A stretch of DNA of 64,000 nucleotides. Origin: Dehalogenimonas etheniformans (GTDB taxonomy: Bacteria > Chloroflexota > Dehalococcoidia > Dehalococcoidales > Dehalococcoidaceae). Below, piece after piece: positions 1 to 64,000 of this stretch. Under the pieces are notes generated by a model. It saw only the letters and a list, made by a program, of their open reading frames with translations, had not been told where the DNA came from and did no database searches. Where the stretch lies: the NCBI RefSeq assembly GCF_014672715.2, contig NZ_CP058566.2:1116001-1180000 (forward strand), written 5' to 3'. The first letter of the stretch is position 1. Each line of letters starts with the position of its first letter. The position numbers and the translations under genes are program-made.

Positions 1-263
1 CCCTTTGAAATGGCCTTGAGTTTTTTTAGTATCTTCGGCGAGGAATACTGGTTGCGCCGGCGGTTGAAAGCAAATGAAACATCCCGGAAAAGGTCCATAT
101 TTTCAACCGGCACACCGAATTCTTTTTGAAGATGATCCGAAAGAGCAGTCAGAACTCCGCCGATCATCGGGCTAATCAACCCGATGATGATACTGCCCGA
201 CTTATTGAAGGTTGAATGAACTCTTGAATCTGGATCAGGGCTTACTTGGTGATTTCTTCGCAT
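1..263 (-). CDS. archaemetzincin-like metalloprotease, N-terminal part (runs off the window)
   Basis: An open frame begins at an ATG at 263 (minus), inside the 3' end of the glutaredoxin-like gene, and stays open to base 1. The visible ~87 residues contain a hydrophobic start (SIIIGLISP), a helix that reads like ALSDHLQKEFGVPVE, and then RRRNQYSSPKILKKL. An amphipathic helix ending in FGVPVE followed by an R-x-QY-S-S motif is the usual N-terminal layout of archaemetzincins (family M54). The zinc motif HExxHxxGxxHC would lie downstream, outside the window, so the assignment rests on the N-terminus only. An internal TTG (at the start of LISPMIGG) is an alternative start that would avoid the 22-base overlap with the upstream gene. 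Confidence 0.5.
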   Translation of the reverse strand, partial: MRRNHQVSPDPDSRVHSTFNKSGSIIIGLISPMIGGVLTALSDHLQKEFGVPVENMDLFRDVSFAFNRRRNQYSSPKILKKLKAISK

Positions 264-493
264 TTTTGAATTAAGACGAAGTCAGCCGGTTCAACCAGGA
301 TGGAACCATCCGGAAAAACAATGGTCGGCACACTTCGATTACCCTTGTTAGTCCGTTCGACGAAGGTACAGGCAGAAGGATCCCGTTCGATATCAATCCA
401 GGTGTAAGAAACCTTTTGCCTGTCCAGAATAGCCCTGGAGCGGGAGGTATGGGGGCACCATGAGGTGCCGTATAGTTTCGTCACTTCAGCCAT
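242..493 (-). CDS. glutaredoxin-like thiol oxidoreductase, monothiol (CPHT) active site
   Basis: This 83-residue protein has a thioredoxin-fold glutaredoxin layout: beta strand, active site WCPHTSR at residues 12-18, then helix, the SVPTIVFPDGS cis-proline segment, and a C-terminal helix. The active site has only the first cysteine (C-P-H-T), so a monothiol exchange mechanism is expected rather than a CxxC dithiol. The size and the VPTIVF.DGS segment resemble mycoredoxin/NrdH-type small glutaredoxins. Two other cysteines (around 42 and 78) could serve as resolving residues, but this cannot be judged from sequence alone. The ATG lies about 130 bases from tRNA-Gly, and the 3' end overlaps the archaemetzincin-like gene, which suggests a two-gene unit. 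Confidence 0.75.
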   Translation of the reverse strand: MAEVTKLYGTSWCPHTSRSRAILDRQKVSYTWIDIERDPSACTFVERTNKGNRSVPTIVFPDGSILVEPADFVLIQKCEEITK

Positions 494-625
494 ATGATCT
501 TACCTTCTCGCGATTCCGTCAATAATATCTTAGCCCAGAATTCGTGGAAGTGTTAGTAAACGGCCTAGCTTGAATCTGCTTCCTTTACAAGCCTTGAAGT
601 TGAAGGTTAAAATAGTCTGGATTCT

Positions 626-701
626 GCGGGTGTAACTCAGTTGGTAGAGTGCCTGCTTCCCAAGCAGGTTGTCGCGGGTTCGAGTCCCGTCACCCGCTCC
701 A
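626..701 (+). tRNA. tRNA-Gly (anticodon CCC)
   Basis: The seven-base acceptor stem GCGGGTG (626-632) pairs with CACCCGC (691-697), followed by discriminator T and an encoded CCA (699-701). The D arm has AGTTGGTAGAG, the anticodon stem CCTGC/GCAGG encloses TTCCCAA with anticodon CCC at 659-661, and the T arm GCGGG-TTCGAGT-CCCGT is canonical. Confidence 0.97.
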
Positions 702-729
702 TCATTTCAGCTTTGAGTGGCCAACCAAT

Positions 730-1974
730 TCATCGTACCAGTGAGCCGCGTTCGACTTCCCCACTGACGACAGATCCGGGCCGAATCAACGCGCCATCAC
801 CGATCAGCGTGCCCGGATTTATCGAGACGTTTATTCCGGTTTGAACGTTATCACCGATAATCGCTCCAAATTTATGCAAACCGGTATCAACATGGCCGCT
901 CCTTATATTGCGGTGATCGAACCGAAGGTTGGCGACCTTGGTGCCCGCCCCAAAGTTACAATTTTCACCAATCACACTGTCGCCGACATAACTGAGGTGC
1001 GGAATCTTGGTGCCAGACATGATTATCGAATTCTTGATCTCGACCGAAGCGCCGATACGACATCCATTGCCAATTGCCGTCGAACCGCGGATATAACAGT
1101 TGGGGCCGATATCGCAGTTCTCCCCGATAATCACGGGCCCGGTGATATAAGAGCCGGAACGGATCCTGGTGTTTTTTCCTAAGACACAACGACCTTCAAT
1201 GTGAGCCCCCGGTTCGATCGCGCCTTCACAACCCGATTCCATCCCAGACAATATTATTTCATTGACTCTCAAGAGTTCCCAGGGATAACTCACGGTCAGC
1301 CAATAGTTAATAGGCTGACAGGCAACGCCAGATCCATCATTGATCAGAATCTCCAGCGATCTGGTGATTTCAAACTGACCCCGGGGGGATTTTTCGGTGC
1401 GGTCGATAGCCTGGAAAATGGCTTCGGTAAATAGGTAAGTACCTGCGTTAGCGAGTTTTGAAGTAGCGTACTCCGGCTTTTCCAGAATGCTTTTAACCCG
1501 GCCGTTTTCAACCTCGATGATTCCAAGACCGGTCGTGTCGTTGACTTCTTGTACCGCGATGGAGGTCGACGGAAAGCTTGCCAACCGTTCGATGTCTGCT
1601 TTACCAATGATCCCATCACCATTCAATACGATGAAGCGATCACCTACCATCCCCTGCGCCAACTTTATAGCACTGGCGGTACCAGTCGCCTCTGCCTGGA
1701 TGAAATAGGAAATTCGGACTTTCCAGCGGGTCCCGTCACCAAAGTAGTCCCTGATTGAACCCTCTCTATAACCGATGATGAAAGCAAATTCAGTAATTCC
1801 AGCTGCGATGCACTCCAATAAAAGCCATTCAAGAATGGGTTTATTTGCTACCGTTATCATGGGTTTGGGACGCGTAAAGGTCAGGGGCTTCATGCGCCTG
1901 CCTTCTCCCGCCGCCAGAATTACCGCCTTTAAGAGGCTATTCTCCCGGTCTGTCTCCCGTTTTGCCTGAATCAT
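730..1974 (-). CDS. bifunctional sugar-1-phosphate nucleotidylyltransferase/acetyltransferase (GlmU-like)
   Basis: This 414-residue protein starts with a short tail and then the nucleotidyltransferase signature KAVILAAGEGRRMKPLT with RPKPM (pyrophosphorylase loop and substrate lysine). A Rossmann-like domain with LNGDGI (metal-binding Asp) and VEKPE follows up to about residue 235. The C-terminal half is a left-handed beta helix built from hexapeptide repeats (GENCDIGPNCYIRG, IGNGCRIGASVEI, IGENCNFGAG). This layout is that of the archaeal/Chloroflexi GlmU-like family, which makes UDP-GlcNAc or a related NDP-sugar. Substrate cannot be fixed from sequence. The annotated ATG gives about 15 extra residues before KAVIL; no better start is visible. 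It stands alone, with tRNA-Gly downstream on the other strand. Confidence 0.85.
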   Translation of the reverse strand: MIQAKRETDRENSLLKAVILAAGEGRRMKPLTFTRPKPMITVANKPILEWLLLECIAAGITEFAFIIGYREGSIRDYFGDGTRWKVRISYFIQAEATGTASAIKLAQGMVGDRFIVLNGDGIIGKADIERLASFPSTSIAVQEVNDTTGLGIIEVENGRVKSILEKPEYATSKLANAGTYLFTEAIFQAIDRTEKSPRGQFEITRSLEILINDGSGVACQPINYWLTVSYPWELLRVNEIILSGMESGCEGAIEPGAHIEGRCVLGKNTRIRSGSYITGPVIIGENCDIGPNCYIRGSTAIGNGCRIGASVEIKNSIIMSGTKIPHLSYVGDSVIGENCNFGAGTKVANLRFDHRNIRSGHVDTGLHKFGAIIGDNVQTGINVSINPGTLIGDGALIRPGSVVSGEVERGSLVR

Positions 1975-2203
1975 TCAGAAACCCAACTTCCCGATTTCGA
2001 TAAGGCGAAAGATGCGTTAAACGATTCTAATTTGTTGAAGAATTCCTGTCAAAACGCGCATATGTGCGTTCCGGCCGAAGGATTGTTTTTGTGATTCCAG
2101 TCCGTGCCATCAGGTTCTCTCAGCGGAAGGTCGAGGTCTCGTCAAATAGACTGTATACGGAAAATAAGTTGGATAGGTATTACACCTGAACCCGAAAAAG
2201 CGA

Positions 2204-2500
2204 TTATTTTTCGGCGTTCTGGCGGGGACGACGGGAGCGAACTGCGGTCTTGACCTTTATGTCTAGTTGGGGATAGACCGAGGGCAAGAGTTGCTTGGTT
2301 TCCTGGGTAATTTCTTCCAGCCGGTCAAGGATAAGAACATTCCGGGCATCACGAGCATCTCCCTGGGAGTTCTGATCCGGGGCTAGATTGTTGCATTGAG
2401 CTCTAAGCGAATAATATTCGCTGGTAAGCCTGATCAGTTGTAAACGCGCTTCTTCGGTGGCGGAGTGTTCGGCCGCCAGGCTGTTTTGATTTTGTTCCAT
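2204..2500 (-). CDS. small hypothetical protein, helical
   Basis: This 98-residue protein of unknown family starts at an ATG preceded by AGAGGAATT. It is rich in Glu, Gln, Leu and Arg, with two stretches that look helical (EEARLQLIRLTSEYYSL and NVLILDRLEEITQETKQLL) and a basic tail ending RSRRPRQNAEK. There is no signal peptide, membrane segment or cysteine cluster; the only Cys is at about 36. It sits between the GlmU-like gene and the MmpL gene on the same strand, but the gaps on both sides are over 100 bases, so it is probably transcribed alone. Coding status is likely, given the ribosome-binding site and codon use, but function is unknown. Confidence 0.55.
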   Translation of the reverse strand: MEQNQNSLAAEHSATEEARLQLIRLTSEYYSLRAQCNNLAPDQNSQGDARDARNVLILDRLEEITQETKQLLPSVYPQLDIKVKTAVRSRRPRQNAEK

Positions 2501-2616
2501 AATTCCTCTGGCTCTTGAAAAGGAATTATACCCGTCAAATATGTTGGTAACAGCCCTACGTTGGTACCATTTTTGGCCAATCCCCTAGGTAAACCAGTAA
2601 ACTTTCGTAAAATGGT

Positions 2617-5109
2617 CTATTGCCTCGCCAGGTTACGGCCTCCAGGCCACCAGTTGTATTTCCCAAGTACTCTCGCCAAGGCGGGTACCAATAGAGCCCG
2701 TGCGATGAAGGTGTCGAGGATGATGCCGAGGGCTATAGCCATTCCGATCTGATGAACCATTTGGAGCGGCGAAAGAATAAGTACGCTAAATGTGCCGGCC
2801 AGTATAATTCCGCAGGTGCTGATGACGCCACCGGTGTGGGTCACGGCAGTGTCCACGGCTTGCCTAGTAGGAACGGAAGCAGCTTCTTCCCTGATCCTGG
2901 ACATCAGGAACAGGTTGTAATCCGCGCCGACGGCCACGAGCATGATGAAAATGAAAAGCGGCAGTACATATATAATCGGTTCTTTAGATACGTTCTGAAC
3001 GAAAAAGGTGGTAAACCCAAGCGTAGCTCCGAAATTGAAAAGGACCGTGGCGACCATGTACAGCGGTGCCACGAGGCTCCTCAGCACGATCACCAGGATC
3101 ACGAAAATGGCGGCGACCGACGGTATGGCTACACGGCCAAAATCAGCCGCGGTCACGGAAATCGTGTCCGCGTACCGGGCGGTTTCTCCGCCGAGGTAAG
3201 TTTCGCTCCCAGCTGATAATTGCGCCTCCTTAAAGGCAATATCTTCGCGAAGTCCTGGGATCAAGGCCACCGCCTCATCGGAATAGGGGTCCACACTCAA
3301 AACGATGTTGATCCGGGCATACATCTTGTCGGTGGAGAAGTAAGTTTGATACAACCAGTTAGTGAATGGAGTCGATACCTCCAGATTGAATTCCTGAACC
3401 ATCCCGTCCAATCCCGCAGCCAGACCATTGGCTGCCTGAACAAGCTGGGATAATAGAGCGGGAAGGTCTGGCGGCGTGGCGTTTTGAATTGTTGCCAGAA
3501 GGTGCGCGGATGTTTGGGCGGCAGCTGCCGATTGTTGAAATGCGGGGCTGCCGACAATCCCGGGATACCGTATGGGTAGCACGCCAAGCGTTTCCCCCGC
3601 CTCCTGAAAAGGTACAGACGTCGAGGTATCGAAACGTCCGGCTGCGATATTACTGGCAACCGCCCGGATCTGAGTAGCCAGCGTGGTCAAAGAAGCAGAA
3701 GGAGCGTTGAAATAATCAACTCGTGCCACCCCATGCAATGTGGAAAGATAAGCGGCAAGCTCGTCTATACCCTGCCGCGACGAAACCGCGGTAAAATCTG
3801 TTCCGCTTGAGCTGACCAGCAAGTACAGAGGCTGAAGTTCACCTTTTGGGAATTGTGATTGGATCACATGGAAACCGGCGGCTGCCTCGACTTCCTGGGG
3901 TATCTGAGCGATGACATCGGCGGATCGTTTCAGCGAAGGCAAGAACACATACGGTACCGCCAGTACCACAATTACGGGCAGGATGATGAGCCACGGTTTG
4001 GAAACAACAAAGTCGGAGATCTTACTCCAGCCAATATTTTTGCCGGCAGCCCTGGCAGCCTCCCCCGGCCAGAAAAGTTTGCGCCCGAAAATGATCATCA
4101 GGGAAGGAACAAGGGTTACCCCGGCAAGGAGGGTGATTGCGACCCCGGTGGCAAGAGCTACGCCGACCGATTTGGTCATACCGAACTGGGACGCCCAGAG
4201 ACACAGGAAAGCTATGATCACAGTCAAGGCACTGGCCGAGATGACAGGCCCTATTTTGGCCATGGTGAAACCGACGGCATCGGGACGTCGGGCAGACAAT
4301 TCTTCCCGTAATCTCGAAATAATGAACAGACAGTAGTCAGTGCCGATGCCGAAGATGATTACCACCAGGTAGGCGTCGGCGAGCGTCGATACCTTTAGCC
4401 CGGATTCGGCCATGAATCCCACCAGACCCCGGGCGATAAGGAAACTCCAACCGATAGCGATAAGCGGAACCAGTGACGCCACCGGGGAACGGTAGGCAAT
4501 TAACAATAAAACCGCTACCAGAAAAATAGTGACCAGGGTAGTCCGGTCAATGGTATTGTTAATCGATTGGAACAGATCCTTGGAGATAGCTACCTGGCCG
4601 GTAACATAGATATTCCCCGGATGCGGGCTCCCGGATATGTAGTGCCGAATAATGTCTACGGTGGCTTGAGACGAAGGCTCGAGGGAAGGTTTGCTGAGGC
4701 CGACATTCATCAGCATGACGGTGTTGTCTGCACTTATCAGGACCGTTTTCAGGGCGGGGTTGTCGAGGACTGTGGTCACCGATTTTATGTCAGCCGGGCC
4801 GCTATCGGAAAGAAGCCAGTCTCGCAAACTCAGGGCGAAAACGTTGTCGGCGTCGGAAAGCCCCTGGTCGTTTTGGATGACTATTTCGATTGTGCTGGCG
4901 GCGGTGTCTGGCGTCGCATAAAACCGGCTGTTAACAATATCCCGAGCCAGTGTCGATTCGGTGTCGGAAGGCAAAAACTGACTGTCGTCATTGATGCCTA
5001 CATCAGATAACCTTGGGGCAAAAAGAAATGAAGAGATCGCAGCAACGGTCCAAACGGCGGCTATCAGCCACCTATACCGCCTGGAGATGTCCGCAATCTT
5101 TTTGAACAT
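2617..5109 (-). CDS. MmpL/RND-superfamily transporter
   Basis: This 830-residue inner-membrane protein consists of two homologous halves. Each half has one N-terminal membrane segment (RYRWLIAAVWTVAAISSFLF in the first), a large extracytoplasmic domain, and a five-helix bundle. The family-specific charged motifs are visible in the bundles: GTDYCLFIISRLREE in the first and GADYNLFLMSRIREEA in the second. MmpL proteins use proton motive force to export lipids, glycolipids or hydrophobic drugs. In a Dehalococcoidia cell with an unusual envelope, lipid export is plausible but this is inference. It is monocistronic, divergent from rpsO, and no ribosome-binding site is obvious before the ATG at 5109. 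Confidence 0.9.
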   Translation of the reverse strand: MFKKIADISRRYRWLIAAVWTVAAISSFLFAPRLSDVGINDDSQFLPSDTESTLARDIVNSRFYATPDTAASTIEIVIQNDQGLSDADNVFALSLRDWLLSDSGPADIKSVTTVLDNPALKTVLISADNTVMLMNVGLSKPSLEPSSQATVDIIRHYISGSPHPGNIYVTGQVAISKDLFQSINNTIDRTTLVTIFLVAVLLLIAYRSPVASLVPLIAIGWSFLIARGLVGFMAESGLKVSTLADAYLVVIIFGIGTDYCLFIISRLREELSARRPDAVGFTMAKIGPVISASALTVIIAFLCLWASQFGMTKSVGVALATGVAITLLAGVTLVPSLMIIFGRKLFWPGEAARAAGKNIGWSKISDFVVSKPWLIILPVIVVLAVPYVFLPSLKRSADVIAQIPQEVEAAAGFHVIQSQFPKGELQPLYLLVSSSGTDFTAVSSRQGIDELAAYLSTLHGVARVDYFNAPSASLTTLATQIRAVASNIAAGRFDTSTSVPFQEAGETLGVLPIRYPGIVGSPAFQQSAAAAQTSAHLLATIQNATPPDLPALLSQLVQAANGLAAGLDGMVQEFNLEVSTPFTNWLYQTYFSTDKMYARINIVLSVDPYSDEAVALIPGLREDIAFKEAQLSAGSETYLGGETARYADTISVTAADFGRVAIPSVAAIFVILVIVLRSLVAPLYMVATVLFNFGATLGFTTFFVQNVSKEPIIYVLPLFIFIMLVAVGADYNLFLMSRIREEAASVPTRQAVDTAVTHTGGVISTCGIILAGTFSVLILSPLQMVHQIGMAIALGIILDTFIARALLVPALARVLGKYNWWPGGRNLARQ

Positions 5110-5170
5110 CGACTAATCTTACATCCGCCACCGTTAGCTATCAAAACCATATCCTCCATCGGCCGGAATT

Positions 5171-5198
5171 TTTACACACTTTGGATTTATGTTATACT
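5171..5198 (+). promoter_or_regulatory. predicted sigma70-type promoter of rpsO
   Basis: TTTACA at 5171-5176 and TATACT at 5193-5198 are separated by 16 bases and lie about 30 bases before the rpsO start codon. This is the only good -35/-10 pair in the rpsO/mmpL divergent gap. Prediction from consensus only. Confidence 0.55.
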
Positions 5199-5229
5199 TC
5201 TGCTTTGATAAAAGAATAAGAGGAAGAAT

Positions 5230-5493
5230 TTGGAAAAACAGGAAAAGGTCAACGTCATTGATGCCTTCAAGCGCCATCCGAAGGATACCGGCTCCGCCGA
5301 GGTACAGGTTGCCATCCTTTCGGCGCGCATCAACCAGCTAACTGCCCACATGGCCGCCAACAAACAGGATTCACATACCAAACGAAACCTGCTCAGGCTT
5401 GTCGGTCAGCGAAGGCGCATGCTGGCTTACCTCCGCCGCGAGGACGCCACCCGTTACCAGGACCTTATCGCCAAGATCGGTCTGCGCAAGTAA
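5230..5493 (+). CDS. rpsO: 30S ribosomal protein S15
   Basis: This 87-residue protein matches S15 over its length: the DTGSAEVQVAILSARINQLTAH segment and the RNA-binding C-terminal RNLLRLVGQRRRMLAYLRR. S15 binds the 16S rRNA central domain. The start is TTG at 5230, chosen because an AGAGGAAG ribosome-binding site lies 5-6 bases upstream and no ATG fits. It is followed by pnp after 118 bases, the common bacterial rpsO-pnp arrangement, in which S15 and PNPase are co-transcribed. Confidence 0.97.
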   Translation: MEKQEKVNVIDAFKRHPKDTGSAEVQVAILSARINQLTAHMAANKQDSHTKRNLLRLVGQRRRMLAYLRREDATRYQDLIAKIGLRK

Positions 5494-5611
5494 TACAGCG
5501 CACCACGGCCGCATCCGGATAAGGCTGAAAAGCAACGATTCCCGCTTAAACCGGCGCTCCCTCCAGGGCAAGCCCAAGGGCAGAGCTCTATTTTCGCACA
5601 AGGAGAATCCA

Positions 5612-7804
5612 TTGGCATCGATCCACACTTTTGAACGAACCATCGGCGGGCGTAAGCTCGTTATCGAACACGGCAAGCTGGCCTGGCAGGCTAACGGTGC
5701 AGTCACCCTGCGTTACGGCGATACCGAAATTCTGACCACGGCGGTCATCGCTAAAGAAGCCAAGGCCGGAACCGACTTCCTGCCTCTGACCATCGATGTC
5801 GAGGAACGGATGTACGCCGCCGGGAAAATTCCTGGTGGTTTTATCCGCCGTGAAGGACGGGCAACCGAAGCCGCCACGCTGGCCAGCCGCCTCGCCGACC
5901 GTCCCATCCGGCCATTGCTGCCGAAGTACTGGCGGCGCGAGATCCAGGTTATCGTGACCGTACTCGCGGCAGATCAGGAGAACGATCCCGATGTCCTGGG
6001 TGTCATCGGCGCATCATGCGCGTTGGGCATCTCCGAGATGCCTTTTGAAGGACCGGTTTCTGCGGTTCATGTCGGTTACATCAACGGCAAATTCGTGCTC
6101 AACCCAACCTTTTCCCAGTTACCCGAAAGCAAGCTGGATGTAGTAGTCGCCAGCACTAAGCACGCCGTAACGATGCTGGAAGCCGGCGCCCAGGAGACGC
6201 CGGAAGCGCTGATGATCGAGGCGATCAAGTTCGGCCACGCCGCCAATCAGGAGATTATCGCCCTTCAGGAAGAAGTGATTGCCGCCATCGGCAAAGCCAA
6301 ATGGCACGTCGATCCTCCCGTCATCGACGAGTCTCTCATGGAAAAAATCTCGATAGCGATCGATGACAGATTGCCGGGCGCCTTCTACCAGGCAGATAAA
6401 ACCCAGCGAACCGAAAATCTTGAGAAATTATCGCAGGAATTGATCGCCGATCTGGGCGAAGAATTCGAACCCGCCGCCATTATGGCCGCCTACGACAAAA
6501 AGATTCGAAAACTGGTACGTTCCACCGCCCTGGACAGGAACGAACGCGTCTCAGGCCGCGGCATCACCGAAATCCGGGAACTATCAGCCGATGTTAGCAT
6601 TTTACCCCGCGTCCATGGATCTTCCCTATTCTCCCGGGGCATGACCCAGATCCTGAACATCATCACGCTAGGTTCTCTCCAGATGGAACAGAAGCTGGAC
6701 AACATCTCCCCTGAGGAGACCAAGCGCTATATCCACCATTACAATTTCCCGCCATACTCCACCGGTGAGATCAAACGGCTCGGCGGTCAGGGTCGCCGTG
6801 AAATCGGTCATGGGGCTCTGGCTGAGAGGGCATTGTTGCCTGTCATCCCCTCGGAGTCCGAATTTCCCTACGCCATGCGCCTTGTTTCTGAGGCGGTGTC
6901 TTCCAACGGTTCAACCTCCATGGCGTCAACCTGTGCTTCCAGTCTTTCTCTCATGGACGCCGGTGTACCCATCAAGAAGGCGGTCGCCGGCATCTCCATC
7001 GGACTTATTACCGATGATGAGAACAAGGACAGGTTCGTCACCCTGACAGACATCGAAGGCCTGGAAGACAACTACGGCGACATGGATTTCAAGGTGGCTG
7101 GTACTCGAGACGGCATTACTGCCATCCAACTTGATATCAAGCTCAAAGGCATCAGTTTCGCCGTCATCGAGAAAACGCTGTCTCAAGCTAAAGAAGCCCG
7201 AATGGTCATCCTGGATGTCATGGACAGGGCCATTTCTCAACCGCGCACTGAACTTTCTCCTTTGGCCCCGCGAATGTATAAATTGAAAATCGATCCTGGC
7301 AAGATCGGCACGGTTATTGGGCCTGGAGGACGCGTTATCCGCTCGATCATTGATGAGACCAAAACCACCATCGACATCGAGGACGACGGAACGGTGATCA
7401 TCGGCGCCACCGATGCTGCTGCAGCTAAAAAAGCCATCGCTATCGTAGAAGGGCTAACCAAGGACGTCGAACCTGGCAGCGTCTACACTGGTAAAGTTAC
7501 CCGCATTATGAGCTTCGGAGCCTTTGTGGAGATCCTGCCTGGTAAAGAAGGTCTCGTTCACATCTCCGAACTCGCCAACCGTCGAGTCGATAAAGTTGAA
7601 GACGTTGTTAAGATCGGAGATATGATCCAGGTAAAGGTCACCGAGATCGACTCCCAAGGCCGGATCAACCTTTCCCGCCGTGCCCTGTTAGCTCCTCCAA
7701 CAGCAGAAGAAGCTGAAGCCATGAGACAACCACCGCCCGGCGGCTTCCCGCGCTCTTCACCAGGCGGGCCGATGGGCGGCGGACGACCTCCGTTCAGACG
7801 ATAA
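5612..7804 (+). CDS. pnp: polyribonucleotide nucleotidyltransferase (PNPase)
   Basis: PNPase is the phosphorolytic 3'-5' exoribonuclease of the RNA degradation machinery. The 730-residue product shows two RNase PH domains (GGRKLVIEHGKLAWQ near the N-terminus and the second with KRLGGQGRREIGHGALAERA), a KH domain (KIGTVIGPGGRVIRSI) and an S1 domain (GKVTRIMSFGAFVEILPGKEGLVHISEL). The tail after S1 is Pro/Gly/Arg-rich (PPPGGFPRSSPGG), probably disordered. The start is TTG at 5612, chosen because AAGGAGAA sits 4-5 bases upstream and the family begins about there; the frame is open upstream to 5399 but that part overlaps rpsO and is not PNPase-like. An inverted repeat follows the stop. Confidence 0.97.
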   Translation: MASIHTFERTIGGRKLVIEHGKLAWQANGAVTLRYGDTEILTTAVIAKEAKAGTDFLPLTIDVEERMYAAGKIPGGFIRREGRATEAATLASRLADRPIRPLLPKYWRREIQVIVTVLAADQENDPDVLGVIGASCALGISEMPFEGPVSAVHVGYINGKFVLNPTFSQLPESKLDVVVASTKHAVTMLEAGAQETPEALMIEAIKFGHAANQEIIALQEEVIAAIGKAKWHVDPPVIDESLMEKISIAIDDRLPGAFYQADKTQRTENLEKLSQELIADLGEEFEPAAIMAAYDKKIRKLVRSTALDRNERVSGRGITEIRELSADVSILPRVHGSSLFSRGMTQILNIITLGSLQMEQKLDNISPEETKRYIHHYNFPPYSTGEIKRLGGQGRREIGHGALAERALLPVIPSESEFPYAMRLVSEAVSSNGSTSMASTCASSLSLMDAGVPIKKAVAGISIGLITDDENKDRFVTLTDIEGLEDNYGDMDFKVAGTRDGITAIQLDIKLKGISFAVIEKTLSQAKEARMVILDVMDRAISQPRTELSPLAPRMYKLKIDPGKIGTVIGPGGRVIRSIIDETKTTIDIEDDGTVIIGATDAAAAKKAIAIVEGLTKDVEPGSVYTGKVTRIMSFGAFVEILPGKEGLVHISELANRRVDKVEDVVKIGDMIQVKVTEIDSQGRINLSRRALLAPPTAEEAEAMRQPPPGGFPRSSPGGPMGGGRPPFRR

Positions 7805-7885
7805 ACATCTAAACCTGATATCGAAACTCGAAACAAATCCAAAAGAAATAAATAAAATGATCGAAACCGAAGGGTTTTGAAATGC

Positions 7886-7917
7886 ACGAAGGGACACGGC
7901 TCGCTGTGTCCCTTCGT
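7886..7917 (+). repeat. 12-bp perfect hairpin between pnp and dapB (dispersed GGGACAC palindrome family)
   Basis: ACGAAGGGACAC (7886-7897) pairs perfectly with 7906-7917 around an 8-base loop. It has no T-run after it, so it is not a clear intrinsic terminator, but may act as one or as an RNA 3'-end stabiliser. Its core GGGACACGG...GTGTCCC is shared with the palindrome at 15430-15457, suggesting a dispersed repeat family. Confidence 0.8.
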
Positions 7918-7944
7918 GTTAACCGACAAAAAAGGAAAGATGAA

Positions 7945-8730
7945 ATGACTATCAAAGTCGGCGTCCAGGGCGCCCTAGGCCAAATGGGGCAGGAAGTCAT
8001 GAAAGCCGTTATCGCCGCACCCGACCTATCACTCGTCGGTGGGTGCGATGTCAAAGCTAAAGACAGTTCTCTGATGATCGGTAGTATCTATGTACCATTG
8101 TCCGCCGATCCTAGGAAACTGCTCGATAAAACCAAGCCGGATATTCTCGTTGACTTCAGCCTGGCCACCGCTGTACCGCAAACCGCGGAAATAGCCGCCA
8201 AGGCAGGCGTTTCCATAGTTATCGGAACAACGGGACTCAATCCCCAGGTCCTTAGCCGGCTTGAGGAACTCGCCAAGGAACACAGGATCGGGATCATGGT
8301 GGCGCCCAACTTCGCCCTCGGTGCGGTGATAATGATGGAATTGGCCAAGACAGCGGCCAAGTACCTCGATTGGGCTGAGATTATTGAATTGCACCATGAG
8401 AAGAAAGCCGACGCACCTTCCGGAACATCGATCGCCACAGCCCGGGGCATGGCGGCCGCCAGAGAAAAACCCTTTGAATCGCCGGCGGGAGAGATCGAAC
8501 ACAAGAGCCGGGGAGAGGAATTTTATGGCGTGCCCATTCACAGCGTCCGGCTACCGGGGCTGGTAGCTCACCAAGAAGTTATATTCGGCGCCTTAGGCCA
8601 GACATTAACCATCAGACATGATACGACCAGCCGTGAGAGTTTCATGCCGGGCGTACTGTTGGCCATTCGTGAGATGGCCAGTCGGAAAGGTGAGTTCATT
8701 TTCGGGTTGGATAAACTCTTGGGCTTCTGA
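7945..8730 (+). CDS. dapB: 4-hydroxy-tetrahydrodipicolinate reductase
   Basis: DapB reduces 4-hydroxy-tetrahydrodipicolinate with NAD(P)H in the diaminopimelate/lysine pathway. The 261-residue protein has the N-terminal nucleotide motif VGVQGALGQMGQEV and the catalytic signature ELHHEKKADAPSGTS, with the His and Lys that act on the substrate. The ATG at 7945 is chosen because AAAGGAAAG precedes it and because the family starts at this Rossmann strand; an earlier in-frame ATG at 7882 would run through the hairpin. It is followed by asd and dapA in the same direction, forming a compact DAP-synthesis set, with a 109-base gap before asd. Confidence 0.96.
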   Translation: MTIKVGVQGALGQMGQEVMKAVIAAPDLSLVGGCDVKAKDSSLMIGSIYVPLSADPRKLLDKTKPDILVDFSLATAVPQTAEIAAKAGVSIVIGTTGLNPQVLSRLEELAKEHRIGIMVAPNFALGAVIMMELAKTAAKYLDWAEIIELHHEKKADAPSGTSIATARGMAAAREKPFESPAGEIEHKSRGEEFYGVPIHSVRLPGLVAHQEVIFGALGQTLTIRHDTTSRESFMPGVLLAIREMASRKGEFIFGLDKLLGF

Positions 8731-8839
8731 TCACCGAGAGTTCAATTCTTCCGCAAAGAAAAATCACGCTACCTTGTGTTAGCATTCCGAAATAGATAAT
8801 TGGTATTATTAATCAGATTCTCCAATTGAGAGGTCCGAG

Positions 8840-9859
8840 TTGAACGATTTAAGAGTGGCCATCGTCGGCGCTACCGGCTTGGTCGGGCAAGAATTCATCA
8901 GAATCCTTACCCAGCGCAATTTCCCAACAAAATCGATAACTCTGTTGGCTTCCGACCGCAGCGCCGGCAAGAAATTACTGGTCAAAGGTCAGGAGATCGA
9001 GGTTAAGGAGACTACCCCCGAAAGCTTCAATGACATCGACATCGCCCTGTTCTCCGCCGGTGCCGACATTTCACGTCATTTCTCTCCAATCGCCGCCGAA
9101 AAAGGCGTGGTCGTCATCGACAACAGCGCGGCTTTCCGTTATGAACCGGATGTGCCGCTGGTTGTTCCCGAGGTAAATATCGAAGACGCCAAAAATAACA
9201 AAGGCATAATCGCCAACCCGAACTGCTCCACCATCCAGATGGTAACCGCTCTTTATCCCCTCCACAAGGTTAATCCGATAAAACGGATTATCGTTTCCAC
9301 ATACCAGGCGGTGTCAGGCACCGGGACCGCAGCTATGGATGTGCTCACGTCTCAAAGCCAAACGGTTTTGGCTGGACAACCTGTCACTCCCCACGTTTAT
9401 CCGCACCAGATCGCCTTCAACCTAATACCCGAGATAGATGTATTCTTCGACACCGGGTACACCAAGGAAGAGTGGAAAATGCTGGTTGAGACGAGAAAGA
9501 TAATGCACGCCCCTCACATCGCGGTTTCCGCCACCTGCGTCCGCGTGCCGGTATTCGTCGGCCACAGTGAAGCGGTCAATATAGAATTTGAGCGTCCAAT
9601 GGCGCCGGATGAAGCCCGCGATATCCTGGCTAAAGCGCCCGGAGTCAAAGTCCTTGACGATCCCACGGTCAGTCTTTATCCCCACCCGTGGATGGCTGCT
9701 GGCACCGACGATACTTTCGTCGGCCGCATTCGGTCTGATTCATCGCTCCCCGGCGGGTTGGTGATGTGGATCGTAGCCGACAACATCAGGAAAGGTGCTG
9801 CCCTCAATGCCGTCCAGATCGCCGAAGAAATGGTCAAACGAGGTTGGCTGAGAGGCTAA
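8840..9859 (+). CDS. asd: aspartate-semialdehyde dehydrogenase
   Basis: This 339-residue enzyme reduces aspartyl phosphate to aspartate semialdehyde, the branch-point step for lysine, methionine and threonine. The NADP-binding GATGLVGQEF is at residues 10-19, and the catalytic cysteine is C129 in NPNCSTIQ. The substrate-binding VSGTGTAAMDVL and the active-site histidine region (RVPVFVGHSEAVNIEF) are present. The start is TTG at 8840, with GAGAGGTCCGAG as a weak ribosome-binding region. It ends 4 bases before the dapA ATG, so the two are certainly co-transcribed. Confidence 0.97.
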   Translation: MNDLRVAIVGATGLVGQEFIRILTQRNFPTKSITLLASDRSAGKKLLVKGQEIEVKETTPESFNDIDIALFSAGADISRHFSPIAAEKGVVVIDNSAAFRYEPDVPLVVPEVNIEDAKNNKGIIANPNCSTIQMVTALYPLHKVNPIKRIIVSTYQAVSGTGTAAMDVLTSQSQTVLAGQPVTPHVYPHQIAFNLIPEIDVFFDTGYTKEEWKMLVETRKIMHAPHIAVSATCVRVPVFVGHSEAVNIEFERPMAPDEARDILAKAPGVKVLDDPTVSLYPHPWMAAGTDDTFVGRIRSDSSLPGGLVMWIVADNIRKGAALNAVQIAEEMVKRGWLRG

Positions 9860-9863
9860 TAAT

Positions 9864-10766
9864 ATGAAAGAACTCGGACGCCTGATCACTGCGATGGTTA
9901 CGCCGTTTAAAGACGACGGCTCTATCGATTTTGTCCAGACCCGGAAACTGGCTAAAGCGCTGGTTGCTTCTGGCAGCGACGGAATAGTCGTCGCGGGCAC
10001 GACGGGTGAATCACCCACCGTAACCTGGGAAGAAGAGCATGCCCTGTTCATGGCTGTCAGAGAAGCCGTGGGCGAAAAGGCCAAGGTCATCGCCGGAACC
10101 GGATCCAACTCCACTGCCGAGGCGATCGAAAACACCATCAAAGCCGAAAAACTCGGCGTAGATGCCGCCCTCCTGGTGGTGCCTTACTATAATAAGCCTA
10201 CCCAGGAAGGGCTGTACCGCCATTTCAAGGCTGTTGCCGACGCTACGACCCTACCGATTATCCTTTACAACGTTCCGTCCCGTACCATCACCTCGCTGTC
10301 CTCCGAGACGACCATCCGGCTGTCAAAAATCCAGAATATCGTCGGGACGAAGGAAGCTTCCGGTAATCTTGGCGAGATCGCCCGCATCATCGACGGCGCC
10401 CAATCTGCCCGTCCCGATTTCACTGTTTGGAGCGGCAACGATTCCGACACCCTGCCGATGATGGCCATCGGTGCCCATGGGGTTATCTCGGTGGCATCCC
10501 ACCTGGTTGGACTCCAGATCAAGAAAATGATGGAAAGTTTCATCGCCGGCAATTTAGCCGAAGCAGCGGCGCTACACCGGCACCTGACCCCGATATTCAA
10601 CAACCTGTTCGTTGTAGCCAACCCGATCCCAATCAAGTACGCTTTGAATTATCTAGGTTTCAAAGTAGGTCAGCCTCGCCTGCCATTGACTGAGCCTGAC
10701 GAGAAATCGGCGGCGATCATCCGTGATACGCTCAAGAACTATCACATTGACCTGCCTATGAGCTGA
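9864..10766 (+). CDS. dapA: 4-hydroxy-tetrahydrodipicolinate synthase
   Basis: DapA condenses pyruvate with aspartate semialdehyde. The 300-residue TIM-barrel protein has the TTGESPT loop (T46-T47), Y135 in YNVPSR and the Schiff-base lysine K163 in GTKEASG, all in the expected order. The ATG at 9864 follows the asd stop by four bases. A GNAT gene starts three bases after its stop, so the operon is dapB-asd-dapA-GNAT. A second member of the N-acetylneuraminate lyase superfamily function is unlikely, given the asd and dapB neighbours. Confidence 0.96.
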   Translation: MKELGRLITAMVTPFKDDGSIDFVQTRKLAKALVASGSDGIVVAGTTGESPTVTWEEEHALFMAVREAVGEKAKVIAGTGSNSTAEAIENTIKAEKLGVDAALLVVPYYNKPTQEGLYRHFKAVADATTLPIILYNVPSRTITSLSSETTIRLSKIQNIVGTKEASGNLGEIARIIDGAQSARPDFTVWSGNDSDTLPMMAIGAHGVISVASHLVGLQIKKMMESFIAGNLAEAAALHRHLTPIFNNLFVVANPIPIKYALNYLGFKVGQPRLPLTEPDEKSAAIIRDTLKNYHIDLPMS

Positions 10767-10769
10767 CAG

Positions 10770-11492
10770 GTGTCAATCGTTCCCGATAATCAACCGTCCA
10801 AGAATCGGGAAATGAATTTTATGTCATCTATAAGGGGCGTACTCACTGGTATCGCAATGTTTCCGGACAAACTCGACAACCTTGTGCCATTATCCCCGGA
10901 ATTGGTTAAACCGGCGTCGATAACCTGCGCCAGGGCGTTCGCCGACGATGAGACCACCCGATTTCTCATCCCCGATGCTACAAAACGCGACAAACTTCGT
11001 TTTTCCTTCGAATACTACCTCAATTTGACGCTCATCAGCGGCAGGGGGACCTATGTCACTTCGCCGAAATGTGAAGGCGTGGCTATGTGGTTCGAGTCCG
11101 AGAAGAAAGAATCGTTTTTCGATCACCTCAGAGCCGGGTTTCCATTGTTGCCTTTGCATGCCGGTTGGGGTTTTCTATTAAGGGAATCTCAACTCGATCT
11201 CCACTTTTCCCGGCTGCGGCGCGAGTTGGCGCCTAAACGCCATATGTACCTTGGAGTGCTAGCTGTTGAACCTGCCTACCAGGGGCAAGGATTTGCTTCA
11301 AAACTGGTAAGGCCTATGATTAAACGTTTGGACGAGGAGAAGATGCCGGCGTACCTTGAAACTCAGAACGCTAGGAATATGGAGATGTATCGCGGATGGG
11401 GATTCGAATTGATTAAAGAAGAAACGATGCCAAATTCCAGCCTTAAGCTGTTCCTGATGCTCAGAAAATCCCAAGAACCAACATTAATATAA
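10770..11492 (+). CDS. GNAT-family N-acetyltransferase
   Basis: The protein has up to 240 residues with a C-terminal GNAT fold: the acetyl-CoA pyrophosphate loop is LGVLAVEPAYQGQGFASKL, followed by YLETQNARNMEMYRGWGFEL, which is the conserved strand/helix with the NxxxYxxxGF signature. The N-terminal 100 residues are divergent. Start choice is uncertain: GTG at 10770 follows the dapA stop at once, while ATG at 10812 and 10821 would give shorter proteins that still contain the domain. The substrate is unknown. The position suggests an accessory role in the lysine-pathway operon, but unrelated GNAT genes are common in operons. It ends at a strong bidirectional terminator. Confidence 0.8.
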   Translation: MSIVPDNQPSKNREMNFMSSIRGVLTGIAMFPDKLDNLVPLSPELVKPASITCARAFADDETTRFLIPDATKRDKLRFSFEYYLNLTLISGRGTYVTSPKCEGVAMWFESEKKESFFDHLRAGFPLLPLHAGWGFLLRESQLDLHFSRLRRELAPKRHMYLGVLAVEPAYQGQGFASKLVRPMIKRLDEEKMPAYLETQNARNMEMYRGWGFELIKEETMPNSSLKLFLMLRKSQEPTLI

Positions 11493-11502
11493 TGCCGGTA
11501 AA

Positions 11503-11535
11503 AAAAGAGGGCGGGGTTTTACCCCGCCCTCTTTT
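11503..11535 (+). terminator. bidirectional intrinsic terminator
   Basis: A 14-bp stem (11503-11516 with 11522-11535) encloses TTTTA. The outer arms are AAAA/TTTT, so each strand ends in a T-run after a GC-rich core. It sits between the converging GNAT and acs genes and can stop both. Confidence 0.92.
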
Positions 11536-11553
11536 GATTTTGATATTTCCGGA

Positions 11554-13542
<1,989 letters not shown>

Positions 13543-13557
13543 TTTCTCTCTCCTCTT

Positions 13558-14640
13558 TTAATTACTGAGCGCCGTTCCGGGCCACACCTGGGACCCGGTT
13601 AAGAAATAATCTGGAGTTGTATAAACGCCATCTGCCAGCGTTGAGCCGGAGAGGCGCGATCCCGAACCGATATGGCAATTATCGGCGATGATCGATTCGT
13701 TCACCTCGTCGTTGTCGTCTAATTCGACGTTTTCCCAAATGACCGAATTGCGTATCAAGGCATTTTTCGAGATGTTGCACCGGTCACCGACAACCACCGG
13801 ACCTTCGATTCTCACACCGGGAGCAACGTGACAACTATGACCCAGCATCACATTCCCTGTAATCGTAACGGAGGAATCCAAAGTTGTTCCGTCTCCAATA
13901 TTGGCACCTGCGGGAGGGGTAGCCGAGCAATGACAACGGCCGCTCAGCATATCCATGTTAAATTGAAAGTATTTATCGCGGTTGCCCATGTCGATCCAGT
14001 AGGATTTGCGATCAACAAAGGCGTAGAACGGGCGATGGTCTCTTAGAAGAAATTGAAAAGTCTCGCGCTCGATGCTGGTATTTTTACCAGATTCGATGTA
14101 ATTGAAAACCTCGGGCTCCAGAATATAACACCCGGCGTTGATCAGATCGGTAGCTATCTCCTCAGATTTGGGTTTTTCTACAAAACGCCTTATCCGGTTG
14201 TCCTTTTCAGTCTCTACCAGACCAAACGCCGATGGATTTTCAACCGGCGTTAAAGCAATGGTCGCCACAGCATGTTTGGAGCGATGTTGTGCCAACATGG
14301 CCGATAAATCTATGGTAGAGAAAACGTCTCCGTTCAAAGCAAAAAAAGTGCTGTCAAGATAGCGTTCACAGTTTTTGATGCCGCCGGCGGTGCCGAGTGG
14401 TCGTTCTTCATTTATGAAAGTCACTTTGCAGCCGCGGTAAATTTCCCCGAAATAAAGTTCCATTTGCCCCGCTAGATGACCGCGCGTGAAAATTACCTCA
14501 TCAACTCCATGACCGATGAGATGATCGACAACGTGGGCTATGAAGGGCTTGTTGAGCACCGGCATCATGGCTTTGGGGGTGTTGATGGTGAGGGGTCTCA
14601 ATCTGGTACCCAAGCCGCCAACTAGAATCAGCGCTTTCAT
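13558..14640 (-). CDS. NDP-sugar pyrophosphorylase (mannose-1-phosphate guanylyltransferase type)
   Basis: This 360-residue protein begins MKALILVGGLGTRLRPLT with PKAMMPVLNKP, the nucleotidyltransferase core, and has LNGDVFSTIDL for metal binding and FVEKPKSEE for the sugar. A left-handed beta-helix of hexapeptides occupies about residues 240-345 (IGDGTTLDSSVTITGNVMLG). The GGLGTRLRP..TP.PK motif is typical of the mannose-1-phosphate guanylyltransferase group, but glucose-1-phosphate specificity cannot be excluded. GDP-mannose would suit the PimA-like mannosyltransferase at 26974-28158; this link is inference. The start is the first codon of the conserved strand. It is transcribed ahead of acs from a predicted promoter at 14717-14744. 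Confidence 0.85.
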   Translation of the reverse strand: MKALILVGGLGTRLRPLTINTPKAMMPVLNKPFIAHVVDHLIGHGVDEVIFTRGHLAGQMELYFGEIYRGCKVTFINEERPLGTAGGIKNCERYLDSTFFALNGDVFSTIDLSAMLAQHRSKHAVATIALTPVENPSAFGLVETEKDNRIRRFVEKPKSEEIATDLINAGCYILEPEVFNYIESGKNTSIERETFQFLLRDHRPFYAFVDRKSYWIDMGNRDKYFQFNMDMLSGRCHCSATPPAGANIGDGTTLDSSVTITGNVMLGHSCHVAPGVRIEGPVVVGDRCNISKNALIRNSVIWENVELDDNDEVNESIIADNCHIGSGSRLSGSTLADGVYTTPDYFLTGSQVWPGTALSN

Positions 14641-14716
14641 AATAAATACCGGTACTCACTCTTCAAATTTTGTTGGAGACGATGGGATTCCAGTCTTAAT
14701 ACCGCGGCCGGTTTAT

Positions 14717-14744
14717 CTTATAGGAACTAGTACCATGAAATCAA
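14717..14744 (-). promoter_or_regulatory. predicted promoter of the 13558-14640 gene
   Basis: On the minus strand TTGATT (14744-14739) and TATAAG (14722-14717) are 16 bases apart, which places transcription start near 14710 and leaves a ~70-base leader. Consensus match only. Confidence 0.45.
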
Positions 14745-14792
14745 GTGGCATAGGACATGGGAATATTGCATCCTATTTTAGAATATATAGGA

Positions 14793-15413
14793 CTATTGTA
14801 ACTTTTTCTTACTTATCTTACTTAAACTTTTCAACATTAGGCAAGCCTTAGCTGCGGCAAAAGCTCGATGGCTTATTCGATTTTTTTCTTCTACAGGAAG
14901 TTCTGCCATCGTCTTGCCGCGATCCGACAAATAAAATACCGGGTCATATCCAAAACCGTAGTGTCCCCGCGGTGCGAATGAAATTAATCCCTCTATACGG
15001 CCTTCGGCGAATCTTACTTCGCCAGCGGGATCGGCAATGGCGATAACACAACGAAAACGGGCCGTTCGCTGATCCGACGGTACTCCTTCCAAGTTTTTCA
15101 GAAGCAGGTCGATTCTCTCGGAATCCGTGGCGTTATCGCCCGCGTAACGGGCGGAATGCACTCCTGGATCACCTCCCAGCGCATCGACCTCAAGGCCAGA
15201 ATCGTCGGCGAGGGTCAGGAGCCCCAATGTCGAAGCCAGTGCTCTGGCTTTCAGAGCGGCGTTTTCGGTAAAGGTGCCGCCTGTTTCCGCAACTTCGATA
15301 GAAATGCCCTTTTGAGCCGGAGTCACCAACTCATAGCCGCAACCTGACAACAAGTCGCGGTATTCTCCGATCTTGCCCCTATTGTTGGTGGCGAGCATCA
15401 GTTCAGGTTTCAT
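14793..15413 (-). CDS. rdgB: non-canonical purine NTP pyrophosphatase (RdgB/HAM1)
   Basis: RdgB hydrolyses dITP, ITP and XTP to the monophosphates and so cleans the nucleotide pool. The 206-residue protein has the N-terminal MLATNNRGKIGEYRDLL (SxNxxK-type motif), LADDSGLEVDALGG, and the C-terminal GYGYDP-like signature seen here as GFGYDPVFYLSDRGKTMAEL plus KNRISHRAFA. These are the substrate-binding segments of the family. The start at 15413 coincides with the conserved strand. The C-terminal KISKKKLQ tail is basic. A perfect palindrome lies 16 bases upstream. Confidence 0.95.
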   Translation of the reverse strand: MKPELMLATNNRGKIGEYRDLLSGCGYELVTPAQKGISIEVAETGGTFTENAALKARALASTLGLLTLADDSGLEVDALGGDPGVHSARYAGDNATDSERIDLLLKNLEGVPSDQRTARFRCVIAIADPAGEVRFAEGRIEGLISFAPRGHYGFGYDPVFYLSDRGKTMAELPVEEKNRISHRAFAAAKACLMLKSLSKISKKKLQ

Positions 15414-15429
15414 AGCCCTTTAACCTAAA

Positions 15430-15457
15430 GTAGGGACACGGCGCGCCGTGTCCCTAC
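15430..15457. repeat. 28-bp perfect palindrome (dispersed repeat)
   Basis: Bases 15430-15457 are a perfect inverted repeat without a loop, centred between 15443 and 15444, with core GGGACACGGC. It shares GGGACACGG...GTGTCCC with the hairpin at 7886-7917. It lies between two same-strand genes (fbp and rdgB). Confidence 0.9.
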
Positions 15458-15480
15458 GTCAGAATCGATACTAGTGGTGT

Positions 15481-16572
15481 TTAGAGCGGTTTAAAACGCG
15501 CTTGCAGCTTGTGGGAGACCTGCGGCATAGTGGTGTATTCCATTTCGTCCAGCGGTAGGCGGTGCGGTTCGAACGGACCATGCTTGCGCATCATGTAAGC
15601 CATGTCATTGGCTTTCTGGCGTGCTTTGTCATAGGAGACATCTGCGAAGAAATCACGCGGTCCCACCAACCGGCCTTGGGCAAGTTGGAAACCCTGCGCA
15701 ATGACGCGCGGCGGGCCGTCAAAGCGGGTCGGCAAGCTGTCGGCCACTCCCACGGGCATGATCGGTCCCCAGTGAGAACCCCGCATCCAACCTTCAACCA
15801 GGTATGGCTGGGCAAAAGGTTCAAGCACCTCGCCAACGGCCGGGAAAGCCCCCTGGCAGCGGACGATACAGACCGGATCATCTTTGCCGACGTAGCGACC
15901 GGCGATGAAAGCCAGCTTCTGGGTGGAAGAGGAAGCCGCGATTTCTCCTGTTTTCGTATAGACCGCTTTGACGGGATAGCGGTTGGGGGCGCCGATAAAG
16001 ACCAGCAGGTCATAAATTTCTTCCGGGGTCGAAAATACGATCTTCTTGCTCTCTTTTACATCGTGGACTTCGAAGTTGAAGCCCTGGTGCATGTTCTCGG
16101 CGATGACAAGACCGATAGTATTGAACGGATCCGCGAACATCTTGTAGAGCGGCATGTTCCAGGCGCCCGAGGAGGTTTTATCCGCCATAAAGATGACGAC
16201 CGGCTCCGAGGTCCGCTCTTCAAACTCCATCTCGGCGGCGCCGGGCCCCATACCCTTGATGTTGCCGGAGAAGGCATCAGCTAAAAGGTCCTGCCCCGCC
16301 CCGTAAAGTTTTAATTTCTTGGCGACGCTGGTGCAGGCTACAAACGTGTCCCAGGCCATTTCGTGAATGTCGGTGTTGTTCTCGCCCTTCTGATGGGTCA
16401 TGATCAGTTGCAGGTCGTCGCCGCACTTCGTAACATGGTAGTCAATCAGGAGGCCGCTCTCTTTAGCCTTGGCCAGTTTATTATCGGCTTCGCACAGGCA
16501 CTCGGGGTGAGAATCGGAATGGCCGACGTAACCACCGATGTCGGCTTTGATGACGCTCAGGGTAATTTTCAT
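15481..16572 (-). CDS. fructose-1,6-bisphosphate aldolase/phosphatase (class V)
   Basis: This single-domain bifunctional enzyme makes fructose-6-phosphate from triose phosphates and is the ancestral gluconeogenic enzyme of archaea and some deep bacteria. The 363-residue length is standard. The N-terminus KITLSVIKADIGGYVGHS with HPECL carries the metal ligands, and CGDDLQLIMTH, DKTSSGAWNMPLYKMFADPFNT, and GGxxGP-like segments match the family. The presence of this enzyme indicates unidirectional gluconeogenesis, consistent with a heterotroph growing on acetate and CO2. The ATG at 16572 follows AAGGAGT. It is followed by rdgB and preceded by cobO, 18 bases upstream. Confidence 0.95.
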   Translation of the reverse strand: MKITLSVIKADIGGYVGHSDSHPECLCEADNKLAKAKESGLLIDYHVTKCGDDLQLIMTHQKGENNTDIHEMAWDTFVACTSVAKKLKLYGAGQDLLADAFSGNIKGMGPGAAEMEFEERTSEPVVIFMADKTSSGAWNMPLYKMFADPFNTIGLVIAENMHQGFNFEVHDVKESKKIVFSTPEEIYDLLVFIGAPNRYPVKAVYTKTGEIAASSSTQKLAFIAGRYVGKDDPVCIVRCQGAFPAVGEVLEPFAQPYLVEGWMRGSHWGPIMPVGVADSLPTRFDGPPRVIAQGFQLAQGRLVGPRDFFADVSYDKARQKANDMAYMMRKHGPFEPHRLPLDEMEYTTMPQVSHKLQARFKPL

Positions 16573-16590
16573 GGTAACTCCTTCCGTTAA

Positions 16591-17157
16591 TTAATAATCG
16601 ATTCCCTTGCGGGCGCGGATGCCTTCCGTAAAGGGATGTTTGATCATCAAAATCTCAGAGACGAGGTCAGCCGCCCGCACGATTTCGGGTGAGGCGTCCC
16701 TACCGGTGAGAATTAGCTCAACGTTTTTCGGCCGGTTATTAATAAGATCCAGCACATCGGGCACATCAATCAAGCCTTTAAATGTCGCCTGGTTAATCTC
16801 ATCCAGGATCACGATATCGTAGGCTCCAGAAATCATCGCCTTTTTGGCCGCCAAAAGTTGTTCTTTGGCCCTGGCACGATAATCGTCTTTGGAAGGGCCT
16901 GATCTCAGCCAGCTGCGCTCGCCGACATAACTGATTGTGACGTTGGGAAGGTTCTTAAGAACAAAATATTCGCCGTGTTCCTCGGCGTACTCCCCACCCT
17001 TCATCATGCCCATTATATACACTCGCGCTCCCCACCCGGCCGCCCTGACGGCGATGCCGATGGCAGCCGATGTCTTGCCCTTGCCATGCCCCGTGAAAAC
17101 AGAAACTAGTCCCTGTTCCAATCTGAAGGCATCATTGGGCATTTCGCTGTGGGTCAA
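16591..17157 (-). CDS. cobO: cob(I)yrinic acid a,c-diamide adenosyltransferase (CobO/BtuR type)
   Basis: CobO adenosylates cobalt(I) corrinoids during B12 synthesis or salvage. The ATP-binding P-loop is GHGKGKTSAA, and VFTGHGKGKTSAAIGIAVRAAG, MKGGEYAEEHGE, and DIVILDEINQA are typical. The start is TTG at 17157, because GGAGG lies six bases upstream; ATG at 17142 has no ribosome-binding site. The product has about 188 residues. Reductive dehalogenases need corrinoid, and Dehalococcoidia salvage it, so this enzyme is central to the organism's lifestyle. It precedes fbp closely but is functionally unrelated. Confidence 0.93.
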   Translation of the reverse strand: MTHSEMPNDAFRLEQGLVSVFTGHGKGKTSAAIGIAVRAAGWGARVYIMGMMKGGEYAEEHGEYFVLKNLPNVTISYVGERSWLRSGPSKDDYRARAKEQLLAAKKAMISGAYDIVILDEINQATFKGLIDVPDVLDLINNRPKNVELILTGRDASPEIVRAADLVSEILMIKHPFTEGIRARKGIDY

Positions 17158-17391
17158 CGAGAACCTCCGGGGAATGAGCGGTGTTTGGCTAGTTTGCGGA
17201 TATCCGGTGAAGTTTAACAAGGCCGATTGGCAGTGTCAAGATGGTAATCTGCAACCCCAACAACACATCTGACATAGTTATCGGAGTTCGAGATCTTCTT
17301 TCTCCTGGGGAGCAGATGTCAAAGATTATGTCGAGGACCGGCGATTCCAATTGAAATCGATTCTGACCTTCGCCGCCGGGGACGGCTAGTT

Positions 17392-18156
17392 TTAGTCCTT
17401 AGTAACTAACCGGTTTTTAAGCGACCCTATGCCTGATATCCTTATTTCCACATTGTCCCCAATCTGCATAGGCCCGATACCGGACGGCGTCCCAGTGGCT
17501 ATCACGTCCCCCGGAAGCAAGGTCATTACATGTGAGATGAAGTGGATCAGATAGTCGACAGGATAGATCAGGTCTGAGGTATTGCCGCGCTGCTTTCGCT
17601 CTTCATTAAGGTAGGTCTCAACTGTTAGATTTGCCGGATCGGCTTCGGTTTCAATCCATGGTCCGATCGCTGCAAACGTGTCAAACCCCTTGGCGCGGGT
17701 CCACTGTCCATCGATCTTCTGGAGATCCCGGGCGGTGATATCGTTGAAGCAAGTGTACCCCAGGACGTGGCTGGAGGCGTTCCCCAGGCTGATCCGCCAG
17801 CCGGCTTTTTTAATGACCACCGCCAACTCCGCCTCATAGTCAACCCGCTGCGACATCGGTGGATAAATGATGCCAGCCTCCGGACCGATTACTGCAGTGG
17901 AAGGTTTCAGGAAAATCAGTGGAGCAGTAGGTAAAGTATGCCCCATCTCTTTGGCGTGGCTGTGATAATTGACTCCAAGGCATACTATCTTTGAAGGCGC
18001 ACAAGGCGCCAGCAACTTCACCGATTGCAAAGGATACACCGCCCCGGAATAATCAAGGCTCTTGTAAGGAGAACCGTTTATCCCCAGGACATTGTTTCCG
18101 TCGATGACGCCATAGGATTCAGACCCGTTAGTTGTGGAAAAGCGAATAATTTTCAT
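17392..18156 (-). CDS. fumarylacetoacetate hydrolase (FAH) family protein
   Basis: The 254-residue protein has the FAH fold: an N-terminal KIIRFST.NG region, then KIVCLGVNYHSHAKEMG, FLKPSTAVIGP, DYEAELAVVIKK (metal-binding E/D residues), YTCFNDITARDLQ, GPWI and IATGTPSGIGPMQIGDNVEI. Family members hydrolyse acylpyruvates or decarboxylate oxaloacetate; fumarylpyruvate or oxaloacetate activity is plausible, but cannot be fixed. The ATG at 18156 has no ribosome-binding site; a promoter -10 ends six bases before it, indicating a leaderless mRNA. It stands alone. Confidence 0.88.
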   Translation of the reverse strand: MKIIRFSTTNGSESYGVIDGNNVLGINGSPYKSLDYSGAVYPLQSVKLLAPCAPSKIVCLGVNYHSHAKEMGHTLPTAPLIFLKPSTAVIGPEAGIIYPPMSQRVDYEAELAVVIKKAGWRISLGNASSHVLGYTCFNDITARDLQKIDGQWTRAKGFDTFAAIGPWIETEADPANLTVETYLNEERKQRGNTSDLIYPVDYLIHFISHVMTLLPGDVIATGTPSGIGPMQIGDNVEIRISGIGSLKNRLVTKD

Positions 18157-18162
18157 GAGCGC

Positions 18163-18191
18163 ATTTTATCCGGGACAGACAGTCAGTACAA
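18163..18191 (-). promoter_or_regulatory. promoter of the FAH-family gene, leaderless
   Basis: On the minus strand TTGTAC (18191-18186) and TAAAAT (18168-18163) are 17 bases apart. The six bases GCGCTC separate the -10 from the ATG, so transcription should begin at or next to the start codon. The absence of a Shine-Dalgarno sequence agrees. Confidence 0.6.
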
Positions 18192-18343
18192 CTCTGCCAG
18201 GGATTTGGTACCCAAATCATCCAGTCCTATAATTCATAGAGATTACACGTTAGTAAGCATTTGCGCCGCCTATTTGAACCACCTATAATAACGTCCGGTT
18301 TTAGAACTAATGAATAAAATAATTGGAGGGCGTCCCAAAACCT

Positions 18344-18904
18344 GTGGAAGTCTCTGAAGTCTCTAAGAACAAAAAACTCCTCATCGACGGCGTCCCGTTT
18401 AATGTCGAAGGTGTAGATTTCGTCAAACCGGGCAAAGGTCGCGCCATTTATCACCTCAAATTACGCAATCTGATCAACGGGACGTTATCCGAACCGACTT
18501 ATCACTCTGGCGATAAGTTCGATGAGGCCACGATCACCGTCCGGGACATGCAATACCTTTATGAAGAGCACGGCCATTATACCTTTATGGATACCGAGAG
18601 CTACGAGCAACACGTCATGGGTGAGGAGAACGTCGGCGATAAAAAGCTATACTTGAAAGACAGCCTTGGAGTACAAGTCATGATGTGGGAGGACCGGCCT
18701 ATCGACCTGATCTTGCCCAAAGCTGTCGAACTCAAAGTGGTAGAAACTGAATCTGCACTCAAGGGCGCCACCGTGACGGCGCAGCAGAAAATGGCCAAGC
18801 TTGAGACCGGCATGTCTATCGGCGTACCGGCTTTTGTTAAAGATGGCGATACAATCCGCATAAGCACCGTCACCGGGTCTTACGTGGAACGCGTCGGCGG
18901 CTAG
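18344..18904 (+). CDS. efp: translation elongation factor P
   Basis: EF-P relieves ribosome stalling at polyproline. From the GTG at 18344 the product has about 186 residues, standard for EF-P, with the three beta-barrel domains. The modification loop reads FVKPGKGRA with the lysine at about K31, the position modified to beta-lysyl-lysine in E. coli. The KOW-like N domain (KKLLIDGVPFNV) and the third domain (GATVTAQQKMAKLETGMSIGVPAFVKDGDTIRI) are clear. GTG is preferred since GGAGGG lies 13 bases upstream; TTG at 18323 would put the start inside that site. The EpmA-like gene follows after seven bases, so modification of K31 is probable. Confidence 0.95.
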   Translation: MEVSEVSKNKKLLIDGVPFNVEGVDFVKPGKGRAIYHLKLRNLINGTLSEPTYHSGDKFDEATITVRDMQYLYEEHGHYTFMDTESYEQHVMGEENVGDKKLYLKDSLGVQVMMWEDRPIDLILPKAVELKVVETESALKGATVTAQQKMAKLETGMSIGVPAFVKDGDTIRISTVTGSYVERVGG

Positions 18905-18911
18905 AGAACCC

Positions 18912-19820
18912 GTGGACCTGGGGATTCTTTCTGGAAAAAAAGAAAATCTGAAACGCCGGGCTGAGATATTGGATCTCACCCGGCGTTTTTTCTTTGAACG
19001 CGGGTATCTTGAGGTCGAAACACCTTCACTGGCTCCCTGCCCGATACCGGAAGCCTATATCGAACCTATCTCTACCGAATGCGGCTGCCTGCTACCTTCG
19101 CCCGAACTCTACATGAAACCCTTATTGGCAGCCGGCTACGGGGACATTTTTCAGATCTGCCACGCCTTCCGCAAGGGCGAAAAAGGCGCCCGGCACCGGG
19201 AAGAGTTCACCCTGCTCGAATATTACCGGGTTGGTACAAACTATCTCGAACTTGCGACGGAAACCGAATCCCTGGTCCTCAGCTTGATAAAACCAATTAA
19301 AGATTCACCTAAAATTCAGTACCAGGGTAAGGAAATCGATCTGACGCCGCCCTGGCCTCGACTCACAGTGCGAGAAGCATTTATGTCTACATGTGGGTGG
19401 GACCCCTTGAATGTCTATGATGATGATGAAAGGTTCGATTTTGAACTGGCGACAAGGGTCGCTTCACTATCTAACGAGCGCCCACTAATCCTTTACGATT
19501 TTCCCGGAAGAATGGCATCATTAGCCCGCCTGAAACAATGTGATCCAATTGTTGCCGAGCGGACCGAGATCTTTATCGGTGGACTAGAGTTAGCGAATAT
19601 CTTCTCCGAATTGACGGATCTCCTTGAACAACGGCAAAGGTTTCAACACGAACTTGCCATCGCCCAGGCTCACAGGAAAGATGCAGCAATACCTGAAGAA
19701 TTCCTTGGAGCCTTGGCGAAACTCCCCGAAGCGGCAGGCGGGGCGCTGGGGATTGATAGGTTGGTTATGCTGTTGTGCGACGCGAGATCGATAAATGATG
19801 TGACCGCGTTCCCGGTTTAG
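18912..19820 (+). CDS. epmA: EF-P lysine ligase-like protein (EpmA/GenX, LysRS class II paralogue)
   Basis: The 302-residue protein is the class II lysyl-tRNA synthetase catalytic core without an anticodon-binding domain, the hallmark of EpmA/PoxA/GenX. Motif 2 is visible as ICHAFRKGEKGARHREEFTLLEYYR, and motif 3 as GGALGIDRLVML; PSPELYMKPLLAAG is the substrate-binding region. In E. coli EpmA attaches beta-lysine to EF-P K34. Its position seven bases after efp supports the same job. The partner lysine 2,3-aminomutase (EpmB) is not in this window. The start is GTG at 18912. If EpmB is absent from the genome, it may attach alpha-lysine. Confidence 0.88.
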   Translation: MDLGILSGKKENLKRRAEILDLTRRFFFERGYLEVETPSLAPCPIPEAYIEPISTECGCLLPSPELYMKPLLAAGYGDIFQICHAFRKGEKGARHREEFTLLEYYRVGTNYLELATETESLVLSLIKPIKDSPKIQYQGKEIDLTPPWPRLTVREAFMSTCGWDPLNVYDDDERFDFELATRVASLSNERPLILYDFPGRMASLARLKQCDPIVAERTEIFIGGLELANIFSELTDLLEQRQRFQHELAIAQAHRKDAAIPEEFLGALAKLPEAAGGALGIDRLVMLLCDARSINDVTAFPV

Positions 19821-19865
19821 AATCCTCGTTCACGCTACTGTCGACTGTCAGATCGCCCCTCGAAG

Positions 19866-20573
19866 CTAGGGAACTTCTACAACTTCGAAATATTCTTGGG
19901 CATCTGGCGCTTCCCAAATTGTCCCGGACGGGTTCGTGATCGCGCTCTTTGACGATAATATTCTTCCGCCGAAAGTACCCACTCGCGTTATCTTGATTAC
20001 GGTGGAGCCGTATTTTTTTGCAATAATGTCAGAGACCGGATGACCGGTGAAAGGCGGATGGTTTGGATCGGTCAAAGACACCGGCAGAAAAACCAGCCTC
20101 GATCCGGCGCAGGCGGCATCGACCACGTCCCATGAAATGCAATCAGCGCATATCATCAATCCGACGGTACCGAACGGCGTTTCGAATTTCACCGGGTCCT
20201 TGCCCCGGCAAAGGTCCAATGCAACTTCTTCATGGGTAAGGTTGATCTTGCGGTATTTGGTGACCTGTTCTCCGCCTTTAAAAACGTAGCAGGTATTGTA
20301 ATAGCAGTCGCCCTCACGCTCGACTATGCTCCCGCCGATGATGTAGCCGTGAAAAATCGTACTGGCTTTCTTGAACATCTCCAAAGCCGGCAGAGCCGTA
20401 AGTTCCAGGCTGCTCTGGAGTGTGTAATGCCGCCTGTTGTCGCCTCCCGGGATGGTGAAAAACTCCGGCAAAGCGAAAAAATCCGCATCGGTGTTGATTA
20501 TCTTGTCGTATGCCTTGGCTATGTTTAGGTCGGGATCGCCGGCATCGGCGATCTGATAGACGGCAATCTTCAT
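19866..20573 (-). CDS. carbon-nitrogen hydrolase (nitrilase superfamily)
   Basis: The 235-residue protein has the Glu-Lys-Cys triad of the superfamily: E37 in ALPEFF, K109 in YRKINLTHEE, and C142 in LMICADCISW. It is shorter than most amidases of the family but covers the full alpha-beta-beta-alpha fold. The substrate could be an omega-amide or a carbamoyl compound and cannot be fixed. Its ATG overlaps the stop of the upstream flavin oxidoreductase by one base (TAATG), so the two are translationally coupled. There is no signal peptide, so it is cytoplasmic. Confidence 0.85.
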   Translation of the reverse strand: MKIAVYQIADAGDPDLNIAKAYDKIINTDADFFALPEFFTIPGGDNRRHYTLQSSLELTALPALEMFKKASTIFHGYIIGGSIVEREGDCYYNTCYVFKGGEQVTKYRKINLTHEEVALDLCRGKDPVKFETPFGTVGLMICADCISWDVVDAACAGSRLVFLPVSLTDPNHPPFTGHPVSDIIAKKYGSTVIKITRVGTFGGRILSSKSAITNPSGTIWEAPDAQEYFEVVEVP

Positions 20574-21781
20574 TAAGCCATGCTCATCCCGTTGGCAGGC
20601 GAAATCATCAGCCCGTTCATGTAGCGCGTCATAGCTTCGATGAGTTCCTGGACGGCTTTGGACTTGTATTCTTTGACCAATGAACCCACCAGTTTCTTGA
20701 CCGTAGTGATCTCTTTGACTCTATGAACATTGGCGCCGCAGAAGGCGAAGCCCCCGGAAAGATGACCGCGCTGAGCGTTAATGAGGGCAACGAAAATGCA
20801 ATACGGACTCTGAGCAATGTCGCAGGTCTTGACACAATGCTGCGGGCATTTGAACGGCTTTTTGTTCCCGGCAGCAACGCTATCGATAAAAGCATTTCGA
20901 ATGGCTCGGCCGGGCATGCCGACCGGGCTTTTAATGATGACAGCATCGCCTTCTTTGGAATCGATGTAAGTCTGCTTGAAGGCTGGCGAAGCGTCGCACT
21001 CCTCGGTGGCTACAAATCTCGTAGCCATCTGAACACCGCTGGCTCCGAGTTTCAACAGATTGTATATGTCCTCTCCGGTGAAGATACCGCCGCCACCGAT
21101 AATAGGAATAGGACGTCCGGCGGCTTGTTCAAAGGGTTTCACTGCCTCGATAACTTCAGGGACCAGACGTTCGATGCGGTTTTGAGGGAGATCAAGTTCT
21201 TCGACCTTGAATCCGAGATGTCCGCCGGCCAGGGGACCTTCGACGACGAAAGCGTCTGGCGTGTAATTGAAATCATCCCGCCACTTCTTACACAAGATCC
21301 TTGCGGCTCGGCCTGAGGAAACGATGGGTACGAGCCTGGTGTGCCGGTTATCCCCGAGGAGTTCGGGCAACCTGAGGGGCAACCCGGCGCCGGCGAAAAT
21401 GATGTCAATGCCTTCATCAATAGCAGCCTTAGCCAGGTCAGCGAAATCGGTCAGGGCGACCATAATATTTACACCTAGAATGCCTTTAGTCCTGGCTCGA
21501 GCCTGTCGAATTTGCCGACGAAGGCCGCGGATGTTGGCTTCGAAGAAATTACTAAAAAAATCAGGCTCGAAAAGGCCGACACCCGGAGCTGCGATTACTC
21601 CGATACCACCGGTATTGGCGACGGCTGATGCAAGGCCGGAAAGAGAGATGCCGGCAGCCATACCGCCCTGGACGATAGGCAGCCGCGCCATGTGCTGGCC
21701 GATTCTAAGTGGAGGTGGCCGGTGCCATTTCAGGATCTCTTCGATCTCGGCGATGGCGGAGCGGCCAAAAGGAGTATCCAT
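20573..21781 (-). CDS. NAD(P)H-dependent flavin oxidoreductase / nitronate monooxygenase family
   Basis: From the ATG at 21781 the product has about 402 residues; GGAG lies five bases upstream. The upstream reading frame to 22018 overlaps the response-regulator gene and does not look like protein. The FMN-binding TIM barrel shows PIVQGGMAAGISLSGLASAVANTGGIGVI, a motif typical of nitronate monooxygenase/enoyl-ACP reductase FabK-like proteins, and IPIIGGGGIFTGEDI with LGASGVQMATRFVATEECDAS (phosphate binding). The C-terminal part has a cysteine group (KCPQHCVKTCDIAQSPYC) that could bind a metal. It could be a FabK-type or an amino-acid/nitronate oxidase; the cysteine tail points to a subgroup of unknown function. 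It is coupled to the nitrilase-like gene. Confidence 0.8.
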   Translation of the reverse strand: MDTPFGRSAIAEIEEILKWHRPPPLRIGQHMARLPIVQGGMAAGISLSGLASAVANTGGIGVIAAPGVGLFEPDFFSNFFEANIRGLRRQIRQARARTKGILGVNIMVALTDFADLAKAAIDEGIDIIFAGAGLPLRLPELLGDNRHTRLVPIVSSGRAARILCKKWRDDFNYTPDAFVVEGPLAGGHLGFKVEELDLPQNRIERLVPEVIEAVKPFEQAAGRPIPIIGGGGIFTGEDIYNLLKLGASGVQMATRFVATEECDASPAFKQTYIDSKEGDAVIIKSPVGMPGRAIRNAFIDSVAAGNKKPFKCPQHCVKTCDIAQSPYCIFVALINAQRGHLSGGFAFCGANVHRVKEITTVKKLVGSLVKEYKSKAVQELIEAMTRYMNGLMISPANGMSMA

Positions 21782-21869
21782 AAAATCTCCAAGGTTAACA
21801 AATATAAGGAAGGGTATCTTATTTCGGCAGTTTACGTCAAGTTCAACATCAAATCCCGGGGGCCTGCGT

Positions 21870-22568
21870 TTAACCGGGATGGCCGCCGGCCGGTATGTAA
21901 TACCCCTGCCCAGCTTTGGACAGGATGAATGCAGGGCTGGCGGCGTCTGCTTCCAGTTTGCGGCGCAAACGGCCGATGTATACGCGCAATGCGTTGACGG
22001 AACCGGGATAATCCTCACCCCAAATGATCTCGGCCAACTTGCTGTGTTCCACGACGCGCCCGCAGTTCCTGATTAGTTGCGCCAGGATGATGCTTTCAGT
22101 ACGTGTAAGTTCTATCCGACCGCCTGAAGGTGTGGTAATGTCGTTTTTTGCGGTATCAAGAGTCAATTTTCCGCAGCGCAGGACTTCCTGTTCGGGCACT
22201 CCCGGCTGCCGTCGGAGCAAAGTCCTGACCCTGGCAATTAGTTCCAGTTGCCGGAAGGGTTTAACCACATAATCGTCCGCCCCAAGCTCGAGACCTTTGA
22301 CTATATCTTTTTCATCGCTACGTGCAGTGAGAATCACGATCAGCATCCGGGGGAACTTTCGGAGCGTTTTCAAAACCTCAAAGCCATCGATATCCGGGAG
22401 TCCGAGATCGAGGATCACCAGATCCGGACCCTCGCTCTGCGCCGTGGCGATGCCTTCGGTGCCGAACCCGACGCTGATAAATTCAGTCTCCGGCCAGTTT
22501 ACCTTAAATGCAGTTCTCAGGTACTCAACGATCGATTGATCATCTTCAATGATAAGAATCTTGCTCAT
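21870..22568 (-). CDS. OmpR-family response regulator (KdpE-like)
   Basis: The 232-residue protein has a receiver domain (EDD at 8-10, phosphoacceptor D54 in VILDLGLPDIDG, conserved K in DDYVVKPFR) and a C-terminal winged helix typical of OmpR/KdpE (ELTRTESIILAQLIRNCGRVVEH...LRVYIGRLRRKLE). It controls transcription when phosphorylated. The histidine-kinase gene overlaps its start by four bases (ATGA), so both are made together. Targets are unknown. A Kdp role is not supported, as no kdpABC is near. Confidence 0.94.
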   Translation of the reverse strand: MSKILIIEDDQSIVEYLRTAFKVNWPETEFISVGFGTEGIATAQSEGPDLVILDLGLPDIDGFEVLKTLRKFPRMLIVILTARSDEKDIVKGLELGADDYVVKPFRQLELIARVRTLLRRQPGVPEQEVLRCGKLTLDTAKNDITTPSGGRIELTRTESIILAQLIRNCGRVVEHSKLAEIIWGEDYPGSVNALRVYIGRLRRKLEADAASPAFILSKAGQGYYIPAGGHPG

Positions 22569-23314
22569 ACCACCTCCGTTACGACGGTCGATTTTCCAGC
22601 CGGAAGATCAAACCAAAAAGTGTTTCCTTGGTTACGAATATCCTTGGCGCCGATGGAACCCCCTTGAAGTTCGACCAACTTTTTGGCCAGGACCAGGCTG
22701 TTGTTTCCGACTCGCCGCCGTTGCCCTTCCGGTGTGCGATAGGGTTGAAAGATATACAGCAAATCGGATTCGGGGATCCCGTTCCCGTCGTCTTCGATCT
22801 CAAACACGGTAGTACTGCCAGCCCTGGCGATTCTCACCGCAATCCGACCCCCAACCGGACTCACCTTCAAAGCACTTGTTATCAGGATAGAGATCACTTG
22901 ACGCAACCGCGTTTCATCAGCCCAGACATAAACAGGAATCTCAGGAAGATTCAGGGTAATAGTGACGCGTTTTGCGGGCAATCCGGCTTCGATTTTCCTG
23001 GCTTCGTCGGAAACCGGTTTGACCGGATCGAAACTGGAAAGGTTTAATCTGATTTTCCCGCATTCACACAGCTCGAGGTCCAATAGATCGTCGACCATCC
23101 GGAGTAGGTTTTCGGCACTTATCTTGATGCTCTGCGCCAGGTCCGACCACGGTTGTTCGTTGAAACCCGAGGCTAAAAGTTCGCTCGCGCCTACGAGAGG
23201 TGTCAGCGGAGTTTTCAAGTCATGAGCCAGTTGTTTCACGTAAGCCTCGAGGTTGGTTACCCTCTGCTCCAGGATTGCATTCTGGTTCTTGAGCCTGTTT
23301 AATTCTTCATCCAT
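22565..23314 (-). CDS. soluble minimal sensor histidine kinase with degenerate ATP motifs
   Basis: This 249-residue kinase starts with a short coiled coil (LNRLKNQNAILEQRVTNLEAYVKQ), then the H box LAHDLKTPLTPL with H31, the dimerisation helix, and an HATPase domain. It has no membrane segment and no recognisable sensor domain. The N box is altered (QVISILITSALKVSP lacks the usual Asn residues) and the G2 box reads GNNSLVLAKKLVELQGG rather than GxGLGL. The G1 box EDDGNGIPES is intact. It probably receives an input through the coiled coil. The pairing with the response regulator is clear from the overlap. Confidence 0.85.
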   Translation of the reverse strand: MDEELNRLKNQNAILEQRVTNLEAYVKQLAHDLKTPLTPLVGASELLASGFNEQPWSDLAQSIKISAENLLRMVDDLLDLELCECGKIRLNLSSFDPVKPVSDEARKIEAGLPAKRVTITLNLPEIPVYVWADETRLRQVISILITSALKVSPVGGRIAVRIARAGSTTVFEIEDDGNGIPESDLLYIFQPYRTPEGQRRRVGNNSLVLAKKLVELQGGSIGAKDIRNQGNTFWFDLPAGKSTVVTEVV

Positions 23315-23446
23315 GACCGAGAACTCTTACGGATTTCCCAACTGATGGTTGGAAAAAACCCTGTCGCTACTTTTTGATTATATTCAATAATTCCCGTATT
23401 GTGAACAATATTTGGATTGCCGAGAAAATATTTTTTCAATTAAATG

Positions 23447-24844
23447 TTAATCCGTCTCTGTCACGTTGAATAAAGCCCTGATTATCAATTCTGAGAGGGC
23501 GGGATGAATATGAATTCCAGCAGCGATATCATCCAGGGTCCCTTTTCGAGCCATGGCGTTGATCACTTCCTGTATCAACACGGCAGCCCAGGGACCGATA
23601 ATGTGACCGCCAAGGATTCGTCCGCTCTCTGCTTCGAGAATTATCTTGGCAAAGCCTTCCTCTTGCAGCATGGCTGATCCGAATGCGATGTCACGATAGT
23701 CCGCTTTGCCGACTTTGATCTTGTATTTTTTAGCCGCATCTTCCTCAGTTAGACCCACCGAGGCGATCTGGGGATGGGTAAAGACGGCGTGCGGCGCCGC
23801 GGAAAAGTCCATCCTCAGGTGTTGCCCGTGAATGCCATTGGCGCCGGCTATTTCCGCTTCCGCATGAGAGGTATGGGTGAACATTTCTCGCCCGATGGCA
23901 TCCCCGAAGGCGTAAATACCCTTGACGCTGGTCTCCATACGAGAATTGACTTTGATGTAGCCATCCTTTGCGGTGGCGATGCCGCTGCGGCTTACCTTCA
24001 ACAGGTCCGCGTTTGAACGGCGGCCGGTGGCGACCAGTAGTTTTTCTGCCCGGATTTCTGCCTTCAGACCTGTCCTGGAATGGTTGGTTTGGACTATTAC
24101 TCCACCCCCCGACGCTTTTTCTACCGATTCAGCGGTGCACTCGGTCTGCACGGTCATCCGCCTGGCCAGCGCCATCTGGAGAAAGGCGGATATTTCAGGT
24201 TCCTCATCTGGTAGCAGACGGGGTCCCATCTCGATTACAGTGACATCAGTCCCCATCGCTTCAAAAAAATGGGCGTATTCCACACCGATATAGCCGCCCC
24301 CCAGGACCGCCAGGCTCTTAGGGGCTTCGACCAGGTCCAACAAAGTTTCGTTGGTGAGGTATTCGACGGAATCCAGTCCCGGGATCGAGGGGATGAGCGG
24401 TCGGGACCCCGATACTAGGTATATCTGCTTGCCCTTAACTCTTTCTCCGCTGACCGAGAGGGTAAATTCGCTGATGAATTCTGTTTCGTCATGGTAAAAA
24501 TCTAATGCTTTAGATTCCTTCAGGTATTTTTCTATCTTAACCCGATCGCCGTTTACCGATTGACGCATCCGGTCCATGATAGCCTTGAAATCAATACCCT
24601 TGATCTCGGCATCTATCCCAAGCTTGGCTGATTCCCGTATCTCCATAATGCGATCGGCGGGGAAGATCAGCATTTTGGAGGGGATGCAACCGACGTTCAG
24701 GCAGGTGCCGCCGATGGGTCCGCGGTCGATCAAGGCCACGTTATGGCCGTGCTCAACCGCCATGTCAAGAATATCCAGTCCGGCCCCCGAACCGACGATT
24801 ACAATATCGTATTCCCTAACCGGCGATGCCGCGGATTTGCTCAC
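23447..24844 (-). CDS. flavoprotein disulfide reductase (dihydrolipoamide/mercuric/mycothione reductase family)
   Basis: The 465-residue protein has an FAD motif (IVGSGAGLDILD, a variant of GxGxxG), the redox-active disulfide GGTCLNVGCIPSKML with C48 and C53, an NAD(P)H-binding LGGGYIGVEYAHFF, GRRSNADLL, the second FAD motif GIYAFGDAIG, and the C-terminal dimer partner HIHPALSEL with the catalytic His-Glu pair. Dihydrolipoamide dehydrogenase is the default label, but GSGAGLDI in place of GxGPGGY is unusual, and the closest likeness is to mycothione-reductase-like and other dehydrogenases acting on unknown disulfides. No 2-oxoacid dehydrogenase gene is near. Confidence 0.82.
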   Translation of the reverse strand: MSKSAASPVREYDIVIVGSGAGLDILDMAVEHGHNVALIDRGPIGGTCLNVGCIPSKMLIFPADRIMEIRESAKLGIDAEIKGIDFKAIMDRMRQSVNGDRVKIEKYLKESKALDFYHDETEFISEFTLSVSGERVKGKQIYLVSGSRPLIPSIPGLDSVEYLTNETLLDLVEAPKSLAVLGGGYIGVEYAHFFEAMGTDVTVIEMGPRLLPDEEPEISAFLQMALARRMTVQTECTAESVEKASGGGVIVQTNHSRTGLKAEIRAEKLLVATGRRSNADLLKVSRSGIATAKDGYIKVNSRMETSVKGIYAFGDAIGREMFTHTSHAEAEIAGANGIHGQHLRMDFSAAPHAVFTHPQIASVGLTEEDAAKKYKIKVGKADYRDIAFGSAMLQEEGFAKIILEAESGRILGGHIIGPWAAVLIQEVINAMARKGTLDDIAAGIHIHPALSELIIRALFNVTETD

Positions 24845-24998
24845 AAATCAATTGTAACACCGGATATTTTGAAACCATAACAAAAATTTCCGGTGAATAC
24901 TGCAGTTTCACGCCGGATTAAAACAAGACGTTGTCGGCAGAGAGAGAACCCAGAACCCTACCTATAGGTGGAGCCTTATAAGGAGAGGGACATAGAAG

Positions 24999-26282
24999 CT
25001 AGATCAACTTTTTCAGTTCGATGGTCTGTTCCCTGACCGGGCCGATGCAGACATAGCAGGCGGCACACCCGGCAAGCTCCTCGAGCCGGGCGATGAATGC
25101 TCGTGCTTCTCGCGGCAGGGTCTCCAGCCTGGTGAGCCCGGTTGTCGACTTCTTCCAGCCCGGCAAAGTCTTGTAAACAGGTTTGCACTTGTTGAGCAGT
25201 GCGGGTTCGGCGGGAAAATCATTTATGGTTTGTCCATCGAGGCGGTAGGCAGTGCAGACTTTTATCTCGTCGAACGAATCCAAAATATCAAGGCGTGTAA
25301 TGGCCATGCCGGTCATACCGTTAATACGGGTGGAAAAACGCGCCGCCACCCCGTCGAACCAACCGATACGCCGCGGCCGTCCGGTGGTGGTGCCGTATTC
25401 GTGAGCCAGTTCGCGGATACGGTCGCCGGTTGAGTCGGTCAGTTCGGTCGGGAAAGGCCCGGCACCGACTCGGGAGCAATACGCTTTAAACACGCCAAGG
25501 ACATCGTTAATGCGTGTCGGTCCGATGCCGGCTCCCAGACAACCGCCGGCGGAAAGCGGTGAAGATGAAGTGGCGTAAGGGTAGGTGCCGAAATCGGTGT
25601 CCAGGAGGGCGCCCTGAGCGCCTTCCAACAGAACCGCCTTACCTTCATCTACCATGTCGTTAAGCATTGTCGAGGTTTCCCTGATATTGCTCTTAAGGGC
25701 TTCGGCGTAACCGCGGCAACGTTCGTAGAGTTCATTGATGTCGATGGCTTTTTCGCCATACAAACGTGTCAATATCTGATTTTTATATTCGAGGACGTAC
25801 TCCAACCGGGTTCGAAGAATGTCCGGATCAAGCAGATCTCCGGCGCGGATGCCCATCCGGGCCACCTTATCGGCGAAAGCAGGTCCGATACCGCGCAGGG
25901 TAGTCCCCAGCGATTTCTTGCCGCGAGCCTGCTCTTCCAAACCATCAAGTTGGATATGGTACGGCATTACCAGATGAGCGCGGTCGCTGATAAAAACGTT
26001 ATCCGTGCTGACGTCGCGAGAGTTGAGCTCGCGTCTCTCGCTCACAAAAATGTCTGGATTGACGACGACGCCGTTACCAATGACGCAAGTGCAGTGCGGA
26101 TAGAACACGCCGGATGGAATGAGATGCAGTTTGAACGTGCCCTGCGGATTGATAACGGTATGGCCAGCGTTGTCGCCGCCGGAGAAACGGACAACGGCAT
26201 CCGCACGTTCGGCTAACATGTCAATGACTTTGCCCTTGCCTTCGTCTCCCCATTGGGCGCCGACGATGATGGTTACAGCCAT
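24999..26282 (-). CDS. purA: adenylosuccinate synthetase
   Basis: PurA catalyses the first committed step from IMP to AMP, using GTP and aspartate. The 427-residue product has the GTP-binding GAQWGDEGKGK at the N-terminus, FSGGDNAGHTV, RGIGPAFADKVARMGIRAGDL, LLEGAQGALLDTDFGTYPY, and the IMP-binding TTGRPRRIGWFD. The start is ATG at 26282 with GGGAGGAAAT just upstream; an upstream ATG at 26342 adds a non-conserved 20-residue tail. It stands alone, upstream of nothing on the same strand within 100 bases. Confidence 0.97.
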   Translation of the reverse strand: MAVTIIVGAQWGDEGKGKVIDMLAERADAVVRFSGGDNAGHTVINPQGTFKLHLIPSGVFYPHCTCVIGNGVVVNPDIFVSERRELNSRDVSTDNVFISDRAHLVMPYHIQLDGLEEQARGKKSLGTTLRGIGPAFADKVARMGIRAGDLLDPDILRTRLEYVLEYKNQILTRLYGEKAIDINELYERCRGYAEALKSNIRETSTMLNDMVDEGKAVLLEGAQGALLDTDFGTYPYATSSSPLSAGGCLGAGIGPTRINDVLGVFKAYCSRVGAGPFPTELTDSTGDRIRELAHEYGTTTGRPRRIGWFDGVAARFSTRINGMTGMAITRLDILDSFDEIKVCTAYRLDGQTINDFPAEPALLNKCKPVYKTLPGWKKSTTGLTRLETLPREARAFIARLEELAGCAACYVCIGPVREQTIELKKLI

Positions 26283-26374
26283 ATTTCCTCCCGACGAGCC
26301 TGAAACCGGCTGATGAGCGAGCCGGTGCGGCAAAGAAACCAAGGAGTCATTTTATCAGAAAGGCGATGCGGAAG

Positions 26375-26971
26375 TCACTTGCCGCCGAGCTGCCGGTAAG
26401 CAGATGCCAAACGTTGTCCTATGGTGATAAAAGATAAGAGGCAGATTATGGCTAGAGCCGGAATGAGCCAGCCGGTGATCAACCCGATCCCCAGTACGAC
26501 AACCCGCTCCGGCCGTGTAAAAATGCCTTCTTTACCTTCTAATCCGTTGGCCTCCGAACGGGCTCTGATATAACTAACCACCTGAGACCCGGCGAGCGTC
26601 AATCCTGTCAGAAGCAAAGGCCAGGCGTTCGCTTCCGGCGCGTAATACACGATAATAGAAATAAAAATCGCAGCTTCGGACAGCCTGTCCAGAGCCGCGT
26701 CAAGAATTCCGCCGAATTTGGTGATTCTCCCGGTAGCGCGGGCCACTGCCCCGTCAAGCATATCGAAAAAACTGGAGAATAAAAACACCAGGCCGCCCGC
26801 CAGAAGAGAACCGGTTGAAATGATATATCCGGCGACCAACGTGATCAAAAAACCGACCACGGTAACCGTGTTTGGTGTAATTCCCGTCTTCGCTAATATG
26901 CGGGACAAGCCGCCGGTCATACCGCGCCCGATCTGCCGGCGAGTGTCGTTAAGCGTCATCTTGTCTTCCAC
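26375..26971 (-). CDS. CDP-alcohol phosphatidyltransferase, likely phosphatidylinositol-type
   Basis: This 198-residue membrane enzyme carries the CDP-alcohol motif D-x2-DG-x2-AR-x8-G-x3-D-x3-D (DMLDGAVARATGRITKFGGILDAALD, first Asp about D70, last about D95). Six membrane helices are visible. Such enzymes make phosphatidylglycerol, phosphatidylinositol phosphate or archaetidylinositol phosphate. Position directly after a PimA-like glycosyltransferase and inositol-phosphate synthase favours inositol as the alcohol, but this is inference. The ATG at 26971 lies two bases after the stop of the glycosyltransferase gene; a second ATG at 26959 is an alternative. Confidence 0.88.
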   Translation of the reverse strand: MEDKMTLNDTRRQIGRGMTGGLSRILAKTGITPNTVTVVGFLITLVAGYIISTGSLLAGGLVFLFSSFFDMLDGAVARATGRITKFGGILDAALDRLSEAAIFISIIVYYAPEANAWPLLLTGLTLAGSQVVSYIRARSEANGLEGKEGIFTRPERVVVLGIGLITGWLIPALAIICLLSFITIGQRLASAYRQLGGK

Positions 26972-26973
26972 GA

Positions 26974-28158
26974 TTATGCCGAAACGGAAGTCAATTCCGG
27001 GATCCGCTCAGGGAAGTCTTCGGGAGTCTTTCCCAATTTGGCAAGCACATGGCGGTAATATTGTTCTACCCGGCGGGCGACCTTCTCCCAGGAATATTCC
27101 TGAACCGTGACCAAGCCCTGTCTGCCCAGTTGGTCACGAAGAGCCTTGTCCTCTATCAATCTACAAATACCGTCGGCTAGGTGATGTGCGCTCGAGGGCT
27201 TGACCAGCAAACCCTCCTTTTCATGGTTTACTACGCAGGCATAACCCGGGATATTTGAGACCACCAGTGGTTTTCCAAGAGCCATGGCCTCCAGGAGGAC
27301 GATGCCGAAACTTTCCCGGCCCGTGGCCGGGGCGCAGCAGATATCTGCTGTCTGGTAATAGCGCGGTAAATCCGCGTAAGATACGCCCCCGGTGAAGACC
27401 ACACTGTCTTCCAAATGGGCGCGGCGCACCATCTTTTCGTATTTGGGTCTCAACCGGGTCCCGGGACCAACGACCAGAAGTCTGGTCTCGGGGTGTTCCT
27501 TATGCACCCTCTTAAAAGCATCAATAAGGTAATTGACCCCCTTCCGCTTTTCCAGCCGGCCGACGAACACAATGTTGGTTTTGCCGTCCCGGTATTGGTA
27601 CATCGGCTCTACCGAAGGCTGGAAGTGAGAAAGGTCGATGCCGTTGGGAATGATGGTGTAGTCCGCTTTAACGAATTTGGAGTGAAAGCTCTCCGCAGCT
27701 TTGGAAACGGCGATATGCCCCTGCAATTTCTTTGAACGCCGGTTCAACATCCACCGGCTGATCGGCCAGGCGAAATTGTAACCCGGTTTGGCTTCGAACG
27801 AATGGAACGTTCCAATGTTGACCGTGTTTGAAAAACGTAGGATCGCCGAGCACAGCATGATCATAAAAGGCTCGTGTAAATGAACCACGTCAAACTGCTC
27901 TTTTGCCAGGACAGCTTTTATCTTATTTGCCAACCTGACCGAAAGAGTGATTCGCGCTACCGAGCCGGAACCGGGGATCGGACGCGGCGTTCCGATGTGT
28001 ATAAAACGGCTGCCAAACTGGCTTATCGGTCGCGAGGTCGGCGCAATAATCTTGACCTGGTGTCCGAAAGCAGTTAGCTGTTTCTCAAGCGAGGTGACAT
28101 GATTGGCTACCCCTCCGGGGTAGGCAAAGTCGTATGGTGCCACCAGGGCGATTTTCAT
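26974..28158 (-). CDS. GT4 glycosyltransferase (PimA-like)
   Basis: The 394-residue protein has the GT-B fold of family 4: MKIALVAPYDFAYPGGVANHV and the C-terminal GRLEKRKGVNYLIDAF, YADLPRYYQTADICCAPATGRESFGIVLLEAMALGKPLVVS with the donor-binding E. The N-terminal motif PYDFAYPGGVANHVTSL is the hallmark of PimA, the phosphatidyl-myo-inositol mannosyltransferase. Neighbouring inositol-phosphate synthase and CDP-alcohol phosphatidyltransferase genes agree with that. Donor specificity (GDP-mannose or another) is inferred. It lies within a three-gene unit. Confidence 0.87.
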   Translation of the reverse strand: MKIALVAPYDFAYPGGVANHVTSLEKQLTAFGHQVKIIAPTSRPISQFGSRFIHIGTPRPIPGSGSVARITLSVRLANKIKAVLAKEQFDVVHLHEPFMIMLCSAILRFSNTVNIGTFHSFEAKPGYNFAWPISRWMLNRRSKKLQGHIAVSKAAESFHSKFVKADYTIIPNGIDLSHFQPSVEPMYQYRDGKTNIVFVGRLEKRKGVNYLIDAFKRVHKEHPETRLLVVGPGTRLRPKYEKMVRRAHLEDSVVFTGGVSYADLPRYYQTADICCAPATGRESFGIVLLEAMALGKPLVVSNIPGYACVVNHEKEGLLVKPSSAHHLADGICRLIEDKALRDQLGRQGLVTVQEYSWEKVARRVEQYYRHVLAKLGKTPEDFPERIPELTSVSA

Positions 28159-28191
28159 CGTCCGTCTCCCCCGCCACTCATGCGACCGGGC

Positions 28192-29307
28192 TTATTTACC
28201 TTCTTTGGTAGGCTTTTTGGCAGCCTGAAGTTCAGCCACACTCTCGGTGATAAATCGCTCGGTGGCTTCGTGAGCCTCGGCATCGGAATACTGTTCCGGA
28301 GGCGATTTCATGAAGTACGAGGCAGGTCCGAACAAGGCGCCCTTGATACCACGCTCTAGAGCCAACTTGGCGCACCGGACGGCGTCGATCACAACTCCGG
28401 CGGAGTTGGGGCTGTCCCATACCTCCAGCTTGCATTCCAACAGCAGCGGGACATCACCGAAAGTCCGGCCTTCCATGCGGATGTGGCAGAATTTGCGATC
28501 AAGAAGCCATGGTACATAGTCGGAAGGACCGACGTGAATGTCGCCGGGATTCATCTTGTAATCGAGTTGGGAAGACACGGCGTTGGTCTTGGAGATCTTT
28601 TTGCTCTCCAAGCGCTCGCGCTCAAGCATGTTCATAAAATCGGTATTGCCGCCGAAGTTGAGTTGGTAGGTGCGTTCCAGTTTGACGCCGCGTTCGCGGA
28701 ACAGATGGGTCAGGACACGGTGGACAATGGTCGCCCCAACCTGGCTCTTGATATCGTCGCCGATAACCGGGAGGCCCTTGTTGATGAAACGGTCCTGCCA
28801 ATACTTTTCGCGGGCTATAAACACAGGGATGCAGTTTATCAGGGCGCAACCCGCCTCAAGTACCTGTTCAACATACCACTTGGTGGCTTCCTCGGAGCCG
28901 ACCGGCAGATAGTTGATGACGACGTCGACTTTTTTGGCTTTTAAGATACCTACGATGTCGGCAGTCGGGCCGGGGGCTTTCTCGATGATCTGTGACAGAT
29001 ATTTTCCCAGACCATCGTGGGTCATACCTCGCTCGACCTTGACGCCGGACAGCGGGACATCGGTGAATTTAAAGGTGTTGTTGGGGGTGGTAAAAATCGC
29101 TTCCGAGAGGTCCTTGCCGACCTTATTCTTATCAATATCGAAAGCCGCTACGAACTCGATGTCCGAGACGTGGTAGCCGCCCAGATTGACATGCATCAAG
29201 CCCGGAACAAATTCCGTTTCTTTGGCTTTGCGATAATAATAGACTCCCTGTACGAAAGATGAAGCGCAGTTGCCAACACCGATGATGGCGACATTAATCT
29301 TACCCAA
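28192..29307 (-). CDS. ino1: myo-inositol-1-phosphate synthase
   Basis: Ino1 makes L-myo-inositol 1-phosphate from glucose 6-phosphate with NAD as internal cofactor. The 371-residue length is that of the actinobacterial/archaeal type. Motifs: [50 protein letters not shown] and the Lys-rich [14 protein letters not shown]. It opens a locus with PimA-like and CDP-alcohol phosphatidyltransferase genes, so the product probably feeds phosphatidylinositol. It could also supply a mycothiol-like compound (see 42049-44937). ATG at 29307 follows AAAGGAG. Confidence 0.95.
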
Positions 29308-29425
29308 GTTTAGAGAACTCCTTTCTAAATTTGCCGGTTCTTATAATGCCTGGCCTGAGGTTGTTCACAGTAACCTTAATTTCAGCCCCCTATCATTATC
29401 TATTGGAGAGGCGTTGTCAAGCTAT

Positions 29426-30316
29426 TTAGGTATCGGTGGCAGGCTGGTTGAATACCTTTAATCGCAGATCGGTACTTGAGGCATCGATTACCGCCAGTAG
29501 AATTCCGCTCCGGTCGTAGAGGCAGTAAGCTCTCTTCTCGGTAATTTGGGCTAAGACCTCGGCGGTTACCACACCGTGACTGATTCTTTCGGCCGATTCA
29601 GAATCCGCCTGAACCCCCGGGCAGTGCGACAACGGGTAGTCTGCCGGGAGGAGATCGGCGATAATCTCTTCTGCCGAATCCATGCGTCCGAGTTCGGTGC
29701 AGTCTTTTATGTCAAATATTCCGTATCGGGTGCGTTCGAGGCACTTCAGGTAGGCCCCTACCCCAAGTGACTGCCCGAGGTCGCGTGCAAGTGACCGGAT
29801 ATAGGTGCCAGAACCGCAATCGACTTCGATAGTGACAACGGGCGGATTGAAATCCAGGAGTTGGATTTTATGGATGGTTACCATCCTGGGTTCGAGTTCG
29901 ACGGTTTCGCCGCGGCGGGCAAGTTCGTATAACGGAGTACCGTTCCGTTTGAGCGCCGAAAACACCGGAGGCACCTGCCGGATAGTACCAATGAAGCTTC
30001 TCAATGCCATTTCGACGGCGTCTTGGCTTACGCCCGAGGCATCGTGCCTGAACATGAACTTGCCCTTGGCATCGAGGGTATCGGTCTCGGCGCCCAGTTC
30101 GATTTCTGCGAGATACGTTTTGGAAACCTGGTGGAGGAATTCTATAGTGCGCGTTGCCTGGCCGAAAGCCACAGGCAGGACGCCGGTAGCTAAGGGGTCA
30201 AGGGTCCCGGCGTGGCCTATATGCCGCTGGCCGGTCAGACGTTTCAGCCGGGCGATGACCGCATATGATGTAATCCCCGCCGGCTTGTTAATGTTGAGCC
30301 AGCCGCTGACGGTCAT
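29426..30316 (-). CDS. truB: tRNA pseudouridine(55) synthase
   Basis: TruB converts U55 of the T arm to pseudouridine. The 296-residue product has GWLNINKPAGITSYAV and GHAGTLDPLATGVLPV with catalytic Asp at residue 40, plus YLAEIELGAETDTLDAKG. The start ATG at 30316 overlaps the rbfA stop by four bases (ATGA), which is strong support, whereas the longer upstream frame overlaps rbfA coding sequence. Confidence 0.96.
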   Translation of the reverse strand: MTVSGWLNINKPAGITSYAVIARLKRLTGQRHIGHAGTLDPLATGVLPVAFGQATRTIEFLHQVSKTYLAEIELGAETDTLDAKGKFMFRHDASGVSQDAVEMALRSFIGTIRQVPPVFSALKRNGTPLYELARRGETVELEPRMVTIHKIQLLDFNPPVVTIEVDCGSGTYIRSLARDLGQSLGVGAYLKCLERTRYGIFDIKDCTELGRMDSAEEIIADLLPADYPLSHCPGVQADSESAERISHGVVTAEVLAQITEKRAYCLYDRSGILLAVIDASSTDLRLKVFNQPATDT

Positions 30317-30681
30317 CTTTGATCCGTTGGATGTTTCTGGGGTTTGTTTGCCTGATCGATGAGCTGACTCAGCCGCGCGCCCCTTTCTATTGACTCGTCC
30401 CAATAGAAATGGATCTCCGGGACGTAGCGCATGGTGAGCACTTTGCCCAACTCGCCGCGAAAAAACCCTGCGGCGGAATTTAAAGCGCCTAGTATTTCAT
30501 CCTTACGCTCGGCGCCAGCCAAGTGGCTGACATAGACTTTGGCGAATTTTAAGTCGGGAGCCGTCTCCACCGCAGTGACCGATATAACTCCGGCCAGGCG
30601 GGGGTCGTTAACTTCACGCTGGAGCGACTCACTTATCTCTTTGCGGATCAGTTGATTGACCCGCTCGATGCGGTGGCTCAC
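30313..30681 (-). CDS. rbfA: 30S ribosome-binding factor A
   Basis: RbfA helps mature the 30S subunit. The 122-residue protein has [50 protein letters not shown] and the KH-fold end with [24 protein letters not shown], all canonical. It overlaps infB by four bases (ATGA) and truB by four, in the usual nusA-infB-rbfA-truB order. Confidence 0.97.
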
Positions 30682-32441
30682 CCGCTCTTTTCCTTACGCA
30701 CGAACTCCAGGATATCGCCCGGCTGGAAATCGTTGAAGATTTCGAGACCTACGCCGCACTCGAACCCGGCAGCAACTTCACGGACATCATCTTTAAACCG
30801 TCTGAGCGAAATGATAGCGCTTTCGGCAAGCTGCTCGGAACCCCGCATGACCCGCACCCGGGCGCCGCGTGACGCTTTGCCTTCGATGACGTAAACCCCG
30901 GCTACCTTAGCCTTTTTGCCAGCTGGGAAAACGGCGCGGACTTCTGCGCGGCCTTCTACGACTTCGATAATTTCCGGTTCGATAAGACCCTTGAGAGCTT
31001 TATCGACGTCTTCGATCAGGTTGTAAATGATGTCATAGCGCTTGATATCTATTTTTTCGGTTTCAGCAAGCTTCTGGGCGCCGGTTTCGACTCCGGTCGA
31101 GAAGCCGATAACGAGGCCGTGCGACGCGATGGCCAGCATGACATCGTTTTCGGTAATGTTACCGGTGCCGGCGTGAATAATATGAACCGTTAAGTTATCA
31201 GTAGCCAGTTTCTCCAGTGAGGTGCGTATAGGTTCGATCGAGCCCTGGACGTCTGTCTTAAGTACGATGTTGAGTTCTTTGACTTTGCCTGCGGCGATCT
31301 GGTCATGGAGACTTGCCAGGCTGACCGTGACGGGTTTCTTGACCGTCCGTTCGGAGATGATCTGCCGGGCTTGACGTTCCGACTCGACAGCGGCGAAACT
31401 GTCACCCACCCCCGGAACGGTGGGTAAACCCAGGATGGCCACGGGAGTTGAAGGATCAGCCTTGCGAAGGTGTTTACCCTGATCGCTGAACATTGCTTTG
31501 ACCTTGCCGAAGGCATCGCCGACGACAATAGTATCGCCTATCTTCAGAGAGCCGTTTTGGACCAAAACCGTAGCCATAGCGCCCCGGCTTTTGTCCATTT
31601 CCGCTTCGATCACGACACCGGTGGCAGGAGCGTTGGGATCGGCGTGCAGGTCTTCCATTTCAGCAACGAGCAGGATGTTTTCCAGCAGGTCGTCGATACC
31701 TTTATGTTCCTTGGCAGAGGTCCCGACAGCGATGGTGTCTCCGCCCCAGTCTTCAACAACTAGGCCGTGGTCGGCGAGTTGCTGTTTTACCCGGTCGGGG
31801 TTGGCGGTAGGTTTATCGATTTTATTTATCGCCACCACGATGGGTACGCCTGCGGCTCGGGCGTGATCTATGGCTTCAAGCGTCTGAGGCATGATGCCGT
31901 CATCAGCAGCTACCACTAGTACGGTGATATCCGTAGAACGGGCTCCTCGGGCCCGCATGGCGGTAAAAGCCTCGTGGCCTGGCGTGTCGAGGAAAGTAAT
32001 CTTCTGCCCTTTGACATCGACCTGGTAGGCGCCGATATGCTGGGTGATGCCGCCAGTTTCGCTCTCCATCACATGGGTCTGGCGGATGGCGTCCAGCAGG
32101 CGCGTTTTGCCGTGGTCAACATGGCCCATGATAGTGACCACCGGCGGCCGAAGCGGCAGGTTCTTGGTCTCTTCATGTTCGGGCTTTTTCTTCTTGGTAG
32201 CGGCGCGGACCGTCTGCGGCTTGGCTTCGATACCAAAATCCGCGGCGATCCGGGCAGCGGCTTCATAATCGATAACCTCGTTGATGTTAGCCATCAGGCC
32301 GTTTCGCATCAACTGTTTGATGACTTCGATGGGATTCTGGCGAATAGTTTGAGCGAGCTGGCGCACGCTTATCGCGGCCGGCAATTCGACCGCCTTAGAC
32401 TGAGGCACCCGCGTCGAAATCTCTTTACGTTCCTCAGACAA
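30678..32441 (-). CDS. infB: translation initiation factor IF-2
   Basis: IF-2 delivers fMet-tRNA to the 30S subunit. The 587-residue protein is at the short end of the family: it lacks the long charged N-terminal extension and begins with the IF2-N helix domain ([32 protein letters not shown]). The GTPase domain has [16 protein letters not shown] and NKIDK. Domain C2 is at the end ([20 protein letters not shown]...[19 protein letters not shown]). It overlaps ylxR by eight bases upstream and rbfA by four downstream. Confidence 0.97.
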
Positions 32442-32724
32442 GTGCCTGCTCCTTAATATATTCGCCGATATTAGTTTTCAGCAATTCTCTATCTTCCGGG
32501 CTGATTTTAACTTTCAATATATGCTCTATTTTGTTATCTTTCAAAGCCAGGTTCAGGCAACTGGCCTCACGGCAAAGGTAGGCGCCCCGGCCTGCCAGGC
32601 GACCCGAAGGGTCTAGCAGGACCTGCCCTTCCGGCGTCCTGACGACGCGCAACAATCCGCGTTTGCTGCCGACAGTCCGGCAGACCACGCAGGTGCGCTG
32701 GGGAGTTTTTTTAGTCGTATTCAT
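32434..32724 (-). CDS. ylxR: YlxR family (DUF448) RNA-binding protein
   Basis: This 96-residue protein has the YlxR core RTCVVCR...[35 protein letters not shown], a fold with a conserved GRGAYLC stretch. The ATG at 32724 lies inside the last codons of nusA, overlapping by 14 bases. A longer upstream frame is just nusA antisense-phase noise. It sits between nusA and infB as in many bacteria. Confidence 0.93.
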
Positions 32725-34213
32725 CCGTATCGAATTCGCCGGCGCCGCCGGAGCGTTTTTTCTTGCCTCGGCCGCCTTCGTCATCTTTGCCTTTTTTCTT
32801 TTTCTTGTCGACGCCTCTATCACCCGAGCGCCCAAGGATATCCTCGGCGAAGCGGACGCCCGATTTGCTGCCGGCGCCGACTGGCACGCGCTCGGGAACG
32901 TTGAGCGACAGTTTCAGGCCGACTTCCTCTTCGACGGGAGCTTGCATCGCCGGTGCGGTCACGGCCACCGGTTCGGGTATCACCGGTTCGACGACCGGAA
33001 CCGCAGGCGCTACCTCGACGGGTTTTTCGGGTTTTTCAACGTGCCTTACCGGGGCCTTTTCGGCCACTTTCTCTGCGACCTTTTCGGCCGGTTTTTCAAG
33101 CGTTTTTTCGATGACGGGTTGGGCTACAGCCTCAGGTGCCTTGCTAACAGCCTCAGGCGTCACCACGGGATGAGCCGCCTCGTAATCAGAAACGCTCTTG
33201 ATATCGATGCGCCAGCCGGTCAACTTGACCGCCAGCCGGACATTCTGACCTTCTTTGCCGATGGCCAGGCTCTGCTGTCGATCGGGGATGACGGCGGTAG
33301 CGGACTTGTCACTTTCCGACAGAATTACTCTTACCACCTGGGCGGGCGACAGCGCATTGGCAATAAAAACCGCTGGGTCCGGGCTCCAGGATACCACATC
33401 AATTTTTTCTCCGCTAAGCTCGGAAACGATGTTTTGGATGCGAATACCCCGGAGACCCACGCAGCAACCGACGGGATCGATCCCCGTCTGTCGTGCCGCG
33501 ACCGCGACCTTGCTCCGAGCACCGGCTTCCCGGGCGACGGATTTAATTTCCACCATGCCGCTGAAGATTTCCGGTATCTCCATCTCGAAAAGGCGCCGCA
33601 GTAAACCAGGATGAGACCGGGACAGGACGACCGTCGGTCCCTTGATACCTTTAGCAACCTCAACAAGATAGGCGCGGATGCGCTGCCCCGGCCGGTAGCG
33701 CTCGGTGTGCACCTGCTCCTGGAGCGGCATGACGGCTTCGGCCCGTCCCAGATCGACAATGATCTGTTTGGGTTCGATCCGCTGGATGACACCGGAGACG
33801 ATATCACCGGCCTTTCCGGCATACTCATCTACAATGGCGGTGTTCTCGGCCTCATGGAGGCGCTGCAGGATCACCTGTTTGGCAGTCTGAGCCGCAATTC
33901 GCCCGGCATCGGCAGGCGTTGATTCTACGGCTACCGGTTCGCCTAACTGAATGCCCGGCTGGATGCGTTTAGCTTCAGCAAGGGTTATTTCCTTACGAGG
34001 GTCATCGACTTTTTCGACGACCGTTTTTTCAGCCCAAACCTTAACACGCCCGGTGGCTGGATCGATCTTGACCTGAATATTCTGATTGGGGGCAAAACTC
34101 TCTTTACGGTAGGCGGAAACGAGCGCCGCCTCAACCGCCGCCAGAACCACCTCTTTCGAGAGGTTTTTCTCGGCGGAGAGTTGAGTGATAGCGAGCAAGA
34201 AGTCGCTTTTCAT
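32711..34213 (-). CDS. nusA: transcription termination/antitermination factor NusA
   Basis: The 500-residue protein begins [23 protein letters not shown] (RNA-polymerase-binding N domain), then an S1 domain ([21 protein letters not shown]), and two KH domains ([19 protein letters not shown] and the second with [16 protein letters not shown]). After about residue 345 it has a long low-complexity Pro/Glu/Val/Ala tail and a basic end ([20 protein letters not shown]), absent in most NusA proteins. The ATG at 34213 is chosen because the family starts here and AGGAG lies 12 bases upstream. rimP, usually before nusA, is absent here. A terminator-like hairpin lies in its leader. Confidence 0.96.
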
Positions 34214-34243
34214 CTCGTGTTTGCTCTCCTTATCTCTTACAAT

Positions 34244-34267
34244 AAAAAAGTGGGACTTAACCCACTT
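34244..34267 (-). terminator. terminator-like attenuator in the nusA leader
   Basis: On the minus strand the hairpin AAGTGGG-TTAAGT-CCCACTT is followed by a T-run (six Ts including those ending the stem). It lies between the predicted -10 (34299-34294) and the nusA ATG (34213), so transcripts from that promoter must pass it. The position fits transcription attenuation of the nusA operon, which NusA itself could modulate; this is inference. Confidence 0.65.
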
Positions 34268-34293
34268 CACAGGTTCTCTTCAACTAACTTTAA

Positions 34294-34322
34294 AGTATAT
34301 CACGCTTCCCACACGAATGCAA
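34294..34322 (-). promoter_or_regulatory. predicted promoter of the nusA operon
   Basis: TTGCAT (34322-34317) and TATACT (34299-34294) on the minus strand are 17 bases apart. Transcription would start near 34287, leaving a ~75-base leader that contains the hairpin at 34244-34267. Confidence 0.55.
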
Positions 34323-34437
34323 TAGATGTAAGCGCTGATAACCCGCCGAGTCAGGTTCATCGATTCCGTCATAACTGGGTATCTCAACTTTTCGTTTGAC
34401 ACCGGGAGAACGTGTGGCTAACATAGGAGCCACATTT

Positions 34438-35958
34438 ATGTTAGCTCGAGTCTTGACCTGTGCTCTACTGGGTCTCGAAGGCACCATCGTCGAGGTTGAG
34501 GTCGATACCGCCCCCGGTTTGCCCAACTTCACCGTCGTCGGCCTGCCGGATACCGCCATCCAGGAAGCTCGGGAGCGGGTACGCTACGCCGTCCGTAACT
34601 CCGGCTTTTTCTTCCCAAACAAACGGGTGGTCGCGAGTTTGGCGCCGGCGGACTTCAAGAAGACCGGTCCAGCTTACGATCTACCTATTGCCCTGGGAAT
34701 AGTCATGAGTTCCGGGCAGCTTTCCGCCGATGTCTCCAACCTGATTTTGCTCGGCGAGCTTTCCCTGGAAGGCAAGTTGCGCCACACTACCGGTATACTG
34801 CCGATGGTCGCCCTGGCGCATCAGAAGGGCTACCAGAGAGTGGTCGTGCCGGCCGAGGACGCGCTTGAGGCTTGCCTCGTTGACGGTGTCGAGATCATCC
34901 CCATCGATAGCCTGGCTCAACTTGCGTCCTTTTTATCGGGAGAGACCGAGGCTCCCGCCTGCCCTGTTCGCCCTCCAGAAGAAGCCCCAGTCCCACCGGG
35001 TAAAGGTGTTGACATGACCTTCATCAAGGGACAGGAGCATGTGAAACGAGCTCTCGAGGTGGCCGCTGCCGGCGCACATAACGTCGTCATGTCGGGACCG
35101 CCCGGTTCCGGCAAGACCATGCTAGCGCGGGCGCTGACCACCATTTTGCCACCACTGACCAATGAAGAGGCTCTTGAGGTTACCAAAATCATGAGCGTCG
35201 CTGGCTATCTGAGACCGGGCAAAGCACTCATCAAGGAGCGTCCGTTCCGGGCTCCCCACTACACGACTTCGGCGGCCGGATTAGTCGGTGGTGGCCATTG
35301 GCCACGTCCAGGCGAGATAACGTTGTCGCACCGCGGCGTGCTTTTCCTGGATGAACTGCCGGAATTCGGCCATAATATGCTTGAGGTTTTGCGGGCTCCG
35401 CTTGAGGATCGAGTAGTGACCATATCCCGATCTCAGGGTTCGGTAACTTTTCCGGCTAACTTTATGATGGTTGGTGCCATGAATCCCTGCCCGTGCGGTT
35501 ATTTTGGAGACAGTCTCAAGGAATGCCGGTGTCAGACTTCGGCCATCACCCGCTACCAGGCAAGGCTGTCAGGACCGTTTCTTGACCGTGTCGATATATT
35601 CATTGATGTCCCCAGAGTGGACTTTGATAAGCTTTCGGGCGGGCACAACGGCGAGGCATCATCAGTTATCGCCGGACGGGTTATGGCGGCTCGTCAGATC
35701 CAGACCGACCGGTTCCACGGCACTCGGCTGAACGCCAATAACGATATGGCGGCTCCGGAGATTAAAAAATACTGCATCCTGGATCCGGCCGCTGAAAGCC
35801 TGTTGCGCACCGCGATGCGCCAACTATCTTTATCCGCGCGAGCCTTTCACCGGACATTGAGACTCAGCCGCACCATCGCCGACCTCGACGGCAGTGAGAT
35901 AATAAAAGCCCATCACATGGCCGAGGCGCTGCAGTACCGGCCACGCCTCAACTCTTAG
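34438..35958 (+). CDS. comM: YifB/ComM family Mg chelatase-like AAA+ helicase
   Basis: The product has 506 residues with three parts: an N-terminal Lon-protease-like fold (VLTCALLGLEGTIVEVEVD, PAYDLPIALG), an AAA+ domain with Walker A GPPGSGKTMLARAL and Walker B LFLDELPEFG, and a C-terminal Mg-chelatase-like helical part. A CxCG pair (NPCPCGYFGD...CRC) before the sensor region is typical. ComM is a branch-migration helicase in natural transformation, but in strict anaerobes the family role is less clear. The ATG at 34438 has AGGAG eight bases upstream; an upstream in-frame start at 34396 is less likely. DUF502 follows after five bases. Confidence 0.92.
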   Translation: MLARVLTCALLGLEGTIVEVEVDTAPGLPNFTVVGLPDTAIQEARERVRYAVRNSGFFFPNKRVVASLAPADFKKTGPAYDLPIALGIVMSSGQLSADVSNLILLGELSLEGKLRHTTGILPMVALAHQKGYQRVVVPAEDALEACLVDGVEIIPIDSLAQLASFLSGETEAPACPVRPPEEAPVPPGKGVDMTFIKGQEHVKRALEVAAAGAHNVVMSGPPGSGKTMLARALTTILPPLTNEEALEVTKIMSVAGYLRPGKALIKERPFRAPHYTTSAAGLVGGGHWPRPGEITLSHRGVLFLDELPEFGHNMLEVLRAPLEDRVVTISRSQGSVTFPANFMMVGAMNPCPCGYFGDSLKECRCQTSAITRYQARLSGPFLDRVDIFIDVPRVDFDKLSGGHNGEASSVIAGRVMAARQIQTDRFHGTRLNANNDMAAPEIKKYCILDPAAESLLRTAMRQLSLSARAFHRTLRLSRTIADLDGSEIIKAHHMAEALQYRPRLNS

Positions 35959-35963
35959 GAAGC

Positions 35964-36626
35964 ATGATGGACACCGAAACAAATGTAGATGAAAAACCGC
36001 GCCAGGGGTGGTTTGGTAAAAACCTGCGCCGGAATTTTCTAGCCGGCCTCCTAGTTCTCGTGCCCGTAGCCATAGTCATTTTCGTCATCCTGTGGTTCTT
36101 CCACACTATCGACGGGATTCTGCAGCCCATCATCAGGCTTTTTTTCGGCCGCACCATAACCGGCCTCGGATTTGCTATCACTTTCGTGCTGATTTACCTT
36201 GTCGGCGTGCTCGCCTCCAACATCGTCGGCCGGCGAATTATTCAGTTCGGAGAATGGCTGGTGTGTAAACTGCCGGTGCTCGGCCAGCTTTACAACGCCG
36301 CCAAGCAGGCCATGTCAAGCATCTCCGGCCTCTCCCGGACCAAAGCCGCTTTCCGTGAGGTCGTCCTGATTGAATATCCAAGGAAAGGTCTAAGGTCAAT
36401 CGGCTTCGTGACTAATGAAATTATTGATTCCGAGGGGCGGAAACTGACAGCGGTGTATCTGCCGACGACACCAGTACCGACTTCGGGTTGGCTCATCCTG
36501 GTGACGGAAGACCAGTTGATCCGTACCGACATATCCGTCGATACGGCGATGAAAATGGTGATCTCCGGGGGGATTGCCTCCCCGCCGGAACTGGGAGCCA
36601 GAGTTGACGGATCTCAGGGCTCTTAG
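35964..36626 (+). CDS. DUF502 family membrane protein
   Basis: The 220-residue protein has two membrane segments near the N-terminus (NFLAGLLVLVPVAIVIFVILW and GLGFAITFVLIYLVGVLASNI) and a soluble C-terminal half with IEYPRKGLRSIGFVT and LPTTPVPTSGWLILV. DUF502 proteins are widespread and without an established function; the conserved LPTTPxPTSG motif is recognisable. It follows comM by five bases and its end overlaps the small membrane-protein gene on the other strand. Confidence 0.9.
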   Translation: MMDTETNVDEKPRQGWFGKNLRRNFLAGLLVLVPVAIVIFVILWFFHTIDGILQPIIRLFFGRTITGLGFAITFVLIYLVGVLASNIVGRRIIQFGEWLVCKLPVLGQLYNAAKQAMSSISGLSRTKAAFREVVLIEYPRKGLRSIGFVTNEIIDSEGRKLTAVYLPTTPVPTSGWLILVTEDQLIRTDISVDTAMKMVISGGIASPPELGARVDGSQGS

Positions 36627-36868
36627 TGGAGCCAGACCCACAACCCGAGAATCAGCAAGCCAACCCCAATGGAAATCCAGCCGCCTATTCGGAGGGATCC
36701 CGGCTCCGGCCTCTCTGGGTTGTGAGTCACAAATTCCCTCAGGTCCCGCTTTCGCGACAAAGCATTGTAATAGCCCCTCTCCTCAGCGACCCCGCTCAGA
36801 ATCATCACGAGGCCGACGGCGAGAAACAGAAAGCCTAAGACAAGGACGATGATGCTTTGTCCTGACAC
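36623..36868 (-). CDS. small two-helix membrane protein, unknown function
   Basis: The 81-residue product has two membrane helices (IIVLVLGFLFLAVGLVMILSG and IGGWISIGVGLLILGLWVW) with a charged loop between them (AEERGYYNALSRKRDLREFVT). It starts with GTG at 36868, supported by an AAAGGAGG site six bases upstream, which makes it more likely real than a shadow frame. Its stop overlaps the DUF502 end convergently by four bases. Confidence 0.72.
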   Translation of the reverse strand: MSGQSIIVLVLGFLFLAVGLVMILSGVAEERGYYNALSRKRDLREFVTHNPERPEPGSLRIGGWISIGVGLLILGLWVWLH

Positions 36869-36990
36869 GCCCAGCCTCCTTTACGACAATCTGTTTCGAA
36901 TTCGACGCGGAGAGTAATTTTTAGAATTATAGTTCGTCGCCTGCCGGTTATCAAGAATTATATAATTTCAATCCGCATGGTTGTGAAACA

Positions 36991-37021
36991 GAAACTGGAA
37001 GCCCAGAGGGCTTCCAGTTTC
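36991..37021 (-). terminator. terminator after rplL
   Basis: A 14-bp perfect stem (36991-37004 with 37008-37021) with a three-base loop lies 20 bases after the rplL stop. On the minus strand only TGTTTC follows, so the T-run is weak, but the stem is strong and placed at the end of the ribosomal operon. Confidence 0.75.
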
Positions 37022-37040
37022 TTCGGCTCGGTATCTGGAA

Positions 37041-37430
37041 TTATTTAACTTCGACGGTCGCGCCGACGGCTTCCAGCTTGGATTTGGCGGCAGCCGCCTC
37101 GTCCTTGCTGATGGCTTCTTTGACGGCCTTGGGAGCGGCCTCAACCAGGTCCTTGGACTCTTTCAGGCCCAGGTTGGTGAGTTCGCGGACGACGCGGATA
37201 ACGTTGATCTTGTTGGCGCCGACATCCTTCAAGATGACGTCAAACTCGGTTTTTTCTTCAGCGGCAGGAGCAGCGGCGGCACCACCAGCGCCGGCAGCCG
37301 GGGCGGCAGCGGCCATCATCGGGACGGCGGCGCTCACGCCGAATTTCTCTTCGATACCCTTTTTAAGTTCAGCGACTTCGAAAAGGGTCATTTTTTCAAT
37401 TAACGCCAGGGCTTCAGTTACGTTCGACAT
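37041..37430 (-). CDS. rplL: 50S ribosomal protein L7/L12
   Basis: L7/L12 forms the ribosomal stalk that recruits GTPase factors. The 129-residue product has the N-terminal dimerisation helices ([26 protein letters not shown]), the Ala-rich hinge ([19 protein letters not shown]), and the C-terminal [38 protein letters not shown]. The ATG at 37430 has GAGGAG upstream; an earlier ATG is 12 bases up without a site. rpoBC, which often follows, is not here; the operon ends after rplL. Confidence 0.98.
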
Positions 37431-37454
37431 AGTTCTCCTCATTTATTCCGTTTA

Positions 37455-37994
37455 TTATTTTGCTTCCAGTTGTTTGATTCGGGCTTCCAGGACACCTACC
37501 AGACCGGCGGCGGGAGCGTTGAGCACACCGACAAGTCCGTACAAAGGACCCTGTAAAGCACCCAGAACTTGACCGATAACCACCTTTTTGGGCGGCATCT
37601 TTGACAGTTCGGTCACCTGAGGTATTGTGATCGGCTGGTCTCCCAGAAAACCGCCGGCGATCGTCATCGTAGACTTGGTACTGGTGATGTGATCTATTAT
37701 CAACTTGGCGGGCGCGGCAACGTCTTCGCCGTAACCGTAAGCCATGGCGATCGGACCGTCGAAAACGCTTTTTAATGCGGCTTTTTTGGCCCCCCCCGCA
37801 GCATTCCGGGCCAGTGTGTTTTTAACTACCTTGAATCCCATCTTGGCGTTTCGAAGCTTTACCCTCAGCGTGGTCAATTCGGCTGTCTTGATACCACGAT
37901 AGTTCGTGATAATCGCCACGCTGGACTCACCGATGATCTTTTGCAGTTCGTCAATAGTCTGGCTTTTCTTGAGCCTTACCTTTGCATTTGGCAT
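37455..37994 (-). CDS. rplJ: 50S ribosomal protein L10
   Basis: L10 anchors the L7/L12 dimers. The 179-residue protein shows EIxxxxxxSxVAIITNYRGIKTAELTTLR, FKVVKNTLARNAA, and a C-terminal LxGVLEARIKQLEAK helix for L12 binding. It is preceded by an L10-type leader and an intrinsic terminator between rplA and rplJ, the usual autoregulation site. Confidence 0.98.
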   Translation of the reverse strand: MPNAKVRLKKSQTIDELQKIIGESSVAIITNYRGIKTAELTTLRVKLRNAKMGFKVVKNTLARNAAGGAKKAALKSVFDGPIAMAYGYGEDVAAPAKLIIDHITSTKSTMTIAGGFLGDQPITIPQVTELSKMPPKKVVIGQVLGALQGPLYGLVGVLNAPAAGLVGVLEARIKQLEAK

Positions 37995-38014
37995 TCTAAT
38001 ATCACCCCTTTCAA

Positions 38015-38046
38015 TTAAAAAGTCCTTGTGCCACGCACAAGGACTT
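38015..38046 (-). terminator. attenuator hairpin before rplJ
   Basis: On the minus strand AAGTCCTTGTGC pairs with GCACAAGGACTT around a three-base loop (38046-38020), followed by TTTAATT. This is an intrinsic terminator in the rplJ leader, between rplA and rplJ. It probably acts with the L10-binding element just upstream. Confidence 0.85.
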
Positions 38047-38077
38047 AAAAATCAAACTCAGGGAGTTTTGATGTTTT

Positions 38078-38130
38078 CCTCGGCTGGCATTCATTAAGTC
38101 CCTATTAAATCGGGACACCGGCTGTCTAAG
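38078..38130 (-). promoter_or_regulatory. ribosomal L10 leader (L10/L12 autoregulatory element)
   Basis: The minus strand has AGACAGCCGGTGTCCC, a GGGACTTAATG stretch and CCAGCCGAGG in the order and spacing of the known L10 leader family. It precedes an intrinsic terminator 30 bases later. L10 (with L12) binds such leaders and controls rplJL. Confidence 0.75.
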
Positions 38131-38204
38131 GATATTCAATTATCGCAAACTATACTATCACCAAGCGACCCGATGACGCAAGGCGCCGCCATTTACCATT
38201 GTTA

Positions 38205-38918
38205 CTATGCGCCGCCAAGGGCCATGGTCGGCCGCAGGTCCAACTTGAATCCGGGACCCATGGTGGTTGTCACATAGACGCTCTTAATATACTGCCCTTT
38301 AGCCCCGGAAGGCTTGGCGCGGACGATGGCCTCCATCAGGGAGGTCAGGTTCTGCATCAGACCAGCTTCATCAAAACTGGCTTTGCCGAGAACGGTATGG
38401 ATGATGGCGCTGCGGTCTAGTTTGAATTCCACCCGGCCCATCCTGGCTTCTTTGATGGTCTGCGGCAAATCTCCGGCGGCCACAACGGTACCGGCCTTGG
38501 GATTAGGCATCAAGCCCTTGCGGCCAAGCACCTTGCCCAGTTTACCGACTTTACCCATCATGTCCGGGGTAGCGATGGCCATATCGAATTCGGTCCAGCC
38601 TTCATTGATCTTGGCAACGAGGTCGTCGGCGCCAACGAAATCGGCACCGGCGTCTCGGGCGATTTTTTCGGCGTCACCCTGGGCGAAAACCAGGACCCGG
38701 ACCTTCTTGCCCAACCCGGCCGGCATGAGGGCCACACCGCGGACGACCTGCGCCGAATTGCGCGGATCCAGACCCATGCGGAGATGGACCTCGACCGTTT
38801 CATCGAACTTTGCGGTCGCGGCCTTTTTAGCCAGGGCGATGGCCTCGGCGGGAGTATATTCTTTACCCGCCTCTACCAATTTTTCAACTGCGTCAAAACG
38901 TTTGCCATGATCAACCAT
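38205..38918 (-). CDS. rplA: 50S ribosomal protein L1
   Basis: The 237-residue protein has the L1 core: [35 protein letters not shown], VAMPxGxGK-like [32 protein letters not shown], and [26 protein letters not shown]. The end [16 protein letters not shown] is canonical. It lies one base after rplK, in the usual order. Confidence 0.98.
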
Positions 38919-38919
38919 A

Positions 38920-39342
38920 TTATTCTACCTTTATCCCCATACTTCGGGCTGAACCCTCGATGATGCGCTCTGCGCCGGCAAGATCGGCGGCATTCAAATC
39001 TTTCATCTTCAGGGCGGCGATCTCCTTGAGCTTGGCGCGGCTTAATACCGGAGCTGTATTGTGGCCCGGATTGCCCGCGCCTTTCTCCAAAGCCAGCGCC
39101 TTCTTCAGGAGGTCGGTGGCCGGCGGAGTCTTTGTGACGAAGGTGAACGATCGGTCGTCATAGATGGTAATCTCAACCGGCACCACCGTTCCGGCCATTG
39201 AGGCGGTGCGTTCGTTATATTCTTTGCAGAACCCCATGATATTGACGCCGTGCTGGCCCAGGGCGGGACCGATGGGCGGCGCAGGATTAGCCTTGCCGGC
39301 CGGTATCTGCAGTTTGACTATTGCCTTGATTTTCTTAGCCAA
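38920..39342 (-). CDS. rplK: 50S ribosomal protein L11
   Basis: The 140-residue protein has [38 protein letters not shown], the thiostrepton/L11 N domain, and the rRNA-binding C domain with [29 protein letters not shown]. It forms the GTPase-associated centre with 23S rRNA. nusG lies 23 bases upstream. Confidence 0.98.
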
Positions 39343-39365
39343 TTATATCTCCCCCAGGCGAAGCG

Positions 39366-39899
39366 CTAGAGCTTCTCTACCTGTAAAAAGTCGAGTTCGA
39401 CCGGAGTCTCCCGGCCAAACAATGATAACAGAACCTTGATCTTGCCTTTTTCGGTGTTGACTTCGTCGATGACACCGATGAAGTCGATGAAAGGACCGTC
39501 GATAACCCGGACGCTTTGCCCCTTTTTGAAGCCGACCTTGACCCTCGGAGCCTCCGCTTCCATCTGGGTTATGATACGCTGTACTTCATGGTCCTGAAGC
39601 GGTGTCGGTTTACCGGCGGTGCCGACAAACCCGGTGACGCCGGGAGTGTTGCGCACGATCTGCCAGTTGCGGTCGCTCATGTTCATCTGGACGATGACGT
39701 AGCCGGGCAGGATCTTGCGACGCACGCTACGCCGCTGGCCGTTTTTGACCTCCACCTCTTCTTCGGTGGGGACCTCCACGCGGCCGATTTCGCTTCCCAG
39801 GTCGAGCGTTTGGATCCGCTCGCCGAGATTCTTCTTTACCCGCTCCTCATGCCCGGAGTAGGTATGAACGACATACCACTTCATGTTGTTTTCGGTCAA
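39366..39899 (-). CDS. nusG: transcription termination/antitermination protein NusG
   Basis: The 177-residue protein has the NGN domain (MKWYVVHTYSGHEERVKKNL, YVIVQMNMSDRNWQIVRNTPGVTGFVG) and the KOW domain (FKKGQSVRVIDGPFIDFIGVIDEV...FGRETPVELDFLQVEKL). The start is given as TTG at 39899, because AAAGGT lies eight bases upstream, whereas the later ATG (39884) has none. It follows secE and precedes rplK, as usual. Confidence 0.97.
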   Translation of the reverse strand: MTENNMKWYVVHTYSGHEERVKKNLGERIQTLDLGSEIGRVEVPTEEEVEVKNGQRRSVRRKILPGYVIVQMNMSDRNWQIVRNTPGVTGFVGTAGKPTPLQDHEVQRIITQMEAEAPRVKVGFKKGQSVRVIDGPFIDFIGVIDEVNTEKGKIKVLLSLFGRETPVELDFLQVEKL

Positions 39900-39933
39900 T
39901 TTATAATACCTTTAAGGCGGCTACTGGATCCTG

Positions 39934-40161
39934 TTATTTCAACAGGAAATGGTCGACCAGGAAAGACAAACCGTAGTCCAGCGCGCCCAGGACGGCGCCG
40001 ACGGCGAAAGAAACCACAAGCACCATCACGGTCAATTTGCGGATTTCATCGCGGGTAGGCCAGTTAACTTTTTTAAGTTCGGCGATTATATCGCCGAAGA
40101 AACTGGGCTTGGCGGGAGTCGCCGGCTTTGCAGCCGGCGACTTTGAAGCCGTATTTTCCAT
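39934..40161 (-). CDS. secE: preprotein translocase subunit SecE
   Basis: SecE stabilises the SecY channel. The ATG at 40161 gives a 75-residue protein: a Pro/Ala-rich tail (ASKSPAAKPATPAKPSFF), the conserved amphipathic helix GDIIAELKKVNWPTRDEIRKLT, and one membrane helix (MVLVVSFAVGAVLGALDYGL). The first in-frame start further upstream would overlap rpmG. It sits between rpmG and nusG. Confidence 0.94.
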   Translation of the reverse strand: MENTASKSPAAKPATPAKPSFFGDIIAELKKVNWPTRDEIRKLTVMVLVVSFAVGAVLGALDYGLSFLVDHFLLK

Positions 40162-40184
40162 AGTGTCAAGTTGCCCCCGCGGCG

Positions 40185-40349
40185 TTACTTCGTCTCCTTG
40201 AATTGACGATGGGTCTGACAACGGGGACAATACTTCTTGATCTCCAAGCGGCGGGTGTCGTTGCGCTTATTCTTGGAAGAAGTATAAACCCGCTCGCTGC
40301 ACTCGGTGCAGGCAAAGGTTACAACGATACGATTTTCCGATTTAGGCAT
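40185..40349 (-). CDS. rpmG: 50S ribosomal protein L33 (Cys4 zinc form)
   Basis: The 54-residue protein starts at ATG 40349, one base from the tuf stop. It has the two CxxC pairs (CTEC and CPRC) of the zinc-binding L33, plus [19 protein letters not shown]. The longer upstream frame overlaps tuf and is discarded. Confidence 0.96.
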
Positions 40350-40350
40350 A

Positions 40351-41553
40351 TTACTCCAGGATGCTTGAGATGGCACCGGCGCCGACGGTGCGTCCGCCTT
40401 CGCGGATAGCAAAGCGGAGACCGGCTTCCATGGCCACCGGGTAGATCAAGCTGATCTTCATTTTGATATTGTCGCCCGGCATAACCATTTCGACGCCTTC
40501 GGGCAACTCGATGTTGCCGGTGACATCGGTGGTGCCGATGTAGAACTGGGGCTTGTAGCCGTTGAAGAACGGGGTGTGGCGGCCGCCTTCGTCCTTGGAC
40601 AGGACGTAGACTTCAGCCTCGGCCTTGGTGTGAGGCTTGATCGAACCGGGCTTGGCCAGAACCTGGCCGCGCTCAATATCTTCACGCTCAACGCCGCGGA
40701 GCAGCAGACCGACGGCATCGCCGGGTTCTGCGTAGTCCAAAAGCTTGTGGAACATTTCGACGCCGGTAACGACGACTTTGCGGATGTCGTGGTGGAGACC
40801 GACGATCTCAACTTCTTCGCCGACCTTGACGGTACCCCGATCGACGCGGCCGGTGGCCACGGTGCCGCGGCCTTTGATGGAGAAGACATCTTCAACCTGC
40901 ATCAGGAACGGCTTGTCTTTCGGGCGCTCCGGCAGCGGGATGAAGGAATCGACTGCATCCATCAGATTCATGATCTTACCGCACCATGGGCATTCTCTCT
41001 TGCCGCAGGCACATTCCAGGGCTTTGACGGCCGCTACCCGCACCACGGGAGTATCATCACCGGGAAATTTGTACTTATTGAGCAGTTCACGGACTTCCAT
41101 TTCGACGAGTTCGAGGAGCTCTTCGTCTTCCATGACATCGACCTTGTTCAGGGCGACGACGATGGCAGGTACACGTACCTGACGGGCTAGCAGTACATGT
41201 TCGCGGGTTTGAGGCATCGGACCGTCCGGAGCCGAGACCACCAGGATAGCGCCATCCATCTGGGCGGCGCCGGTAATCATGTTCTTAACAAAGTCGGCAT
41301 GTCCGGGGCAGTCGATGTGGGCATAGTGCCGTTTCGCCGTCTGGTATTCGACGTGCGAAATCGAGATGGTCATGCCGCGGGCTTTTTCTTCTGGCGCGTT
41401 GTCGATCGAGTCGAAACTGCGCTTCTCGGCCAGACCGGCGGCGGCCAACACGGTGGTGATGGCGGCGGTCAGAGTGGTCTTGCCGTGATCGACGTGCCCG
41501 ATGGTACCGACGTTTACGTGCGGTTTAGAGCGGTCAAATTTCTGTTTAGCCAT
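40351..41553 (-). CDS. tuf: elongation factor Tu
   Basis: EF-Tu delivers aminoacyl-tRNA to the ribosome. The 400-residue length is standard. GTPase motifs: [21 protein letters not shown]. Domain 2 and 3 segments ([43 protein letters not shown]) are canonical. It carries an insertion with two CxxC-like pairs ([18 protein letters not shown]) between domains 1 and 2, not seen in E. coli EF-Tu. Three tRNA genes precede it in the order Thr-Tyr-Thr. Confidence 0.98.
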
Positions 41554-41587
41554 GATATCCTTTTATCTCCCTCTTTAATTTTCTCTT

Positions 41588-41663
41588 TGGAGCCCACAAT
41601 CGGATTCGAACCGATGACCCCGTTCTTACCAAGAACGTGCTCTACCTACTGAGCTATGTGGGC
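41588..41663 (-). tRNA. tRNA-Thr (anticodon GGT)
   Basis: The acceptor stem GCCCACA (41663-41657) pairs with TGTGGGC, and CCA is encoded (41590-41588). The anticodon loop TTGGTAA carries GGT. D and T arms are canonical (GGTTCGAATCC). It lies 35 bases upstream of tuf. Confidence 0.96.
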
Positions 41664-41720
41664 AACCCTGTCATTATAGGTTTTCCGTTTCAAGTTGTCC
41701 AGCAAGTAAAGCCAAAAATC

Positions 41721-41805
41721 TGGAGAGGACTGGATTCGAACCAGTGAAGCCCTTTCGAGCGGCAGTTTTACAGACTGCTCCGATTAGCCACTCCGGCACC
41801 TCTCC
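41721..41805 (-). tRNA. tRNA-Tyr (anticodon GTA)
   Basis: The acceptor stem GGAGAGG (41805-41799) pairs with CCTCTCC; discriminator A at 41721. The anticodon loop CTGTAAA carries GTA. A long variable arm (class II tRNA) lies before the T arm. CCA is not encoded. Confidence 0.95.
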
Positions 41806-41818
41806 ATGTGTTGAGGCA

Positions 41819-41891
41819 AGCCCGAGAGGGGAGTCGAACCCACTAACCTACCGATTACAAGTCGGTTGCGCTGCCATTGCGCCACTCGGGC
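41819..41891 (-). tRNA. tRNA-Thr (anticodon TGT)
   Basis: The acceptor stem GCCCGAG (41891-41885) pairs with CTCGGGC (41826-41820). The anticodon loop CTTGTAA carries TGT. The T arm GGGTTCGACTCCC is canonical. CCA is not encoded. It is the first gene of the Thr-Tyr-Thr-tuf series. Confidence 0.93.
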
Positions 41892-42048
41892 AGAAAGCTG
41901 GTTATTCTGGTAAAGAACCAGTTCCTGCATTCAAACAGAAAGATATTATATGTAAAACCGAACGGTTAAGTCAAGACTTTACAGCCGGTTATCAACAAAC
42001 CGGTACCAAACTCAAGATGAAGAAGAAACGTGCGACAGGTGAGTTCTT

Positions 42049-42741
42049 TTACCACGGAATTTCGATGCGGCGGAAGGCTTCGGCCATCAAAAATTCTTCG
42101 CCTTCGGCAGCCGCCGACGCCCTCGCCTTGATCCGGTCGAGCCGCTGGAAAAAATCTTCTTCGACCTGGCTTTTGTGGCACTTAATGGCATCTATCTTTT
42201 GGCTAAAGGTGCCCGTGATGTCGGATTTATAATTGGCGTCTTCCGCCCCGGTCAGCCAGACCTCGTTCACCTTATGGGGTTCTAGTCCTTTGGCGAGCAA
42301 GTCAGGGTAAGCCATATGGTCGCGGGCGTAAGGGAAAACTGCATCCATCGCCGCCTCGCCGCATTTTCGGTGGTCGCGGTGCCACCAGATGTACCGCGTA
42401 TATGGCGAGTGAGTTATAACCAGTTCCGGCCGGTATCGCCGGATCAGCTCCACCAGTTCTTTCCGCAGTTCAGCATCGGCTTCGAGTGCCTGGTCCGGGT
42501 GCCCCAGGAAAACGACATCGTCAACCCCAAGGGTCTTAGCGGCGGCTCTCTGCTCGGCCATCCGGATTTCTACCAGCTTGGCTGGGGTCATGCTCCGGTC
42601 GGCGGATCCCTTGTCTCCGGCCGTGCAGATCACGTAAACTACCTTTTTCCCCTCCCGGGCTAAGCGCGCGATTGTCGCCCCCGCCCCGAACTCGGGGTCA
42701 TCTGGGTGGGCCATGATGACTAGCACATCCGCCAGAGGCAT
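42049..42741 (-). CDS. PIG-L family N-acetylglucosaminyl deacetylase (MshB/BshB-like)
   Basis: The 230-residue zinc deacetylase has the family motif AHPDDPEFGAG (zinc-binding HPDD), THSPYTRYIWWHRDHRKCG with the second zinc histidine (HxxH), and a conserved CTAGDKGSADRS. The ATG at 42741 follows the glycosyltransferase stop by one base; GGAG is 11 bases upstream. In the mycothiol and bacillithiol pathways such enzymes deacetylate GlcNAc-inositol or GlcNAc-malate. The upstream MshA-like glycosyltransferase points to the same kind of product. It could instead deacetylate another GlcNAc conjugate. Confidence 0.88.
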   Translation of the reverse strand: MPLADVLVIMAHPDDPEFGAGATIARLAREGKKVVYVICTAGDKGSADRSMTPAKLVEIRMAEQRAAAKTLGVDDVVFLGHPDQALEADAELRKELVELIRRYRPELVITHSPYTRYIWWHRDHRKCGEAAMDAVFPYARDHMAYPDLLAKGLEPHKVNEVWLTGAEDANYKSDITGTFSQKIDAIKCHKSQVEEDFFQRLDRIKARASAAAEGEEFLMAEAFRRIEIPW

Positions 42742-42742
42742 G

Positions 42743-43960
42743 TCATTCGACTCCGGCTGCTGTCTTCGACAAAACGTGTCGATAAACATTCTCCATTCTT
42801 TCGGCTACCGCATTCCAACCAAAACCCGTAACCGAATCGTGAAGTTTGTTCTTATCTGTGTTGCAATTTTCAAGCCACTTGGTTAGCGCCGGCGCCAATG
42901 CGGATGGCTCGTTGCCTGAAACGACCGAACCGGAAAAGCCTTCCTTTATTATTAGACTGGCTGCCCCGACGTCGGTCGAAACAACGGGCGTGCCGCTTGA
43001 AACTGCTTCTAGCGCTACCATGCCAAAGGTTTCTGAATATGACGGCACGGCCACCACATCAGCCGAGGCGTAATACCACGGTAATTCCCGCTGCGGAACG
43101 GCTCCAATAAATTCCACCCGATCTGAGATGCGGAGTATGTCAGCGAGGGTTTTGAGGCGTTCCAGGGCAGCCCTGGAATATTCGTCACCGCCGATAACAA
43201 CCAGCCGACAATCCGGTACTTCGACCAGGCTCATCGCTTCGATCAGCTGGTCTATCCCTTTAAGTTTGTCCAACCGCCCCACGAAGAGGACCAGCGGCTT
43301 ATCATGAAAGCCAAGCGTCATTCGAGCCTGTCGCCTGTCGATAGGTCTGAAAAGATCCGGGTCTACCCCGCAGGGAACGACGGATATCTTGGATTCATCA
43401 CAGCCGTGGTGCCGAAGTATGGTGTCTTTTTCTTTCTGGGTCCCGGCGGTGAGATGTTGGCATCCGGTGGCGATTTCTGTTTCGGTGATCAGCCTTATCG
43501 CCGGTTCGTTTTCTCCCAGGCCAAGCTCGTCTTTGGCAGCCCCGATGGTATGGAAACCGAAAATTTGCGGCACGTTCCATTCTTGAGCAAGCCTCAGGCC
43601 AACTTCCCCGGAGAGCCAGTAATGACTGTGGACAAGATCGTACGAAGCGCCGTCGGCTATCCGGAAGGCTTCGAGGTTATCGTGAAATTCCCGCAGGTGA
43701 TTGTACTGAGTGAGTTTGCCCATTTCTTCGACAGCGCCGGCGGTGATATGTATCAGCCTGGCGCCGGGTGCCAGGTACTCCCACTGGGCGTCCCTTGGAT
43801 CGTGCGCCCGGGTGTATACATCGATCAGATAACCCCAGCGAGCGAGAGCAGCGGCCATTTCCCGGATGTAGACATTCATTCCGCCGGTATCCCGTCCTCC
43901 CAACTGCCCGATCGGACAGGAATGGACCGACAACACGGCGATACGCAACTGTTCTGCCAT
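42743..43960 (-). CDS. GT4 glycosyltransferase (MshA-like)
   Basis: The 405-residue GT-B protein has GGRDTGGMNVYIREMA near the N-terminus and SHYWLSGEVG, the typical MshA/BshA and sucrose-synthase-like signature. The C-terminal half has FVGRLDKLKGIDQLIEAM and YSETFGMVALEAVSSGTPVV. MshA uses UDP-GlcNAc and inositol-3-phosphate. The inositol-phosphate synthase at 28192 in this genome could supply the acceptor, but this is inference. It is coupled upstream to a GNAT gene (stop and start overlap in TGATG) and downstream to the PIG-L deacetylase. Confidence 0.87.
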   Translation of the reverse strand: MAEQLRIAVLSVHSCPIGQLGGRDTGGMNVYIREMAAALARWGYLIDVYTRAHDPRDAQWEYLAPGARLIHITAGAVEEMGKLTQYNHLREFHDNLEAFRIADGASYDLVHSHYWLSGEVGLRLAQEWNVPQIFGFHTIGAAKDELGLGENEPAIRLITETEIATGCQHLTAGTQKEKDTILRHHGCDESKISVVPCGVDPDLFRPIDRRQARMTLGFHDKPLVLFVGRLDKLKGIDQLIEAMSLVEVPDCRLVVIGGDEYSRAALERLKTLADILRISDRVEFIGAVPQRELPWYYASADVVAVPSYSETFGMVALEAVSSGTPVVSTDVGAASLIIKEGFSGSVVSGNEPSALAPALTKWLENCNTDKNKLHDSVTGFGWNAVAERMENVYRHVLSKTAAGVE

Positions 43961-44937
43961 CAGGTTAGCTCGATTCGCAGGCGGGACACGGGGATTTCGA
44001 TTCCACCGAGATGATATTTATATGTTTCGGCGCCCTTGAGAAAATCGTACCGGGCCATCTTCTGCTCGATAGCATCCTTTATCGAATACACTTTGGACAG
44101 CAAACCGACGGATAATGATGAATATTTCGGGTCGTAACCGCTGTTATAGAGATATCTGATTCCATTATAATCAAAACACATAACACTGGCTACAATTTCA
44201 TTCCCCATTTGGAGGTGCCCGAATCGCAGGAATCCAGCCTGGTTCATCGACTCGGCCATCCGCCTAAAATAGGACTCCATCTGTCCGGTCATGAATTCGG
44301 CTTTATCCGCCCTGCTTATTCTCAACAGCCTGATAAGAGTGGTTAATTCTGCGCCGACGTTTCCGGGTGCCGTTATGTCAAATCGGATTTCCCCCGCCTC
44401 CTCCAGTCTCCTCATTTTACGGCCGATCTCATGTCGTTGGTGAGTGGTCAGGGATAACAGATAGTCATCCCAGATCGCGGGCAACGGCATATCCAGCGAG
44501 ACATCGGTATCGGTAAGTTCGGCGCTTTTGCCCCTGGACTGTACCAGGGGTAAAAGGTGTTTCACCGCCAGAGAGTCCGGCCTGAGCGATTCAAGTTCGA
44601 TCGTTTTGATGTTCGAACGGTTAAGTTCTTCAAGGAGCGAGTCGAAGAAGTGGGCCTCAGTACCCGGTTTTACCATGAAATCCAGGTAATCGCAGACATC
44701 GGCGCTACCGATAAAACGCGCCGCGTCCCCATGAATGCGCAAAGGCGCTATGCCGAGGACCACGCCATCCGCCGAGATCTCTTTGAGGAACAGATCATCG
44801 CCGTCCCGGAAGTTTGCCCACCACGCCTCGAGCCATTCAGGTGTTACAAACGGATGGGGTGCCTTAAAGGTTTGTTGATATCCCTGCCAGTTGTCTCTCA
44901 ACTGGGCAATAGTCAAAGATTCCAGGTGTGTCGGCAT
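43960..44937 (-). CDS. GNAT-fold acyltransferase (CelD/BcsL family)
   Basis: The 325-residue protein is a double-GNAT-like protein of the CelD/BcsL or FemAB-like group: an N-terminal WxAWWANF segment (EWLEAWWANFRDG), APLRIH, DYLDFMVKPG, and the later GNAT core with ASVMCFDYNGIRYLYNSGYDPKYSSLSVGLLSKVYSI and GAETYKYHLG, which are typical of that family. It precedes the MshA-like and PIG-L genes in the same operon. It could attach an acyl or aminoacyl group to the product. Function is not established. Confidence 0.8.
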   Translation of the reverse strand: MPTHLESLTIAQLRDNWQGYQQTFKAPHPFVTPEWLEAWWANFRDGDDLFLKEISADGVVLGIAPLRIHGDAARFIGSADVCDYLDFMVKPGTEAHFFDSLLEELNRSNIKTIELESLRPDSLAVKHLLPLVQSRGKSAELTDTDVSLDMPLPAIWDDYLLSLTTHQRHEIGRKMRRLEEAGEIRFDITAPGNVGAELTTLIRLLRISRADKAEFMTGQMESYFRRMAESMNQAGFLRFGHLQMGNEIVASVMCFDYNGIRYLYNSGYDPKYSSLSVGLLSKVYSIKDAIEQKMARYDFLKGAETYKYHLGGIEIPVSRLRIELT

Positions 44938-45004
44938 TTTTTAAAGGATAACATGCCGGAGATTTGAATCCAAAAACTCCGAAATCAAAATCGTTCGATT
45001 TCTT

Positions 45005-45997
45005 CTACGGCCAGGAGGTCTTGTGCAACAGGCAAGCGACAAAGTGACCGTTACCCGCGTCGTTCAACAGAGGTACGACATTCTTGCATTCCTCGAATGC
45101 TTTGGGGCAGCGGGGATGAAAAACGCAGCCCGAAGGAGGATTCAACGGGCTGGGCGGTTCGCCCTGCAGCAGGATGACCTTCCGTTTAGCCTCCACCTTG
45201 GGGTCCGGCACAGGGACGGCCGAAAGTAAAGCCTGGGTATATGGGTGCAGCGGACGCTCGTATAGCGCATCGCGAGGTGCTATCTCCATGATTTTGCCAA
45301 GGTACATCACCCCTACCCGGTGGCTTATGTGCCGGACCACTGAAAGGTCGTGTGAAATGAACAAATACGCAACACCGAATTGACGCTGGAGGTCGTCTAA
45401 CAGATTGAGTACCTGAGCCTGGATGGACACGTCAAGTGCGGATAACGGCTCGTCGCAGACAATGAATTCAGGTTGCAGCGCCAGAGCCCTGGCGACTCCG
45501 AGCCTCTGCCTCTGGCCGCCCGAAAATTCATGTGGATACCGTTCAGCCATGTATGGGGCGAGCCCGACAATATCAAGCAGTTCTTTTACCCTATTCCGGC
45601 ACTCGTCTTTACTGGCATGATGCAATCTCAACGGTTCGGTGATGATATCATAGGCAGTGAACCGCGGATTCAAGGACTCATAGGGGTCCTGGAAGATTAC
45701 CTGGAGTTTAGGCCGGAATGGTCGCAACTGTTTATCCGTGAGTCCAACTAAGTTCTTTCCCTTGAAACTGACTTCGCCGGATGTCGGCCGGTGGAGTTGC
45801 AGGACGCATTTACCTACTGTGGTCTTGCCGGACCCGGATTCGCCCACAAGCCCCAGGGTCTCCCCGTGGTGCACCGCAAAAGTAACCCCATCGACGGCCT
45901 TAAGTTCGGTGACTTTTTTCCGCAGAAAACCGCCTGATCCTATCGGGAAATATTTGGTGAGGTTATTGACTTCTACTAAGACTTCGTCTTTTGCCAA
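45005..45997 (-). CDS. oppF: oligopeptide/dipeptide ABC transporter ATPase (OppF/DppF type)
   Basis: The protein has Walker A GESGSGKTT, signature LSGGQ-like FSGGQRQRLGVARAL, Walker B FIVCDEPLSALD and switch ISHDL. The C-terminal oligopeptide-type tail (GCVFHPRCPKAFEEC with a Cys cluster) is present and is reported to bind an iron-sulfur cluster in some relatives. The start is TTG at 45997 (GGAG seven bases upstream), which overlaps oppD by 22 bases; the ORF continues upstream within oppD. It is the last gene of the operon. Confidence 0.9.
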   Translation of the reverse strand: MAKDEVLVEVNNLTKYFPIGSGGFLRKKVTELKAVDGVTFAVHHGETLGLVGESGSGKTTVGKCVLQLHRPTSGEVSFKGKNLVGLTDKQLRPFRPKLQVIFQDPYESLNPRFTAYDIITEPLRLHHASKDECRNRVKELLDIVGLAPYMAERYPHEFSGGQRQRLGVARALALQPEFIVCDEPLSALDVSIQAQVLNLLDDLQRQFGVAYLFISHDLSVVRHISHRVGVMYLGKIMEIAPRDALYERPLHPYTQALLSAVPVPDPKVEAKRKVILLQGEPPSPLNPPSGCVFHPRCPKAFEECKNVVPLLNDAGNGHFVACLLHKTSWP

Positions 45998-46977
45998 GGC
46001 ATCTCTCCGTTGATCGCGACAAGACAACTGGTGAAGTGTCCAGGCGTCATTTCTACCATCTTGAATTTCATGACGTCGCATTCACCCTTCACGAAATAAC
46101 TGCACCTGGCGGCAAACGCGCAGCCTGAAGGCGGACAGATTAAATCTGGCGGTTGACCCTCGATAGAGCGAAGACGCATTTTCCGCGGCTCATCCAAACG
46201 GGGAACTGAACCAAGGAGGCCCACCGTATAAGGATGTAAAGGATTATGAAAGATCTCAACGGCAGTTCCATTCTCAACCACCCGCCCGGCATACATCACG
46301 TAGACACGATGCGCATATCGGGCAACAACACCCAAATTGTGGGTGATCAGAATGAGAGCGCTATCCAGATCTTTAACAATACCTTTTAACAACTCAAGCA
46401 GTTGTGCTTGAATGGTGACATCTACGGCCGTAGTCGGCTCGTCCGCAATGATGAGTTTCGGTTGGCAGGAGATAGCCATAGCGATCATCACCCGCTGGCG
46501 CATACCACCGGAAAAATGGTGCGGGTAGCTCTTTGCGCGTTTTTCAGCTTGAGGGATACCAACCTTCTGTAGCAGGTTAGCTGCCTCGGCCAGAGCAGCT
46601 TTCTTTTTTAGCTCTTTGTGAAGCATTAACGATTCGGTTAGTTGCCGCCCGATCGTCAGAACCGGATTAAGCGAGGTCATCGGTTCCTGAAAGATCATCG
46701 ATATCTTGCAACCGCGAATCTTTCTCATCTCTTCCTTTGACAGGCGCAGAATGTCTACGCCGTCGAAGAAAATGTCGCCGCTGGCAATTTTCCCTGCCGG
46801 TTCGGGGATCAGGCGCATAACCGAAAGCGAACTAACCGTCTTGCCGCAACCGCTCTCACCGACCAGGGCTACGAGTTCGCCCCTATCGACGGTGAAGGAA
46901 ACGTCATTGACCGCGTGGACGATACCATCCTGCGTATGAAATTCAGTGACTAAATGTTTTACTTCCAGAAGCGCCAT
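45976..46977 (-). CDS. oppD: oligopeptide/dipeptide ABC transporter ATPase (OppD/DppD type)
   Basis: The 333-residue ATPase has Walker A GESGCGKT, signature [14 protein letters not shown], Walker [13 protein letters not shown], and H-loop ITHNLG. The C-terminal CxxxCSYF cysteine tail ([17 protein letters not shown]) is typical for OppD/DppD. It pairs with OppF to power the OppBC channel. It starts two bases after oppC. Confidence 0.93.
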
Positions 46978-46978
46978 A

Positions 46979-47911
46979 TTATCTTTTCATCCTCGGGTCC
47001 AGTGCATCGCGCAAGCCATCACCCAAAAATGTGAATGCCAGCATTAACAAAGCAATAGCCGCGGCGGGAATGATGACAAGATGAGGGTACGCATTTAACA
47101 CTGCGAAGCCATCGCGAATCATTGCGCCCCAGCTTGGAGTCGGCGGTTTGATACCGATACCGATATAGCTTAATGCGGCTTCGGCGAAGATCGCGCGGGG
47201 TACGCCGAATGTTATGGCCACGATCACTGGACCCAGCGCATTTGGTATCACATGCCTCATCGTTATATAGCGGCTGTCACCGCCCAGCGAGCGAGCAGCA
47301 GTAACGAAATCACGTTGTTTCAATGACAGCACCTGACCGCGTACCAGACGCGCGATGCCTACCCAGGATACTAGTCCGATAGCCAGGAAGATCACGAATA
47401 TTCCGCCGCCGAATTTGGCAAAACTGGTCTCTCTCATTACGGCACTAAGCAGGATAATTAACAGGATGTCGGGGAAAGCATACATGATATCCACGAAGCG
47501 CATTAGGACATTATCTATCTTGCCACCGATAAACCCGGCGAAAGCCCCTATGGGTAATCCAATAAGAAGGACGATAAATTGCGTAAAGAATCCGACCATT
47601 AACGAGGTTCGCGCGCCGTACAGCATCCGTGCAAAGACATCGCGCCCCAATTCATCGGTGCCAAACCAGTGAACGGTACTTGGTGGCTGCATAACTGCAG
47701 AGTAATCCTGGAAGGCATAATCATAAGGGGTGATCCAGGGTGCAAAAATAGCCGCCAATGCGATAACGAGAACGATAAGACCGCCAACGACTGCTAATTT
47801 ATTGCGACGCAGCCGGATCCATGCGTCGGCCCACAGCGTGCGGTGAACTCGCGTGGTCACCAATTCAGGCGAGGACGGCATAGAATTTCGTTCTGCCGCT
47901 TGATCAATCAT
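46979..47911 (-). CDS. oppC: oligopeptide/dipeptide ABC transporter permease (OppC/DppC type)
   Basis: The 310-residue permease has the OppC N-terminal helix (LAVVGGLIVLVIALAAIF), the GTDELGRDVFARMLYGARTSL segment that precedes the core, and the EAA loop (AARSLGGDSRYITMRHVIPNALGPV). Six membrane helices are visible. Overlaps oppB by eight bases. Confidence 0.94.
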   Translation of the reverse strand: MIDQAAERNSMPSSPELVTTRVHRTLWADAWIRLRRNKLAVVGGLIVLVIALAAIFAPWITPYDYAFQDYSAVMQPPSTVHWFGTDELGRDVFARMLYGARTSLMVGFFTQFIVLLIGLPIGAFAGFIGGKIDNVLMRFVDIMYAFPDILLIILLSAVMRETSFAKFGGGIFVIFLAIGLVSWVGIARLVRGQVLSLKQRDFVTAARSLGGDSRYITMRHVIPNALGPVIVAITFGVPRAIFAEAALSYIGIGIKPPTPSWGAMIRDGFAVLNAYPHLVIIPAAAIALLMLAFTFLGDGLRDALDPRMKR

Positions 47912-48821
47912 AGCGGATCCTTGGATCTATCACAGCATAAAGTACGTCAACGACTAAATTCACCAAGGCTACGGCAAAAGCGTAAAAAAGAATCGCTCCC
48001 ATAATCAAGCCATAATCTCGCTGAAAGACACCTGCCACAAAAAGCCGGCCTATGCCCGGTACGGAAAACAAAGTTTCGATAATAAATGAACCTGAAACGA
48101 GGGCAGCCAATTCAGGCCCGGCAACGGTGACCACCGGGATCATCGCATTCCTTCCGATGTGCCTGAGTAAAACTTGCCGCTCAGGTAAACCCTTTGCCCT
48201 TGCGGTACGTACATAGTCTTGTCTAATGACGTCGAGCATTGAAGCGCGGGTAATACGTGCCGTATAAGCGGCTGGCAATGCTGCTAATGCCACCGCTGGC
48301 ATGATGATAGGTTGTATCCCTCCCCATCCGCTGGTTGGCAACCAATGTAACTGGATAGAAAATATATACATTAGGAAAATGCCGAGAACAAATCCTGGAA
48401 CGCTGGCAAAAATCGTGGCGTACCCGACTGAAAAATAGTCTATAAATGAATTTTGTTTAAGCGCAGCTGCAATACCCAGACCCACCCCTAAAATAATCGC
48501 CAAGGCAAAAGCCGTAAGTCCCAATATCGCACTGACGGGAAGACCTCCCATAATGATATCTGTCACGTTACGATCTTGGTAAATATAAGAGATCCCCAGG
48601 TCGCCGTGTAAGGCGTTCCAGATATAAGTCCCGAACTGGACGATGAGAGGTTTGTCCAGTCCGTACTTCTCATTCAGATTTTCAATAACTTGGGGAGCTA
48701 GCGCTTTTGCCCTGTCCCATGGACCTCCCGGAACCAGGTGCATTAGAACAAAAGTGATCGTAGCTACCGCAAAAAGGACAAGCAGCATCCATAAAAGGCG
48801 GCGAGCGATGTACTTAGCCAT
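47904..48821 (-). CDS. oppB: oligopeptide/dipeptide ABC transporter permease (OppB/DppB type)
   Basis: The 305-residue permease starts MAKYIARRLLWMLLVLFAVATITF, has PGGPWDRAKALAP near the N-terminus, and the EAA loop (RTARAKGLPERQVLLRHIGRNAMIPVVT). It forms the channel with OppC. It follows the binding-protein gene, separated by a strong hairpin. Confidence 0.94.
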   Translation of the reverse strand: MAKYIARRLLWMLLVLFAVATITFVLMHLVPGGPWDRAKALAPQVIENLNEKYGLDKPLIVQFGTYIWNALHGDLGISYIYQDRNVTDIIMGGLPVSAILGLTAFALAIILGVGLGIAAALKQNSFIDYFSVGYATIFASVPGFVLGIFLMYIFSIQLHWLPTSGWGGIQPIIMPAVALAALPAAYTARITRASMLDVIRQDYVRTARAKGLPERQVLLRHIGRNAMIPVVTVAGPELAALVSGSFIIETLFSVPGIGRLFVAGVFQRDYGLIMGAILFYAFAVALVNLVVDVLYAVIDPRIRYD

Positions 48822-48839
48822 TACACAAATCCGGATACG

Positions 48840-48874
48840 AAGCAGGGGATTGGGACCGTCCCAATCCCCTGCTT
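48840..48874 (-). terminator. 16-bp hairpin between the binding-protein gene and oppB
   Basis: The perfect stem (48840-48855 with 48859-48874) has a three-base loop. No T-run follows on the minus strand, so it is more likely an mRNA-stabilising or attenuating hairpin that raises the level of the binding protein over the permease, as is common in such operons. Confidence 0.6.
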
Positions 48875-48902
48875 GAATAACTGATCATCAACCGGGGGCT
48901 CA

Positions 48903-50591
48903 CTACGGAGTATAACCCGCCTGAGTAAGAAGCGTTTTGGCTTTGGCGGCATCGAATTTGTAAGCCGCGCCAATAGTGGCATCGTAACCCGGCATGCCCG
49001 GCGGAATCCAGCAAGTAGTCGGATGGCCTACGCCGCCACGAATAGTGTTGATGTAGGTATCGCGGTCGATTGCGGTGGCCAATGCCTGGCGCAGAAGCTT
49101 ATTCGTAAGCGGGGCTTTGGTCATGTTGTACTGGAAAGCGTAGGTGGTCAGGTCGGCGCCACGTACGATCTGAGGGCCATAGGTTGGATCCGCAATAGTA
49201 GCTTTCTCAGTGCCGGCAGGAACACCTGTCATATCTATTTCGCCATTTTTGTAGGCAGCAAGCGATGCTTGAGAGTCGGTGATCTGTTTGAAGGTGATCT
49301 CGGTCAGGGTCGGCTTGGTGCCCCAATAGTTCGCATTTGCCTTAAGGGTGATGTGATCCAATGGCACCCATTCTGTCAGGGTGAATGGTCCGTTGCCGAT
49401 GAGGTTGCCAGCCTGGAATGCAGCAGTTGATCCCTTGGAGTCGATGACGTCCTTGCGGACTGGATAAACCGGCCACAAGGCCATCACTTGCGGGAACGTC
49501 GGCTGGGCAGCTACAAGTTTGATTTGCAGTGAGGTGGCGCTAAGCGCGGTGACCCCGACGCCAGTTACTGGCCCGGTGCCAGCATTATAGGCTTCGCCTC
49601 CAACAATGTTGAAATACATCGAAGCGTATTCTGCGGCGGTATCCTTCGCTAACATGCGCTTGATGCTGTACTCAAAATCAGCTGCGGTGCATGGCTTGCC
49701 GTCGCTCCACGTGACGTTGCTCTTCAAAGTAAAAGTGTAGGTCTTGCCGTCTGCTGAGATGCCGCCGTTAGTTGTCGAGGGCAACACGGATGCAACTACC
49801 GGAACGAGGTTAAGGTTTTGGTCGAATCCCAGCAGGCCATCAAAAAGGTTGAATAAGATACTCAGGCTGCTCGCCCAGGATGCAATGTTGGTATCAAGCG
49901 TATTGACATCGCCGCCAAGGTTAAGGCGAAGTTTGCCGCTGGGCATGCTGACTCCGCGGAGCAAACGGTCGCCCATGACCTGCCCGTCCTGGCCGGTGGG
50001 TTTGAGAGTCGGTTTCAACGCAGGGGCAACGAGGTTAAAGCGTTCCCGGTTGAAAACGTAGATGCCGGGGCAATCATCAACAACTTGTTTGTGGACTGAG
50101 TCCCATAACGCCAGGCGTTTCGTGTTATCCAGTTCTTTCATCGCACTGGCGATATTTGCGTCTACAGTCGCGTTCGAATAACCGGATTTGTTGTTACCCT
50201 GGTTAGTCCCGTAGATCGTCTGAAGGAAGTTTTCCGGATCCGGATAGTCAGCGCCCCAACCGTAGAACGACCAAGTGTGGTTCTTGGCGTTGACCAGGTT
50301 CTGGAAGGCAGCCGATTCCATCGGTTCGAGGGTAAGATCAACATTCAGGTTCTGCTTCAGCTGTCCTTGAAGGAATGCGGCGATGTTAGGGTTGCTGCCG
50401 GTGTTTGCGAACTGGAATTTGAGTTGTGGTAACTTCTCTAGTGGCTTGGTGGTCGTGGGCGGAGCAGTAGTGGTAGTGGGGGTGGTGGTCCCGCCGCAGG
50501 CTTCTGCGCCGAAGACCAAGATGCCGCCGGTGATTACCGTGGCGCCTTTGACGAAGTCCCTTCGGGTAAAGTCCATACCATGTTCGGCCAT
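48903..50591 (-). CDS. peptide ABC transporter substrate-binding protein with apparent circular permutation
   Basis: From the ATG at 50591 (AGGAGGAACC upstream) the product has 562 residues. It starts with a twin-arginine signal (FTRRDFVKG) followed by a hydrophobic stretch and a Cys at 32, so it is a Tat-exported lipoprotein. After a Thr-rich linker (TTTPTTTTAPPTTT) residues 53-200 read LPQLKFQF, QLKQNLNVDLTLEPME, YGWGADYPDP, and DSVHKQVVDDCPGIYVFN; these are motifs that come last in family-5 (DppA/OppA) binding proteins. Residues 218-562 then give LRLNLGGDVNTLD, LKSNVTWSDGKPCTAADFEYS, GNGPFTLTEW, and KLLRQALATAIDRDTY, i.e. the usual N-terminal and central part, ending at LLTQAGYTP where the other piece would normally continue. 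The order is rearranged in frame. It is the first gene of the opp operon. Confidence 0.85.
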   Translation of the reverse strand: MAEHGMDFTRRDFVKGATVITGGILVFGAEACGGTTTPTTTTAPPTTTKPLEKLPQLKFQFANTGSNPNIAAFLQGQLKQNLNVDLTLEPMESAAFQNLVNAKNHTWSFYGWGADYPDPENFLQTIYGTNQGNNKSGYSNATVDANIASAMKELDNTKRLALWDSVHKQVVDDCPGIYVFNRERFNLVAPALKPTLKPTGQDGQVMGDRLLRGVSMPSGKLRLNLGGDVNTLDTNIASWASSLSILFNLFDGLLGFDQNLNLVPVVASVLPSTTNGGISADGKTYTFTLKSNVTWSDGKPCTAADFEYSIKRMLAKDTAAEYASMYFNIVGGEAYNAGTGPVTGVGVTALSATSLQIKLVAAQPTFPQVMALWPVYPVRKDVIDSKGSTAAFQAGNLIGNGPFTLTEWVPLDHITLKANANYWGTKPTLTEITFKQITDSQASLAAYKNGEIDMTGVPAGTEKATIADPTYGPQIVRGADLTTYAFQYNMTKAPLTNKLLRQALATAIDRDTYINTIRGGVGHPTTCWIPPGMPGYDATIGAAYKFDAAKAKTLLTQAGYTP

Positions 50592-50987
50592 TCCTAGGTT
50601 CCTCCTTCTAAATTTTGGACTGTGGACAGGGCAAAAAGCGCTGTCCATTTTGAATAACTTCTATTATATCTTCCAATGGTTAAATGTCAATACGCAATAT
50701 TCAAAGTTCTATGATTCCCAAACTTCCGAAGGTGGCAAACAGTTTCCCATAAAGTGTTCTTTATGTCACCTACAAGAAAATTGCGGAGTGAGTGCCCGGT
50801 AATTACCCTGCGCTACCCACGCTTTCCAGCCAATGGACAGTGGTTATAAAGGTTATTTGATGTATGCAAAAAAAATATTTCTTCAAAAAGGCACCAAAAA
50901 CGACACGAAACGCTTGACAACTCTTTCGTACCCATGTGCTATAATGGCAATCTCCTCGCCCCTATCAATGGCCAATTCCTTTTCATC

Positions 50988-51027
50988 CCCTCTCCCATTT
51001 TTGGGAGAGGGCTTAAGGGTCAGGGCG
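50988..51027. repeat. dispersed palindromic element (CCCTCTCCC type)
   Basis: CCCTCTCCC (50988-50996) pairs with GGGAGAGGG (51003-51011), followed by CTTAAGGGTCAGGGCG. This is a familiar intergenic repeat shape in bacteria. One copy is found in the window. Confidence 0.6.
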
Positions 51028-51234
51028 TTGCGGGAAAGGATTGAGGCGAGGGCGAGAAAATTCCTGCAAATGATGACTCGTGATTTCAGGTCATTCGTTT
51101 TTCAAAAGGCAAAACTTACCAATATTCGTTTCTTCACTATTGACCGATCGCGGAATTTTGGGATTCGTTTTCGAATAAAAACTTTTTCCCCGAAAAATCA
51201 AAAACGAATCGGGTTCGGGAATTTTGGTACAACG

Positions 51235-51276
51235 TGTCCTTGCGAGCCCGCGATAAAATCGGGGCGTAACAATCTT
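51235..51276. repeat. decayed intergenic repeat (TTGCGAGCCCG... type)
   Basis: The stretch GTCCTTGCGAGCCCGCGA and GGGGCGTAACAATCTT resembles a common intergenic repeat shape (..CATTGCGAGCGAAGC..GCAATCT..) found in many bacterial genomes. It is imperfect here. Confidence 0.4.
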
Positions 51277-51323
51277 CCTCGGATAGTACACCGGTGCAAT
51301 CGGGTGGGGGCGGCGTGGGGGTA

Positions 51324-51344
51324 GGGGCGAGCGGCTGCTCGCCC
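51324..51344. repeat. dispersed palindrome (GGGGCGAGC type)
   Basis: GGGCGAGC (51325-51332) pairs with GCTCGCCC (51337-51344) around GGCT. It is similar in design to the palindromes at 7886 and 15430 (GTAGGG or GAAGGG followed by an inverted repeat) but with a different core. Confidence 0.6.
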
Positions 51345-51357
51345 GCCCCGGTTCAAT

Positions 51358-51387
51358 GTCATCCTGCGCAAGCGAAGCATCCAAGCG
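51358..51387. repeat. decayed intergenic repeat (GTCATCCTGCGCAAGCGAAG type)
   Basis: GTCATCCTGCGCAAGCGAAG and GCATCCAAGCG follow the shape of another common intergenic repeat. It is short and degenerate, with no partner in the window. Confidence 0.35.
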
Positions 51388-51702
51388 ATGAGGGGTGTTG
51401 TATTGAATATTGGTAGTATTTGATATTGTTAGTATTTGGAAATGTTTCGTTTCATTCGTTTTCGCGCCCTTCCATTGGCAACAGAGAGGCTGATTCCGGA
51501 AACCGGAACCCGGACACGAGACCCGAGACACAGGACGACAACTGTCTCTCCGAGTCGTTTCAGTCGTTTTTGCATCGTCAGCGATGGGTGCAAGCAAAAG
51601 TCTTTAGTACCATTTACTATGGTTAAACATACCTAAGTACCATTGAAAACCCGTGCCCTATCTGATACGTTTATGTCAAGATTCAACACACAGGATTGAC
51701 GT

Positions 51703-52782
51703 ATGACTGTACCCATTGAGAAACTGCTGGAATTTATTGTCCTCCGCGATGCCACCGACTTACATATCACCGTGCCCAGCGTGCCGGTGCTCCGGGTCGA
51801 CGGCGAATTGATCCCGCTGACCGAAGTACCCCCGTTTACGCCCCAGGACATCGAGAGCATTTTCAATTTGATCACCACCGAAGAGCAGCGCAACGCGTTC
51901 AAGGTGGATCGGGAATTGGACTTCTCATACAGCATGGACGGATTATCTCGATTCCGCATAAGCGCCATATCGCAGCGTAATTCAATTTCCCTGGCGATCC
52001 GGCCGGTACCGTTCAAAATACCGAGCATCGATGAACTTGAACTGCCTCAAATATTTAAATCATTGGTGTCCAAGTCTCGTGGCCTGATCCTGATCACTGG
52101 CGCCGCTGGCGCCGGCAAATCGACGACTCTTGCTGCTATGATCAATCATCTCAACGAAACGGTCAAACGAAACATCATCACTATTGAAGATCCGATAGAA
52201 TATCTTTTCCCAAACGTGAAGTGCCTCATCCGTCAGAGGGATATGGGCGATGACGCGCGTAACTTTTCCAGCGCCCTGGTTCACAGTTTGCGCCACGACC
52301 CGGACGTCCTTGTCATTGGTGAAATGCGCGACCTCGATACGATGAAAACAGCGCTGACTGCCGCCGAAACCGGTCACCTGGTTCTTTCGACTCTTCACAC
52401 TTTGGACGCGGCTCAGACGATTGACCGTGTAGTCGATATTTTCCCACCCGAACAGCAGCGCCAGATCCGGTATCAGCTTTCTCAGGTCCTCATCGGCGTC
52501 ATGTCGCAGCGGCTGCCTCATCGTGCGAAGGGCGGACGGATCGCCGCCTTCGAGATCATGCTGAACAACCCGGTTATCTCACGTCTTATTCGTGAAGAAA
52601 AGATCTATGACCTGCAAGCAAATATCGAAGTCAGCCACAAGGAAGGCATGCAGACAATGGACCAGGCGATAGCCGACCTTATCAAACGCAAGGTTATCAC
52701 CCGCGATGAGGGCATGTTATACAGTTCTTCCCAAGCCCGTTTACAACAGTTGTTGCAATCGGAACGCAGCACGGTATATTAG
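51703..52782 (+). CDS. pilT: PilT-like type IV pilus/secretion ATPase
   Basis: The 359-residue ATPase has an N-terminal domain (LLEFIVLRDATDLHITV), Walker A GAAGAGKSTTLAAMI, the Asp box IITIEDPIEYLF, Walker B DPDVLVIGEMRD, and the His box TGHLVLSTLHTLDAAQTIDR. This order is that of PilT, the retraction motor of type IV pili; the AIRAG-like motif before the C-terminus is not clear. No other pilus gene is near. It follows a gene-free region and could be an orphan. The ATG at 51703 has GATTGACGT just upstream, a weak site. Confidence 0.88.
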   Translation: MTVPIEKLLEFIVLRDATDLHITVPSVPVLRVDGELIPLTEVPPFTPQDIESIFNLITTEEQRNAFKVDRELDFSYSMDGLSRFRISAISQRNSISLAIRPVPFKIPSIDELELPQIFKSLVSKSRGLILITGAAGAGKSTTLAAMINHLNETVKRNIITIEDPIEYLFPNVKCLIRQRDMGDDARNFSSALVHSLRHDPDVLVIGEMRDLDTMKTALTAAETGHLVLSTLHTLDAAQTIDRVVDIFPPEQQRQIRYQLSQVLIGVMSQRLPHRAKGGRIAAFEIMLNNPVISRLIREEKIYDLQANIEVSHKEGMQTMDQAIADLIKRKVITRDEGMLYSSSQARLQQLLQSERSTVY

Positions 52783-53491
52783 AGGATTGGCGGACCGTAG
52801 AACTATACGCGGGTTCCTAACGGAGTTTGGATGGTGGGCGCTATCAGTCAATAGACAGAACTTTTAGTTTAACATTCAGCCTAACTCCGAGATGAATTTG
52901 AGAGAGCTTGGATAAAGGTAACAATCTAGCTCATGTGGCGGTCAAAACTTTGAGTTGATTGGTTTAGGCTCTATATCAGAGGCTAAACACGGTAGCGCTT
53001 CGTGTTTACCAACGCTGAAATGTTAAAGTCAGTGTCAATTTTTGAATTAATGTCATATTTTTACTTTTTTCGGTGCTTATCACTTCCCACTATCCCGTTT
53101 CATTATGCTATCCCACTTAGGAAGGCGTAGGTATCAATTAGAAAGTAAAAATAGCTTTGACAGGAAACTGAACAGGAAAGTTGCAGGATAGTAGATTTAG
53201 CTTTGAACGACCCACCACAGGACACTAACGGGAAAGTAGGCGATACTGGAAATTAGCTTCGATTGGAGAGTTACTGGAAACTAACTTTGGGCGAAATAAA
53301 TCAGTTGCCCAGCAGAGTAGAATAATCATAATTAAGCCATGACCGCCTGAATATTTGCAGATATTAAGTGAATATAATCAATCTAAGTCTGTTTTTTGAA
53401 ATGCCAGGAGCTAGATATTATTTTGCTTAAGTTGGAATGGTCAGTTGCGAACAAACGGTTTTGGCTATCTTACAAATAATTTTGTGATCGG
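52783..53491. other. 0.7-kb AT-rich spacer without genes
   Basis: No frame longer than a few tens of codons with coding character is seen. It contains an 8-bp hairpin (52984-53008, TAAACACG/CGTGTTTA) and the phased short-repeat array at 53163-53282. It separates the GC-rich core from the dehalogenase region. Confidence 0.6.
53163..53282. repeat. array of GGAAA(C/G)T heptamers at about 11-base spacing
   Basis: Heptamers close to GGAAACT start at 53163, 53175, 53186, 53220, 53231, 53248, 53265 and 53276. Several consecutive starts are 11-12 bases apart, i.e. one helical turn. A second word, TAGCTTTGA, recurs at 53152, 53198 and 53254. No coding sequence covers the array. Confidence 0.5.
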
Positions 53492-54004
53492 CTATAAAAC
53501 AGAATATTTTTTGGTGTCAATGTTTAGCGAATGTGATGGCCAATCACTTTTATTTTTTAAATATCGTTGATGATTTCCTCTCAAGAGTTTTTCCAATAAT
53601 TTGTTCAATTGGATAACTTCTTTTTCTGATAAATCAGAACCCCAGAACTCATCGAAAACAGTAAGCTTTTCATAAGCTACTTCAAGGAGTCCTTTGCCTT
53701 TTTCCGTGAGTGTGACATCAATCATATTTTTAGGTTTTTCTAAAAACTCCTTTGTAATCAAACCATCAAGTTCCATTCTTTTGATTAAACCCGTAACTGA
53801 ATGCGGTTCGAGTGGAGACAATTTATTTATCTTGGCCAGTGTTGCATGTCCCCCAGAACCACCCAAGGTATGTAAAATAATAAATCTTTCAACAGTTAGG
53901 CCAAGATCGAGGAGTTCCTTGCTAAACACTCTATTGCCAATTAGTTGGCAATGATACAACAGAACATACAAATAGTGTCCGATCGTCAATTCCTTATAGT
54001 TCAT
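53492..54004 (-). CDS. MarR-family transcriptional regulator, divergent from rdhA1
   Basis: The protein has 170 residues from the ATG at 54004, with a winged helix: the DNA-binding part ATLAKINKLSPLEPHSVTGLIKRMELDGLITKEFLEKPKNMIDVTLTEKGK is typical of MarR, including the D/N-R-R-like wing replaced by KPKNMID. A TTG start nine bases earlier is possible, but the predicted -10 covers it, so the ATG is preferred. MarR regulators of Dehalococcoidia (Rdh2R type) repress neighbouring rdh genes; the divergent placement beside rdhA1 supports that. It is a paralogue of the regulator at 56499. Confidence 0.85.
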   Translation of the reverse strand: MNYKELTIGHYLYVLLYHCQLIGNRVFSKELLDLGLTVERFIILHTLGGSGGHATLAKINKLSPLEPHSVTGLIKRMELDGLITKEFLEKPKNMIDVTLTEKGKGLLEVAYEKLTVFDEFWGSDLSEKEVIQLNKLLEKLLRGNHQRYLKNKSDWPSHSLNIDTKKYSVL

Positions 54005-54012
54005 AAGTTTCA

Positions 54013-54041
54013 ATTATATCAAATCAATGATCATTCACCAA
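54013..54041 (-). promoter_or_regulatory. predicted promoter of the 53492-54004 MarR gene
   Basis: On the minus strand TTGGTG (54041-54036) and TATAAT (54018-54013) are 17 bases apart. The ATG at 54004 lies 8 bases from the -10, which suggests a leaderless or nearly leaderless transcript. Confidence 0.6.
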
Positions 54042-54105
54042 GTCCTAGTACTATCTGATGGACTTAATTCTTTCGTACGATTGCTAAGAAATAAATGATA
54101 TGATA

Positions 54106-54138
54106 TCGTATACGCATTCGTATACGAAGTCGTATACG
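54106..54138 (+). promoter_or_regulatory. operator-like triple repeat TCGTATACG upstream of rdhA1
   Basis: TCGTATACG occurs at 54106-54114, 54118-54126 and 54130-54138, exactly 12 bases apart. Each copy contains the palindrome CGTATACG. It lies between the divergent MarR and rdhA1 genes and is a good candidate for the MarR binding site. Confidence 0.7.
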
Positions 54139-54415
54139 TACATTATGAGGCGATGCGTGTAGCTATTTTTGCAAACGACAAACATGCTTCAATGTCAATC
54201 ATAACCCTACTAAAACCATCGAAACCAATTTGGTGTTTCGCAAGAAAACCATACGAGTGCGACGTATTCAGGATTCCCTTCTTCTATACAAGTTTAAATG
54301 CTGCTTGTTTGGCTCGGAATCATCAAATTTGGATTCTTAGGAGGCGATATATGAAGCCATAATCGCAGTAAACATATTGTGCCATTTAATCTCGTCGAAA
54401 GAAAGGAAAGGTCGC
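54139..54415 (+). other. long rdhA1 leader without clear gene
   Basis: The 277 bases between the operator and the rdhA1 ATG hold an open frame of 69 codons (54153-54362) without likeness to any family. Its last codons follow an AGGAGG site six bases before an ATG that encodes only Met-Lys-Pro before the stop. The stretch may be a 5' leader, or a decayed gene. Nothing else is seen. Confidence 0.4.
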
Positions 54416-55903
54416 ATGTCAAAGTTTCATAGCATGGTCAGCCGCAGGCAATTTATGAAAGGTCTTGGTTTAACTGGTACTGCACTGGGAATTACCAGCT
54501 TAACCGCACCTACCTTCCACGATTTGGATGAAGCATTAACAACGACGTCGGCATCATTGCACCGGCCTTGGTACGTTAAAGAAAGAGAATACGGGGATAT
54601 TGGGATTGAGCTTGATTGGAAACTCTTAAAACCTCGATTATCGACGATCGGTCCAAGTTGGCTTTCTTCCGCTAAGGAGGCGGCTGTACCCAGTTTCAAG
54701 CAGGCCGATTTCGATAAAGCTTTAGAAGCAAAAACTAAAGAGATTTGGCCCAATTACACAGGGCCTACAACAAGGGATTACGCTTTTGCAAATGCCTGTA
54801 GCTCGGTTGGTCTCGGAGGGTCATTAGCTGGTCCGGTAAACTATGCTGCGAATACCAAACAGGGGGGATTCAAAGTTCCACCAGCACCTACTCCAGAACA
54901 ACTTGGCTTACCCAAATGGCAGGGCACACCTGAGGAAAACAACCTTATGGTACGGGCAGCATTGAGCTATATAGGTATCGGACCTGCGATCGGAGCTTCC
55001 GAATTAGACGAAAAAACAAAAAATTTTTTCTTCGTCAACCACAAACCTGATTGGGTTTGGGATGAAACTATTTCCCAGACTTATACATCCACAGATGGGA
55101 AAACGCAATATTTACCGACCTCAAACAAATACGTCGTGGTATCGAATAATATGGGGGCAACCGAATTGGGGCGTCGATCCCCATCAGTTTTAGCTGGCTC
55201 CCGAATTTTGGGAGCTAACATTGAAACAGTTTCTTATAGCCGGGTCGCATTCGCCAAAAATTTCTTTGAGGAGTTCATTCGCGGAATAGGCTACCATTGT
55301 TTTTACAATCACAGTCTATCGATGGCAAGCCCATGGGCTATGTGGTCCGGGGTTGGAGAACATGCTCGCATGGGACAGTTGTTCGTGTCGCCCCAGTATG
55401 GAGCAAACTTACGGACAAATTTTGTAGTATTCACTGATCTACCTCAGGCGTTCACTCATCCGACTGACGGTGGGGTTACCAAATTCTGCGAAACATGCGG
55501 TATCTGCGCTGAAAATTGTCCTGTAGGTGCGATTTCGATGAGGTCAGTCCAGCGAAGTTGGGATAATATGTGCGGGCAAAACTGGTCGAATGATGTCCAA
55601 GCTGGCGGTACTCAAACCATGTGGAATATACCTGGATACAAGGGTTGGAGGGTGGATATGCGTATGTGCCAGGGTTGCTGCAGTTGTAAATTCTCTTGTC
55701 CTTTTAATACCACCCGTGATGGTAACTTCTTGCACAGTGTCGTAAAAGCAACAGCATCCACTACTCCAATATTCAATAGTTTCTTCAGACAGATGGAGAC
55801 AGCCTTCCATTACGGCAAACAGGACAAGGATCCTGAATCATGGTGGGATGACCCCGCTGCGTGGTCCATTTATGGTGCAGACTACAGAATTCTACAACCG
55901 TGA
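54416..55903 (+). CDS. rdhA: reductive dehalogenase catalytic subunit RdhA
   Basis: RdhA removes halogens from organohalides with corrinoid and two 4Fe-4S clusters at the outer side of the membrane. From the ATG at 54416 (AAAGGAAAG upstream) the product has 495 residues. It starts with a Tat signal (SRRQFMKGLGLTGTALG). The cluster 1 motif is C358-x2-C361-x2-C364-x3-C368-P (CETCGICAENCP). Cluster 2 is C421-x2-C424-x3-C428-P in CCSCKFSCP, with C418 or C386 as the fourth ligand. The LPKWQGTPEEN segment and the FIRGIGYHCFYNH region are typical of the family. rdhB follows 18 bases later. Its substrate cannot be told from sequence. Confidence 0.95.
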   Translation: MSKFHSMVSRRQFMKGLGLTGTALGITSLTAPTFHDLDEALTTTSASLHRPWYVKEREYGDIGIELDWKLLKPRLSTIGPSWLSSAKEAAVPSFKQADFDKALEAKTKEIWPNYTGPTTRDYAFANACSSVGLGGSLAGPVNYAANTKQGGFKVPPAPTPEQLGLPKWQGTPEENNLMVRAALSYIGIGPAIGASELDEKTKNFFFVNHKPDWVWDETISQTYTSTDGKTQYLPTSNKYVVVSNNMGATELGRRSPSVLAGSRILGANIETVSYSRVAFAKNFFEEFIRGIGYHCFYNHSLSMASPWAMWSGVGEHARMGQLFVSPQYGANLRTNFVVFTDLPQAFTHPTDGGVTKFCETCGICAENCPVGAISMRSVQRSWDNMCGQNWSNDVQAGGTQTMWNIPGYKGWRVDMRMCQGCCSCKFSCPFNTTRDGNFLHSVVKATASTTPIFNSFFRQMETAFHYGKQDKDPESWWDDPAAWSIYGADYRILQP

Positions 55904-55921
55904 GTAAGAAAGGAAAGAATT

Positions 55922-56227
55922 ATGCAGTATTTTGTTCTGTTCGTGTTCTTGGGAGCGCTTGTTGGTATAGGTTTTAGCCTTTTAATAAAGTTTATTGGAT
56001 CTCGAAATCTTAAGGTGAAGTGGTATGAGTGGTTGATCGGAACTTTAGGTCTCGCTTTACTTCTAATAAGTATTCAAGCGTTTCTCGGCGCCAGGGCTGA
56101 GGACTTTAAGTTCGCCGCTTTGATGAGCCTGTTAATCTTAGCAGTTCCCGCTATCGTTCTGTTATTGGTCGCCTGGCAGTTAGTAGTGAGACATAAAGAC
56201 CCCGTGAATAATCCTAGGAAGCTTTAA
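55922..56227 (+). CDS. rdhB: reductive dehalogenase membrane anchor RdhB
   Basis: The 101-residue protein has three membrane helices (YFVLFVFLGALVGIGFSLLI, WLIGTLGLALLLISIQAFLGA and MSLLILAVPAIVLLLVAWQLVV), the standard RdhB layout, with a conserved ARAEDFKFAALM segment. It anchors the catalytic subunit to the outer face of the membrane. GGAAAG precedes its ATG. It is the only rdhB in the window. Confidence 0.93.
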   Translation: MQYFVLFVFLGALVGIGFSLLIKFIGSRNLKVKWYEWLIGTLGLALLLISIQAFLGARAEDFKFAALMSLLILAVPAIVLLLVAWQLVVRHKDPVNNPRKL

Positions 56228-56288
56228 AGGTAACAGTAATTGTTAAGTAGTTGTTTTTTATTATTTTAACTAAGTATCAATAGCGAAT

Positions 56289-56325
56289 AAATAGGGATTG
56301 AGATAAATTATCTCAATCCCTATTT
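56289..56325 (+). terminator. terminator after rdhAB
   Basis: A 17-bp perfect stem (56289-56305 with 56309-56325) with a 3-base loop; the stem ends in TATTT and TAATTT follows. It lies about 60 bases after the rdhB stop and before the converging MarR gene. Confidence 0.8.
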
Positions 56326-56498
56326 AATTTAAGAGTTTTAACTTTCGGGTTCGTTGCTGCCAGGGAGAAACACCGGCAACCAGGCTTTTGCTAAAGCAGT
56401 TTCTTAAAAGGTGAAATCTATACCCAAAGATAATACTTGAAGAAGGAAAGAGTGCACTTCATTGTAGACATCGGATATAGAAACCACCGTTTTCCATT

Positions 56499-57059
56499 CT
56501 AAGATCCAGCTCGAGACGTCTTAAGAACTAATTGATAACCCTTTATCGACTTTAAGTTGCGATCTAAAACTGGTAAAAGGGCCTTTTGAACTCTATCACG
56601 TCCAAAGACCACAGGTATATTAGCGTTTTCTAGTCTCGACAATAATTCTATCAATAGCTTAACCTCATCTTCAGATAAAAAAGGCTTCCAAATTTCCTCC
56701 AAAACTGACGTTTGTTGTCTGGCTAACACCGTCAGTTTTTTGCCTTTTTCAGTAAGTTCAATCATGACCATGTTTCTTGGCTTTTCAAAAAACCTTTTTA
56801 CCAATAAAGCGTCTTGTTCCATTCTAGACACTAGTGCGGATATGGTGTGCGATTCAAGGATTGAGTTTCTCACAATGTTCGAAAGGCTGGCTTGATCTCC
56901 GAGGCTGTAGACTCCTTCTAGGATAATATAACGCTCGATTGTTAACCCTAACCGCAATAATTCTTGACGGAATTTTTTTTGGTACAGGTGTTCGCCATTA
57001 TACAATAGTGCGAACAGTGTAAGACCGACTCCATTCTTAAAAGATTTTGATTTACTCAT
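56499..57059 (-). CDS. MarR-family transcriptional regulator, paralogue
   Basis: The 186-residue protein is clearly related to the regulator at 53492 (both have LYN/YH-cluster helices, LGLTIERYIILEG and a KPRNMVMIELTEKGKKL wing). The winged-helix part spans residues 55-115, and a longer C-terminal tail follows. It starts with ATG at 57059. A palindrome ATATTC-C-GAATAT lies just upstream. It is convergent with rdhAB and divergent from the radical SAM operon, so both are possible targets. Confidence 0.83.
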   Translation of the reverse strand: MSKSKSFKNGVGLTLFALLYNGEHLYQKKFRQELLRLGLTIERYIILEGVYSLGDQASLSNIVRNSILESHTISALVSRMEQDALLVKRFFEKPRNMVMIELTEKGKKLTVLARQQTSVLEEIWKPFLSEDEVKLLIELLSRLENANIPVVFGRDRVQKALLPVLDRNLKSIKGYQLVLKTSRAGS

Positions 57060-57070
57060 AACTCACGCTT

Positions 57071-57083
57071 ATATTCCGAATAT
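57071..57083 (-). promoter_or_regulatory. palindrome upstream of the second MarR gene
   Basis: ATATTC-C-GAATAT is a 13-base palindrome 12 bases before the start codon. Eleven of these bases (ATTCCGAATAT) recur at 63564-63574, upstream of the third rdhA gene. Candidate operator. Confidence 0.5.
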
Positions 57084-57408
57084 GACTCCGACGTTCGTAA
57101 GAAACCCAATTCAATCACCGTTCATAGTCCATAGACCTACGAAGTATGTGTCTAAATATATTCTGGTAGCTTGTGTACGAACCTGTCGATATCCGCCCAT
57201 CTCATACCCGCCTGTTCACTATAAGATAATCTGAAATCTATAAAAACGCAAATAACTGTGTTTACTCACAGAAGTGATCCTAACGTAAAAGCGCTCATAA
57301 TTTGAAGTGCGTGGAGACTGCGCCTGGGTAGTATCTTGGCGAATCCCGCCTCTATCAATTCAAAGCAAACAGCGCGGATCAAAAATGGCATTTAATCCGC
57401 ATCGCTCT

Positions 57409-57424
57409 TAAGTATTAATACTTA
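57409..57424. repeat. 16-bp perfect palindrome
   Basis: TAAGTATT-AATACTTA is a perfect palindrome, 16 bases long without a spacer. In an AT-rich gap between divergent genes it may be a regulator site. Confidence 0.5.
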
Positions 57425-57454
57425 TGGCCAATTGCTAAAGAAGCTTTTTCGAGG

Positions 57455-57481
57455 TATCTTATACGAATATCTGGTAAGATA
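57455..57481. repeat. inverted repeat TATCTTA...TAAGATA
   Basis: TATCTTA (57455-57461) and TAAGATA (57475-57481) are inverted with a 13-base spacer that includes TACGAATATC. The second arm overlaps the palindrome AGATATCT (57478-57485). Confidence 0.45.
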
Positions 57482-57692
57482 TCTAACTAGATAAACCACC
57501 TGACGAAGTTCTCATATACTACTCCGGTTTGCTCGTCTGAGGGAAACAATAAAAATTGGAAAAGAATGAATTTATATCAAATTTGACAGACGGCTGATCC
57601 GTTTGCCCTTGCGTACCTTTAATCTAAACCCCGCAAGTTAACGTTGGAAAAAATGGTCGTTACCCGAGCTGAATAACGTAGTAGGGGATCAA

Positions 57693-57875
57693 GTGAATCA
57701 AATATTGAGGGCAGGAAAAAGAACCCAAGATATTTTGACTTATATTAAGTATCACCCAGGAGCAACGTATGCAAATATCAGTAAACATCTGGGGTTATCT
57801 TCTCAAAGGGTCTCGTATTTGATCAAAACCAATAGAAGGAGGGAATGGCTTAATTCAGTATCCCAACCTAAATAG
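57693..57875 (+). CDS. small helix-turn-helix protein
   Basis: The 60-residue product has a single winged-helix-like HTH (DILTYIKYHPGATYANISKHLGLSSQRVSYLIKTN) with a basic end. The start is GTG at 57693, with AGGGG five bases upstream. It could be an autonomous regulator, or a small partner of a bigger regulator. It is followed by an inverted repeat and then the radical SAM gene, 83 bases away. Confidence 0.65.
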   Translation: MNQILRAGKRTQDILTYIKYHPGATYANISKHLGLSSQRVSYLIKTNRRREWLNSVSQPK

Positions 57876-57909
57876 ATCGAGTTTAAGGTAAACGTTTACG
57901 AGCATATTA

Positions 57910-57929
57910 GTCGTGACCCGGTTCACGAC
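57910..57929. promoter_or_regulatory. inverted repeat GTCGTGA...TCACGAC before the radical SAM operon
   Basis: GTCGTGA (57910-57916) and TCACGAC (57923-57929) are separated by CCCGGT. It lies 30 bases before the radical SAM ATG and directly after the small HTH gene, so it may be an operator of that HTH protein or a leader hairpin. Confidence 0.5.
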
Positions 57930-57958
57930 TTGCCGACTGATTTAAGCAAGGAGTATTA

Positions 57959-58774
57959 ATGCAGACAAGAGTCTACAATATCGCCTTCGCTGAAAGTACC
58001 CGCCAAGCCTACCTCCATTTTTGGGATTGCAATCTGCACTGTCGTGGTTGTGGTTGTCAAAAGGTGGTTTACGATTTCATGCTCGACCGTAACATGCACC
58101 TTCACCTGGCCGAACCCCGCGGTATTGCCACCAGCCCCCAACGCTTTATGGACTTGGATGATGTCATTGAAACTCTCTTCGGTCTTGAGGTCCGGTGGGT
58201 ACTCTTCGAAGGCCAGGAGTCATCACTCGATCCCTCGATGCCGTTGATCGCCGAAGCTGCCCACCGCAGGCTAGGTACCACCAACGTCCTTTTGACGAAC
58301 GGTATGAAGATGCCCGACCTCCGGTATATCGACAAGGTATCGGTGGGTTTAAAGGCCTTCTCTAAAGAGCTGCATCAAGACTACACCGGCGAATCCAACA
58401 AGACTATACTCGAAAATTTCCCAAAGATCTTTAAATCTGGCGTACCGATGATGGCCGAAACAGTGTTAATTCCCGGGTATATTGACCATGACGAAATAGG
58501 AAGAGTCGCCAAATTTATTGCCTCAGTGGACCCGAACATCCGATATCAAATCGACGCCTACTTCAAGGCAGGCAATAACCCTTGGCGGCGTCCGACATCC
58601 GATGAGGTCGAAAGATCTGTCGCCGTAGCCAGGAAGTACCTGAATAACGTCTATGCCTACAAAGGTACCGAACCCAGGGAATTCGGCGTCAAGAGTATCT
58701 TTCCAACGGAGGAAGAGCTGGCAACTAGAGAACTGGCCCCGGCAGTGGACGCTTGCGAACCAATTCCCACCTAA
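57959..58774 (+). CDS. radical SAM protein, activating-enzyme-like
   Basis: The 271-residue protein has the radical SAM cysteine motif C24-x3-C28-x2-C31 (CNLHCRGC) right at the N-terminus, as in pyruvate-formate-lyase activating enzymes. Other conserved features: LTNGMKMPDL, VLIPGYIDHDEIGRVAKFI and a QIDAYFK region. The ATG at 57959 has GGAG nearby. It opens an operon with two B12-binding radical SAM genes; the next one starts 9 bases after its stop. The glycyl-radical partner is not visible, so a different target is likely. Confidence 0.85.
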   Translation: MQTRVYNIAFAESTRQAYLHFWDCNLHCRGCGCQKVVYDFMLDRNMHLHLAEPRGIATSPQRFMDLDDVIETLFGLEVRWVLFEGQESSLDPSMPLIAEAAHRRLGTTNVLLTNGMKMPDLRYIDKVSVGLKAFSKELHQDYTGESNKTILENFPKIFKSGVPMMAETVLIPGYIDHDEIGRVAKFIASVDPNIRYQIDAYFKAGNNPWRRPTSDEVERSVAVARKYLNNVYAYKGTEPREFGVKSIFPTEEELATRELAPAVDACEPIPT

Positions 58775-58783
58775 GATAAAAAA

Positions 58784-60250
58784 ATGAAGATACTCCTTGT
58801 CGTCCCCTCCCGTTCCTATGGCAACATGCCGAGATACACCAAGTTTCCCGACGAGATGCTATCTATTGGCGGCATGCTGGAAAGCCTCGGACATAAGGTC
58901 AAATTCATTGACTGCAACTTAGAAAAGAAACGTCCTGCTGACTTCATTGAATTCACTCCTGAGCTTGTCGGATTCTCCGTTGCGACAGGCCCAAATATCG
59001 CAGACGCCCTGTCTCAATCAGCTGAATTTAAAAAGCTCTTGCCCGATGTGAAAACAGTGTGGGGCTTCCGCCATGCCAGCGCCTATCCTGATCAGGTCCT
59101 TGCCGAGTCTTGCGTCGATTACGCCGTAATAGGGGCAGGAGAGTTTACTATTGCCGAACTGGCAGACTATCTGGAAAAAGGTAGTCCGCAATTGTCATCG
59201 ATTAAAGGTTTAGCATGGAAAGATTGCTCCGGTAAAGCAATCATCAACGAGGTCCGGACTTTCATGTCTGATATGGACGGCCTGCCGGATCCTGCCTGGC
59301 ATCTGATCAATGTCAATCGGTATTCGGATGTGACTCTGAATACCTCACGGGGTTGCCCCTACAAATGCACTTTCTGCTCCGATACTACCTTCTGGGGCGG
59401 CCAGATGTGTGACCTGTCGGCGGCTCGTATCGTTTCTCAAATGGAGAAACTGCATAAGGATTTCGGGATCCACCATATCTACTTTTCCGGCGAGCGTTTC
59501 GTCATCAACCGCAAGAGGCTTAGAGAATTCTGCCAGCTAGTCATTGCCAAGAAGTGGAAACTGACCTGGAATGCCCCAGTTTCGGGAGGTATCGACGAAG
59601 AAACAGTCAAACTAATGGCTAAGTCTGGCTGCACCTCAGTTCTCCTAGAGGCCGAGTCCGGCAGCCAGAGGATGCTGGATTTCATTCACAAGGACATCAC
59701 CGTTCCAGAGATGGAAAACACCTTCTGGAACTTGGTGAAAGCCAAGATCCGCACCTCAGTTTATATCATATACGGCTTTCCAACCGAAACCATTGAAGAT
59801 TTCAAAGCGACCCACGAAATGTTAGGCCGGTTGGATGATCCGTACTACATGTATAACCGTTTTGTACCTTTCCCGGGCAGCGTCCTTTTCGACTATTGCG
59901 TCAAGCACAATCTGGTGAAGTTGCCGGAACGTCTTGAGGGCTGGCCTGAGTATCTGATGCGCTTCTCAAATCAGGTCAATATCTCGGAGGTACCCGAAGA
60001 GATGATGTCCGAGGCGGCGGCGCACTGGCGCGCAACCTACGCTGTGCAGCGGTTCCGCTTCACTTTAAAGCACAATCCTGCTTATTTCTGGACGGCAGTC
60101 ACCGACCCGGGCAAATTCTTCCGAGAACTCTGGGAGTTAGCCAAGTTCCACATTCAGGTCAACGGTTTCTACAAGATCGTTAAAAAGAAGCTCTCGACAC
60201 CGGAAAATAAACCAGTCACCCCTTCCTGCGCCAAGGCCCAGGCACGATAA
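58784..60250 (+). CDS. B12-binding-domain radical SAM protein (paralogue 1)
   Basis: The 488-residue protein has an N-terminal cobalamin-binding-like Rossmann domain (MKILLVVPSRSYGNM and IGGMLESLGHKVKFIDCN) and a radical SAM domain with C191-x3-C195-x2-C198 (CPYKCTFC), AESGSQRMLDFI, and YIIYGFPTETIEDF. The C-terminal 130 residues form an unassigned domain. In the B12 part the typical GGPHAT is GFRHAS here. Related enzymes do methylations or ring formation. Its place between dehalogenase genes may indicate a role in their maturation or corrinoid handling, but that is inference. It is followed by a close paralogue. Confidence 0.85.
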   Translation: MKILLVVPSRSYGNMPRYTKFPDEMLSIGGMLESLGHKVKFIDCNLEKKRPADFIEFTPELVGFSVATGPNIADALSQSAEFKKLLPDVKTVWGFRHASAYPDQVLAESCVDYAVIGAGEFTIAELADYLEKGSPQLSSIKGLAWKDCSGKAIINEVRTFMSDMDGLPDPAWHLINVNRYSDVTLNTSRGCPYKCTFCSDTTFWGGQMCDLSAARIVSQMEKLHKDFGIHHIYFSGERFVINRKRLREFCQLVIAKKWKLTWNAPVSGGIDEETVKLMAKSGCTSVLLEAESGSQRMLDFIHKDITVPEMENTFWNLVKAKIRTSVYIIYGFPTETIEDFKATHEMLGRLDDPYYMYNRFVPFPGSVLFDYCVKHNLVKLPERLEGWPEYLMRFSNQVNISEVPEEMMSEAAAHWRATYAVQRFRFTLKHNPAYFWTAVTDPGKFFRELWELAKFHIQVNGFYKIVKKKLSTPENKPVTPSCAKAQAR

Positions 60251-60268
60251 TCGATGGGAGAAAGAAAC

Positions 60269-61762
60269 ATGAAAATACTTCTAATCAATGCCCCGGCTCT
60301 AGACTACATACAATATTACAACTCCAATGCCTACACCACCTTCGATTACGGATTACTGTCCATTGCTGCCGTCCTGGAACAGCACGGCCACGAGGTGAAG
60401 ATCTGGGACGGCTTCATCGATTTCCGAAAGACAGAAGATTTCGTCGATTTCAATCCTTCGCTTATTGGCTTTTCGGTATTGGCTGGTCCGAACATGGAGG
60501 GATCGATCTCCCTATCCAAGGAGTTCAAACAACTCTTGCCTGAGGCCAAGATCGTCTGGGGCGACGTCCATGCCAGCGTTTTACCGGAACAGACACTGGC
60601 TGCCGAATACATTGACTTTGTGGTTATCGGCGCCGGCGAGTTCACCGTGCTGGAACTGGTAGAGCATCTTGAAAAGGGGAACACTAACTATTCTGATATC
60701 AAAGGCTTGGGTTACAAGGACGACGTAAAACTCGTCATCAATGAACATCGTCCGTTCATCAAGGACTTGGAGTCGTTGCCGGATCCAGCCTGGCATTTGA
60801 TCGATGTTAAAAAATACTCGACGCCTGGCCTCAACACCTCCCGCGGCTGCGTCAACCAGTGCACTTTTTGCTACAACAAGTCCTACAATCAGGGTTACAC
60901 CGGCTGGGTGTCGGCTCAGCACATCATCAGGCAGATCGATCATCTGCAAAACACATACGATATCAAATATATCCGCTTCAATGAAGACAATTTTACCTTC
61001 AACCGCAAGCGGCTTCGTGAAGTCTGCAATCTGCTGATCGCCCGCAAACGCAAGATCAAATGGAGTTGCGATGCCCGAGCTGACCTGTCCGAAGCCGATA
61101 TCGCCTTGATGGCAAAAAGTGGTTGTGTCGACATCGGGCTAGGTATCGAAAGCGGCAGCCCCAGAATGTTGGAGTTCATTAAAAAAGATGTCACCGCCGA
61201 GCAAATGGCGGCTACCTTCTGGGACTTCATCAATCACAAGATCAGGACTTCGGTATACATCCTCTGCGGCATGCCGACCGAGACAATTGAAGACTTCAAT
61301 GAGACCCAACGGTTCCTTGAAGAAGACTTGGACCGGCCTTACTACATGTTTCACCGCTACGTACCGTTCCCCGGCTCAGCGATGTATGACTATTGTGTAG
61401 AGCATAACTTGATTAAAGCGCCGGAAAAGCTTGAAGACTGGCCAGGTTACGTCAAATTCTACGGTCATAAGGGAGGTCACTTAAGCCAGGTGCCGGAGGA
61501 AGTGATCGAGGCGGCCGTGCAGAAATGGTCGACCACTTATGCCGTGCAGCGCTTCCGCTTCACATTGAGACACGACCGGTCCTACTTCTGGATCATCTTC
61601 AAGAATCCCTTGAAGTTCCTGAAAGAGTTGCAGGGACTTTGGAAGTACCAAGCGCAAGTACACAACTATCACCGGACCATAGTCAAAGAGCAACGGCAGA
61701 GAGTAGTTAATCCCGAAGTTTTGTCTCTTTCAAGATCTGGGAACGCCAACCATGTTGTGTAG
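60269..61762 (+). CDS. B12-binding-domain radical SAM protein (paralogue 2)
   Basis: The start is ATG at 60269, with GGGAG upstream, giving about 497 residues. It follows paralogue 1 by 18 bases and is similar along its length: B12 domain (LLSIAAVLEQHGHEVKIWDG), C194-x3-C198-x2-C201 (CVNQCTFC), GIESGSPRMLEFI, YILCGMPTETIEDF, and RFRFTLRHDRSYFW. In the B12 domain it has GDVHASVLPEQ where paralogue 1 has GFRHASAYPDQ, and WSCDARADL where paralogue 1 has TWNAPVSGG, suggesting different substrates. Function is unknown. Confidence 0.85.
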   Translation: MKILLINAPALDYIQYYNSNAYTTFDYGLLSIAAVLEQHGHEVKIWDGFIDFRKTEDFVDFNPSLIGFSVLAGPNMEGSISLSKEFKQLLPEAKIVWGDVHASVLPEQTLAAEYIDFVVIGAGEFTVLELVEHLEKGNTNYSDIKGLGYKDDVKLVINEHRPFIKDLESLPDPAWHLIDVKKYSTPGLNTSRGCVNQCTFCYNKSYNQGYTGWVSAQHIIRQIDHLQNTYDIKYIRFNEDNFTFNRKRLREVCNLLIARKRKIKWSCDARADLSEADIALMAKSGCVDIGLGIESGSPRMLEFIKKDVTAEQMAATFWDFINHKIRTSVYILCGMPTETIEDFNETQRFLEEDLDRPYYMFHRYVPFPGSAMYDYCVEHNLIKAPEKLEDWPGYVKFYGHKGGHLSQVPEEVIEAAVQKWSTTYAVQRFRFTLRHDRSYFWIIFKNPLKFLKELQGLWKYQAQVHNYHRTIVKEQRQRVVNPEVLSLSRSGNANHVV

Positions 61763-62001
61763 TTATGAGGAAAGCATTTACCTTCGAATCCATGAGGAAA
61801 TGGCATTCACGCCATGTCTAGGGCGCAAACTTGGAGCAGCTTATTTCACCATGGGCTGAAAAATTTCCCGGGCTAGTGCTCTGTCACCAAGCGGAGGCCT
61901 AAAAACATTTTGAAGGGAGAATGAATGTCAAATGGCATCCGGGAGAGACCGGATGACAACGTGAATTAGAACGCACAGTAATAAATAGAAAGGAAAAATA
62001 A

Positions 62002-63531
62002 ATGTCTTCGTTTCATAGTACTGTATCGCGCCGCGAATTCATGAAAGGGCTCGGGATGGCCGGTACCGGCCTGGGTAGCGCTGCCTTTATCACACCGGTG
62101 TTCCATGACCTGGACGAACTGATATCATCCGAGGACGCTGAATGGAATCGCCCATGGTGGGTGAAACAAAGAGAAATTGACAATCCCACATTGGAGTTTG
62201 ATTGGAGCCAAATCGAGCGTGGCGACATGCGATCCACGTGTTTCCAACCTTATGTCTTGGCTTATTACTGGGGTGGGGTAAATGAATATAAGCGGGTTGC
62301 TGCTATCGCCGCCACTAAGGCCGCGCAAGCATTGGGCACACAACCTGGCTTCTACCTGAAAGACAGTGCTCTTGGCAGTGGGAACTGGAATATCATGAAT
62401 CCTGCTTATTTTCCCAGCCATGTCACGAATTATTACTTTACTGGCCCAAAGACTGCTCCGACTCCAGAGCAAATGGGATTACCTAAGTGGCAGGGGACTC
62501 CCGAGGAAGCTGCTCGCATGTTGCGTCGAGCCGCCATTTTCTACGGTGCCCAGCAGGTTGGGTTTACCGAGCTTGGGGCAGGAGGTAGCAACGCACGGAA
62601 ACTCATCTGGACTTACTTAATGGGTACGAACTATTTTTCAACCAAATATATAGATTCAGGTGTATGGCCGCCGCCCCCGGAGGAAGCAAAAAAAGTCAAT
62701 ATGGAGGATGTTGATCCGGGATACGAGGATGAAAAGGTTGTTCATTTGCCCAATAAGTCCCTGTGGGATATCAGTTTTATGATCGGGATGTCTAGAGAAA
62801 TGTGGCGTGCGGGTCAAGGAACTAAAATCCAAAATGCCGCCGCGGGTGCTCGCTATCGTCAAATGCAGGTTATCCAGGGCTGTATGCAAGAGTTCCTAAG
62901 GGGGCTTGGTTATAACGGTTACGGTTATGCTCGAGATTTAGGTGGTTTGATGCCTGCCGGGGCTAGCGCCATACTGAGCGGTTTAACTGAACAAGCCCGC
63001 CACAGTGATTCCACCATAAGTCCTGAAATGGGTTCTATCGCCGGGTACTTCAGCTTGCTAACAGATCTGCCTCTTGCGCCAAACCACCCTATAGACGCCG
63101 GCATCTTCCGCTTCTGTCATACGTGTTACAAGTGTGCTGATGAATGTCCAACTCAAGCAATATCTCATGACACTCAACCCACTTGGGACTTACCGACACC
63201 GTATGGTAAGCCCAACATAAACAACACACCGGGCAAGAAAATGTTTTATACGGACTTGGCTAAATGTCGAACTTTTATGGAAGTGACCCCTTATGGCAGT
63301 TGCATGAATTGTAGGCCTTCTTGCACCTTTAATGTTAATACAGCATCTTCAATCCACAAGGTGGTCAAAATGACCACTTCAACCACTCCACTTTTCAACA
63401 GCTTTTTCTATAAAATGGGCAAGACCTTCGGTTATGGAATAAAGGAGCCAGAAGAATGGTGGGACATGTCCTTGCCCTCCTATGGTTTTGACACAACGGT
63501 TTTCGCTAGTAGTGGAGGGTACAACAAATAA
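62002..63531 (+). CDS. rdhA: reductive dehalogenase catalytic subunit RdhA, without rdhB
   Basis: The 509-residue protein starts with a Tat signal (SRREFMKGLGMAGTGLG). Cluster 1 is C372-x2-C375-x2-C378-x3-C382-P (CHTCYKCADECP). Cluster 2 is C422-x11-C434-x2-C437-x3-C441 followed by Thr in place of the usual Pro (CMNCRPSCT). It has a central insertion (about 220-250) rich in Pro, Glu and Asp. The LPKWQGTPEEA and FLRGLGYNGYG segments are conserved. No rdhB follows; a third rdhA starts 163 bases later. GGAAAAATAA precedes the ATG. It may use the RdhB made at 55922. Confidence 0.93.
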   Translation: MSSFHSTVSRREFMKGLGMAGTGLGSAAFITPVFHDLDELISSEDAEWNRPWWVKQREIDNPTLEFDWSQIERGDMRSTCFQPYVLAYYWGGVNEYKRVAAIAATKAAQALGTQPGFYLKDSALGSGNWNIMNPAYFPSHVTNYYFTGPKTAPTPEQMGLPKWQGTPEEAARMLRRAAIFYGAQQVGFTELGAGGSNARKLIWTYLMGTNYFSTKYIDSGVWPPPPEEAKKVNMEDVDPGYEDEKVVHLPNKSLWDISFMIGMSREMWRAGQGTKIQNAAAGARYRQMQVIQGCMQEFLRGLGYNGYGYARDLGGLMPAGASAILSGLTEQARHSDSTISPEMGSIAGYFSLLTDLPLAPNHPIDAGIFRFCHTCYKCADECPTQAISHDTQPTWDLPTPYGKPNINNTPGKKMFYTDLAKCRTFMEVTPYGSCMNCRPSCTFNVNTASSIHKVVKMTTSTTPLFNSFFYKMGKTFGYGIKEPEEWWDMSLPSYGFDTTVFASSGGYNK

Positions 63532-63563
63532 AATGGGATCAAAAACGGGGGTATGAATTTCCC

Positions 63564-63574
63564 ATTCCGAATAT
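63564..63574 (+). promoter_or_regulatory. copy of ATTCCGAATAT upstream of rdhA3
   Basis: The 11 bases match those of the palindrome before the second MarR gene (57071-57083). It lies about 120 bases before the rdhA3 ATG. Confidence 0.35.
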
Positions 63575-63693
63575 TTTTCCGAGGTGGCGAGCACACTATC
63601 GAGCCCAGGTTGGGCGGTTATGGGATGAACACGGCTTGAGAGTATTCGAGAAAAGACCATAGATCCAGAAAATAATTGATTAGGAGAATCGAA

Positions 63694-64000
63694 TGTCTAA
63701 GTTTCATAGCACAATGTCGCGACGTGACTTCATGAAGAGGCTCGGGATGGCCTCTGCCGGCATGGGCAGCTCTACCCTCTTTTCGCCAGTGTTTCATGAC
63801 TTGGACGAGTTAATATCATCCGAGGCAGCTGAATGGGAACGTCCGTGGTGGGTGAAACAAAGAGAAATTGACAACCCAACTATCGACTTTGACTGGAGCC
63901 GTATAGAGCGCGGCGACCAACGGTTGACTTTATTCTTTCCTTATGTCTTGGCTTATTACTGGGGTGGAGCAGATGAGTATAGGCGCGTAGCCGCCATTGC
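63694..64000 (+). CDS. rdhA: reductive dehalogenase catalytic subunit RdhA, partial (cut by window end)
   Basis: From the ATG at 63694 (TTAGGAGAA upstream) about 102 residues are visible: a Tat signal (MSRRDFMKRLGMASAGMG), FHDLDELISSEAAEW, RPWWVKQREIDNPTIDFDWSRIERGD and PYVLAYYWGGADEYRRVAAI. Nearly the whole visible part matches the N-terminus of the gene at 62002, so it is a tandem paralogue. The rest lies beyond the window. Confidence 0.93.

Follow-up and report, generated by a model that had tools for sequence, protein, structure and literature searches.

Can a family-5 peptide-binding protein function with its two halves in exchanged order, and, if so, did this arrangement evolve or does it merely reflect a broken or misassembled gene? 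We address this question for a gene of Dehalogenimonas etheniformans (RefSeq assembly GCF_014672715.2, contig NZ_CP058566.2) within a window of 64,000 nucleotides (positions 1,116,001 to 1,180,000), in which the original prediction had described the gene as an evolved circular permutation of an Opp-type substrate-binding protein. The open reading frame, its coordinates and the order of its segments are as described in that prediction (Table 1), and the gene encodes a 562 aa protein in which the ancestral C-terminal third precedes the N-terminal two-thirds. The Pfam model SBP_bac_5 (PF00496), the only Pfam family matched, hits the protein with an overall score of 280 bits against a curated cut-off of 32.4, but in two stretches in reversed order, with profile positions 293-367 upstream (E 7e-12) and 11-282 downstream (E 3e-72). 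In a comparison with solved structures, the relatives found by sequence were family-5 proteins that aligned their N-terminal parts to the second block, with best alignments pairing residues ~218-561 with the N-terminal two-thirds of OppA, DppA or DppE, and some also aligned their C-terminal third to residues ~51-188. Furthermore, a hidden Markov model (HMM) built from 81 normal-order sequences (490 positions) matches the protein at positions 343-490 followed by 1-340, so that little or nothing is missing.

Table 1. Coordinates of the permuted gene, its segments and neighbors in the window, and of related features in other loci (L numbers).
Sequence	Position	Strand	Feature
Window	48903..50591	-	Permuted family-5 (Opp/Dpp-type) substrate-binding protein (SBP), 562 aa; ATG at 50591 with AAGGAGG upstream, stop 48903-48905
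Window	50496..50591	-	Residues 1-32: twin-arginine signal (FTRRDFVKG) ending in a lipobox-like AEAC (Cys at 32)
Window	50439..50495	-	Residues 33-51: Thr/Pro-rich linker joined directly to the new N-terminus
Window	49944..50438	-	Residues 52-216: ancestral C-terminal third (LKFQF ... GWGADYPDP ... GDRLLRGVSM)
Window	48906..49943	-	Residues 217-562: ancestral N-terminal two-thirds (LRLNLGGDVNTLD ... TWSDGKP ... LLTQAGYTP), ending at the new C-terminus
Window	49929..49946	-	Fusion of the old C- and N-termini; short turn MPSG (MPNG and MPNN in the orthologues), no spacer
Window	50663..50690	-	Promoter-like TTGACA-16-TATAAT upstream of the gene, conserved in genome G004
Window	48840..48874	-	Perfect hairpin between the binding-protein gene and DppB; conserved with changed bases in G004 and G007, not seen in the normal-order G006 gap
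Window	47904..48821	-	DppB-like permease
Window	46979..47911	-	DppC-like permease
Window	45976..46977	-	DppD-like ATPase
Window	45005..46081	-	DppF-like ATPase (true start probably inside the ORF)
Window	54377-55903	+	Reductive dehalogenase-like (RdhA) gene with a twin-arginine signal, followed by a small membrane protein
L036 (genome G003)	near 2400		One-base deletion in the permuted gene relative to G007
L076 (with L079-L084, L157)	3374-5089	-	Type B permutant, cut between two Cys of a loop; a Cys near each new end
L096	682-2565	-	Type C permutant
L099	4758-6641	-	Type C permutant
L099	8877-10586		Normal-order SBP in the same operon
L141	2870-4759	-	Type D permutant whose N-terminal extension reads like a LysM repeat (YTVVAGDTLFKLSAKFLGDGNRYLEI)
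L156 (genome G893)	625-4638	-	Tandem fusion of two complete family-5 SBP domains (1338 aa)

A swap of the two gene parts by misassembly, for which the existence of normal-order orthologues might speak, is refuted by independent genomes. The contig is one closed genome of 2.07 Mb, and three other genomes of the same genus, G004 (89% identity), G007 (64%) and G003 (67%), carry the same order over the whole length of the protein, at the same syntenic locus between PilT and the peptide permease genes. Normal-order orthologues do exist, but in other lineages, namely, in G006 of the same genus, in G008 and G009 of the sister genus, and in G011, G024, G049 and G054 of other families, at 54-60% identity, whereas the genus members G001, G002 and G005 lack the orthologue. 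All these orthologues, permuted or not, are encoded in the same operon, SBP-DppB-DppC-DppD-DppF, with PilT and the B/C/D/F genes syntenic among the permuted genomes. Alignment of one normal-order orthologue (L051) to the window yields two blocks that abut to the base, with its residues 67-417 matching positions 49943-48918 and residues 431-589 matching positions 50423-49944, and nothing else in the 64 kb window matches it; neither a remnant of the ancestral order nor a remnant of a duplication intermediate was found there. A search for related loci with the permuted alignment found nothing, and one with the alignment of the N-terminal part found 30 loci, with all the close ones in normal order.

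In a phylogenetic tree of the concatenated permeases, the four permuted genomes form a clade (support 1.0) that is sister to the normal-order G006 and then to G008/G009, as expected for vertical descent, whereas in the tree of the binding proteins the permuted clade (support 1.0) groups with G008/G009 at 0.85. Thus, the permutation most simply happened once, within the genus. By Nei-Gojobori counts, dN/dS is 0.03 for the G000/G004 pair (G000 being the genome of the window), for which dS is saturated, and 0.02 for the G007/G003 pair, which indicates strong purifying selection. The possibility that the gene is a permuted but non-functional relic carried along in the operon could draw on the G003 copy, which has a one-base deletion near residue 84 that represents either a sequencing error or very recent decay. 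However, given the low dN/dS in both pairs, the intact signal, linker and ribosome site, the consensus-like promoter, and the lack of any other binding-protein gene in the operon, we consider this possibility very unlikely. Thus, the original prediction of an evolved permutation, as opposed to a broken gene, is supported by the comparative evidence.

We next examined where the chain was opened. The old C-terminal strand runs into the old N-terminal strand through the short turn, whereas the new ends lie between the helix ending LLxxAGY and the strand LKFQF. In the structural model of a normal-order orthologue (pLDDT 82, pTM 0.77), which matches DppE with a Z score of 37.2 (2.8 Å over 493 residues), this site is a predicted surface loop. 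By the domain layout of DppA/OppA, the old ends would be neighbors in domain I and the new ones would be in domain III, so that the membrane tether is expected to move to the other lobe. The AlphaFold model of the permuted protein, obtained from an alignment of trimmed fragments because mixed-fragment alignments were misaligned by MAFFT, shows the same secondary-structure elements in rotated order, and its residues 222-438 fit OppA at 2.9 Å over 199 residues. However, this model is weak (pLDDT 70.7, pTM 0.51), given that its alignment contained unpaired fragments, and domain packing and the fusion turn are unresolved; the alignment also lacked the permuted orthologues; furthermore, Foldseek and VIA align in chain order and cover only the larger half of the permuted model.

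Taken together, these observations are best explained, with high confidence, by a substrate-binding protein of an Opp/Dpp peptide importer with circularly permuted topology that probably works as an ordinary peptide-binding protein, although, without expression or binding data, the retained fold and binding are inferred. The protein is predicted to be exported, probably by Tat, tethered to the membrane, and to bind peptides in the usual cleft and deliver them to DppBC-DF. The RR-DF motif and the Cys are invariant in the permuted orthologues, and TatC and LspA are both present in the genome, but the lipobox is not canonical, so that the protein is only perhaps lipidated. The promoter-like sequence and the hairpin fit strong and separate expression of the binding protein, although this is an inference. 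Alternatively, the protein could be permuted and folded but repurposed as a sensor, signaling or structural protein, as might be suggested by some permuted relatives that are fused to other domains (see below). This appears very unlikely because the window gene has no extra domain and is the first gene of a complete importer operon, exactly where the normal-order orthologue sits.

Beyond what the original prediction recognized, we found that permuted family-5 binding proteins recur in Chloroflexota. A search of 393 Dehalococcoidia genomes with the protein gave only the four full-length permuted matches, but a profile search of the phylum gave one odd hit that proved to be a second permuted protein with another cut point. 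This protein has 67-92% identical relatives in five further genomes, and one of the genomes searched there, G816, held a third kind. We then scanned 396 genomes of the class of genome G588, 343 Dehalococcoidia genomes and 158 genomes of the class of genome G628 with a profile of only the fused C-to-N junction, and read the spanning hits with the HMM of normal-order sequences. In all, six cut points were identified (HMM position where the protein starts/ends): A, in the window genus, 343/340, four genomes; B, ~392/395, seven genomes; C, ~117/112, three genomes; D, ~125/~92, 15 genomes of G588's class plus four checked in G628's class, with seven more there as junction hits only; E, ~276/270, six genomes including Dehalococcoidia G206, with one of the six (L139) cut by a contig end; and F, ~190/195, four genomes. 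The total of 43 checked genomes is a lower bound. A tblastn search of plasmids with a type D protein yielded two-piece (normal-order) matches.

All six cuts fall in or beside loops of the normal-order model. Types A, B, D and F are each monophyletic and C is split in two, whereas E is not clearly resolved (support 0.1). The types are separated by normal-order proteins, although D and E are neighbors, with two normal sequences between them, and one C lies beside B. Representatives checked of types A to E have a signal with a Cys and a low-complexity linker or extra domain before the first SBP segment, and most A-E loci have DppB/C beside them. In type B, the normal relative L085 has two Cys in the opened loop (STCSSTPEEC), and the permutants carry one near each new end (AQC...; DSC/DEC...), so that a disulfide might close the ends, as inferred from sequence. 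Type C includes a permutant in an operon that also holds a normal-order SBP, in the order normal SBP, DppD, DppF, permuted SBP, DppB, DppC. Of the long type D proteins (L132-L137, L143-L146, L150, L151; 691-887 aa), L132, the one scanned, carries a family-3 binding domain (SBP_bac_3) in front of the permuted family-5 domain, two binding-protein families in one chain beside DppB/C. In type F (L152-L155), the permuted SBP is at the N-terminus of 1450-2156 aa proteins, with DUF11, CARDB and TIG domains behind it in L152, and no permease genes nearby. Normal-order family-5 SBP domains were also found inside 1500-2600 aa open frames in relatives of G588 (G801, G791, G813).

Origin of the window gene through a tandem fusion followed by a new start and stop is an inference. 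Intriguingly, the tandem fusion of two full SBPs in L156 is the sort of intermediate that such a duplication route needs, but it is suggestive only. It appears somewhat more likely than not that family-5 binding proteins of Chloroflexota are a natural hot spot of circular permutation, with at least six different cut points, each at a surface loop, that arose independently, probably through tandem SBP-SBP fusions that later lost an outer piece at each end, and that were kept because moving the membrane tether to another lobe, or placing partner domains there, is useful.

Natural circular permutation is usually a rare single event, inferred between distant proteins. Here, the states before and after the event sit in the same operon within one bacterial genus, at over 50% identity, and the same family shows at least six natural cut points. 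This makes directly testable several questions that are usually approached by engineering, namely, which loops tolerate new ends, whether folding, tethering or transporter docking depends on where the chain starts, and by which intermediate permutation happens. These proteins also provide a list of natural permutants for biosensor design and show that profile-based annotation labels such proteins as ordinary family members without noticing the exchanged order.

The original prediction stated that no established permuted family-5 binding protein was known, and this agrees with our literature searches, which were limited to open-access papers; among them, papers on the detection of circular permutation and on Dehalogenimonas genomes do not mention such proteins either. 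A natural permuted binding protein is, however, known in another family. TpMglB-2 (Tp0684), the ‘Type Ic/Cluster Bc’ glucose-binding protein of Treponema pallidum, is a lipoprotein encoded beside its transporter genes that retains ligand-induced closing, as measured in that work, and its authors raised a link between permuted topology and membrane anchoring (PMC4990184). TpMglB-2 has the Type I/Cluster B sugar-binding fold, not that of family 5/Cluster C, and a different place of the cut, and its permuted part was too divergent to be traced by sequence, whereas here both halves align at 51-60% to normal-order orthologues of the same operon. With the OppA, DppA and DppE proteins (PF00496, Cluster C), the window protein shares sequence homology over both halves and the operon context, and its normal-order orthologue has the same predicted fold, but the window protein differs in chain order, with the ends inferred to be in domain III instead of domain I and the tether on the other lobe. 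Finally, the same topological operation has been used to engineer circular permutants of binding proteins for biosensors (for example, PMC6335823), but those are man-made, whereas the permutation described here is natural, fixed in a clade and recurrent.
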